Assembly: GCF_947258525.1 (NCBI RefSeq)
Contig: NZ_CAMYIP010000093.1
Location: 1 to 37,698, forward strand
DNA: 37,698 nt
Direction: 5' to 3'
From: an uncultured Eudoraea sp.
GTDB lineage: Bacteria > Bacteroidota > Bacteroidia > Flavobacteriales > Flavobacteriaceae
Below are positions 1 through 37,698 of the stretch, in pieces (within the stretch, counting starts at the first letter, position 1; the number at the start of each line of letters is the position of its first letter). The notes beneath the pieces were generated by a model. The model did no database searches, had not been told where the DNA came from, and saw only the letters and a list, made by a program, of their open reading frames with translations. The position numbers and the translations under genes are program-made.

Positions 1-246
1 GGTATGATTGTTATGGTATAGAAAAGATTGCAGGCCAAGCGCCTTTTTACCAAGAACAAGAAATACCTCTTGCAGAAAGAAAATTATATTGAATGCCAGG
101 GCAAAAAATACCGCAGAATTAATCATAGTAGGGTAGTGGATTGCAACTTCAGGAGCGGTAAGGCCTTTGTATTTAAACCAATTGACTATCCCCCATACTA
201 TTGGGCCTATTACCAGGGATGCAAAAACTATTTGAACTAAGATCAT
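1..246 (-). CDS. Integral membrane protein, partial (C-terminus beyond window)
   Basis: The minus strand is open from an ATG at 246 to the window edge (82 codons, no stop). The product starts MILVQIVFASLVIGPIVWGI and has two strongly hydrophobic segments, at about residues 1-22 and 44-68, joined by a short polar loop (WFKYKGLTAPEVAIHYPT). This is the composition of a multi-pass inner-membrane protein. The family is not recognised from this fragment. GGGA lies six bases upstream of the ATG. A plus-strand TTG-initiated frame over the same bases (28-240) gives a lysine- and tyrosine-rich product without family features, so the minus frame is preferred. That a real gene is here is likely; its function is unknown. 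Confidence 0.6.
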   Translation of the reverse strand, partial: MILVQIVFASLVIGPIVWGIVNWFKYKGLTAPEVAIHYPTMINSAVFFALAFNIIFFLQEVFLVLGKKALGLQSFLYHNNHT

Positions 247-500
247 ATTTCCCAGGTTTGAATTCTTAACTGTTGAAAGCTATGATTATTAGCAGCTATT
301 ATGAGAGCTACAACAGCTATTGTGAATGTTTTGGTTGTTCCTTTTCGACGATTACCTAAGCTTTATGTTACATAAGGTGGTTGTTCGGGAATGATTCCGC
401 GCAGGTCTTCAGATCAAAATAGCCATAAGGCATGAATAGGCTGGGTTTTTTTGATTAGCAAAATCAGAGCAATGAACTATCCACCTTGTTGTGTGCAGTA

Positions 501-1085
501 TTAAATTTTAACTATTTTAATATCATCAATCCAAAAAGTGCCTGGTTGCAAAATATTTAGTTCCATTCTTAAATGTTGATCCTTTGGTACGCTTATTTCA
601 TATTCCTGGTACTTCCAATCTTCTATTTGTTGATCACTTTCAATTAAATTTTTCATATCCCCTTCCATAGGAGCAACACCTCCTGCATTGATACGATATT
701 TTGATCGGTCATTTCTAATCCAGAAACTTAATTTATAGGTGCCTTCTCCTTCAAATTTACCGCTATCAGAAAATTCATTGGTAAATCCGGGAGATTGCCA
801 ACCGCCCGTAGAAGAACAATTTATGACATCAAACCTAAGCGATTGCTTTCCTTCTTTAAAAATAGTTTTGTCCAAACCAATTTTAAAATCGGCATTCGGG
901 ACTGTATTAGGGCTATAGATTAACCAGTTTACCGGTAAGTCGTTTTTAGATATTTCAAAGCCACCATTTAATCCTGCTGATTTATCGGTTTCTTTTTCAC
1001 TCATTTGTTGGCATGCTGATAAAATCAAACATAAACTCAGTAGTAAAGAATAAATGCCTTTTGTTTTACTCCAATTTTCATTCAT
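501..1085 (-). CDS. Secreted lipoprotein with carbohydrate-binding-module-like domain
   Basis: A 194-residue protein from an ATG at 1085; a TTG two codons upstream is also in frame. The N-terminus is a lipoprotein signal: basic residues, a hydrophobic stretch (IYSLLLSLCLILS) and the lipobox LSAC, with the lipidated Cys near residue 25. The mature part opens LNGGFEISKNDLPVNW and ends FWIDDIKIVKI. In between lie GKQSLRFDV and YKLSFWIRND. This pattern of an N-terminal F/E with a terminal W-I-D-D-(I/V) strand is typical of CBM4/9-like galactose-binding beta-sandwiches in Bacteroidota lipoproteins. No catalytic domain is present. It stands alone, with a possible -7 box about 40 bases upstream. The fold is inferred from motifs and the ligand is unknown. 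Confidence 0.75.
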   Translation of the reverse strand: MNENWSKTKGIYSLLLSLCLILSACQQMSEKETDKSAGLNGGFEISKNDLPVNWLIYSPNTVPNADFKIGLDKTIFKEGKQSLRFDVINCSSTGGWQSPGFTNEFSDSGKFEGEGTYKLSFWIRNDRSKYRINAGGVAPMEGDMKNLIESDQQIEDWKYQEYEISVPKDQHLRMELNILQPGTFWIDDIKIVKI

Positions 1086-1125
1086 GGCCAATAATCTTAG
1101 TTAGTATTTTATTTTAATTACAAAT

Positions 1126-1133
1126 CAAATTTA
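1126..1133 (-). promoter_or_regulatory. Possible -7 box for the lipoprotein gene
   Basis: On the minus strand this reads TAAATTTG, an exact match to the Bacteroidota -7 consensus TAnnTTTG, about 40 bases before the ATG at 1085. The only upstream TTTG lies 13 bases away, shorter than the usual spacing, so the -33 part is weak. Confidence 0.35.
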
Positions 1134-1228
1134 CATTCTAAGTTTTCAAAATAGGTTAACCTGAGTTAAGAAATGTTGTATACCCTATCACTTATAATTT
1201 AATAAATCGCAAGAATATTCAAAACCAA

Positions 1229-2008
1229 CTACCTGGTGGTCCAGCCCCCGTCAATGAGCATTATTTCCCCGGTTATAAGTGAGGCGGCATCCGAGGCTAA
1301 AAACACCACAGCGCCGGCGACCTCCATAGGTTTGCCAATACGGCCCAGGGGAATTCTATCCAGTACACTTTGTCTGAAGTCCTTATCCTTTAACCAGGGT
1401 TCGGTACCCGGCGTTTCAATAAAGGTAGGTGCCACTGCATTGACGTTTATATTATACCTAGCCCACTCCGAAGCAAGGTTTTTGGTAAGGTGGTTGACCC
1501 CTGCTTTGGTCATACAGTAAATAGACTCATCGTCCAGCGCAATAAAACCGGCCTGTGAACTCATGTTGATAATGCTCCCAGATCCCTGTTTGATCATTTG
1601 TTTGCCTACTGCCTGTGCAGTAAAAAAGGTTCCTTTTAAATTTAAATTGATGGTCTGGTCAAAATCCTCCTCGGTTACCTTTTCAGCAGGATTGGCCGGG
1701 GCAATACCCACATTATTCACAAGGATATCTATCTTGCCAAACGCTGTAACCACCTGGCTAACCGCATCATTAATTTGCTGAAGAGAGGAAACATCCATTT
1801 GCAAACGGATCACCTTTCTGCCCATGGCCTTAATTTCCTGCTCCAGGTCAGCTGCAGTGCTTACATCCCTCAGGCCTAAAGCTATGTCTGCCCCTTCATG
1901 TGCCAGGGCAAGCGCGCATGCTCTTCCAAGACCCCGGGCCGCCCCCGTAATAATAGCTACCTTGTCGTTAAGCTTAAAATTTGGGTATTCCTGTTCAGAT
2001 TTTGTCAT
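1229..2008 (-). CDS. SDR-family NAD(P)-dependent oxidoreductase
   Basis: A 259-residue classical short-chain dehydrogenase of full family length. The cofactor-binding motif TGAARGLG is at residues 21-28 and the structural NNVG at 98-101. The catalytic set is Ser at 150/151 (NMSS), Tyr164 and Lys168 (YCMTK). The C-terminal ITGEIMLIDGGWTTR is the usual SDR end. The overall pattern resembles gluconate 5-dehydrogenase or 2-deoxy-gluconate 3-dehydrogenase and similar polyol/sugar-acid enzymes, but the substrate cannot be fixed from sequence. It reads in the same direction as the DUF808 gene upstream, with 130 bases between them, mostly filled by the 55-bp tandem repeat that ends 5 bases before this ATG. 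By eye it is more GC-rich than the 17-36 kb genes. Confidence 0.93.
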   Translation of the reverse strand: MTKSEQEYPNFKLNDKVAIITGAARGLGRACALALAHEGADIALGLRDVSTAADLEQEIKAMGRKVIRLQMDVSSLQQINDAVSQVVTAFGKIDILVNNVGIAPANPAEKVTEEDFDQTINLNLKGTFFTAQAVGKQMIKQGSGSIINMSSQAGFIALDDESIYCMTKAGVNHLTKNLASEWARYNINVNAVAPTFIETPGTEPWLKDKDFRQSVLDRIPLGRIGKPMEVAGAVVFLASDAASLITGEIMLIDGGWTTR

Positions 2009-2012
2009 ATTT

Positions 2013-2122
2013 AAATACTTATCCTTTAAAATTAATCCTTTTTGGCAAAGTTTAGTAAGATCCGGACAAATACTTATCCTTTAAAATTAATCCTTTTTGG
2101 CAAAGTTTAGTAAGATCCGGAC
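2013..2122. repeat. Perfect 55-bp tandem duplication
   Basis: Bases 2013-2067 and 2068-2122 are identical copies placed head to tail. They lie between the end of the DUF808 gene and the start of the SDR gene. The part across the junction (2041-2075) matches about 31 of 35 bases of 27328-27360, which is coding sequence of a small protein. On the minus strand both places read V-R-(I/V)-L-L-N-F-A-K-(K/R). In this region that frame stops after FAKKD, so it may be a decayed 3' gene fragment that was then duplicated. Confidence 0.9.
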
Positions 2123-2138
2123 GATACCTAAACCTTCG

Positions 2139-3008
2139 TTAGTGTCTACCAAAAAGCTTCTTCCCTGCTTTAACAAAGAAAAGCACCAAAAATCCGGCCA
2201 GTAACCCTGCTACAAATTCAACAAGTAAATCCGGAACGGAAGGAAAGAGGTTGTGCAGGAATGGCAGATAATGTACAAAAATCCCTCCCGAGACCAGCAA
2301 TAAGGCTATGGTTCCTATAACCGAGAGTGATTTAATTACCCATGGCAGGGCATTCACAAAAAACCGCCCTATAATATCCGTTATACTATTGTCTTCCCCA
2401 TTAATGGCAATCAAACGGGCGCCGAACTCATCCATACGAACTATAAGCGCCACAAGCCCATACACGCCTATGGTGGCCAGGAGTGCTACAAACGATACCA
2501 CAAGGATCTGAGTAATCAGGGGTTTGTTCATAACAGTGCCCAGGGCTATGATGACAATTTCAATGGACAGAATAAAATCGGTTAGGATGGCCGACTTAAT
2601 CTTTCTTTTTTCCATTTCGAGGATGTCGCTTTTTTGCGGGATCTCCAGATCTGATGGAATATGCGGGCTGGGATGGGGGACAAAGAATTCGTATATTTTT
2701 TCAGCTCCTTCATAGGCGAGATAAAGGCCCCCAAGAACAAGGATTACCTTCACCGCCCATGGCGCAAAGGCGCTCAAAAGAAAAGCAATGGGCAGAATAA
2801 TAAGTTTGTTAAGCAGCGACCCTTTTGTAATGGCCCAAAGCACGGGGAGTTCTCGTTGGGAAACAAAACCGGAAGCTTTTTCTGCATTCACAGCCAGATC
2901 ATCTCCCAGAATGCCCGAGGTCTTTTTGGTCGCAACCTTACCCATGGTGGCCACATCGTCTAATAGCGTCGCTACGTCATCCAAAATAGCAAAAAATCCT
3001 GAGGCCAT
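2139..3008 (-). CDS. DUF808 family inner membrane protein (YedI-like)
   Basis: A 289-residue protein. The ATG at 3008 is chosen because the product then begins MASGFFAILDDVATLLDDVA, the characteristic DUF808/YedI N-terminus; a longer frame to 3065 adds unrelated residues. Also typical are KVATKKTSGILGDDLAVNAE at about residues 24-43 and several membrane segments: about 70-100, 145-170, 175-195, 225-250 and the end. The function of the family is unestablished; an inner-membrane location is expected. The gene reads towards the SDR gene. A candidate -7 box lies 19-26 bases before the start codon. Confidence 0.92.
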   Translation of the reverse strand: MASGFFAILDDVATLLDDVATMGKVATKKTSGILGDDLAVNAEKASGFVSQRELPVLWAITKGSLLNKLIILPIAFLLSAFAPWAVKVILVLGGLYLAYEGAEKIYEFFVPHPSPHIPSDLEIPQKSDILEMEKRKIKSAILTDFILSIEIVIIALGTVMNKPLITQILVVSFVALLATIGVYGLVALIVRMDEFGARLIAINGEDNSITDIIGRFFVNALPWVIKSLSVIGTIALLLVSGGIFVHYLPFLHNLFPSVPDLLVEFVAGLLAGFLVLFFVKAGKKLFGRH

Positions 3009-3026
3009 GCTTCTTCTTTTAGGGTT

Positions 3027-3034
3027 CAAATATA
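3027..3034 (-). promoter_or_regulatory. Possible -7 box for the DUF808 gene
   Basis: The minus strand reads TATATTTG, an exact TAnnTTTG match, 18 bases upstream of the ATG at 3008. A CTTG lies about 22 bases further upstream as a possible -33 element. This predicts a short leader of roughly 15 bases. Confidence 0.4.
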
Positions 3035-3109
3035 AGGCTTCCAGGCACCAAATGACAAGCACCAAATAACAATGAATCTTATATTGTTATTGAAGTTCGA
3101 GGTTTGAGT

Positions 3110-3155
3110 CCCGATAGCTCCTTCTCCATAGTATTACGAAGGAGAAGCTATCGGG
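3110..3155 (+). repeat. 46-bp intergenic hairpin repeat, copy 1
   Basis: It begins CCCGATAGCTCCTTCTCC and ends GGAGAAGCTATCGGG around a central ATAGTATTAC. The arms pair with small bulges, forming a long imperfect hairpin. Identical copies are at 13923-13968 and 27588-27633, with an inverted copy at 37182-37227. The flanks are A/T-rich runs such as GAAATTTGGAATTTGGAATT, as at the other copies. The 407-base gap 3009-3415 holds this element and otherwise only AT-rich DNA with no convincing gene. Confidence 0.9.
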
Positions 3156-3415
3156 ATGAAATTTGGAATTTGGAATTTTAATCCTTTACTTCCCCCTATT
3201 GAAAGCGCTTCAATAGGATAAAAAACAGGATAGGTGAATTTCTTTTCCTTACAATTACTATCAGTTATAGTAATCCTATGAAGACTACTTTCAGGAATTA
3301 TTAAAGAATCAGGAAATACCTGATTGACTAATCTCCTTTCCAATCATTTTAATAAGAGAAGTTTATTTTATTAGGGTATTTGGTGTGTCTCAACCTCAAT
3401 ACCTTTTTCTTCAAC

Positions 3416-3922
3416 TTACATTTTATCCGTTCTCTTTTTTATAGTTTTTTGAATAAAAATATTATTGGGCAGGGTAATCTCCTCCCCGGTTTCACTCATT
3501 TTAAGCCTTACAAAAAACAATCCAATATCCATCACCTCGCCTTGAATTTCATAATCTTTAGTTTCCATAATAGCTATATCGTCACCTATTTTCACCGAGT
3601 GATTAAAAAATATGATAATGCTGGATGTAATATTTGATAAAATTGACCATTGTGCAAACATGGCTACGCCAACAACGGTGAGTACAGAACCAACGAAAAC
3701 CGCCAACTCCGAATGTTTTACTCCCCAAATCACCAATAGTATGATAAGACAGATCGCAAGGATTATAAAATTGGTAGTTTTCCTTATAATTTTGGTTCTT
3801 GATTTTTGGACCAGTTTATCAGTGATTCTTCTATGAATCAGCTTGTTTACTACCAGCCGAATAAGCACATAGAGTGCTATGACCACAATTGATTCTATGA
3901 TTTTTGTATAGTATGCTTCCAC
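3416..3922 (-). CDS. Short MscS-family mechanosensitive channel
   Basis: A 168-residue protein. GTG at 3922 is the only possible start because a TAA lies two codons upstream. It has two predicted membrane helices (about 8-28 and 50-72), a pore-type helix (AVFVGSVLTVVGVAMFAQWS, about 74-93), then the beta domain. The MscS-type step is visible: a glycine/alanine-rich pore helix followed by NITSSIIIFFNHSVKIGDDI, then EIQGEVMDIGLFFVRLKMSE and LPNNIFIQKTIKK. Pressure-gated ion release at the inner membrane is the known family role. It is much shorter than E. coli MscS (286 residues), lacking the C-terminal cage part. It precedes a block of Mg2+/ion transport genes. Confidence 0.88.
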   Translation of the reverse strand: MEAYYTKIIESIVVIALYVLIRLVVNKLIHRRITDKLVQKSRTKIIRKTTNFIILAICLIILLVIWGVKHSELAVFVGSVLTVVGVAMFAQWSILSNITSSIIIFFNHSVKIGDDIAIMETKDYEIQGEVMDIGLFFVRLKMSETGEEITLPNNIFIQKTIKKRTDKM

Positions 3923-4019
3923 TGTTTATATTATTATAACTCCATGAATTTGAACTTGTTTATTTAAATTTTAAAGAAGGATTATTTTATTAAATCTAAG
4001 CTATTATGAACTTCTTCAT

Positions 4020-5027
4020 CTAGATTCCTTTCAACAGACGACCAAACAGGTCGGCTCCTGTTATAATTCGCTTGGTTTCTTTCGTCCAAAAGAGCACAAC
4101 ATCCAAATCTATAGGTCTATCTGAGCTTTGCTCCAGATTGGATTTCAACATCTTGATTATACTACCAAGATTGATATTTTCATCAGAAACAACGAGTGGT
4201 ACATGACAGAAGTCTTTTATGGATTCCTGGCCCTTTGTAATTACCGTAGCCCTGAGAAATCCATCAGCATCCAATACTAATTTTGGCTCTTTTAATTCAT
4301 TCGTAAAGATTATCCATTTTTCACCAGATTGATTGACTCTATTAATAAATTCATAATCTTGGGCACCACTCTGGTCCGGTAAGATTAATTCCCCGTTCCG
4401 TTCATTCAAATTGACAATACTAAAAGGATTGATCGTTTCCCCCTCTTCTATGATTTGATTGTCATCCAAGGATAAAAAATTAATTGCACCCGTACCTTCT
4501 ATTTCATCGATCTCACTTCTTGTGTCTTCAATATGCTTCCTAATAAAAAGTTTAATGTTTTCTTCGGTGAAGTAGCTGATGGACTCCTTCCCCAACCAGG
4601 CATCTAGAATTAAAGCACAAGGTTTGGCGATAGGATACAATAGAATTTGATAAAACTTAAGTACTGGTGCCAGGCCAGATGCCATTTGCAAGGCATTTCT
4701 TGAAAAATAGGCCTGCGGAATAATTTCGCCAAAAAATGTAATGGCCCCTGTAGAAAACGCGAAGGATGCTATTCCTGCGAGTACGGAATCGGTAAGTAAG
4801 GTGAGGAGTACATTTACGCCAACATTTCCCCATAAGATGGTGGTGAGAAGAAAATTGGAATCCTTACGCATATTAAGGACTTTTATTGCCCGGGTGGACC
4901 TGGCATCTTCGGCGGCAATTTCGAGGCGAAGTCGGGTAAGACTAAAGAACGCCAGATTCAGACCGGAGAATATGGCCGATTGAGTCACGCAAAAAAGAAT
5001 ACCCAACCAAATTAATGTATCTCCCAT
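4020..5027 (-). CDS. CNNM/DUF21 domain membrane protein (CorB/MpfA-like)
   Basis: A 335-residue protein starting MGDTLIWLGILFCVTQSAIF. The N-terminal half is a DUF21/CNNM membrane domain of about four hydrophobic segments (residues 5-25, 60-80, 85-105, 115-140). It carries SAIFSGLNLAFFSLTRLRLE and the FFGEIIPQAYFSRNAL motif (G-E-(I/L)-(I/V/L)-P-(K/Q)) usual for CNNM proteins. The region after about 200 should correspond to the CBS pair but is divergent (WIIFTNELKEPKLVLDADGF). Known relatives are Mg2+ exporters or regulators of Mg2+ homeostasis. An MgtE operon lies 1.4 kb away on the other strand. Transport function is inferred from the family; the ion is not proven. Confidence 0.85.
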   Translation of the reverse strand: MGDTLIWLGILFCVTQSAIFSGLNLAFFSLTRLRLEIAAEDARSTRAIKVLNMRKDSNFLLTTILWGNVGVNVLLTLLTDSVLAGIASFAFSTGAITFFGEIIPQAYFSRNALQMASGLAPVLKFYQILLYPIAKPCALILDAWLGKESISYFTEENIKLFIRKHIEDTRSEIDEIEGTGAINFLSLDDNQIIEEGETINPFSIVNLNERNGELILPDQSGAQDYEFINRVNQSGEKWIIFTNELKEPKLVLDADGFLRATVITKGQESIKDFCHVPLVVSDENINLGSIIKMLKSNLEQSSDRPIDLDVVLFWTKETKRIITGADLFGRLLKGI

Positions 5028-5092
5028 TTAAAAATTTTAGCTATTAATCAGTATTTATTTTCTACTTTCCTAATTAAAAATCAGCACGTAAT

Positions 5093-5122
5093 TGTCTCAA
5101 ATGTTTTTAATCTTTTGAGACA
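5093..5122. promoter_or_regulatory. Inverted repeat upstream of the CNNM gene
   Basis: TGTCTCAAA at 5093-5101 and TTTGAGACA at 5114-5122 are perfect 9-bp arms with a 12-base AT-rich loop. It lies 66 bases upstream of the CNNM start codon and 174 bases downstream of the preceding minus-strand gene. No U-tract follows on either strand, so an operator or a structured leader is more likely than a terminator. Confidence 0.4.
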
Positions 5123-5295
5123 TTAAAATCGTTAATGACACTTTAAGGGCCAGACATTGACAGTTTTTTAAACCGATTTGTAAGAGGTTAAAGCCCAATA
5201 AAAACTCCTTTTTGTAAAACCATCATATAGGTTGAACCTATCGTAATCGTGAAGTGAAGTCACCAGATATCTTAAGATTTAAATATTTATCCACC

Positions 5296-6021
5296 TTAAA
5301 TGCCAGTTCCTTCAGATGTCGTACCGATTACATCCGAAAAGGTTTCTCCTTCAAAATCCTTAATATATTTGAAATCATGAAACCAATATTCTGATGAAAT
5401 GATGTCGACAAGAACTTCCTTATCGTTCACATATTCTATTTTGAACTGCCATATGATATGTTCGGCATCTTTGAATTCTTCACCCTCTACTTGCTCTTCA
5501 AACAACCTGTAGATTAATGTATTTTTTGGCATACCCGTCACCAGTAACCGAATTATAGTCGCCTCAGGAGAAGTTTTGAAAATTGAAAAAGCGTTGTTAT
5601 CCTTTGCAGTTAGCCTAACCTGAAATTTTATGGCCTGCGGATGTGGAAATTTTCCGTTATAAGCCTGGTAAAGTAATTGGTTTACATTAAAAAAGTTTTC
5701 ATGAAGGGATAGGTCGGCATACTCCTCCCAAATTTTCTCCTCCAACATTTCGTTAGAGATATTGTCGATTTGTCCCTTGGTCAATCGATTCTCAAAAACA
5801 TATTCGAGTACTATTTTGGCCGCATCTTCAGGTTCATTGTCTGTTAAGGACATTAGACACATTTCCTTTAACTCCTCAGGAGGTAATTCACAGGGATCGC
5901 CATAATCCATGATTTCAAGCAAGTCAATATAATTTTGCGCCATCCACGAATTCGGCAATTCATGGATGGTCTTGAAATTGATGCGCTCTACTTTAAAAAG
6001 TGCTTTCATAGGTAAGGCCAT
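5296..6021 (-). CDS. Hypothetical protein
   Basis: A 241-residue protein from the ATG at 6021 (MALPMKALFKVERINFKT); a TTG start at 6057 and the ATG at 6009 are alternatives. I do not recognise the family. The sequence is soluble, without signal peptide or membrane helix. The first two thirds look helical and acidic (ELPPEELKEMCLMSL, EPEDAAKIVLEYVFENRL, EEKIWEEYADLSLHENFF). The last third alternates like beta structure (EHIIWQFKIEYVNDKEVLVD, SEYWFHDFKYIKDFEGE). It lies between Mg2+-related genes and is transcribed divergently from the MscS-MgtE operon. The shared intergenic region contains the 24-bp palindrome. A stress or ion-related role is only suggested by context. Confidence 0.75.
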   Translation of the reverse strand: MALPMKALFKVERINFKTIHELPNSWMAQNYIDLLEIMDYGDPCELPPEELKEMCLMSLTDNEPEDAAKIVLEYVFENRLTKGQIDNISNEMLEEKIWEEYADLSLHENFFNVNQLLYQAYNGKFPHPQAIKFQVRLTAKDNNAFSIFKTSPEATIIRLLVTGMPKNTLIYRLFEEQVEGEEFKDAEHIIWQFKIEYVNDKEVLVDIISSEYWFHDFKYIKDFEGETFSDVIGTTSEGTGI

Positions 6022-6126
6022 ACTTTTAGTTGTACCATAACATTTGGCAGACTTCAAACACCTACTAATTGTAATGAATATTTTACTTAGTAAGTGCCTT
6101 GTAAAAGTATACGTCTATCAAAAAGC

Positions 6127-6175
6127 AAACAGCTACCTAAGTAGCTGTTTTGGTAATGTGAAAACCATATGTTTG
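6127..6175 (+). promoter_or_regulatory. Palindromic operator with promoter for the MscS-MgtE operon
   Basis: AAACAGCTAC (6127-6136) and GTAGCTGTTT (6141-6150) are perfect 10-bp arms around CTAA. Exactly 17 bases later TATGTTTG (6168-6175) matches the -7 consensus TAnnTTTG. The right arm runs into GTTTTGG, which would serve as the -33 element, so a bound protein would block or shape polymerase access. The same 19 bases (GCTACCTAAGTAGCTGTTT) and the same 17-base spacing occur at 12497-12540 on the minus strand. The expected leader is about 220 bases. Confidence 0.6.
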
Positions 6176-6294
6176 TATTGATCGATAATGCAAGTTTACC
6201 TAATAATTGGCGTATCATTTGAGAAAGAGCATAATAGATTTTCCCAAATTATGAAACTGGTGGATGGTTAAAGATAAAAGGCAAATAGAAAGAC

Positions 6295-6411
6295 ATGAAC
6301 ATCTTGCTAAATGAAATGGTTGTAAACTTGGTCCATCACGTATTTAAAACTCAAAGGCTTTTACTTTTAGCAGGCATGGCTTTTTTTCAAAACTTTGAAC
6401 CAATATGTTAG
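6295..6411 (+). CDS. Possible 38-residue leader peptide
   Basis: ATG at 6295 opens a 38-codon frame that ends in TAG at 6409-6411, overlapping the start codon of the MscS gene (6405) by 7 bases. The peptide starts MNILLNEMVVNLVHHVFK and has a hydrophobic middle (LLLLAGMAFF). GAAAGA lies just upstream. The overlap with the next start would allow translational coupling. No homology is recognised and the frame could be chance. Confidence 0.25.
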   Translation: MNILLNEMVVNLVHHVFKTQRLLLLAGMAFFQNFEPIC

Positions 6412-7196
6412 AGGATATGAACACCATTCTGGGGAATCTCAAAAATCAATTTTTGGAACTAATTCCGAACATCCTTATTTCACTGCTCATATTGGGTATG
6501 GGCTATTTGGTTGCCAGACTTATTAAATATCTGGTGATACGGCTCATTAATTATATTGGTCGTACTTTAAGCCGCAGATTTAAGACCATTAATTTAGAGC
6601 AAGCAGGTTCATTTATCGGAATGGCTTTCTTTTGGTTGATTCTGTTCTCTACTGTTCTCCTCATCACGGATATTTTAGGGTTAACTGTTCTGACCAACTG
6701 GTTTGAAAGGATTATCCAATATGTACCTAATCTAATCGCTGCATTATTTATAATTTTTGCGGCTATCATTATTGGGAACCTTGTTTCGGACCTTATAATT
6801 TCGGTCAGTGAACGGTTGGGATTAGAGTATAGTGCAACGTTGGGCAGAATCGCTAGATTCCTGCTTCTTTACGTAGCTATAATTATCGCCATGGATCAAA
6901 TCGGCCTGGAAATATCCTTCCTTACTGATATTACTGAAATCTTCCTGGCTTTCTTACTATTCGGGGCCGCCTTGGCCTTTGGTTTAGGGGCAAAAACTTC
7001 TACAAGCAATATTTTGGGTTCCTTTTATGTCCGAAAGAGCTACAAAGAAGGGGACGAAATACAAATCGGGGAAATCAAGGGCAAGATTATTAAGATCGAT
7101 GCCACAAGGGTTATTTTGGAGGCTGAAAACGTACAGGTAACTATTCCTGCAAAAGAGTTCAATGAAACCAAGTCATTTTTAATCACAAAAGATTGA
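6405..7196 (+). CDS. MscS-family mechanosensitive ion channel
   Basis: A 263-residue protein, close to the length of E. coli MscS. Three to four membrane segments are visible (about 18-40, 68-92, 106-128, 143-165) before the pore region. This reads FLAFLLFGAALAFGLGAKTS (about 181-200) with the Gly/Ala-rich pore helix, then NILGSFYVRKSYKEGDEIQI and the beta domain GKIIKIDATRVILEAENVQV. The start at 6405 gives MLEDMNTILG; the ATG at 6417 is an alternative preceded by GAGGAT. It is the first gene of an apparent operon: the next ATG comes 3 bases after its TGA. Known family role: opening under membrane tension to release solutes. Confidence 0.92.
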   Translation: MLEDMNTILGNLKNQFLELIPNILISLLILGMGYLVARLIKYLVIRLINYIGRTLSRRFKTINLEQAGSFIGMAFFWLILFSTVLLITDILGLTVLTNWFERIIQYVPNLIAALFIIFAAIIIGNLVSDLIISVSERLGLEYSATLGRIARFLLLYVAIIIAMDQIGLEISFLTDITEIFLAFLLFGAALAFGLGAKTSTSNILGSFYVRKSYKEGDEIQIGEIKGKIIKIDATRVILEAENVQVTIPAKEFNETKSFLITKD

Positions 7197-7199
7197 AAT

Positions 7200-8003
7200 A
7201 TGAATCCGGACGAAGTCATATTAAATAACTTTATTGACAAACACCCTTTCCCGGCTGCCCGGGCATTAGAACGGTTAAAGGAGGAGGACGTTGCCGCTTT
7301 TCTGGAGCAGCAGCCTATTGAAAAAAGCCTAAAACTGCTTGAGCTTATGAATACCGGAAAAGCGGCCAACTGTTTTGCATTGCTGTCACCACAACTCACT
7401 CGAACACTTTTAGAAAACGGCAATATTTCTTTTGCCGAATCTTTATGCAGACAGTTGGAAACACAATTTCTGGAAAGCTTATTATCATATATATCTCCCA
7501 AGAAAGCTACTGCTATTCGTCAAAAACTAGAACAAAAACCTGATACAGTAGGTGTGTTGATGGTTCCTGCAATAGTCGTAAATAAAGAAATGTCCGTTCA
7601 TGATGCCATAGAAATCGTTAAGAGGAATAAGGAAAATTTAGAGTCCTATCTATACATTGTGGATGTAGACGGTTCTTTTGAAGGAGGTGTAAAACTTAAA
7701 GAACTTTTACTGGCGGATAGAGATATGGTTCTCGAAGAGATAATGATTACCCAGATACCGAGTTTTCTCCCAGAAACACCAATAAAGAAAGTTATAAACC
7801 ATCCTGCATGGTACGAATACCGTTATATTCCGGTCATAAATCGGGCAAATATACTTTTAGGAACCCTTCCCTATAGGATGGCCAAGGAGATCACGTACAA
7901 AGCTGATAAACAAGGAACAAAGGAAATATTGGAAACAGGAAGTGCCCTCGGAGAACTATACCTTCTTGGTCTGACAGGTTTGCTCCAAAGTTTTGGCAAA
8001 TGA
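7200..8003 (+). CDS. MgtE N-domain/CBS protein without transporter domain
   Basis: A 267-residue soluble protein. Residues about 15-110 resemble the superhelical MgtE N domain (FPAARALERLKEEDVAAFLE; AESLCRQLETQFLESLLSYI). Residues about 113-230 form a CBS-like pair (PDTVGVLMVPAIVVNKEMSV; SYLYIVDVDGSFEGGVKLKE; YRYIPVINRANILLGTLP). The protein stops where the first MgtE transmembrane helix would begin (SALGELYLLGLTGLLQSFGK), so it holds the cytosolic Mg2+-sensing half only. It lies between the MscS and full MgtE genes, with spacings of 3 and 15 bases. It may be a regulatory partner of the downstream MgtE. Whether it binds Mg2+ is not shown. Confidence 0.85.
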   Translation: MNPDEVILNNFIDKHPFPAARALERLKEEDVAAFLEQQPIEKSLKLLELMNTGKAANCFALLSPQLTRTLLENGNISFAESLCRQLETQFLESLLSYISPKKATAIRQKLEQKPDTVGVLMVPAIVVNKEMSVHDAIEIVKRNKENLESYLYIVDVDGSFEGGVKLKELLLADRDMVLEEIMITQIPSFLPETPIKKVINHPAWYEYRYIPVINRANILLGTLPYRMAKEITYKADKQGTKEILETGSALGELYLLGLTGLLQSFGK

Positions 8004-8018
8004 TAATTAAGAATTTTT

Positions 8019-9338
8019 ATGAAAACAACATCAGAAGCTGAAAAAACTGCAACAACATTACGAAATGAGTTTTTCACGAAATATCCGAAAGACGCGGCTT
8101 ACGCACTTGAGTCCATTCCGCATGACGCTATATTGGATTATTTAAAGCAAGTCAATCCTGAGAATGCCAGGGCGATTTTCTTTCGCCTTAATCCTGATAC
8201 TGTCGCGGGACTTCTTGCTAAAATGGATGATTCCTTGTTCATTGGTTTGTTTAGTCAGGTAGATACACATTTGGCCGCCAGACTCCTTTCCCGATTAAAC
8301 GAGGAAGAAGTGGATAAAAGACTCTCCCTTCTACCCAGTCTAACTTCGAGCGAAATCAGGGATTTTTTGAGCTTCAGGCCAGGAACTGCAGGATATCTCA
8401 TGGAAACCAATGTTGCTGCTTTCTATAACGATAATTTAGTCGAAGATGTTTTAAACAAAATTCGTCAGCTAAAGGACCGTAGAATTGCCGTTGTGTATGT
8501 CCTTGATGAGGAGGGAAAACTATTGGGGAAAATCCCGATCCAGCATATTGCCGTTTCTCAACCTTCGGAAGTATTAAATCAACTTATTGAGCCGGCTCCT
8601 TCAATAAACGCCATGGCCTCACAGGAAGAAGTATTGCAGGTCATTGAGAGTGAGGACATATTGCAGATTCCCGTTACCGATATTAACAACAAACTTCTTG
8701 GGGTCATAAGAAATGATGCCCTTATGGATGTAACGAAGCAAGAGATGACGGAGAATTTGCAAGCGATGTTCGGCGCCGGCAGGGAAGAACAAGCGTTATC
8801 GAAGGTCTCCCTGGCCGTTAGAAAAAGGCTTCCCTGGCTACAAGTAAACCTCGCTACCGCCTTTTTGGCCTCCATGGTAGTGGGCTTTTTCGAGGATACC
8901 ATTGCTAAAATCACAATCTTGGCGATTTTTTTACCTGTAGTAGCTGGGCAATCAGGGAATACAGGTTCTCAGGCGCTGGCAGTAACCATGCGAGGTTTGG
9001 CGTTAAAAGAAATTAGAATCTCCCAATGGTTCAAAGTGGCCAGGAAGGAAATCATGGTAGGCTTTTTGAATGGGATCGCGGTTGCCTTGACTACAGGTAT
9101 AATCGTTTATTTTTGGGCATCTTCTTTGGGCATCGCTATTGTAATAGGAATATCGATGATCATTTCCATGATTATAGCAGGTTTTGCCGGTGCGGTAATT
9201 CCTATGGCCCTTAAAGCCATGGGGCAAGACCCCGCAACCTCTTCCTCCATAATTCTGACCACTGTTACCGATATTTGCGGTTTCCTTAGCTTTTTAGGAT
9301 TGGCAACCGCACTTTCATCTGCCTTAGGAATTACCTAG
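8019..9338 (+). CDS. mgtE: Magnesium transporter MgtE
   Basis: A 439-residue protein matching full MgtE architecture: helical N domain (about 20-120), CBS pair (about 122-240), plug helix (about 240-268), then five membrane helices from about 275. The signature PVVAGQSGNTGSQALAV is at residues 306-322, with DPATSSSIILTTVTDICGF near the C-terminus carrying the pore-lining Asp. MgtE dimers carry Mg2+ across the inner membrane and close when cytosolic Mg2+ fills the N/CBS domains. It is the last gene of the three-gene operon beginning at 6405. The paired soluble homologue directly upstream is the unusual part. Confidence 0.96.
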   Translation: MKTTSEAEKTATTLRNEFFTKYPKDAAYALESIPHDAILDYLKQVNPENARAIFFRLNPDTVAGLLAKMDDSLFIGLFSQVDTHLAARLLSRLNEEEVDKRLSLLPSLTSSEIRDFLSFRPGTAGYLMETNVAAFYNDNLVEDVLNKIRQLKDRRIAVVYVLDEEGKLLGKIPIQHIAVSQPSEVLNQLIEPAPSINAMASQEEVLQVIESEDILQIPVTDINNKLLGVIRNDALMDVTKQEMTENLQAMFGAGREEQALSKVSLAVRKRLPWLQVNLATAFLASMVVGFFEDTIAKITILAIFLPVVAGQSGNTGSQALAVTMRGLALKEIRISQWFKVARKEIMVGFLNGIAVALTTGIIVYFWASSLGIAIVIGISMIISMIIAGFAGAVIPMALKAMGQDPATSSSIILTTVTDICGFLSFLGLATALSSALGIT

Positions 9339-9497
9339 TTTTCTATTGATTGGAACTAAGGAAATTTCAACTAAATATAGTTCCCTTCAAATCGAATTCT
9401 ATTTCCCTCCTACATATCCTTAAAGACGAATGTTCACCTTTAGGCCGAGATTTAAATCTTGTTGTACTGTTTTTATTTGATCTGATTTATTCACCAC

Positions 9498-9968
9498 TTA
9501 AGATTTGTATAAAGCCGTGACCTCTTTTCTGAGATATTTTTTCTGTAGATGCTTTACAGCAGGATTAATGATAAACCTATTTGTCATGGCCTCACGCCCC
9601 AGCAGCATTCGAAACTCCATCGTGTTACGATTCGCCAAAGAGAGTTCAACATCAAAAGTATCCTTTCCAATAGTAATCGGGGTTTTTATAATCAGCCTAT
9701 CCTCAGATATCCCGAAAGAACCTTTAATTGATCGCCTACCCAACACTTTTGCACTGCACTGCACCTGAACCTTAGTGTTCTTTTGCAGGGGACATACGGT
9801 AAAGCTGACCCAATCCTCACCGTTCTTCTTAATTAATTTGATTTCCTTTGCTTGAATCGATGATGTCCTTGCTCCGGAATCGACTCTGGCGCGAATAGCA
9901 GGGATGTTCAACTGTTCGAACGCACACCATTCTTCACTTCCGATTAATTTCAAGTTGTTTATTTCCAA
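9498..9968 (-). CDS. RimB-like retropepsin-type protease (pfam05618)
   Basis: A 156-residue protein of the family first annotated as ATP-dependent zinc protease, now known to have a retropepsin-like fold. The catalytic Asp motif D-S-G-A is at residues 30-33 (RVDSGARTSSIQAKEI), and the second signature FRMLLGREAM lies near residue 125. It follows the AspA-like gene with a 39-base gap and ends the PepSY-RimK-AspA-RimB operon. In other bacteria rimA/rimB/rimK act together on glutamylation of ribosomal protein S6, with the protease acting on RimK or its product. The same partnership is inferred here from gene order. Confidence 0.88.
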   Translation of the reverse strand: MEINNLKLIGSEEWCAFEQLNIPAIRARVDSGARTSSIQAKEIKLIKKNGEDWVSFTVCPLQKNTKVQVQCSAKVLGRRSIKGSFGISEDRLIIKTPITIGKDTFDVELSLANRNTMEFRMLLGREAMTNRFIINPAVKHLQKKYLRKEVTALYKS

Positions 9969-10007
9969 ATCTTTTAGTAATTATATTAGAATGCCCAAAT
10001 CTCTTAA

Positions 10008-10979
10008 TCAAGGTTCAATTGACATGTGGATAATCGCATCACCTTTATTTACGATCGGCGCATGATTTATGCAGAAAACGTATCCCCTTACAGGAGCCTT
10101 TACAGTTCTTTCGAAATAGCCGAACGGATCAGAAATACTCCCAATTTTATCTCCTTTGTTATATAATTTACCCAATACGGCTTTGCTGCGAAACATACCG
10201 GAATACGTAGCCCTGATCCATATTGATTTCTCAACAATTATGGGAGTGGTGCCTTTTATTTTAAAATTGGTTTCTAGTTCTTCCGTAAAATCCCTAATGC
10301 CCAAAAAATGCATAACGTTCAGGGCACCCTTGACCCCAATTCGTGTAATTCTTTTATCGATATCCAACGATTTTCCCCCTTCATATAAGAGTACTTTTTT
10401 TCCTAATCTAATAGCAGAATCCCTATACGATTTCTCCCTACGCTTCGATTTCATAATAAAGGGGGCGCCAAAGACCCTGGCCAACTCTAAGCTTTCTGCG
10501 TCTCCTTCATTAATTCGAATCTGGGCGGCATTGAATCGATTCGCACCTCCCGTGTGAAAATCCAGACAATAGTCTGCAAGGGGCACAATATCATTCATTA
10601 AATGATAGGCGAATATACTTGCGAGAGAACCTCTTTTAGATCCCGGGAATACACGGTTTAAATCTCTTCCATCGGGAAACTGACGAGTTTGACTCAGAAA
10701 ACCAAAAATGTTGACCACAGGGATACAAATAACCATGCCATTTTGAGGCTTGTTATATTTTTTGGCCACTATTTGTCTTACAATCTCAACACCATTTATT
10801 TCATCACCATGAATACCTCCCGTGATTAGAATTGTCGGACCAGGTTCCTTTGCTCTTTCAATAATAATGGGGACCTCAATTTTAGTGCGGGTATGAAGTT
10901 TTGCTATATCCAGGTTTATCTGTATTCCTTTGCCCTTAGAAATGGCTTTCCCTAAAATTTCGATACTAGTGTTCGGCAT
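10008..10979 (-). CDS. Succinylglutamate desuccinylase/aspartoacylase family carboxypeptidase
   Basis: A 323-residue M14-fold zinc enzyme. The metal motif GGIHGDE gives His57 and Glu60, and LDFHTGG gives His142. [10 protein letters not shown] (104-113) carries the substrate-binding Arg and Asn. The C-terminal part (about 235-323) forms the small beta domain typical of AstE/AspA. The family cleaves amide bonds of N-acyl amino acids or C-terminal glutamates. Its gene overlaps rimK by 14 bases and is followed by the RimB-like protease, so trimming of RimK-made glutamate tails is a reasonable inference. The substrate is not proven. Confidence 0.9.
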
Positions 10980-11844
10980 TCCTTTCTACATACTTTATAA
11001 TTTGCATTGCAATATCTTTCCCTGTGGCAGCTTCAATACCTTCCAATCCCGGCGAAGAGTTGACTTCTAAAATCAACGGACCTCTTTCTGACTGCAGCAT
11101 ATCTACGCCTGCAATACCTAATCCCATGGCTTTTGCTGCTTTTAAGGCTGCATTTTCTTCATCATCTGATAATTCTATAATATCTGCCGAGCCACCTCTA
11201 TGTAAGTTGGATCTAAACTCACCCTCTTTCCCCTGTCGCTTCATTGCGCCGACAACTACACCGTCTACAATAAAAGCGCGCAAATCAGCGCCCCCGGCTT
11301 CTTTAATAAATTCTTGAACAATTACACGTGCCTGTAGCCCGTTGAACGCCTCTAAAATAGATTCTGCAGAATTTTTATTGTCTGCCAGCACCACTCCAAG
11401 ACCTTGCGTACCTTCCAATAATTTTATGACCAATGGTGCACCTCCAACTTTTTCAACAATATTGCTTACATTTCTAGAGTAATTACTGAATACTGTTTTG
11501 GGAAGACCAAGACCCGCCCTGGATAAAATTTGCAGACTTCTCAGTTTATCCCTTGATCGTACCAAAGCCTGTGACTCCGTAGCGGTGAAAATTTTCATCA
11601 TCTCAAACTGACGGACAACGGCAGTTCCGTAAAAAGTAACTGAAGCGCCAATTCGCGGTATAACCCCATCAACATCTAGTACTTCAGCTCCTTTATAAAT
11701 AACAGATGGTTTCCTTTTTTCGATTACGAGATCACATTTTGTGTGATTGATAACGACCATTTCATGGCCCTTTTTACTGCCTGCCTCAATAATTCTTTTG
11801 GTTGAATAAAGATTTGGGTTTGCTGATAAGATTGCTATTTTCAT
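10966..11844 (-). CDS. rimK: RimK-type ATP-grasp alpha-L-glutamate ligase
   Basis: A 292-residue ATP-grasp ligase, normal length for RimK. It opens [20 protein letters not shown], the usual N-terminal domain, with [20 protein letters not shown] following. ATP-grasp elements are [35 protein letters not shown] and the Mg-binding end [19 protein letters not shown]. RimK adds glutamates to the C-terminus of ribosomal protein S6 or makes poly-alpha-glutamate. Whether S6 of this organism carries the needed C-terminal Glu is not visible in this window. It is the second gene of the operon beginning at 12307 and overlaps the next gene by 14 bases, implying translational coupling. Confidence 0.92.
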
Positions 11845-11899
11845 TTTTAAGGTTTATTTATTGAGACGAAATACTTTCTGCACCTCATTTTTGGTTTGA

Positions 11900-12307
11900 T
11901 CAAACAATTAATTTTCCAACGATTTTTCCTGAAAGGTCATAGAGGAGTTTAAGTGAATAAAGACCGTTATTCAGATTCAATTCATACAAACTACTATCAG
12001 GGGTTTGAACATGGTATATTTGTCGAAGTTCATCCCTATTATTTTTTTCATCGAATGTAAGCTGTATTCTTTTCGGAATTTTATCCAATGGAATAGTCCT
12101 TACTGTCTCTAACCATTTGCCCTCATTATTGAATAAAGCCGTACATTTTTTCTTTTTCAAGTTAAAATTTACCTGCCATTTAAAAACATCAACTTGTTGC
12201 CATGAAATCCGTGTTGCCGCTGGGAATTTTAGATTAAAGGAGCCAAGAACCAAAGGGTTCACCTTTGTTCTTTTGTATCTGAATATACTTTTTACAAATA
12301 ATTTCAT
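11900..12307 (-). CDS. PepSY-like domain protein
   Basis: A 135-residue protein resembling the PepSY-like (BLIP-fold) proteins of Bacteroidota. The visible pattern is F-x-x-K-F-P-A-A-x-x-I-x-W-x-x-V-x-x-(F/Y)-x-V-x-F at residues 23-50, then CTALFNNEGKWLETVRTIPL. A second half follows with YHVQTPDSSLYELNLNNGLY. Most relatives are secreted, but here no signal peptide precedes the domain: MKLFVKSIFRYKRTKVNPLV is basic rather than hydrophobic. It is the first gene of the operon with RimK, 55 bases upstream of it, and the palindromic promoter lies about 190 bases before its ATG. Role unknown; an inhibitor- or sensor-like function is only a guess. Confidence 0.72.
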   Translation of the reverse strand: MKLFVKSIFRYKRTKVNPLVLGSFNLKFPAATRISWQQVDVFKWQVNFNLKKKKCTALFNNEGKWLETVRTIPLDKIPKRIQLTFDEKNNRDELRQIYHVQTPDSSLYELNLNNGLYSLKLLYDLSGKIVGKLIV

Positions 12308-12496
12308 ATGCCAACTGTATTTTCTTTATCGGTTAATGATAGACTTGGTTCAATTATAGCTATTCTGGCACCTCTTTTGACATTTCTTCAAAACTTGGGC
12401 CTGGGCTTACACTTGTATTCAAGCTCAAAAATGAAATGGATGTGTTAGATTTATGTATGCTAAAGGAATGGAGCAGCATGAACTTAACCAAGCCTT

Positions 12497-12540
12497 TAAA
12501 TTTATGTCTTTATGCTTGTTGAAACAGCTACTTAGGTAGC
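12497..12540 (-). promoter_or_regulatory. Palindromic operator with promoter upstream of the PepSY-RimK operon
   Basis: On the minus strand GCTACCTAAGTAGCTGTTT (12540-12522) is identical over 19 bases to the element at 6132-6150. It is followed after exactly 17 bases by TAAATTTA (12504-12497), one mismatch from TAnnTTTG. The distal arm is degenerate here (CAAGTGCTAC instead of AAACAGCTAC). The predicted transcript would start about 180 bases before the PepSY ATG. The rest of the 304-base gap 12308-12611 shows a 12-bp repeat CACTTGTATTCA (12410-12421, 12540-12551) and no other gene. Confidence 0.55.
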
Positions 12541-12611
12541 ACTTGTATTCACTCTGGATTTTAAAAATGTTAAGTATTGATTATTGCAATGGGCAATAAA
12601 TGGAAAGTGAC

Positions 12612-13319
12612 TTAGGGAATATATTTTTCCTCAGCGATTGACAGAAGTAATTGTAAATTTTTTACATTAATCTGTTTACGCCCGACAGAAATTGCGCCGC
12701 AGCGTTTTAGTTCTTGAATATGCCTGCTAACCACCGCCCTGGTAGTGCCAATGAGTCCTGCGATTTCTTCATTTGGTAAGTTGTTGATCAATTCAAGTTT
12801 TCTCGTTTCGCCGTTAATGTTTTTAAGGAGCAAATTAGATAATCTCACCAGCGTGCTGTGCAGGGTGACGTCCGTTGCAACATCCATGAGTTGCCGCATA
12901 CGATGGCCCAAATAATATAAAATCGCTTTATGTACTGTGGGGTATTCATTGATCCAGTTGCGCATATGGTCCATAGAAACCTTTAAAACCTCAGAAGTAT
13001 CAAAAGCCTCCCAATATACGTCATGCGGTTTGGTGTCCAGAAGAGAAAGTACGTCAAAAACATCACCCTGTGATAGCAGAAAAACCGTGTGTTCCCTTCC
13101 TGAATCCGGATTGGACTTAAACACTTTAAGTCGACCGGAAACAATAAAATGAAAAGTAGAAGAAACCTCAATACTACTTTTAAAACTCCTCACATTCCAT
13201 TTTTCAGCAGTCATTAAATCTAGTAACTTTTCAATTGAAGCGATGCTTGAATCCTCAAAAAAAGGGGAACTTTGTAAAGCCTTTCGGTATCTGGTGAAGT
13301 TCGGATTTTCCTTATTCAT
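12612..13319 (-). CDS. Crp/Fnr-family transcriptional regulator
   Basis: A 235-residue regulator from the ATG at 13319 (MNKENPNFTRYRKAL), chosen over the ATG at 13364 because it has the A-rich upstream context and normal Crp length. The cyclic-nucleotide-binding-type beta roll spans about residues 15-130 (FHFIVSGRLKVFKSNPDSGR; VFLLSQGDVFDVLSLLDT). The long dimer helix follows, then a winged HTH (NEEIAGLIGTTRAVVSRHIQ) at about 180-200. No cysteine cluster for Fe-S binding is visible at the N-terminus. The canonical cAMP-binding R-S/T of E. coli Crp is not evident, so the effector is uncertain. It lies just upstream of the palindromic promoter at 12.5 kb and is a candidate regulator of it. Confidence 0.9.
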   Translation of the reverse strand: MNKENPNFTRYRKALQSSPFFEDSSIASIEKLLDLMTAEKWNVRSFKSSIEVSSTFHFIVSGRLKVFKSNPDSGREHTVFLLSQGDVFDVLSLLDTKPHDVYWEAFDTSEVLKVSMDHMRNWINEYPTVHKAILYYLGHRMRQLMDVATDVTLHSTLVRLSNLLLKNINGETRKLELINNLPNEEIAGLIGTTRAVVSRHIQELKRCGAISVGRKQINVKNLQLLLSIAEEKYIP

Positions 13320-13453
13320 TTTATTCAGAACAATTTTGTTGAAGTTACTAAAAAGTAAGGGCATGATAACGATTCGATTAGAAATTAAAAGAGCCTTTAT
13401 TGCAGCAATTTTTGGAATAATTTTATATTGCCTTTATTAGTCTACCCAAAAGG

Positions 13454-13759
13454 TCAGTCCTGGTTATGATTCTTTTTTCCATCATCAGCGCCGCAGTATA
13501 ACACAACTTTTCGAATTAATGGGCAAAAGTCAATTGTTCCCGGCAAATTGTTTATAACCAAATGCCGACTTGATTTTTCTCCTTCAATTGTATATTGAAT
13601 CTTATCATCTACTAGCGGAATGTAACTTCTCTTAGTTAGTTTTTCTTTTCCCGGAAGTGTTTTTTTGTGAAAAATGCGTGTTAACCAAGGAAAATGGCTT
13701 GTAGAAGAGTCGGGTATTGGGGATACAGGATGACGATTTACCTCCAACGATTTTATCAT
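13454..13759 (-). CDS. Small hypothetical protein (doubtful)
   Basis: A 101-codon ATG-initiated frame (MIKSLEVNRHPVSPIPDSST). The product is polar and basic, with one cysteine pair (C79, C89) and no signal or membrane segment. No family is recognised. The C-terminal half (HLVINNLPGTIDFCPLIRKV) looks more protein-like than the N-terminal half. It lies alone between the Crp gene and a repeat-bearing gap, in the same direction as its neighbours. It could be a remnant or chance. Confidence 0.35.
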   Translation of the reverse strand: MIKSLEVNRHPVSPIPDSSTSHFPWLTRIFHKKTLPGKEKLTKRSYIPLVDDKIQYTIEGEKSSRHLVINNLPGTIDFCPLIRKVVLYCGADDGKKNHNQD

Positions 13760-13922
13760 AATAACAGCAGAGAATGAAATAAGTACAAGAGGACATTTAG
13801 ATACCTTATTCCATACTGCCAGGATGTTTCTCCAAATGATGAATCATGTGATACGACGCATAGCATTACATCAAATTATTCCTTCGGTCAAACAACTATT
13901 TATTCATTTACCAAAATTTCAT

Positions 13923-13968
13923 CCCGATAGCTCCTTCTCCATAGTATTACGAAGGAGAAGCTATCGGG
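13923..13968 (+). repeat. 46-bp intergenic hairpin repeat, copy 2
   Basis: Identical to 3110-3155. The gap 13760-14070 (311 bases) holds this element plus a second small hairpin-prone stretch (GCCTGCCTTGTCGGCAGACA at 13992-14011). No gene is supported there; an 80-codon plus-strand frame is translated straight through the repeat and is rejected. Confidence 0.9.
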
Positions 13969-14070
13969 ATGAGATTTGCCCCCCAGCGAGAGCCTGCCTT
14001 GTCGGCAGACAGGCATCATACTCCTGTTTTAAATTCAAAAACATTCTCATTGCGGGCTTTTATTAGGGGC

Positions 14071-15213
14071 TTACACTTTTCCATAAACCGGCACAATAAA
14101 ATTCCCGTTTAAAAATGGCTTCGGATCTATTTGGCTTTGCAGGACAACCCCACTATAACGCCATTCGAGCAGTAGTTGAGCAGACTGAAGCAAAGGCGCT
14201 GCTGTGGCTATTTGGATAGCCCGTAATTGATGTCTTCCCACTGTTTGTGGTTGTATCTGTTTGGCGATCTCCCGCCTGTACAGAGTTCCCTCCTTATCCT
14301 TACCCTCTACCGCTGCATACAAAATAATCTTGTCGTCTTCTATATGTGGAATCTGCGCTTCCATTTTGTGCTGTAAGGCAGCAATAGCCTCAGGGGTATT
14401 TCCCAAACCGGTACGTTGTTCTTCTACCCATGCATAATGTCCGGGATATCGCAAAGTCTTGTAATCCAGAAACCCTACCTTATTAGCTAATGCATCCGGC
14501 AGGTCGGCTGCACCTCCGGAAGTAAGGTCCTCTTCATAGGTAATGCCATCGATAATTATGGTGGCTCTATCTGACAATGAAGGAAGTCTTGTTTTTTTAA
14601 AATCACGGAGCACCAGGGTGTCCTTTAAGTATTCGGTAGCTACCCCTACCGGACTCCAGGTGAACCCATAATAATGCGGGGCAACAGCATGGTCTGTCAG
14701 CGCCCCTACTCTCATCTCCAGCTTGTCCACTTTATCTACTTCAAAATCGCTGCAAAACTGTTGGAAAAGATGGTTGGCGAGGATATTGATGTAGCCTGGA
14801 GCTAGACCGGTTTGAAGCACGAAACCCGTTGTAGCATCCTTTGCCAATGCCATTATCTCTGTAGTTTCTGCAACATACTCCGTCAGGTTGGCATAGTGCA
14901 GCTGAAAGTCTTTGGCCAGCCCGGCTATTTTCGGGGCCAGGCTACCGGGGAGGCAATCGAGGAGTACATCGCCATGGCCCAGGATTTCTTTCATTTCTTC
15001 TGTAAGGCCTTCCCCGGGAAGATGAAATGCCTTAACGGAACAGGGATTTGTTGTACCCTCCTCTACCCATCTGGCTACCTTTATCGCTTTTGAAAGCGTT
15101 CGGTTTCCTATATAAACCGTAGGCGGTACTTCACTCCATTCCATCAGGAGCAGACCGGCTGCCTGGGCAATACCGCCAGCCCCGGCAATAATGATGTTAT
15201 AGTGCTTTTTCAT
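14071..15213 (-). CDS. Saccharopine dehydrogenase-like oxidoreductase
   Basis: A 380-residue protein from the ATG at 15213 (MKKHYNIIIAGAGGIAQAAG), preferred over a start seven codons upstream. An N-terminal Rossmann domain carries the GAGGIAQAAG dinucleotide motif at residues 11-20. A conserved stretch GDVLLDCLPGSLAPKIAGLA follows, where saccharopine dehydrogenase-like proteins bind substrate. The C-terminal half contains GLAPGYINILANHL and GLGNTPEAIAALQ. The family includes saccharopine dehydrogenases, carboxynorspermidine dehydrogenase and many uncharacterised members. No lysine-pathway partner is adjacent, so the reaction is unknown. By eye it is more GC-rich than the genes at 17-27 kb. 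Confidence 0.85.
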   Translation of the reverse strand: MKKHYNIIIAGAGGIAQAAGLLLMEWSEVPPTVYIGNRTLSKAIKVARWVEEGTTNPCSVKAFHLPGEGLTEEMKEILGHGDVLLDCLPGSLAPKIAGLAKDFQLHYANLTEYVAETTEIMALAKDATTGFVLQTGLAPGYINILANHLFQQFCSDFEVDKVDKLEMRVGALTDHAVAPHYYGFTWSPVGVATEYLKDTLVLRDFKKTRLPSLSDRATIIIDGITYEEDLTSGGAADLPDALANKVGFLDYKTLRYPGHYAWVEEQRTGLGNTPEAIAALQHKMEAQIPHIEDDKIILYAAVEGKDKEGTLYRREIAKQIQPQTVGRHQLRAIQIATAAPLLQSAQLLLEWRYSGVVLQSQIDPKPFLNGNFIVPVYGKV

Positions 15214-15238
15214 TCCGGAAATACATCGTATCAAATGA

Positions 15239-15296
15239 CAAGTACCAAATTACAAATACCAAATGACAAATTATCCCACAGTATCATTGGAATTTG
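15239..15296 (+). repeat. 58-bp intergenic direct repeat, copy 1
   Basis: It starts CAAGTACCAAATTACAAATA and ends ATTGGAATTTG. The first 38 bases are identical to 16953-16990 and the last 20 differ at three positions. The two copies are in the same orientation on either side of the Sde182-like gene. Shorter relatives of the CAAGTACCAAAT module occur near the hairpin repeats at 3050 and 27565. Confidence 0.85.
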
Positions 15297-15349
15297 GATT
15301 TCGAAGCTCCAACCTATCGGGCCTATACATCTCTTGTCAGCGGTAGTGG

Positions 15350-16777
15350 TTAATTAGGTTTAATTGTTACGATCACTCTTTTATAAGCGGATAACTGGGG
15401 CATTCCTTTATCCGTAATTTTCAATATAAAATGAGCTGTTTCTTCTTTATCAACCTTTGGTGCAGTAATATGAGCCATGTGTGCATTTTCAACTCCATTT
15501 ACGTTTATGTGTTTTTTATATGTTCCCGCCTCCGGATAATTAAACCAAAGAAAACTTAAACTATCGCCATCCGGGTCTGTTGATTCGAAAGCATCTAATG
15601 TAAATGTTTCCCCAGCTTTAACTGTGATTTGTTCAGGATGAGACAGAATTGGGACTGGCGCATGATTTGCCTCCTCAAACGACATTTCACACCAATCCAT
15701 TCGGGCAGCAAAATCATGTTGAAAATCATCTCTCCAACGCCATAAAGTTTCTTTGTATCCTTTGAAAACAGTGGTATCTTTTTTTACACTCCGACCATAT
15801 TCCTTTGGAATAAACCGAATATAATTGTCAATAGCATTTGTCCAAATGGGTCTTGTTTCTGGTTCTATTTTCACAATCGAACCTCCTTTCCTGGTACTGG
15901 AAAAATCTGGTTTGTACAGTTGGTAACGACCGCCCCAACCGCCCCATTCAGGATGTTCGGCATTGTTCAATCCATTCGGAATTAATGACAGGAATGCTGG
16001 TGTATCGCCTTCAACACCCCAGGAAACATCAGGATAAGCTGCTCCAAGCGGACCATGACCTTGTTGTATGTGTTTGGCTAACCAGGCATTGCTTATCGTT
16101 GTATTATCAATTCCTTTTATAAAACTATTAATCCCCGTCCATGTAGCACTTCCATAATGGTCACCGGGAGTTACGATATAAAACAAGTCAGGAAAATTAT
16201 TTCTTATCCATATTCCACTATCATCCTGGTCGGAAATAGTATAAACACGAAGTTTGGAGATTAATCGTTTGGCTTCTTTTTTGCTTTTTGTTTTTTCAAT
16301 TTTATATAAAGCTTGTGCAAGGGTATTAACCCCTCCCCAGGTTGAAATCCATAAAGGGCGTTCATCGTCTTTTTCCAAAGTTTTAATTATCCAGTCTGAA
16401 CCTTCGGAATCCATTCCTTCTCCAACGCCTTTCATTCCATACTTTGGCAACCCTTGTTTTACTAAAGCATATAATTTTTCTGCTTTTGGATAATCCGCAC
16501 GATGCTTTAACAGATTTGGCTGAACTTTTTCGTAGGCTTTAATAATTTTGGTAATTGATTGCGGATTAATTTTATCAGTCATCCAACATGAAGTTGTAGC
16601 AACTATTCCTTCAATATCTATTTCATTAGAATACAATAGCAAGCGCACCAAAGATTGTGTATCATCCGGGTCTGCTTCAATATCAGTTAGTATGATTACC
16701 CTGTTTTTTTGAGTCTCCTGACTACTTAGCATATTAAAAGTCAGTGAAAGAAGAAATAAAAGTATAGTTGTCCTCAT
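15350..16777 (-). CDS. Secreted DUF1593/Sde182-type nucleoside-hydrolase-like protein
   Basis: A 475-residue protein from the ATG at 16777, which places a signal peptide at the N-terminus (MRTTILLFLLSLTFNMLSSQ). A longer frame to 16837 runs through repeat DNA. The catalytic-type motif ILTDIEADPDDTQSLVRLLL (about 29-48) carries the Asp cluster that binds Ca2+ in nucleoside hydrolases. TWGGVNTLAQALY and YTISDQDDSGIWIRNNFPDL also fit DUF1593. The end (about 385-475) is a beta-sandwich like the Sde182 C-terminal domain (VKAGETFTLDAFESTDPDGD). Sde182 was described as a cellulose-binding protein, so a role in carbohydrate turnover is possible; the substrate is unknown. The gene is bracketed by direct repeats. 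Confidence 0.9.
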   Translation of the reverse strand: MRTTILLFLLSLTFNMLSSQETQKNRVIILTDIEADPDDTQSLVRLLLYSNEIDIEGIVATTSCWMTDKINPQSITKIIKAYEKVQPNLLKHRADYPKAEKLYALVKQGLPKYGMKGVGEGMDSEGSDWIIKTLEKDDERPLWISTWGGVNTLAQALYKIEKTKSKKEAKRLISKLRVYTISDQDDSGIWIRNNFPDLFYIVTPGDHYGSATWTGINSFIKGIDNTTISNAWLAKHIQQGHGPLGAAYPDVSWGVEGDTPAFLSLIPNGLNNAEHPEWGGWGGRYQLYKPDFSSTRKGGSIVKIEPETRPIWTNAIDNYIRFIPKEYGRSVKKDTTVFKGYKETLWRWRDDFQHDFAARMDWCEMSFEEANHAPVPILSHPEQITVKAGETFTLDAFESTDPDGDSLSFLWFNYPEAGTYKKHINVNGVENAHMAHITAPKVDKEETAHFILKITDKGMPQLSAYKRVIVTIKPN

Positions 16778-16802
16778 TATGTAATTTCTAAGTATTAATG
16801 CG

Positions 16803-16810
16803 CAAACATA
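16803..16810 (-). promoter_or_regulatory. Possible -7 box for the Sde182-like gene
   Basis: The minus strand reads TATGTTTG, an exact TAnnTTTG match, 25 bases before the ATG at 16777. TTGC about 23 bases upstream may act as the -33 element. The expected leader is about 20 bases. Confidence 0.45.
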
Positions 16811-16843
16811 CCATTTAGACTTGTGTGGTTTTTGCAACTCCCC

Positions 16844-16920
16844 CCGCTAGCGCGAGCCTCATGCCTGTGTTTCACATTATTTAAGCCAAACCTTGCCCTC
16901 CGAAATAAAATGAAGGAGGG
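16844..16920 (+). repeat. 77-bp intergenic repeat, copy A
   Basis: It begins CCGCTAGCGCGAGCCTCATG and ends in a CCCTCC...GGAGGG hairpin. It shares most bases with 17036-17112 (copy B), including an unbroken CTCATGCCTGTGTTTCACAT. The 446-base gap 16778-17223 is almost entirely repeats: copy A, the second 58-bp repeat and copy B. A 90-codon minus-strand frame across it is a translation of repeats, not a gene. Confidence 0.85.
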
Positions 16921-16952
16921 CCTTGTCGGCCAAAATGTAATGAAGGACGAAA

Positions 16953-17010
16953 CAAGTACCAAATTACAAATACCAAATGACAAATTATCCTGCAGTACCA
17001 TTGGAATTTG
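16953..17010 (+). repeat. 58-bp intergenic direct repeat, copy 2
   Basis: Partner of 15239-15296: 38 identical bases then 17 of 20 matching. With that copy it brackets the Sde182-like gene and, on this side, sits between the two 77-bp repeats. Confidence 0.85.
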
Positions 17011-17035
17011 AGTTTTCCTATCAGGATTTTTCCAA

Positions 17036-17112
17036 CCGCTAGCGAGAGTCTCATGCCTGTGTTTCACATTATTTAAGCCGAACCTTGCCCTCCAAAATGA
17101 AATAAAGGAGGA
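17036..17112 (+). repeat. 77-bp intergenic repeat, copy B
   Basis: Near-copy of 16844-16920, from CCGCTAGCGAGAGTCTCATG to the TCC...GGAGG hairpin end, which is slightly degraded here. It lies 112 bases beyond the last gene of the lipoxygenase cluster, in its downstream region. Confidence 0.85.
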
Positions 17113-17223
17113 AGTGCTTTGGCAGGTCGAAAAAAAGTCAGCTACAGATGAATATACTCTAACGGTTTGGTATATAAGAAGAAGTGGCTTTTAACATTCA
17201 AATTTTCAGTTTTATAGTGACCT

Positions 17224-18438
17224 TTATTTTATGAGATCAGCGACTCTCATAGCAGAAATTGTAGCTCCTTCATGCAGGCCATCATCAAGCCAGGCACCTG
17301 CGAAATACGTATTTTTATGCCCATTTAGGGAAATAAGTTTTGATCTGTGTTGCACGGCATTTTGGGAGTATAATGGTGTTTCGTGATTTGCAACATGGAT
17401 GATTTTACGGGAATCAATGAGGCTTTCCAAATTATAGGAAAGAAAATACTTAGGGAGAGGGTCAATTCCACAAAGGTAATTAAGAATGGCGTTGTAGCCC
17501 CACCCTGATTTTGTTTCAAAGAAGTCAAACTCAGAGGGCCGCTTTATCGGATATGGTTTGTAGAGGCTGTCATCCTGGTGAATAATTGTAGTGATTTTGT
17601 TCCCTTTCCATTTCTGTAAACAAAATAATTCCTCGCTTGTTGGTTCTTGTAACAAGTTTAAAATCTGATGAGGAGGTATGGCTAAAACGACTTTGTCAAA
17701 GAGTAATCTTTCGCCATTTTCAATCTCCAAAATTACATTCTGATCTTCTCGTAAAACTTTCCGCACCTCTGAATTGATGTGAAATTTACCATTATTTAGG
17801 GCTATAATTTTCTCAATATAAGTGTATACACCTCCGGGAATTCGAAACCATCCGGCAAGCATATAATTTTTGATATTTTGAAGGGCAATTTCACTAGAAA
17901 AATCGTCAAGGAGACGGTAATCGGTTGAATAACTATACATCATGAATAGCTTTAACCAATTCGTACTGGTGGTATCTTTTCCAAGAAGCGTTTTCAATGA
18001 TAAGTGCCGGGCTTTTGACAGGCTAATACTCTTTAATTTTATACCAAGCAGGATTGATTTCAGATATAACAAATGCAGCTTAGTGAAGCTTTTTAATAGA
18101 GAAAAACCCCTAAAGTTTTTTCTGGACATAATTGATGATAAAATGAATGCTCCATTTTTATAAAAAACTCCTGTTCCTATATTAACAGGTTCATAGCAGA
18201 CATCCAGCTCATCAAGTAAAGACTTGAAGTAGACAAATGAATTTGAAAACTCAATAACACCTCCTTCAAGCAGTAAGTCACTATCAGAGTTGTTTGGTGT
18301 GGCATTTTTATTGAGTGTTATAATATTGCCTCCAAGCACTGGACTTTTTTCGAACACTTCAACATCATGGCCTTGTTTATTCAGTAAATAAGCAGTTATC
18401 ATTCCGGCGGCTCCTCCTCCTATAATCGCCACTCTCAT
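17224..18438 (-). CDS. FAD-dependent amine-oxidase-type oxidoreductase (COG2907-like)
   Basis: A 404-residue flavoprotein. The N-terminal FAD-binding motif is IIGGGAAGMITAYLLNKQG with the acidic end of beta-2 at VEVFEKSPVLGGN. The C-terminus YFAGAWLDDGLHEGATISAM is the usual flavin-binding end of the amine oxidase/phytoene desaturase superfamily. It most resembles the predicted NAD/FAD-binding proteins often encoded beside lipid-modifying enzymes. No membrane segment is predicted. Its ATG overlaps the stop of the upstream CrtI-type gene by 4 bases (18435-18438), so the two are translated together. It is the last gene of the lipoxygenase-cyclase cluster. The substrate is unknown; an unsaturated lipid or isoprenoid is inferred from context. 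Confidence 0.87.
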   Translation of the reverse strand: MRVAIIGGGAAGMITAYLLNKQGHDVEVFEKSPVLGGNIITLNKNATPNNSDSDLLLEGGVIEFSNSFVYFKSLLDELDVCYEPVNIGTGVFYKNGAFILSSIMSRKNFRGFSLLKSFTKLHLLYLKSILLGIKLKSISLSKARHLSLKTLLGKDTTSTNWLKLFMMYSYSTDYRLLDDFSSEIALQNIKNYMLAGWFRIPGGVYTYIEKIIALNNGKFHINSEVRKVLREDQNVILEIENGERLLFDKVVLAIPPHQILNLLQEPTSEELFCLQKWKGNKITTIIHQDDSLYKPYPIKRPSEFDFFETKSGWGYNAILNYLCGIDPLPKYFLSYNLESLIDSRKIIHVANHETPLYSQNAVQHRSKLISLNGHKNTYFAGAWLDDGLHEGATISAMRVADLIK

Positions 18439-19976
18439 TTTTTTAATACTTTATCTCCGGTTAGCCTTTCATAAAGGGTAGCCCCTGTCCAAAACGTGCC
18501 GGCAAACCCGGCAAACCCGGAAGAGGCGTTACAAAAATAAAAATTCTTTAAAGAGGTCTTGTAATTTAACCTCCCGGGGCCAATATTTTCAGGAGTAATA
18601 TTTGAGCCATAAGAATTTCCTTGTGGACACCAACAATATCTTTCATTTGTTGTTGGGCTTCCAGTCATTTTAAAGACCATATGATTACGAAACCCCGGAA
18701 TATATTCTTTTTCTACAACATCTAACATAGCGTCTAGAATTTCCATTTTTTTATTTTTATAAATGCGTTGGTCCCCAATTTTTAATTGTTTCCAGTGCTC
18801 GTAGTTTGCCACGGTAAGCAATTCAACTATTTGGTGATTTGGTGGACAATCCCCTCCTTTATTGGTCAAAAGTGTAGGTGTAGTTATAGCAAAACTGGGA
18901 TTAGAATAGTCAAAATTATCATACATGTTGTGATAAGCTTCGTTAATATTCTTGTGCCCCGAGTGGAATACATTCCATTCCCCAAATCCAAATTTCCGTA
19001 AATCAAGATCTTTTACAACACAATAAGCCATGAAATTCGAAGGCGAGTATTCAAAGTTCAACCTTTTCTGTAGTTTTTTAGAAAATTTATGAATACCAAT
19101 AATCCGGGCTGCCTTTTGCGGGTCCATGTTACAAATTACTGTGTTGCCCAGGTGATCATTTAGTTGTCCGGTTTTTAAATTTCGGCTCTTCACTCCTTTC
19201 ATTACCCTCTTTTCCAGAATGAAATTGGTTACTTCCGTTTCAAAAAAGAACTGCCCCCCATTAGAGATGATCTCCTTTTTTAAGGAATCAATAACATGTT
19301 CAAAGTGTTTTTCAGGATAGTAAGCTCCGCGTTGATAACCAGTAAATAACATAACCCATGCGTAGAAGGATAATTTATCAGGAGGTAACAGAAAATCAGG
19401 CCACTGGGAGGCCAATAATGCCTGTACTTCAAGAGGAAGATGGAATTGATCAAAAACTTGCTGCAGTGTTTTCTTAAGGTGAGAAAGAGTAGTAATAACG
19501 GGGTTAAGGTTTTTTATAATTTGAGAAGCATTGATGGGATATGAGATATTGTCTAATCCTTTGGCCACAATATTTACTTCGCGCAAGAAGGAAACAATAT
19601 TTTTTTCATAATCCGGAAATAAAGAAACCAGCCTGCGAATGAGCTCATCTGAGTCCGAAGGAATTTTGACACTGTAACCAGGAATGTACATATGATCAAA
19701 CCCATCGGGATTATAGCGGTTGAACTTAACATCCTCTTCTAAGTTTAATTTTTTCAGTACCTGATTTACGGACTCTCCTTCACCACAATTCCAGACATAA
19801 TGCAATTGTGCGTTAAATTTGTATTTGTTCGCCATTTCAAAAGTGTGCCCAAACCCTCCGGCAAACTCATGAGCTTCAATAATATGGACAACTTTTCCAG
19901 ATTTAGCAGCCAAAGAACCAAAGACAAGAGAAGCTAGTCCACTTCCAACAATTAGATAATCAGGGTTTCTTCTCAT
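18435..19976 (-). CDS. CrtI/retinol-saturase-type FAD oxidoreductase
   Basis: A 513-residue protein of the phytoene desaturase/all-trans-retinol 13,14-reductase superfamily. The dinucleotide motif VGSGLASLVFG is at residues 10-20, followed by the typical EAHEFAGGFGHTF (34-46). The C-terminal flavin segment is NFYFCNASSGFAGFAGTFWT. These enzymes add or remove hydrogens on conjugated isoprenoid or related chains. No carotenoid genes (crtB, crtY, crtZ) are in the window, so a carotenoid pathway is not supported. It starts 111 bases after the stop of the cyclase gene on the same strand and overlaps the next flavoprotein by 4 bases. A lipid-redox step next to the lipoxygenase is the best inference. 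Confidence 0.87.
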   Translation of the reverse strand: MRRNPDYLIVGSGLASLVFGSLAAKSGKVVHIIEAHEFAGGFGHTFEMANKYKFNAQLHYVWNCGEGESVNQVLKKLNLEEDVKFNRYNPDGFDHMYIPGYSVKIPSDSDELIRRLVSLFPDYEKNIVSFLREVNIVAKGLDNISYPINASQIIKNLNPVITTLSHLKKTLQQVFDQFHLPLEVQALLASQWPDFLLPPDKLSFYAWVMLFTGYQRGAYYPEKHFEHVIDSLKKEIISNGGQFFFETEVTNFILEKRVMKGVKSRNLKTGQLNDHLGNTVICNMDPQKAARIIGIHKFSKKLQKRLNFEYSPSNFMAYCVVKDLDLRKFGFGEWNVFHSGHKNINEAYHNMYDNFDYSNPSFAITTPTLLTNKGGDCPPNHQIVELLTVANYEHWKQLKIGDQRIYKNKKMEILDAMLDVVEKEYIPGFRNHMVFKMTGSPTTNERYCWCPQGNSYGSNITPENIGPGRLNYKTSLKNFYFCNASSGFAGFAGTFWTGATLYERLTGDKVLKK

Positions 19977-20087
19977 AAGAGACGAAGTTAAGAATGAATA
20001 TCAATTTATAGGGAGCCATAAAAAAACTACTGGATATTATAAATAATTATATACTCAAATCGAGGCATTAGATTGGACAAAAACTAA

Positions 20088-23000
20088 TTATTTATGAACG
20101 AAGTACATGTCTATTTCACCTTTATGCTTCGCTTTAATTTTACCTCTGTAAGTACAATCGAAATCAGATTTAATGAGCTCATAAACCTTTCCTGACACGT
20201 TAATTTTTCCGGGAGCGCCATTTTGTTCCATTCGCGCAGCAACGTTTACGGCATCACCCCAAATGTCATAGGCGAATTTTAATGATCCTACTACCCCGGC
20301 AATAACTGGCCCTGTGTGAATACCTATTCTAAGTTCGAAATAAGGCAAATTTTTTACAGATCTTTCTTTTATAATTTTATTACATACGTTTAGCATTTCA
20401 AAAGCTGCTGTTACTACAGCTTTTGTATCGCCCCTTCCGGGAACTGGAAGCCCACCAGCAGCCAGGTACGCATCTCCAACTGTTTTTATTTTTTCTATCC
20501 CGTGGCGCTTCATAATTTCATCAAAGGAGGAAAAGTAGAGATCAATTAACTCTACTAATTCACTTGGGTTAAGTTTTTCGCAAATTATGGTGAAGTCTTT
20601 GAAATCACTAAATAAGATGGTAGCATTTTTGAACATTTTAGCACTTGCTTCACCATTTTTCTGGAGCTCTATTATAATTTCCTCAGGTAATATGTTCTTC
20701 AAAAGCTTTTCTGACTTTTTCTTTTCTTGACTCAATTGTTGGGTTCTATCACGTACCTTCTGTTCTAATGAATAATAAAGTTTAGCGTTTTCAATAGAAA
20801 TTGCTGCCTGAGAGGTAAGCATTTCAGTCAAATGGAGCCTTTTTTCTGTAAATACTGCAGCAGCCAAATTATTTTCTATATACATGATGGCAGTCGTTTT
20901 CCCCTGATTTACAATAGGAACACAAAGAAGAGAGCGGACCCTATTAGCTTTCAAATACGGGTCGGACTCAAATTGTTTTGAAAGCGATGCGTCATCTAAT
21001 AAAAGACTTTCACCCGTTTTCCAAACATAGTTAACAACCATTTTAGAAAGGGAATTGGACTTTTCGAGGGGGATTGCCTCCATAATTTCTGAGTCATTGC
21101 TGCTCATATCTTTTTTAACCTCAACTATAAGGGTGTCATTATGTACCAATATTAAAAACCCTCGTTGACCCCCAACGTTTTCGATAAGAATGGTCAATAA
21201 ATTTGACAGGAGTTTATCGAGCACAATTTCGCCCGAAATAACTCTGGATGATTTAAGAATCGCTTCAATATCTATAATCTCAGATAGATCCGCCGTCTTC
21301 TGCGAAGATGTGTCGTCCGCAATTTCGTTTACGGCAATGGCATAGATTCCCTTTAATAGGGTTACTTTTTTTCTTGCGCCATTTAGATCATAATTAGCAA
21401 TTGATAGCATAGCTTTTTCTAACGCATGCTCTGGTGCACCAACAACAAACAGATACTTCGCCCAAAGCTCATTTACAAGCCCTTGTAAAAAGCTGTTATT
21501 GTGTTGAACAGTCAGCGCATGTGCTTGGCTGAAGTAATGCTCTACACTATCGCGATGATTTGAAGTTGCCGCAAGGTAGACTGCCGTTGCAAGGAAATAC
21601 CTGGATTGATAATTTTCTGCACATCCTAAAGACCATTTTTTAAGTTTCCTAAGGGCAGAAGTTATTTTGAGTTTAAGTTTTAATTTTTGATGGATCGGAG
21701 CGCCTGAAATTTGGTTAGATAAAATTAATATTCGATAAAAATGATATTCAATTTGTGCCATCGTGGTTGGAGCAACGTCATCAACAATTTTGGCTTTAAT
21801 CAAAAATTCATTGGCCTGAACAGAATTTCCAAAATGAAAGTGATACATCATTTCATATACATAATACCAGGCAACAGGCATCAATAGTCTTTTTTCTGTC
21901 AGAACCCTGACAAATTCGCCCTCTTCTAATTCCGCATCATCTTTAATAAAGTGGGCATGTGTTGTCCCTGTCATTTTTGACACATATCTTCTAAGTACAA
22001 ATAATAGTTTCTGTGAGTATATTTCTTGTACCTTTTCTGTGTAAATGGAATACTCCACAATGTCTCTATAATACGTCTCAAGGGTTTCTCCCAGGTATAG
22101 TCTTTTAGCCATGGTAGCCTGTAAACAATAGGAGGCGAAAGTATAACTACCAGATTGATCAAGCATTTTAAATGCATCCTTGAGCGGATTGGCAGCCAAC
22201 CTAATTGGTTCGAACCAATGTTGAGTTGAGAATGCTCTTAGAAAATACACTTTAGCAATAACAATTGGGTCCGTTGATTTTTTACATAACTCAATTGACA
22301 AATCCGCAAATTTTCTAGCTTGTTTTGCGTTTCCAAGAGCAGCTCCTTCAACAAATCCATATAAGCCATATCCAAAAGCAGATTCCTCTGCATTACCATA
22401 TTTAATCGAAATTTTCAGCATTCTCAGCACCAGGAATAACATGGTATTCATGTCATATACATATGCTGTGGCAGAAATATTCATCAAGGTCTGCAAGGCA
22501 AATGCTTTATTTTTATCCTTAATTTCTGGTAACTCAGTAAACTTGCTCGGGTCTTTCCCCAGCAAACTTAATTTTGCCATTATAAGAATGGGAGCCAACT
22601 CAGCCAAGGATGGTTCACTTTTAAATACGACGCCATATGTCTTTAGAATTCTAGCACCAAGCTCCAGGGTTTCTTTGTTTCTGCCTTGCTGAGCATATTG
22701 ACGTAACCGAATATCGTAAACCCTGGCAATTAGATCAGGGTTTTTGGTTTTGCTAAGCACTAATGAGTAAATTTTGTCGGCATTCTCATATTTTCCGCAA
22801 ATATATTCGCACTCAGCTAAATCTATATACGCTCCTGCAGTCGTTTCTTCATCGCTCACCCAGAGATCTTTTGTAAGTAAATCACACGCTTTAGAATAAT
22901 ATTCTGCTGCTTTTGAAAATGAGGCTGCCACTTTAGCCTTTACCGCTGCCCTAAGGTTTAGTTTTTGAACAATTTGACGGGTTTTATTATCATTAATAAG

Positions 23001-25217
23001 GGTTAAAGATAAATTCAAATGATTGACAACATTAAAAAGCTTAGATTCAAGTTCTTCCGGACTTAAGTTGGCATAGAGACGAGTGCCGATGTTCAGGTGC
23101 ATCTCTTTTCTTCTTTTCTCTGTTATTAATCCATAGGTCGCCTGCTGAATTCGGTCGTGAGAAAATTTATATTTGGCATTGATAAAATAGCCTTCGTTTA
23201 CTATCTCCTCAGCAGTTTTATAGGAATCGTCAATGGGCTTTATAATATCATTGGAAAGTGGTTGCCACAAATGATGAGCAATAACATTAGCTGCAACATC
23301 AGTAGCATGTTTTAACTCTAGAAGGTCAAAAGTATTTCCCATGCATGCTGCGTATTTCAGTAATTCAAGGGATTCCTTAGGTATTTTCACCAATTTTTGA
23401 ACCATTAAATCAATGACGTTACTCGTAATCTCGGCAGCCTTAATTTTGTTGATATCCCACTTCCATTTAGATTCGACAGAATCAAACCAGAGAAGGCCAT
23501 CATCAAAAAGGCTTGATAAAAATAATTTTAAGAAAAAAGGATTTGAACCAGTCTGCTTTGATATTATATTAGATAATTCTGAACTATTAGTGGGGTCTGT
23601 TTTTAGCGTATCGGCGATTAGCTGATTTATGCTTTCCTGGGCTAGGGGCTTTACATTTATTTGCCTTAAATGAATTCCCGAATCCTTTATATCAGAAAGT
23701 GTAACTAGTAATGGGTCTGTAGATGAAACTTCATTATCTCGATATGCTCCTATAAAAAGTATATTTTTATTGTTCTCATAAGTAGACAACTTTTCAAGTA
23801 ATTTTAAAGTTGACAGGTCTGCCCATTGTAAGTCGTCCAAGAAAATGGTTAAGGGTTTTTGTTTAGATGCAAATGCTCCAATGAATCGGCATAAAACGTC
23901 AAGAAACCTATTCTGTGATTCAGCAATCGGTAGTGGAGGTACATCGGGTTGCGGACCAATTAATAACTCTAACTTTGGTAGTACATCAAGAAGCAATTTG
24001 CCCTGTCCATCTAGCCGGGATATTATCTTTTTTACTTGTCCGCCGGAGACTGAATTTGGTTCTGACAAGATAAATTTAATCAAATCATTAAGGCCGGATG
24101 TTAAAGCATGGTAGGGATTGTTTCTTTCAAGTTGATCGTATTTACCGCTCATGAAATACCCGCCTTTTGATAAGATCGATTTATGGACTTCATTTATTAG
24201 TGTTGTTTTACCAATACCAGAATATCCGGCAACCATAAGGATTCCAAAATGGCCAGTAGTAACATACTCAAAAATGCTTAGCAGCTTATTAATTTCCGCT
24301 TCTCTTCCATATAGTTTTTGCGGGAATGAAAATTGATTGTTAAGGTCGTTTTTTCCCAGGGGAAAGGAAGCGATCATTTTTTGGTCGCGGTACTGATCGC
24401 GGCACCTTTCGAGGTCAACCAATAGCCCAGGTGAACTCTGATAGCGATCTTCAGCGTTCTTGTTTAAAAGCTTAAGTATAATTTTATCAAATATATCAGG
24501 AATTCCACTGTTATATTTTGATGGTGAGTCAGGGTATTTGGCAATATGACTATACACTAAGTCAACAACACTTCGGCTTTCGAAAACTTTTCTTTTCGTC
24601 AGCATTTCATACAAAATGCAACCAATTGAATATAAATTTGAACGTAAATCGACAGTACGATTCATTCTCCCGCTTTGCTCAGGAGCCATATAGGCAATTT
24701 CATTTCCTAATTCATTGAAATTGATAAAATTTGGCACGTCCTGATTCAGCATGGAGGCTGTTTCCAAATCTAGAAGTTTGACTTCCTTAGTCTTCCAATT
24801 CAATAATATGCTTTCAGGTGTTAATCGAGAATGCGTAACACTACCGGCGTGAAGTTCAGTAACTGCTTTTATCAAATTAACCGCTATGGTAAGAAAATCA
24901 TCAATTGAAAAAACGGACTTATCAAGATGATTGATAAGTAATCCATCACCGAAATGTTCAAAAACCATTACCGGGGTTCCCTTGTTATTTATAATATCCA
25001 GGGGAGCCAACATGGTCTTTAAATTCAATCTTTTAATGATTGATTGTTCACGCTTATACCTTGCCCGTTGCTCCTGAGGGCTTATTTTTCCTTTGGGTAT
25101 TTTAAGTAAAACAGGCTTATGGGCAGCTTCATCCGTGGCCTCTAAAAGTGTTCGTTCTGGATTTTCTTGAACAAGTTTATTGATTTTATAACCAGGGATT
25201 ACGTGTTCAGTAACCAT
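20088..25217 (-). CDS. Giant signalling protein: pseudokinase-AAA ATPase-GAF-adenylyl cyclase
   Basis: A 1709-residue protein. (1) Protein-kinase fold, about 8-275: Lys39 is kept (VLLKIPK) and APE is at 178-180, but the catalytic loop reads HSRLTPES (129-136) instead of HRDLKPEN, and DFG is DLE (150-152), so it is probably a pseudokinase. (2) AAA ATPase, about 300-560: Walker A GYSGIGKT (331-338), Walker B IFLDDLQWAD (458-467). (3) A long helical-repeat region, about 700-1300. (4) GAF domain, about 1335-1477, then a coiled coil to about 1510. (5) Class III cyclase from about 1528: metal-binding Asp1538 (FSDFKDF) and Asp1582 (TVGDAY). Lys1578 (KIKT) and Asp1651 (YDIWG) specify adenine; Asn1658 and Arg1662 are also present. 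Cyclase activity therefore looks intact and cAMP-forming. No membrane helices. The lipoxygenase stop lies 4 bases upstream. Confidence 0.93.
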   Translation of the reverse strand: MVTEHVIPGYKINKLVQENPERTLLEATDEAAHKPVLLKIPKGKISPQEQRARYKREQSIIKRLNLKTMLAPLDIINNKGTPVMVFEHFGDGLLINHLDKSVFSIDDFLTIAVNLIKAVTELHAGSVTHSRLTPESILLNWKTKEVKLLDLETASMLNQDVPNFINFNELGNEIAYMAPEQSGRMNRTVDLRSNLYSIGCILYEMLTKRKVFESRSVVDLVYSHIAKYPDSPSKYNSGIPDIFDKIILKLLNKNAEDRYQSSPGLLVDLERCRDQYRDQKMIASFPLGKNDLNNQFSFPQKLYGREAEINKLLSIFEYVTTGHFGILMVAGYSGIGKTTLINEVHKSILSKGGYFMSGKYDQLERNNPYHALTSGLNDLIKFILSEPNSVSGGQVKKIISRLDGQGKLLLDVLPKLELLIGPQPDVPPLPIAESQNRFLDVLCRFIGAFASKQKPLTIFLDDLQWADLSTLKLLEKLSTYENNKNILFIGAYRDNEVSSTDPLLVTLSDIKDSGIHLRQINVKPLAQESINQLIADTLKTDPTNSSELSNIISKQTGSNPFFLKLFLSSLFDDGLLWFDSVESKWKWDINKIKAAEITSNVIDLMVQKLVKIPKESLELLKYAACMGNTFDLLELKHATDVAANVIAHHLWQPLSNDIIKPIDDSYKTAEEIVNEGYFINAKYKFSHDRIQQATYGLITEKRRKEMHLNIGTRLYANLSPEELESKLFNVVNHLNLSLTLINDNKTRQIVQKLNLRAAVKAKVAASFSKAAEYYSKACDLLTKDLWVSDEETTAGAYIDLAECEYICGKYENADKIYSLVLSKTKNPDLIARVYDIRLRQYAQQGRNKETLELGARILKTYGVVFKSEPSLAELAPILIMAKLSLLGKDPSKFTELPEIKDKNKAFALQTLMNISATAYVYDMNTMLFLVLRMLKISIKYGNAEESAFGYGLYGFVEGAALGNAKQARKFADLSIELCKKSTDPIVIAKVYFLRAFSTQHWFEPIRLAANPLKDAFKMLDQSGSYTFASYCLQATMAKRLYLGETLETYYRDIVEYSIYTEKVQEIYSQKLLFVLRRYVSKMTGTTHAHFIKDDAELEEGEFVRVLTEKRLLMPVAWYYVYEMMYHFHFGNSVQANEFLIKAKIVDDVAPTTMAQIEYHFYRILILSNQISGAPIHQKLKLKLKITSALRKLKKWSLGCAENYQSRYFLATAVYLAATSNHRDSVEHYFSQAHALTVQHNNSFLQGLVNELWAKYLFVVGAPEHALEKAMLSIANYDLNGARKKVTLLKGIYAIAVNEIADDTSSQKTADLSEIIDIEAILKSSRVISGEIVLDKLLSNLLTILIENVGGQRGFLILVHNDTLIVEVKKDMSSNDSEIMEAIPLEKSNSLSKMVVNYVWKTGESLLLDDASLSKQFESDPYLKANRVRSLLCVPIVNQGKTTAIMYIENNLAAAVFTEKRLHLTEMLTSQAAISIENAKLYYSLEQKVRDRTQQLSQEKKKSEKLLKNILPEEIIIELQKNGEASAKMFKNATILFSDFKDFTIICEKLNPSELVELIDLYFSSFDEIMKRHGIEKIKTVGDAYLAAGGLPVPGRGDTKAVVTAAFEMLNVCNKIIKERSVKNLPYFELRIGIHTGPVIAGVVGSLKFAYDIWGDAVNVAARMEQNGAPGKINVSGKVYELIKSDFDCTYRGKIKAKHKGEIDMYFVHK

Positions 25218-25221
25218 CTAT

Positions 25222-26793
25222 TTAAAATTGAATACTACGTGCAATTTCTTTTAATGGGAAAAAGTTCCTAATTCCTTTGTTAGCCAACCCTCGTTCAGTA
25301 TTTCGAAGATCTTCAAGGAAGTCAGCATTTGCTTTTTGAAGCTCTGGAGTACTGAATTTATAATCAGTATCATGCAGGAGGCTAACATTTGTGGGAATAT
25401 AAAACATTTTCCACTCGAGCCTGTGCCTGAATACGTCATCTTTTGTTCTTAATTTGGCGTAATCAAAGTCCGGGATATTTCTCTCAGCGGGAGCTGGGAC
25501 TCTTAATCTCATAGGCATCTGATTGAAGTTCATCATGCCAAAATCATAGTGGTCTCCGGCATGCCCCACGCTCAGATCCCATACGATCTTTGTTAAAAGT
25601 TTTGTCAGCAGTTCATTTTTATGGTCTTTTCGCATTTCATTAGGCTTAGGAAAGTGAAAATCTTCATGACCCATTAGCCCACCTGCAACTTTGCCTAAAC
25701 TTTCTGAAAAAGGGCCGCCTGCATCTTCATCTTGCTCGGTAATGTGAATGTTGAGGTAAGGTTCAATGTATTTTGCCCATAAAATTAAATCCTCTTTGTC
25801 CTTTGCTGTGATATGTTGAACCACCTTTTCTACAAAACGACCGATACACTTATAATATTCCATTTGAAACTGGTGATACTCATTGTTGCTTTCTGATTCC
25901 GGCTTCATTGTGAAGTGAAAGGGTGGGTATGCCTTGTATCTGCCTTTAACACCTTTATGGGCATCAACAAACATTTGTGCTATTTGATCTTCAGTGCCAC
26001 TCACCCCGCAAAAGGGATATTCCTGTTTGTTTTTAATAGGAGAACTCTTAGTCGTTTGTACTGTCAGGTTTAGTGATAAAGAATACTGTAAATGAGGCAA
26101 TAACAATTTTAAAATTAAATTCTCTTTTGGCAATATGGTTTTTGAAATTGCATTCAAGGCATCCATCGGAAAATGCAAAGTTGAATGATGAGAGAAGACT
26201 ATTCTGTGCGCGCAACCCATTAAGGCATAATACTTTGCCAAAGCCCATGCGTTTCCATCTTCAGGATAAATAGTACATTTTGTTGGTTTATCTCCCTCGG
26301 CCGGCACGGATTCGACATAGATGGCAACAGGCTTAAAGTAATGCATGTCATTTTGTTCTAACTGTTCAAAAAGGCAGACAGTAGTGGCCATATATTGATC
26401 ATCGACTGTTGGAACATGTCTCATCAAGTAAAGATCAGAAATGAAATAATTCTTAGATGGGTCCAGTTTACCCATCTCAAAACCAGGGAGAAATTCTTTA
26501 ATCTCTTGATTGTTTGCCTTGTACATAAATTTGGAGTACGACCTAACACACATGAAATCGCAAAACTCTTCATCGCTTATCGGAATTAGTCCTGGGTTTT
26601 TCCTTGCATATCTTTTTGCAGCAAAACGATAGAACACCGCATTCTTTATATATCGAAGTCCAATCTTCCAGAAAAACTCCCGTTTTTCTTCTTTATTAAG
26701 GTGCATCACTATTGGCCACAATTTCAATGCTTGATTAGGCTGAGGCCAAGGGCCTGCCATGTCGTATAGATAATCTTTTTTGTTTACCGGCAT
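25222..26793 (-). CDS. Lipoxygenase-like protein (catalytic domain only)
   Basis: A 523-residue protein I identify as lipoxygenase-like by motif alignment. W-x-LAK at 183-187 leads into AHRIVFSHHSTLHFPMDAL and then LILKLLLPHLQYSLSLN (226-242), matching the conserved LOX segment W-L-L-A-K ... H-x4-H-x4-H ... L-L-x-P-H. The second iron-ligand pair is GHAGDHYDFG: His411 and His415 (H-x3-H, as in animal 15-LOX). The C-terminus RSIQF aligns with the usual N-S-(I/V)-x-I, whose final carboxylate binds iron. Odd points: the first ligand site holds Arg197, with His196 beside it (H196-x5-H202 instead of H-x4-H), and the last residue is Phe. There is no N-terminal PLAT domain or signal peptide. It is the first gene of the cluster, 4 bases before the cyclase gene. 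Dioxygenation of polyunsaturated lipid is the known family reaction; activity here is unproven. Confidence 0.8.
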   Translation of the reverse strand: MPVNKKDYLYDMAGPWPQPNQALKLWPIVMHLNKEEKREFFWKIGLRYIKNAVFYRFAAKRYARKNPGLIPISDEEFCDFMCVRSYSKFMYKANNQEIKEFLPGFEMGKLDPSKNYFISDLYLMRHVPTVDDQYMATTVCLFEQLEQNDMHYFKPVAIYVESVPAEGDKPTKCTIYPEDGNAWALAKYYALMGCAHRIVFSHHSTLHFPMDALNAISKTILPKENLILKLLLPHLQYSLSLNLTVQTTKSSPIKNKQEYPFCGVSGTEDQIAQMFVDAHKGVKGRYKAYPPFHFTMKPESESNNEYHQFQMEYYKCIGRFVEKVVQHITAKDKEDLILWAKYIEPYLNIHITEQDEDAGGPFSESLGKVAGGLMGHEDFHFPKPNEMRKDHKNELLTKLLTKIVWDLSVGHAGDHYDFGMMNFNQMPMRLRVPAPAERNIPDFDYAKLRTKDDVFRHRLEWKMFYIPTNVSLLHDTDYKFSTPELQKANADFLEDLRNTERGLANKGIRNFFPLKEIARSIQF

Positions 26794-27218
26794 TACATTT
26801 TCAGTTTAGTATATTAAGGTTCACCTTTGATTTGCTGAGACGGCCCAAATAAATAGCAGGAAAGGCACTATTGGCGCCTAAGACCATTTTCAAAACAACA
26901 GTCATTAGCTAAATATATATAATTTCTGGCAGACCATCATACTTTAATCTGATATACTCCATATATCAAAATAGAGTCTAGATTCGGAATTATTATTGTA
27001 AGTCTAAAACTATTATTTCCCGCATTGCTACTAACGTGTTCATTAAGTCTTTACGTTCGTACTTACTAATCTATTTATAGATGGTCGTAGGAACGATACT
27101 GCTGAGTTTTACTAATTCCTCGTAGTATAATTACCTATACTAAGTTCAGCTTAAATCTTTAATTTGAAGGCTTCGTTACAGGCACCAAACTTCAACCGCA
27201 CTATATGATGCTTTAGCA
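26794..27218. other. 425-base gap upstream of the lipoxygenase cluster
   Basis: AT-rich DNA with no convincing frame. It must hold the promoter of the lipoxygenase cluster, but no exact TAnnTTTG was found on the minus strand. A perfect 7-bp inverted repeat TAGTATA/TATACTA with a 6-base loop lies at 27123-27142, downstream of the small gene at 27219-27500; no U-run follows. Confidence 0.5.
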
Positions 27219-27500
27219 TCAAGGCCGAAACTCTACCGGCGTAATCTTTAGAATTTTAAAATCGCTTAGGGAAGTGCCTTGCAGGTCAATAAAAACATCC
27301 TCATTCTGGCCTTTTGCATTGGCTCTTTTGGCAAAATTTAGTAATACCCGGACAATACTTTCTTCCCGGTTCCCTACCGTTGCTGAAATCTGGTAAATCT
27401 CAAAGTTCTTAGGGGCAGCTTCTTGTTCCATGATATACTTCCTGGTAGGCTTATGGGTGTCTATAAAGCGAATTGCATCTAGTAAAGTCTGTGTTTTCAT
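27219..27500 (-). CDS. Small hypothetical protein
   Basis: A 93-residue ATG-initiated protein (MKTQTLLDAIRFIDTHKPTR). It is soluble, with an alpha/beta character: a helical start, then NFEIYQISATVGN, a helix SIVRVLLNFAKRANAKG, and a terminal strand-rich part DVFIDLQGTSLSDFKILKI. No family is recognised. Part of its coding sequence (IVRVLLNFAKR) has a close match in the tandem repeat at 2013-2122, suggesting a second, decayed relative there. It stands alone between the lipoxygenase cluster and the CBS gene. Confidence 0.65.
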   Translation of the reverse strand: MKTQTLLDAIRFIDTHKPTRKYIMEQEAAPKNFEIYQISATVGNREESIVRVLLNFAKRANAKGQNEDVFIDLQGTSLSDFKILKITPVEFRP

Positions 27501-27587
27501 GGCTTGCCATTTAAATCATTTTATAGGGAAAAGATAGTTTAAAACTCGCTAGCATCAAAAAGGCAAGTACCAAATTCCAAATCTCAT

Positions 27588-27633
27588 CCCGATAGCTCCT
27601 TCTCCATAGTATTACGAAGGAGAAGCTATCGGG
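27588..27633 (+). repeat. 46-bp intergenic hairpin repeat, copy 3
   Basis: Identical to 3110-3155 and preceded by CAAGTACCAAATTCCAAATC, a relative of the 58-bp repeat module. It sits in the 399-base gap 27501-27899, which also holds the candidate promoter of the CBS gene and no further gene. Confidence 0.9.
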
Positions 27634-27846
27634 ACGGGACCAAAACCCAAGTACTTAATTTTAGGAATGTACAAATAGTTGATTCAATTCCTAAATGGGT
27701 CTGTTTAAAGCAATACAAGATATAACCCGGGATGTTACTGTTAGCGTATCTCCTGGCTGAGCTCGCCAATTATACGAGACTGATAATCAGGAACTAACAG
27801 ACGTCAAAATGTGAAATTTTGCATAAAACATGTCTGTTTTTTAGGT

Positions 27847-27854
27847 TATTTTTG
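27847..27854 (+). promoter_or_regulatory. Possible -7 box for the CBS gene
   Basis: TATTTTTG is an exact TAnnTTTG match 45 bases before the ATG at 27900. A TTTTG lies 25 bases upstream, somewhat further than the usual -33 spacing. Confidence 0.4.
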
Positions 27855-27899
27855 CCAGATAGCGTAACTTAATGAAATACCAAAAAAAATATATTTATT

Positions 27900-28364
27900 A
27901 TGGGAATCAAAAGTTTTCAGGGTCCCAGAATGTCAAAGCCATCAGGGGATGAAATACCTTTTAAAGTAAGTGATTTTATGACAAAGAAATTAATCACTTT
28001 TAAGCCGGAACAGTCTATACAGGAAGTTATTGAAACCCTGATATCCAATAGAATTTCCGGGGGGCCGGTGGTGAATGAAGATAACGAGTTAGTAGGTATT
28101 ATTTCCGAGGGCGACTGTATTAGTCATATAAGCAAGAGCAGGTATTATAATATGCCTCATGAAGATGAAAAGGTAGAGCATAATATGATTAAAGATGTTG
28201 AAACTATTGACGGGGACATGAATATTTTTGATGCCGCCGATAAATTCCTGAAAGCCAAACGAAGACGTTTTCCAATTGTTGAAAATGGTAAATTGGTCGG
28301 ACAAATTTCTCAAAAGGACATTTTAATAGCGACTACAAACCTCAAGTCTCAAAACTGGAAATAA
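27900..28364 (+). CDS. CBS-domain pair protein
   Basis: A 154-residue protein consisting almost wholly of two CBS motifs. The first is about 22-75 (VSDFMTKKLITFKPEQSIQE; SGGPVVNEDNELVGIISEGD) and the second about 95-148 (MIKDVETIDGDMNIFDAADK; RRFPIVENGKLVGQISQKDI). Such stand-alone Bateman modules bind adenine nucleotides and usually regulate partner proteins. No partner is fused or adjacent in an operon; it is a single plus-strand gene among minus-strand genes. The insertion HISKSRYYNMPHEDEKVEH between the motifs is common in bacterial CBS proteins. Ligand and target are unknown. Confidence 0.92.
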   Translation: MGIKSFQGPRMSKPSGDEIPFKVSDFMTKKLITFKPEQSIQEVIETLISNRISGGPVVNEDNELVGIISEGDCISHISKSRYYNMPHEDEKVEHNMIKDVETIDGDMNIFDAADKFLKAKRRRFPIVENGKLVGQISQKDILIATTNLKSQNWK

Positions 28365-28505
28365 GTCCGGGACTCCATTATTTGATTTAGAAATTGTAAT
28401 GCTTTGCTTTTGTTTTTGCAACTCATTTCATTTGGGTACGGGTCTCTTTTGGCCAGGATGTTATAGGCCCTGATCCTGATTTGCACTATAGAGATTGTTT
28501 ATCGA

Positions 28506-29024
28506 CTATGTAAAATCTTTTAGCAGGACATTCTTATTTAAATCCATAAGTAACACTATTCTATCTTCATTTGTTCTGTTCCATGCTTCGTGCTCAATAG
28601 TATCATCAAAAATAAAGCTCTCACCTTCTTTCCACTTTCTAACAATCCCACCAACTTCTAAACAACAGTCACCATCCGGAACTTTAATACCTAAGTGACA
28701 TCGCAGAACATCGGTTGTAAAACCAACATGAGGATTTATAACGGTGCCCGGGGATAGAATTGAAAAGCCGGCTGTTTCAATTAGAGTATCGTATCTTTTA
28801 ATAAAATTTGATAAAGCCGGACATAATAAATGAGATCCATAGATGTCATTATACTGAAAACGAAGGCCAAAAACATTCCAGCCATGGTTGTAAAGATGGG
28901 ACTCCGGCCATTGTAAATACTGTTCTTTGGTTACCGCATTGAAAAATTCCTCTCTAATTTTCGCATGGTTTTCCTCGAGGCTATTTGTAAAAGTGACTGA
29001 TTTATCAAAAAAAGGTAGCTGCAT
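28506..29024 (-). CDS. Aspartyl/asparaginyl beta-hydroxylase-like dioxygenase
   Basis: A 172-residue protein of the Fe(II)/2-oxoglutarate Asp/Asn beta-hydroxylase family. The first iron ligand is His99 (INPHVGFTTDVLRCHLGI), the second His145 (DTIEHEAWNR), and Arg155, ten residues later, is the 2-oxoglutarate-binding Arg; this spacing matches the family. GESFIFDDTIEHEAWN is the usual core strand. No signal peptide or membrane anchor is present, so it acts in the cytosol on a small molecule or protein not identified here. It is monocistronic, with about 170 bases to the next gene upstream. Confidence 0.88.
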   Translation of the reverse strand: MQLPFFDKSVTFTNSLEENHAKIREEFFNAVTKEQYLQWPESHLYNHGWNVFGLRFQYNDIYGSHLLCPALSNFIKRYDTLIETAGFSILSPGTVINPHVGFTTDVLRCHLGIKVPDGDCCLEVGGIVRKWKEGESFIFDDTIEHEAWNRTNEDRIVLLMDLNKNVLLKDFT

Positions 29025-29196
29025 AAAAAAAGAATAATCCAGGGTTTAATTATAATAATACAATTTCAAATTACTGTTACTATTTAAGTATAAGTAGTAT
29101 AGGATGCTTTGAGTGCCATGGCTTTCCGTTGCTGTCCAAAGTAAATATAAAAAAGCGACTATGATAAAGCACCAAAACCACTATTATTTTTATACT

Positions 29197-30030
29197 TTAT
29201 GAACGGTTGTTCTCTTCATAACTCTTTTGGATAAAAGCCAATAATCGATCCTGCTCTTCCACAATGCCTTCATTTAAACGACCTATTGCCACAGGTAATA
29301 ACCATTTTTTGTATTCGTTTTTGTGGCCGGGATTTAATTTCAGGTAATGTGACAGATATAAATGATGAAATAATTTTCTACCTATGGTAACAGCCCATCG
29401 GGTAAATTTTGGAGTTTCCGGAGGAAGTCTTCCCAATAGCAAAAAGATTGAAGTAAGGGCAAGGTCGGCAATTGGATTTCCGGCAGAAGCGACTGTCCAA
29501 TCAATTATTTTTAAATTATTTCCCGTCATAATCAAGTTATCCGGATGATAATCTCCGTGACATAATTGTTCCCCTTTTGGGATAGCATTTAAAATACCCA
29601 GGGCAAGAATTTTTATTTCTTCATTCACCGGTTCTGCTGATTGGATATTCTCTATAAGTTGGAGTCTTTGTTCGGGAAGGCCGCTTATACTTTTCTCATG
29701 TATGATAGAATGGAAACCAGCCAGTTGTTTTGCATATCTAAAGATCTTCCATGGCTTAGTTGAGATATCTGCAAGCATAGTTTTGCCCGGAAGCCGCTCA
29801 AATACAATCCCTAATTGCCCATTAGTTTCAAAAGCCTTTATTGCAGCCGGAACCGGTAAACCTGACTTATAAATAAGCTGATTAATCTGAACTTCATTTT
29901 TTATCTGTTCTGCAGTCCTATTGTAAAACAACTTAACGACCCATTCATGATTCAAGTTGAATACTTCAGCCTCTCTTCCTATTCCTATTCTTGTGCCAAG
30001 TTGATCCGGCTCTTTTTCCGTTAAATTCAT
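29197..30030 (-). CDS. APH-family (aminoglycoside phosphotransferase-like) kinase
   Basis: A 277-residue protein from the ATG at 30030; a GTG three codons upstream is possible. It has the aminoglycoside-phosphotransferase/choline-kinase fold. The nucleotide-binding lysine is in WVVKLFYNRT, the catalytic loop is CHGDYHPDNLI (Brenner motif H-G-D-x-H-x-x-N), and the metal Asp is in IIDWTVAS. The end contains HHLYLSHYLKL and NEYKKWLLPVAIGRL. Family members phosphorylate aminoglycosides, macrolides, choline or sugars. Nothing shows that this one gives antibiotic resistance, and a small-metabolite kinase is equally likely. The gene follows the PSD-like lipoprotein gene, 46 bases downstream on the same strand. 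Confidence 0.88.
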   Translation of the reverse strand: MNLTEKEPDQLGTRIGIGREAEVFNLNHEWVVKLFYNRTAEQIKNEVQINQLIYKSGLPVPAAIKAFETNGQLGIVFERLPGKTMLADISTKPWKIFRYAKQLAGFHSIIHEKSISGLPEQRLQLIENIQSAEPVNEEIKILALGILNAIPKGEQLCHGDYHPDNLIMTGNNLKIIDWTVASAGNPIADLALTSIFLLLGRLPPETPKFTRWAVTIGRKLFHHLYLSHYLKLNPGHKNEYKKWLLPVAIGRLNEGIVEEQDRLLAFIQKSYEENNRS

Positions 30031-30076
30031 TTTAGGCACTTCTCTCGTTATCCGGGTAATTCTATTCGACGTTTCT

Positions 30077-31348
30077 TTAGTTCTGTTTAGACAAAAGTCC
30101 TAAGTGCTCACCCATTAAGATGTGCTTATATGAATTGCCATCCTCTTGCATAGGAGAATCTAGAGTAAAAGTTACACCTTCCTGAAAGATCATTATGAAA
30201 TCTGATCCGCCAAATGCAAAATGACCGAGCATATCACCTTTTTTTACCGTTGTTCCCGGAATAACATTTTCTTCAAAATTTACTGAACCGACAACTGCCA
30301 TGCCAATAGGCATTAAAGCCACAAGTCCAAAATCAGCAGTTTCCATGATAACGCATCCCCTTGTCTCAACAGATTGCCATCCTGTATTAGCACTTGGATT
30401 AAATGCATATCTGTTGTTTTCCTTGTCCCACCACAGTTGACCACCTGTCGGATTGATGCCTTGAATTATTCTGACTTCTTTTATTGTTCCACCTAGAGGA
30501 AAGTGATACCTGTGATAATCATTGACATGCAGGAATGAATGGGTAAATGTGCCGTTGATAAATGCCTCTTTGTACTCACTGTCATCACCAATGAGTTTTG
30601 ATATAGATTTTAGAGTAGCAGACTTTACCGGAACTCCGTCTTTTTCTACCAGGTAGGAGTTATTGTCTATTGCCCATACACCCATTGGTTGTGAATCCGC
30701 AAATGAAACTACTACAGAGTCAAGATCAGGACTTGTAATAGGGCGCATGTCTGGGGATTTTAAATATCTTGCAAAGAATTGATTAAAGGTTTTCCAGTTA
30801 GAAGGATCTTCATACCAACCGTTTTGCAATCCAAAAGTCGGGTCGTTTAACGCCATTTGATAATATTCTTCATTCCATGAATCTTCTGTATCGAGAAAAG
30901 CACCCCATGACTTGTTGAAGCTTATAAGCCATTTTGCAAAGGGTTCATAATACTGCAAAGAATTATTGACCAATCCTTTTCCTTCAAGTTCTGGCAATGG
31001 TTGGTCAATCAGGAAATAAAACGCACCAAATCCTTGAAATATATGATCAAATATTTCCGGATATTCTTCCTTTTTAAGTATTGCCCAAGGCATGGTTGTC
31101 TCGGCCCATGTAACAAACTTATAATACTCCTCAATGGTTTGAGCTGGGTTCATATTACTATTTGCATTGATTTCCTTTGCTTTGTCTAATGATGACTGAA
31201 GCATTGATTTTAATTCAGGATTACTTTCCACAAGAGTAATTAGTTCTTTTGTTGCTTCACCATATTCAACATCCTTTTTAGGCGAATTACAGGAAAAGAG
31301 ACCAGCAACTATCAGTAATATGAGCAGTTGATTTTGAAATTGTTTCAT
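30077..31348 (-). CDS. Phosphatidylserine decarboxylase-like lipoprotein
   Basis: A 423-residue protein with a lipoprotein signal (MKQFQNQLLILLIVAGLFSC, Cys20 lipidated) and a C-terminal PSD domain. The PSD signs are NWKTFNQFFARYLKSPD, the Asp/His site NDYHRYHFPLGG, and the self-cleavage site FGGS at about 379-382, in place of the usual L-G-S-T or G-G-S-T. Residues about 25-180 form an N-terminal extension seen in longer PSD homologues. PSDs split at the Ser to form a pyruvoyl group and convert phosphatidylserine to phosphatidylethanolamine at the inner membrane. A lipidated, exported version is unusual and may act on other substrates in the periplasm. Activity is inferred. Confidence 0.86.
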   Translation of the reverse strand: MKQFQNQLLILLIVAGLFSCNSPKKDVEYGEATKELITLVESNPELKSMLQSSLDKAKEINANSNMNPAQTIEEYYKFVTWAETTMPWAILKKEEYPEIFDHIFQGFGAFYFLIDQPLPELEGKGLVNNSLQYYEPFAKWLISFNKSWGAFLDTEDSWNEEYYQMALNDPTFGLQNGWYEDPSNWKTFNQFFARYLKSPDMRPITSPDLDSVVVSFADSQPMGVWAIDNNSYLVEKDGVPVKSATLKSISKLIGDDSEYKEAFINGTFTHSFLHVNDYHRYHFPLGGTIKEVRIIQGINPTGGQLWWDKENNRYAFNPSANTGWQSVETRGCVIMETADFGLVALMPIGMAVVGSVNFEENVIPGTTVKKGDMLGHFAFGGSDFIMIFQEGVTFTLDSPMQEDGNSYKHILMGEHLGLLSKQN

Positions 31349-31771
31349 TATGATTATAGATTTATTTATGATTTTGCTTCGTTAGTTAATGAACGCCAAC
31401 TCCTTCTAACAGTCCTAAAAGGTTTTTTGCTTACCCTTTTTAAAGCAGAATGAGATCTATCTTTTTTTTTATCAATCGATCCCCAAATTTATATTAAAGT
31501 GCTCCGGGTATTTATAACTTTCATCATTTATTTCAATAAGGACACCTTAAATCACCACTAATAGCGGCAAGAATTGGAAATTTAAAAATAATAATTCACA
31601 CATAAACATGCTTGTTTAGAAACCATAGATTTTTTGTGGTTTTTTGGGTAGGGGCCTGACGCTCGCGCCAGTCGGGTACAAAAGGATCCGAAAACAGGGC
31701 AAATGACAGATGCCTTTGATCTGGTAAATGAAAAAAGTATGGAAATCGGGAATTAAAAAACCGCTTAAACT
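31349..31771. other. 423-base gap with a possible gene remnant
   Basis: Mostly AT-rich. A weak hairpin AACCA/TGGTT followed by TTTTTT lies near 31620-31646. From about 31673 to 31756 the plus strand reads an open tail (VQKDPKTGQMTDAFDLVNEK, then SMEIGN and a stop) without a start codon. It looks like the C-terminus of a lost gene, though the family is not recognised. Confidence 0.3.
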
Positions 31772-32050
31772 TTAGTATTTATAAACACTATCTACGATTG
31801 CGAGAATTAATATAACTGCTATTGTTCCTGCTACTGCTGTAATTAAGAAAGTCATATCAAATGGTTTTAAATATTTCCACAAAATTGATGCTACAATTAA
31901 TAGCATCCTATGACTTAGATCATAGTTCGTTAAAACCCGCGATAACAGGAACATCAGGACTCTTATTAAATGGTAGAGAAGCTGGACTTTTTGTGAGCGT
32001 TCTGTCCTCTGGTCCATTTGCCTCAGACGGATGAACGCTGTTAGTTTCAT
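31772..32050 (-). CDS. Small membrane protein, hypothetical
   Basis: A 92-residue ATG-initiated frame. The first half is basic and polar (FIRLRQMDQRTERSQKVQLL), followed by two hydrophobic segments at about 28-40 and 48-60 and a strong one at 66-88 (FLITAVAGTIAVILILAIVD). No family is recognised. It is transcribed divergently from the peptidase gene at 32203. It could be a small membrane regulator or a chance frame. Confidence 0.45.
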   Translation of the reverse strand: MKLTAFIRLRQMDQRTERSQKVQLLYHLIRVLMFLLSRVLTNYDLSHRMLLIVASILWKYLKPFDMTFLITAVAGTIAVILILAIVDSVYKY

Positions 32051-32077
32051 CTGTCTTTAGTTTAATACAAAATCAAT

Positions 32078-32085
32078 TACATTTG
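32078..32085 (+). promoter_or_regulatory. Possible -7 box upstream of the peptidase gene
   Basis: TACATTTG matches TAnnTTTG exactly, 118 bases before the ATG at 32203. No clear -33 element is seen, and the leader would be long. Confidence 0.28.
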
Positions 32086-32202
32086 GGGTGTTGTTGACAA
32101 AATTTAAACTAAGGTTACTGGCAGATAAGGAAAGGCAACCAGATATTCAAAAATCTCTGGTTTTATGATAGAGGATTTTTATTATTATTTTATTAATCAA
32201 TT

Positions 32203-34347
32203 ATGAGGCATTATTTTTTATTGACTTTCATCATAGTTTTTATTTGGAGCTGTAAACAAGATAAACAACGATCATTTGAGTATCCTACAATTACAAATAT
32301 CAAGAAAACTGAAGAGCATTTTGGGATACCTTATACTAACGAATTTGGGAATCTCGAAAACCTGAAAGATAGTACCGTTCTAAATTGGTATCGCGGGCAA
32401 GACGCTGTTGCTGAAGCGTATTTTTCTAACAATGAAGAATACGATGAACTATACAAGCATTATGATTCTCTTGAAAACAGGGAATCTGATCCGGCAGGGA
32501 ATATAAGATATAGTGAAGATGGTCAGGTATTTTATTTATCTGAGTTGAATAAAGAAGACCAGAAATATCTGTTTAGAAAGGGAACTAATAGTGCTGATCC
32601 TGAAAATTTATATGATCCTTCGACTTATTCGGATGGAACATTTGAAGTTGAATATTTAAAACCTTCGTATGATGGAAAATATGTGGCTCTTGCTATGGGT
32701 AAACCAGAAAACTTCTTTAATGATATTATTATCCTTGATTGCACAACTAAACACATAATTGGAAATCCAATCAAAAATGCTAAGCCCGAGAAAGCGGGGG
32801 GGATTGTATGGACTCCAGATAATTCTTCTATTCTATACATTGCCTATCCTAATAATGGCCCGGAGCAAAATGACAGGAACAGTTTTACGGCCTTATATAA
32901 CTTAAAAAAGCCTAATGAAGAGCCCAAAGTGGTATTTAAGGATGGGCTTTCAGGGATTTCGGTTAATGAGGAATATTATCCATTACCTAAATTCCGATCA
33001 ATGAAAGATAACTACATATTTATTTATCTTGCTAATGCTTCAGATTATTGGGATTGCTATTATTTACCTACTGAGGATTTTTTACAAGGCAATTATAATT
33101 GGAAATTATTATTTAAAGAACAGGAAAAAATCTTATATGATTATGGAAAAGAACGTGATCATATATTTTATTACCTCCGTGAAAATGGCGACAACATTGA
33201 GCTATGTTCCTCAGACTTAAAAAATCCGGATTTTAGTGACCCAAAAATTTTAGCCCGGGGTAAAGGGGAAAATCAAATTCAAAATTTAGCAGTTTTAAAA
33301 AATGAAATTTTTTATACGATTTCGACAAATGGTATTTCAGAAGTTTTATACAAATATGAATCTGATAAAGCCCCTGAGAAAATGGAACTGCCTTTCTCCT
33401 CAGGCGATGTTTCTCTAAATTGGCTTTCTCCTTACGAAAGCGAACTATGGATCACATTATCCGGTTGGACAGCTAATAGCAAAACCTATTATCGCAATGC
33501 CAATAATGAATTTGAATTTGTGGAGCTTGGTATGTGGCCAAGCTATCCAGAATTTAGCAATATCATAAGCGAAGTAGTTGAAGTAACATCACATGATGGC
33601 ACCAAAGTCCCATTAAGTATTGTCAGGCGGTCCGATCATGAGTTTAATCAGGGTGCGAAAGGAATAATAACCGCTTATGGCGCCTATGGAATGTCTGAAA
33701 CACCTTGGTTTCATGAAGCTATAATTGATTTTGTGAGTCAAGGTAATATTTATGCAACGGCACACGTACGAGGAGGTGGTGAAAAGGGACCCGCCTGGCA
33801 TAAGGCAGGGATGAAATCAACAAAAGAAAATTCCTGGAAAGATTTAAATGCCTGCAGTGAATATTTAATTAAAAATGGATATATAGGAGCAAAAAAATTG
33901 GGGCTTAATGTGAACAGTGCAGGTGCTATAACTGGGGCTATGGCAATAAATGAACGTCCTGATCTTTACAAAGTTTTCACTGGTTTTGCGCCAACCTTAA
34001 ACGTAATTAGAGTTGAATATATAGAGGAAATCGATGATTCCGATAGTGCTTTTGAATTTGGTACAATTACTGAATTAGAAAGTTATAAAGATCTCTTAAA
34101 GATGGATCCTGTGGTGAATCTATCAAATACAATTGACTATCCCAGCACCTTATTGATTATTGGGTTTCGAGACTATTTAATATCTCCTTCAGCCCCCGGG
34201 AAATACATTGCTTTGTTGCAATCATTTAATTCTGCCAACGACAAACCATATCTTTTGGATGTCAAATTTGATGCAGAGCATGAAATAGATTGGGTTGATG
34301 ATTTTGCCAGGATGCTTTATTTTACAGATAAAGAATTAGACAAGTAA
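32203..34347 (+). CDS. Prolyl-oligopeptidase-family (S9) lipoprotein
   Basis: A 714-residue protein with a lipoprotein signal (MRHYFLLTFIIVFIWSC, Cys17). The N-terminal part up to about 420 fits the S9A beta-propeller (DSTVLNWYRGQDAVAEAY, IRYSEDGQVFYLSELN). The C-terminal alpha/beta-hydrolase domain contains YGAYGMSETPWF, AHVRGGGEKGPAWHKAG and ENSWKDLNACSEYLIKNGYI, all typical for oligopeptidases. The nucleophile region is LNVNSAGAITG instead of E-G-G-S-N-G-G: the Ser remains but both flanking Gly residues are changed. The Asp is in FRDYLIS and the His in AEHEIDW, where G-H-G is usual. The triad may be complete but the pocket is unusual. It would act at the cell envelope on peptides. A strong terminator follows. 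Confidence 0.88.
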   Translation: MRHYFLLTFIIVFIWSCKQDKQRSFEYPTITNIKKTEEHFGIPYTNEFGNLENLKDSTVLNWYRGQDAVAEAYFSNNEEYDELYKHYDSLENRESDPAGNIRYSEDGQVFYLSELNKEDQKYLFRKGTNSADPENLYDPSTYSDGTFEVEYLKPSYDGKYVALAMGKPENFFNDIIILDCTTKHIIGNPIKNAKPEKAGGIVWTPDNSSILYIAYPNNGPEQNDRNSFTALYNLKKPNEEPKVVFKDGLSGISVNEEYYPLPKFRSMKDNYIFIYLANASDYWDCYYLPTEDFLQGNYNWKLLFKEQEKILYDYGKERDHIFYYLRENGDNIELCSSDLKNPDFSDPKILARGKGENQIQNLAVLKNEIFYTISTNGISEVLYKYESDKAPEKMELPFSSGDVSLNWLSPYESELWITLSGWTANSKTYYRNANNEFEFVELGMWPSYPEFSNIISEVVEVTSHDGTKVPLSIVRRSDHEFNQGAKGIITAYGAYGMSETPWFHEAIIDFVSQGNIYATAHVRGGGEKGPAWHKAGMKSTKENSWKDLNACSEYLIKNGYIGAKKLGLNVNSAGAITGAMAINERPDLYKVFTGFAPTLNVIRVEYIEEIDDSDSAFEFGTITELESYKDLLKMDPVVNLSNTIDYPSTLLIIGFRDYLISPSAPGKYIALLQSFNSANDKPYLLDVKFDAEHEIDWVDDFARMLYFTDKELDK

Positions 34348-34424
34348 CAAAGGCTAATTTTCAAAACTTTCCCTGTTGTTAATCTCCCTGCTAACACGAG
34401 CATCTTACTCATTTTCCACACACT

Positions 34425-34457
34425 ACAACCCTTTGAATTTCAAAGGGTTGTTTTGTC
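34425..34457. terminator. Bidirectional intrinsic terminator
   Basis: ACAACCCTTTGA and TCAAAGGGTTGT form a perfect 12-bp stem with a 3-base loop (34425-34451), followed by TTTGTCT. It lies between the convergent peptidase (ends 34347) and surface-lipoprotein (ends 34481) genes, so it can serve both. Confidence 0.85.
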
Positions 34458-34480
34458 TAAATCATCCTATTGCTCTCTGG

Positions 34481-36136
34481 TTAATCAGGATTACAATTTG
34501 TAAAGGATGGTTTGGGCAGGGTCCATTGAGGAGAGTCACTACTAAAATCAAAACAATCAACGACATTGCCAACATCCCATCCACTTAAGTCCTGATTTAT
34601 TGATGAACTAAAAAACATGGAACTCATAGAGGTAACATTACTTACATCCCAGGAACCAATATCTTGGTTAAAAGAGGAATGAAAGAACATACGGGACATA
34701 TCTGTAACGCTACTCACATCCCATGAACTGATATCCTGGTTAAAAGGATTGGGATCCAAATTCGTATAAATATCTGTACTATGAAACATTCCACTCATGG
34801 AGGTAACATTACTTACATCCCAGGAACCAATATCTTGATTAAATGAAGAATAGGAGAACATTTCAGCCATATCCGTAACACTGCTTACATTCCAATTTCC
34901 TATAGGTTGGTCAAAAACGGAAATTGTGAACATACCACTCATATCGGTTACATTACTGACATCCCAATCACCTATAGGCTGGTTGAAAGTAGAACCTCGG
35001 AACATACCTTTCATATCGGTTACACTACTTACATTCCAACTATTAATTGGTTGATTGAAAATAGAAGCTTCAAACATTTCAGTCATATCGGTGACATTAC
35101 TCACATCCCAATCACTTATATCCATGTTAAATGGATTAGGTGTAAAACTAACCCTATTACCCATAAACATTCTACTCATATTTGTAACATTACTGACATT
35201 CCAAGAACTGATGCTTTGATTAAAGCTTGAACCACCAAACATTTGACTCATATTTGTGACGTTACCTACATCCCACAAACTTATATCCTGGTTAAAAGAA
35301 GAAGAAAAGAACATGGAGGTCATATCATTAACATTACTCACATTCCATTTTCCTATCGGTTGGTTGAAGTCAGACAGATAAAACATTAGATTCATATCTG
35401 TAACATTACTCACATCCCAGGAGCTTATATCCCCATTAACAAGTTTAGAATAGAATAACTCACTCATATCGGTAACCTTGGTGGTACATGCCTTGGTGAC
35501 CTCCTCATCATTTTGAACCATTTCCCTTAGCATGGTTTCATCCACAATGGTATAGACTACACCATCAAGAATTCCTTGCTGCCCAACCTCTGCCCAATCA
35601 TAAGATTTAACGGTAACACCGTTTACATCCAGGTAAATAGGTGAGGTGAGCGGACATCCCTGTTCGTCTACTCCCTCTCCTTCAGGTGTGTTTGCACAAA
35701 CATCTATATCATCGGTAATACCATCCCCATCAGTATCGGACTGAGAAGAAGAACATCCGTTTTCATCTACGTCCTCTCCGGGAGGGGTATTTGGACAGTT
35801 ATCCACATCATCAAAAACCCCATCTTCATCCTCATCTGATTTTGAAAAAACCAGCGTAACATTCATATCAGATTCCATTGAAATGGATACCGGGTTCTCT
35901 GTACTTGTAAGATCTCCCATCCACTCTTTAAAAATATACCCTTCAGAAGGAGTGCCTGTTAGGGTAACAAGCGTACCATCCAAGAATGCACCCCCATCAG
36001 GCGATACACTTCCTCCTTCTTCAGGAGTTATGGTAACCGACAGGATGAACTTTTCAGGATCATCATCATCTTTTGAACAACCAAGGACTAGAAATAATAC
36101 GGGAATTAGCAGAAATATCTTGTGAAGTAATCTCAT
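34481..36136 (-). CDS. BspA-like DUF285-repeat surface lipoprotein
   Basis: A 551-residue lipoprotein. The signal ends LFLVLGC (Cys20), followed by SKDDDDPE, which fits the acidic export signal for surface lipoproteins in Bacteroidota. Next comes an InlB/FIVAR-like bacterial repeat (VTITPEEGGSVSPDGGAFLD, to about 97). Two thrombospondin type 3 calcium repeats follow (DEDEDGVFDDVDNCPNTPPG; DTDGDGITDDIDVCANTPEG). From about residue 215 to 535 there are some eleven DUF285 repeats of about 24 residues, consensus I-x-x-W-(D/N)-V-S-(N/S)-V-T-D-M-x-x-M-F-x-x-S-x-F-N-Q. Repeats of this kind form a solenoid and often mediate adhesion. No type IX C-terminal sorting domain is present. The partner is unknown. 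Confidence 0.92.
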   Translation of the reverse strand: MRLLHKIFLLIPVLFLVLGCSKDDDDPEKFILSVTITPEEGGSVSPDGGAFLDGTLVTLTGTPSEGYIFKEWMGDLTSTENPVSISMESDMNVTLVFSKSDEDEDGVFDDVDNCPNTPPGEDVDENGCSSSQSDTDGDGITDDIDVCANTPEGEGVDEQGCPLTSPIYLDVNGVTVKSYDWAEVGQQGILDGVVYTIVDETMLREMVQNDEEVTKACTTKVTDMSELFYSKLVNGDISSWDVSNVTDMNLMFYLSDFNQPIGKWNVSNVNDMTSMFFSSSFNQDISLWDVGNVTNMSQMFGGSSFNQSISSWNVSNVTNMSRMFMGNRVSFTPNPFNMDISDWDVSNVTDMTEMFEASIFNQPINSWNVSSVTDMKGMFRGSTFNQPIGDWDVSNVTDMSGMFTISVFDQPIGNWNVSSVTDMAEMFSYSSFNQDIGSWDVSNVTSMSGMFHSTDIYTNLDPNPFNQDISSWDVSSVTDMSRMFFHSSFNQDIGSWDVSNVTSMSSMFFSSSINQDLSGWDVGNVVDCFDFSSDSPQWTLPKPSFTNCNPD

Positions 36137-36261
36137 GTCTATATACTTTAAAAGTTATCAAATATTATCTGATAAACGTATAGGAAATTCCTTACTTAGG
36201 CAATGATCCCGGTCAGTTAAGAAGGTTTAGGGTCAAGGGATTTGGCGGGAAAAACGGAGCA

Positions 36262-37047
36262 TTACTTAAGGTTATTTAGTTCGTTATCAATCTCAATAAT
36301 CAGGCCGCGAACTTCGTTCAACACGCTCTGATTAAAATCAATCATAGCCTTACGAAATAAGGAACACTCATTAAGGATAAAAATAAATTCATTGTCCGTC
36401 CGGGCTCCTTCCGGGTCTTGTAATTGGATAGCCTTTTTGTACAAATCATGATCATAGTAATCTTCCCCTCCAGGGAATTTAAGTACGTAATCCGTAGAGT
36501 CTGGTATAACGGTAAAATACGTTCTAAAAAAGGGCATTTTTTTCTCGTATAAATCAAAAGACTTAAACTCATTGTGCATTTTGCTCAATGCCCTATAATA
36601 GAAATCGTAGAAGCGCGCTATATTCTTTCGAAGTGAATTGTTTTGTACCAGACCTACCTCATTGTTCTGCAGGTTTTCAAAGGTTGACCGGTGAAGGGCT
36701 GTCCAGAGTTTTATCCCTAGGGCATCGGTCATATTTATATCGGTTATAGAGGTACGATTTCCGAGCAGATATTCCAACAATTTTTGCTCCTCCCTTTGAA
36801 ATTTGCGATGATACTCCAGGTTAAAGCTAATATCCAGAGTATCGAGGAGGATATCCTCTCGTATATTAGTTAGAAGCGTAATTTCACTTTCCACCAATTT
36901 CCGCTCTTCATTCCAATTGTTAATCTGCAAGGCAATCAGAATCCCAATCACGACCAGTAAAATCTCTCCAAGGGCATATCTGGAATATTTGAAGAATTGG
37001 TTATCGTCTGCCAGTTTTTTACGGATTTTTCTGAAAAAGCCAATCAT
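36262..37047 (-). CDS. DUF6090 family membrane-anchored protein
   Basis: A 261-residue protein. The N-terminus MIGFFRKIRKKLADDNQFFK, followed by YALGEILLVVIGILIALQIN and NWNE, is the signature of the DUF6090 family common in Flavobacteriia. It has one membrane helix at about 26-43 with a basic cytosolic start. The rest (about 45-261) is mainly helical and extracytoplasmic (ESEITLLTNIREDILLDTLD; LFRKAMIDFNQSVLNEVRGL). The function of the family is unknown. The gene is solitary, on the same strand as the DUF285 protein, with 125 bases between them. Confidence 0.9.
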   Translation of the reverse strand: MIGFFRKIRKKLADDNQFFKYSRYALGEILLVVIGILIALQINNWNEERKLVESEITLLTNIREDILLDTLDISFNLEYHRKFQREEQKLLEYLLGNRTSITDINMTDALGIKLWTALHRSTFENLQNNEVGLVQNNSLRKNIARFYDFYYRALSKMHNEFKSFDLYEKKMPFFRTYFTVIPDSTDYVLKFPGGEDYYDHDLYKKAIQLQDPEGARTDNEFIFILNECSLFRKAMIDFNQSVLNEVRGLIIEIDNELNNLK

Positions 37048-37181
37048 GGTGAGTAAAAATTAGTTGTTATTCCTAAGGTAAGGAATTATTAAAAAAGGTT
37101 TAAAGTTTTAGTTCGAGGTACGAGGTTTGGAATTTGAGATTTGCGTTTTGGGTTTTGAATTTTGGTCCCGTCCTGTCCCGT

Positions 37182-37237
37182 CCCGATAGCTTCTCCTTCG
37201 TAATACTATGGAGAAGGAGCTATCGGGAGCTATCGGG
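37182..37237 (-). repeat. 46-bp hairpin repeat, copy 4 (inverted, with extra end)
   Basis: Bases 37182-37227 are the exact reverse complement of 3110-3155. The last ten bases (AGCTATCGGG) are repeated once more at 37228-37237. The upstream flank carries GAGGTTTGGAATTTGAG, like copy 1. An ATG inside the hairpin (37208) opens the frame of the following DUF2188 gene but is unlikely to be its true start. Confidence 0.9.
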
Positions 37238-37315
37238 ATGGAATTTAAATCTTTCACTCCCAAGCTTCAAATTTTATGGTATTATAGTATCTTCGGGAAC
37301 AGTAAAAAATGCCAA

Positions 37316-37606
37316 ATGGCGAAAAGCAATAAATCCGGTTCCTGGATAGACATTTTAATAGAACTTGTAGAGGTCTTTTTTAAAAGTTCGCGTCAAAGAA
37401 AACGAGGCAGGTCCTGGCACCAGCACGTGGTACCGCACGAATACGGATGGGCCGTAAGGCGTGAGGGGAATAAACGGATCACCTCTAAACACCGTCGTCA
37501 GGATACTGCTATCAGAAAAGCAAAACGACTGGCCAGGAAATACAAGGCGGATGTGATTATCCATAGACAGGATGGCACCATCCGCGATCGTATTAACTAT
37601 GATTGA
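37316..37606 (+). CDS. DUF2188 domain protein
   Basis: A 96-residue basic protein. The ATG at 37316 (MAKSNKSGSWIDILIELVEV) is chosen because the earlier in-frame ATGs at 37208 and 37238 lie in or next to the hairpin repeat. The C-terminal 55 residues are a DUF2188 domain: WHQHVVPHEYGWAVRREGNK, an alanine/arginine-rich helix DTAIRKAKRLARKYKADV, and VIIHRQDGTIRDR. The N-terminal part has one amphipathic helix. DUF2188 proteins are short and widespread, often near stress genes, and of unknown function. It is followed by about 90 bases of non-coding DNA to the window end. Confidence 0.85.
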   Translation: MAKSNKSGSWIDILIELVEVFFKSSRQRKRGRSWHQHVVPHEYGWAVRREGNKRITSKHRRQDTAIRKAKRLARKYKADVIIHRQDGTIRDRINYD

Positions 37607-37698
37607 TAGCGGATTGATTTGATCTTCTTTTAGATTTCTCAATCGGCACTTCGTACCTCATTTCGAAATGACATAGGTGTTCTGTAGAACGGAATTCA

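Follow-up and report, generated by a model that had tools for sequence, protein, structure and literature searches.

Lipoxygenase-like and other lipid- or polyene-oxidising enzymes are encoded beside a putative kinase-like/AAA/GAF sensor in Bacteroidota

Introduction

What might a lipoxygenase-like protein do in a bacterium in which its gene stops 4 nt before that of a giant multidomain protein with a nucleotide cyclase at its C-terminus? Bacterial lipoxygenases (LOXs) are rare, present by one published account in <0.5% of sequenced species (PMC6612559), and the locus described here bears on what these enzymes are for. It lies in a window of 37,698 nucleotides, the whole stretch of DNA that was analysed, from an uncultured Eudoraea sp. 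A sequence-only reading of this window had joined four genes into one possible lipid-oxidation signalling unit, in which a LOX would make an oxidised lipid or consume O2/lipid, two flavoenzymes would shape its substrate or product, and a cyclase would report the state as cAMP. We describe the association of the cyclase-bearing protein, which we call kin, with lipid- or pigment-oxidising enzymes across Bacteroidota, and this association suggests that oxidised lipids are sensed in a manner not yet described. It offers a concrete candidate, open to testing, for a bacterial receptor of oxidised lipids, reveals a bacterial gene pair of LOX and allene oxide synthase (AOS) type, and hints at the input of kinase-like/AAA/GAF proteins, for which we know of no ligands.

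A predicted lipoxygenase fold encoded next to kin

All four minus-strand open reading frames are present where the sequence-only reading placed them, and with the spacing that it gave. The LOX-like protein (523 aa, 25222..26793) is separated by a 4-nt junction (25218..25221) from the start of kin (1709 aa, 20088..25217), which is followed after 111 nt by flavoenzyme B (flavB, CrtISO/CrtD-like, 513 aa, 18435..19976); this gene in turn overlaps that of flavoenzyme A (flavA, amine-oxidase/LkcE-like, 404 aa, 17224..18438) by 4 nt. Pfam matches FAD families in both flavoenzymes. The cluster is not set apart by GC content, and promoter-like sites (38 vs 33.8, sd 5.8) and terminator-like sites (12 vs 7.9, sd 2.6) decide nothing.

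Pfam and NCBIfam searches divide kin into a kinase-like domain (residues 27-260, 24438..25139), an AAA_16 ATPase domain with the P-loop GYSGIGKTTL (residues 301-489, 23751..24317), a long linker, a GAF domain (residues 1333-1475, 20793..21221) and a class III nucleotide cyclase domain (residues 1526-1708, 20094..20642), all on the minus strand and with strong Pfam matches to Pkinase, AAA_16, GAF and Guanylate_cyc. In the window copy HSRLTPES and DLE replace the usual kinase motifs HRDxxxxN and DFG, so that the catalytic residues are absent and its earlier description as a pseudokinase is right; among 27 other kin proteins the Asp of HxD is kept in 23 and D-F/L-G in 15. The cyclase motifs FSDFKDFT, IKTVGDAY and DIWGDAVNVAARM retain what we take to be the metal Asp pair, the K/D specificity pair of adenylyl cyclases and the N/R pair. 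Residue C1432 of the GAF domain is conserved in 25 of the 28 kin proteins compared, and a comparison of this domain with the PDB matched general GAF proteins and yielded no ligand. The output of kin varies between a cyclase and a histidine kinase; at locus L097 the gene after a histidine-kinase kin encodes a response regulator that carries a cyclase domain, so that a cyclase can stand at the end of either output. The kinase-AAA-cyclase architecture is held in common with the TOMM system kinase/cyclase fusion protein (TIGR03903), a family that by its name accompanies a biosynthetic system. However, window kin is not a member, since its match (E=2.8e-41) reaches 141.4 bits against a cut-off of 705.75, and the partners of kin are lipid/polyene oxidases rather than TOMM peptide enzymes. 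The module was also considered as a defence system and this was set aside: each of the best 25 among 32 PADLOC families matching kin hits the kinase or the cyclase portion, and nothing specific emerged.

The LOX-like protein is at the edge of what a family search recognises, as its PF00305 Lipoxygenase match (residues 127-243) is marginal at 23.7 vs a cut-off of 23.6 bits and falls below the cut-off, at 20.5, in the genome search, and its homologue in A. boseongensis (G173) has no PF00305 match at E<=0.01. A profile of 11 homologues matches LOXs in the PDB (3rde, E=1e-11), with H411/H415 aligned to the HSSNH of 12-LOX, and the AF2 model (pLDDT 75.6, pTM 0.82) was matched by Foldseek to LOX structures in all 50 PDB matches listed, with probability 1.00 and TM-scores by query of 0.48-0.67. 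These two lines are better evidence than the profile comparison with true LOXs, which gives a probability of 82% only. Among the best folds is the solved bacterial enzyme CspLOX2 (5med), at 12-13% identity in the fold alignment.

H203-x3-H207 and H411-x3-H415 are invariant in 11/11 homologues. The second pair has the H-x3-H/N pattern of the third and fourth LOX ligands, whereas the first departs from the H-x4-H of usual LOXs, a His at 202 being found in the window protein only. Usual LOXs end in the carboxylate of Ile (or Val); the LOX-like proteins all end in Phe or Tyr (11/11; -SIQF in the window) and the terminal carboxylate remains. In lacking both the usual first-His spacing and the terminal Ile, the window protein differs from the solved bacterial LOXs 5ek8 and 5med. 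Judged from conservation and the model, the LOX-like proteins are a divergent family with a predicted lipoxygenase fold and four invariant His, not typical LOXs, and because the first His is one residue off H-x4-H and the last residue is Phe or Tyr, they might not be active dioxygenases.

The pair in other genomes

Single-sequence scans with the LOX-like protein found no relatives in genome contigs, viral contigs or plasmids, a 2-row alignment found none in viral contigs, and the A. boseongensis protein found none in phages. A 5-row alignment recovered ten further LOX-like loci (L092-L101), four of them on contigs of 3.7-8 kb. Every Bacteroidota locus with sequence downstream of the LOX-like gene has the pairing with kin (6/6, window included), which spans two families or more as well as two other MAGs, at identities to the window of 35-42% for the LOX-like protein and 31-35% for kin in the paired Bacteroidota loci. 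In G173 the kin homologue is 31% identical over 1700 aa and adjoins the LOX-like gene across a 6-nt junction; in the window, G173 and L096 these junctions run from 4 to about 12 nt (start codons assumed). The proposed tie between a LOX-type protein and a cyclase-bearing multidomain protein is thus borne out in the six Bacteroidota loci, but it fails in non-Bacteroidota MAGs, where the LOX-like gene lacks a neighbouring kin in 4/4 loci. As the LOX-like gene was not found in the 98 relatives searched, nor kin in the remaining members of the family within the phylum-wide sample, the pair was probably acquired.

Oxidising enzymes beside kin across Bacteroidota

Among 395 Bacteroidota genomes, surveyed with a neighbour limit of 8 kb around 23 kin places, all six genes that score above the Pfam cut-off for lipoxygenase have kin inside that distance. 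These true LOX partners have the usual ligands, with H399, H404, H618, N622 and the C-terminal I721 invariant (7 rows). In five of the six loci the LOX adjoins a companion gene, and the profile of the five companions matches coral allene oxide synthase (1u5u, E=7.4e-72) over profile positions 29-332 of 367; by this homology the companion is a relative of catalase-like AOS, and it may act as an AOS, as a hydroperoxide lyase or in another way. The sixth LOX, in G173, matches the bacterial LOX 5ek8 (E=3e-95) and is adjoined by an alpha/beta-hydrolase gene instead. A gene in G292 was examined as a LOX and not counted, its weak PF00305 match covering profile positions 72-168 only, under the cut-off, in an open reading frame with a signal-peptide-like start.

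Two further enzyme classes take the place of LOX at other kin genes: RPE65-like genes adjoin kin in five loci, with exactly four invariant His in the aligned sequences (241, 351, 447 and 715; 5/5), candidates for the four iron ligands of the RPE65/carotenoid cleavage oxygenase family, and MpaB/Lcp rubber-oxygenase genes in four. A LOX, RPE65-like or Lcp gene lies within 8 kb in 15/23 kin places, the latter two families having entered this count after being noticed as kin neighbours, against a chance expectation of 0.098 of 22 (at most 3 in 100,000 draws). Among control cyclase matches that have no kinase part, 0/28 had any of these families inside the 8-kb limit. One of these controls, G522:C1:190378, has a LOX-like gene at 9.1 kb, slightly beyond the limit.

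The three families are not within 8 kb in 8/23 kin places. Two of these have an FAD gene second upstream (G428, by Pfam, and G297, by likeness), G197:C5 has an ALO/FAD_binding_4 gene, G367:C12 a haem peroxidase gene past an opposite-strand gene, and G288:C46 and G173:C1 a gene without a Pfam match; the others are G375:C118 and G472, which is cut by a contig end. Across the 21 kin-bearing genomes, 8/12 Lcp and 2/8 RPE65 genes are not near kin. Gene order varies: in some clusters kin follows the enzyme gene, whereas in G222, G273 and G367:C2 it lies upstream.

In a tree of kin, the five genes with a linked LOX and AOS homologue group together as a single clade (support 100/100), and partner labels track the tree with 12 changes vs 19.1 when shuffled (0/200 shuffles as low). 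Since the tree has long branches, with 11/25 inner branches open and the window row flagged as meeting another long branch, we use it only for the LOX group and this overall count. Row G173C4, which is labelled LOX-like and has a true LOX in its neighbourhood as well, falls outside the LOX clade. The label 'MBL' carried by two genes is our presumption, neither having a Pfam match.

A possible sensing route and its alternatives

The coupling of oxidising enzymes to kin is well supported by these data, and we read it as a modular system through which oxidising an unsaturated lipid or polyene would lead to cAMP production or a phosphorelay. Our main reading, to which we give a probability of roughly one half, is that the LOX-like protein and kin work together as a signalling module of two genes. 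It would belong to a wider class of loci, each pairing the gene of a kin protein (kinase-like and AAA ATPase domains, a long linker and GAF, with a cyclase or a histidine kinase as output) with a neighbouring gene for an oxidiser of unsaturated lipids, polyenes or polyisoprenoids. The enzyme would oxidise an unsaturated lipid; the product, perhaps a hydroperoxide, an allene-oxide-derived oxylipin or a cleavage aldehyde, would be bound or sensed by kin through its GAF domain or linker; the AAA domain would act as a switch; and the output would be cAMP or, in the split case of L097, a phosphorelay ending in a response-regulator cyclase. Sequence itself shows the genes, the predicted LOX fold, the conserved linkage and the replacement of one class of oxidising enzyme by another; substrate, product, the role of the product as ligand and the direction of signalling are what we infer. 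It is plausible, as the sequence-only reading proposed, that the enzyme makes a product that the cyclase reports, and this fits the wider pattern. More tentatively, and at less than even odds, the loci could amount to a modular oxylipin/apocarotenoid hormone system in Bacteroidota, with interchangeable oxygenases (LOX plus AOS, LOX-like, RPE65-like, rubber-oxygenase-like), each producing a signal for a matched kin protein that answers by cAMP or phosphorelay, and would then parallel in bacteria the signalling by jasmonates, eicosanoids and retinoids.

Searches of open-access papers showed no described system of such composition, in line with the sequence-only reading, although several share parts of it. 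Oxylipin-dependent quorum sensing (ODS) of Pseudomonas aeruginosa, as reported in PMC6377657, is alike in that the bacterium makes oxidised fatty acids and that a receptor gene (PA2076) adjoins enzyme genes (PA2077, PA2078). As presented there, ODS pairs diol synthases with the LysR-type receptor OdsR, whereas the loci here pair LOX/AOS/RPE65/Lcp-type enzymes with a kinase-like/AAA/GAF protein and a cyclase or histidine-kinase output. In the coral AOS-LOX fusion (1u5u, 3dy5) the two enzyme families that adjoin in five Bacteroidota loci form a single protein, while in Bacteroidota they are separate genes beside a giant sensor gene, and in the window no homologue of AOS adjoins the LOX-like gene. 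PMC5617202 reports different activities for two coral fusions of very high identity. In fission yeast, Mak2 and Mak3 are PAS- and GAF-bearing histidine kinases that PMC3644883 describes as required for H2O2 signal relay, and which by the same source have peroxide sensing by their GAF domains still to be shown; for their Candida albicans relative Chk1, PMC9069115 names a protein-kinase domain and GAF. Mak2 and Mak3 differ from kin in being eukaryotic. We know of no adjacent oxygenase and no cyclase for them.

The direction of the coupling, whether the product is sensed or the enzyme is itself sensor or target, we also infer, and the strongest alternative concerns it. A lipid- or O2-binding protein of oxygenase fold might touch kin and alter its output, with catalysis dispensable; this would suit the divergence of the LOX-like protein, with its shifted first His and aromatic C-terminus, the exchange of partner classes under a constant kin architecture, and junctions as short as those of genes for protein partners. 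However, in the true LOX partners the usual ligands are all preserved, and 5/6 are accompanied by an AOS homologue, which speaks for chemistry, and we hold this alternative to be unlikely, if worth keeping in mind. Somewhat less probable still is a reversed flow, in which kin senses another cue and controls the production or activity of an enzyme whose oxidised lipid serves defence, predation or catabolism. Co-location does not give direction, kin lies on either side of its enzyme, and the alpha/beta-hydrolase gene beside the G173 LOX would fit catabolism; against this, the outputs are a cyclase or histidine kinase with no dedicated transcription factor beside the enzyme, and one sensor class is common to four unrelated enzyme classes.

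That all four window genes belong to a single pathway of lipid oxidation, in which the flavoenzymes would modify what the LOX-like protein uses or makes, appears improbable. Its tight gene order and the FAD genes near kin in G428, G297 and G288:C44 would suit it. Yet kin is followed by a 111-nt gap, and flavA/flavB were found in 0/10 of the other LOX-like loci, as far as contigs extend. In G065, from another family, their homologues stand adjacent (flavB 68%, flavA 47-48% identical) with no LOX-like or kin gene within the 19.5 kb fetched. By sequence family flavA resembles Pfam Amino_oxidase (4.7e-19), LkcE in the PDB (E=6e-14) and one desaturase-like PADLOC model; the best NCBIfam match of flavB is TIGR02730 (E=1.2e-19), at 70.5 bits far below the cut-off of 586.9. 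By their distribution, then, flavA and flavB are a pair of their own outside the conserved LOX-like/kin core, added in the window and possibly acting on the same kind of polyene; the four-gene unit is not supported, while its LOX-like/kin half is. The third gene of G173 (L005:7444-8877), a candidate flavoenzyme, proved to be a Peptidase_S58.

That kin and the enzymes are neighbours without a functional tie, in variable islands where oxygenases of secondary metabolism gather as well, would suit the absence of the LOX-like gene and of kin from the relatives searched, but is very improbable given the recurrence of the pair across families and MAGs, the linkage of 6/6 over-cut-off LOX genes against 0/28 control cyclases, and the single clade of LOX+AOS-linked kin genes.

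Beside the LOX-like locus L099 lies an AAA-TPR-like gene, which is interrupted by the contig end.

Conservation of the four-gene locus

Re-reading of the sequence bore out the open reading frames, gene order and junctions that a sequence-only reading had assigned to four minus-strand window genes, which it read as a possible lipid-oxidation signalling cluster: a lipoxygenase (LOX)-like gene (25222-26793), kin (20088-25217), encoding a kinase-like/AAA/GAF protein of a type with cyclase or histidine-kinase output, and flavoenzymes B (flavB, 18435-19976) and A (flavA, 17224-18438). The LOX-like gene occurred in one of 99 genomes searched as relatives, namely the window's own, which is counted among the 99, and in two of 395 phylum-wide genomes, the second being Algoriphagus boseongensis (G173), in which 6 nt separate a LOX-like gene of 36% identity from the kin homologue that comes next; this homologue aligns with the window kin over 1700 residues at 31% identity. 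Four of 117 relatives of G173, itself counted, also carried the gene, and a last scan of genome contigs gave ten LOX-like loci, six from Bacteroidota (the same four Algoriphagus genomes and two MAGs) and four from outside. Kin lies directly 3' of the LOX-like gene in five of these six; at the sixth, approximately 50 nt of contig remain beyond the LOX-like gene, and another contig of the same genome carries a kin fragment that shares 77% identity with the G173 kin. With the window included, the pairing is present at 6/6 testable Bacteroidota loci. Kin adjoins the LOX-like gene at none of the four non-Bacteroidota loci; two of those genomes hold a distant kin-like match elsewhere and the other two hold none.

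The proposed four-gene unit held for this pair and failed for the flavoenzymes, as neither flavA nor flavB is present at any of the ten LOX-like loci as far as the contigs reach. Each was sought in 60 genomes, and the only other genome with either at the thresholds used was G065, from another family of the same order, which has both side by side (47-48% identity for flavA, 68% for flavB) with no LOX-like gene or kin within the 19.5 kb fetched. Their absence from LOX-like loci and their pairing alone in G065 argue, on gene content, that the window cluster is two modules set side by side. Two other neighbours of LOX-like genes are an ECF sigma factor (PF07638; L101:2148-2774), the next gene in a gammaproteobacterial MAG and perhaps another signalling partner, and a convergent TPR_MalT protein (L099:2509-4047, minus strand), cut by the contig end.

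Identity of the LOX-like protein

The window LOX-like protein is only just over the Pfam lipoxygenase cut-off, and as a single sequence it matched lipoxygenases in the PDB weakly (E=3e-4). A profile of 11 homologues, drawn from Bacteroidota and four MAGs titled Deltaproteobacteria, Myxococcales, Cocleimonas and Gammaproteobacteria, reached mammalian LOXs at E=1e-11, and an AlphaFold model built with 11 rows (mean pLDDT 75.6, pTM 0.82) matched 159 PDB chains (E<=10); every one of the 50 listed was a lipoxygenase. Because profile and model agree, we regard the relationship as genuine despite the marginal Pfam score, and the predicted fold as LOX-like. H203, H207, H411 and H415 are invariant across the 11 homologues, which share the chain end S-I/L-Q-F/Y; when the protein is aligned with 12-LOX, H207 takes the position of the second ligand, and H411 and H415 coincide with the third and fourth, so that it probably binds metal as LOXs do. 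Compared with typical LOXs, the gap to the first histidine is shorter by one residue. Since this spacing and the C-terminal Ile, two defining details of LOXs, are not matched, we name the family LOX-like rather than LOX.

Oxygenase-family genes beside kin

Searching the 395 genomes with the kin protein minus its cyclase (E<=1e-60) returned 23 places in 18 genomes, window included; up to ~6 kb on each side was fetched for 20 (some contigs being shorter), the other three came from earlier loci, and chosen neighbours were scanned with Pfam. True LOX genes, those over the PF00305 cut-off, lie beside kin in G215, G119, G222, G273, G367 and also G173, where the gene is divergent from the LOX-like/kin pair. 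Kin adjoins RPE65-like genes in three sampled genomes (G375, G207 and G245) and in two from beyond the sample (G522 and G486); on contig C44 of G288 a typical RPE65 gene is 2.6 kb from kin, past an FAD gene and an opposite gene. Rubber-oxygenase (Lcp/MpaB) genes are near kin in G204, G183, G111 and G197 (contig C6), with a methyltransferase gene in between in G204 and a Pyr4-type terpene cyclase gene in G197.

PF00305 exceeded its cut-off in 6/395 genomes, one gene each, and every one of the six has a kin gene no more than 8 kb away. The window LOX-like gene was a seventh match, below the cut-off in this search; an eighth, in G292, was weak and far from any kin and was not accepted as a LOX. 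Across 21 kin-bearing genomes, 6/8 RPE65 and 4/12 Lcp genes are near kin. A LOX, RPE65 or Lcp family member lies within 8 kb at 15 of the 23 kin places, LOX alone having been named beforehand and the other two added after being seen as neighbours; the window place prompted the search, so the count without it is 14/22. Random placement of 21 genes against 22 untruncated kin places in 18 sampled genomes gave a mean of 0.098 and a maximum of 3 in 100,000 draws. None of 28 control cyclase-domain matches without the kinase part, from five genomes and some on short contigs, is within 8 kb of LOX, RPE65, Lcp or LOX-like genes; for one of them a LOX-like gene lies 9.1 kb away.

BLAST found kinase-like, AAA and GAF parts in all 28 kin proteins compared (frames taken stop to stop), with cyclase outputs in 16, histidine-kinase-like outputs by a crude motif in seven, and five unclassified. 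In a split version (L097:11474-17943), kin is of the histidine-kinase type, and the gene after it encodes a response regulator that carries a class III cyclase domain. At 5/6 loci the true LOX adjoins a gene of 363-385 aa; Pfam gave a sub-threshold catalase match for one of four such companions and none for three, and a five-row companion profile matched the coral allene oxide synthase (AOS) domain at E=7.4e-72. One fully supported clade unites the five kin genes that stand with LOX and the AOS homologue; neither LOX-like-linked nor RPE65-linked kin form one group. Of the signs that tie kin to lipid hydroperoxide chemistry, this clustering of LOX, a catalase-like hydroperoxide-converting enzyme and kin is the strongest.

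A proposed enzyme-sensor pathway

RPE65 and Lcp families act on unsaturated chains. Our best reading is that the enzyme beside kin would make an oxidised lipid that kin would read, which we favour because the partners are of chemistry type with kept ligands, an AOS homologue is among them and unsaturated chains are their common theme. A window gene for a Crp-like regulator with cNMP-binding and HTH domains (12612-13364, minus strand), ~6.7 kb from the cyclase gene, may encode a reader of cAMP. Listings from the open-access literature showed neither a bacterial lipoxygenase nor an RPE65-like enzyme tied to a kin-type sensor, nor, in queries that did not name it, a rubber oxygenase so tied. Oxylipin signalling in bacteria is known from oxylipin-dependent quorum sensing (ODS) in P. 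aeruginosa (PMC6377657); PMC6612559 mentions neither Bacteroidetes nor kinase, and the available text of PMC11719350 yielded nothing on such a pairing for the terms used. Yeast Mak2/Mak3 show that peroxide signalling can require histidine kinases with GAF domains (PMC3644883), a likeness to kin by analogy only.

Several further genes lie near these loci. In G522, a FIST-domain gene (L013:10493-11731) immediately 5' of a small cyclase gene is, by its domain content, a further sensor-like gene adjoining a cyclase. Directly 3' of cyclase genes in two Algoriphagus genomes, L013:13110-15311 and L048:4195-6021 encode proteins with no Pfam match over cut-off and with similar starts (FPRINFHG / YPRINFYG) that resemble VioB-type proteins; the ORF start at L139:17298-19499 resembles a Cas12a effector. 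The window has a short DUF6090 gene (36262-37047), and short genes with a common start of FFRKIRQ / YLLYAIGEI type (L014:1253-11000, L139:6336-7058, L074:10620-10874) occur near several kin or flavoenzyme loci, forming a tandem run in G522.
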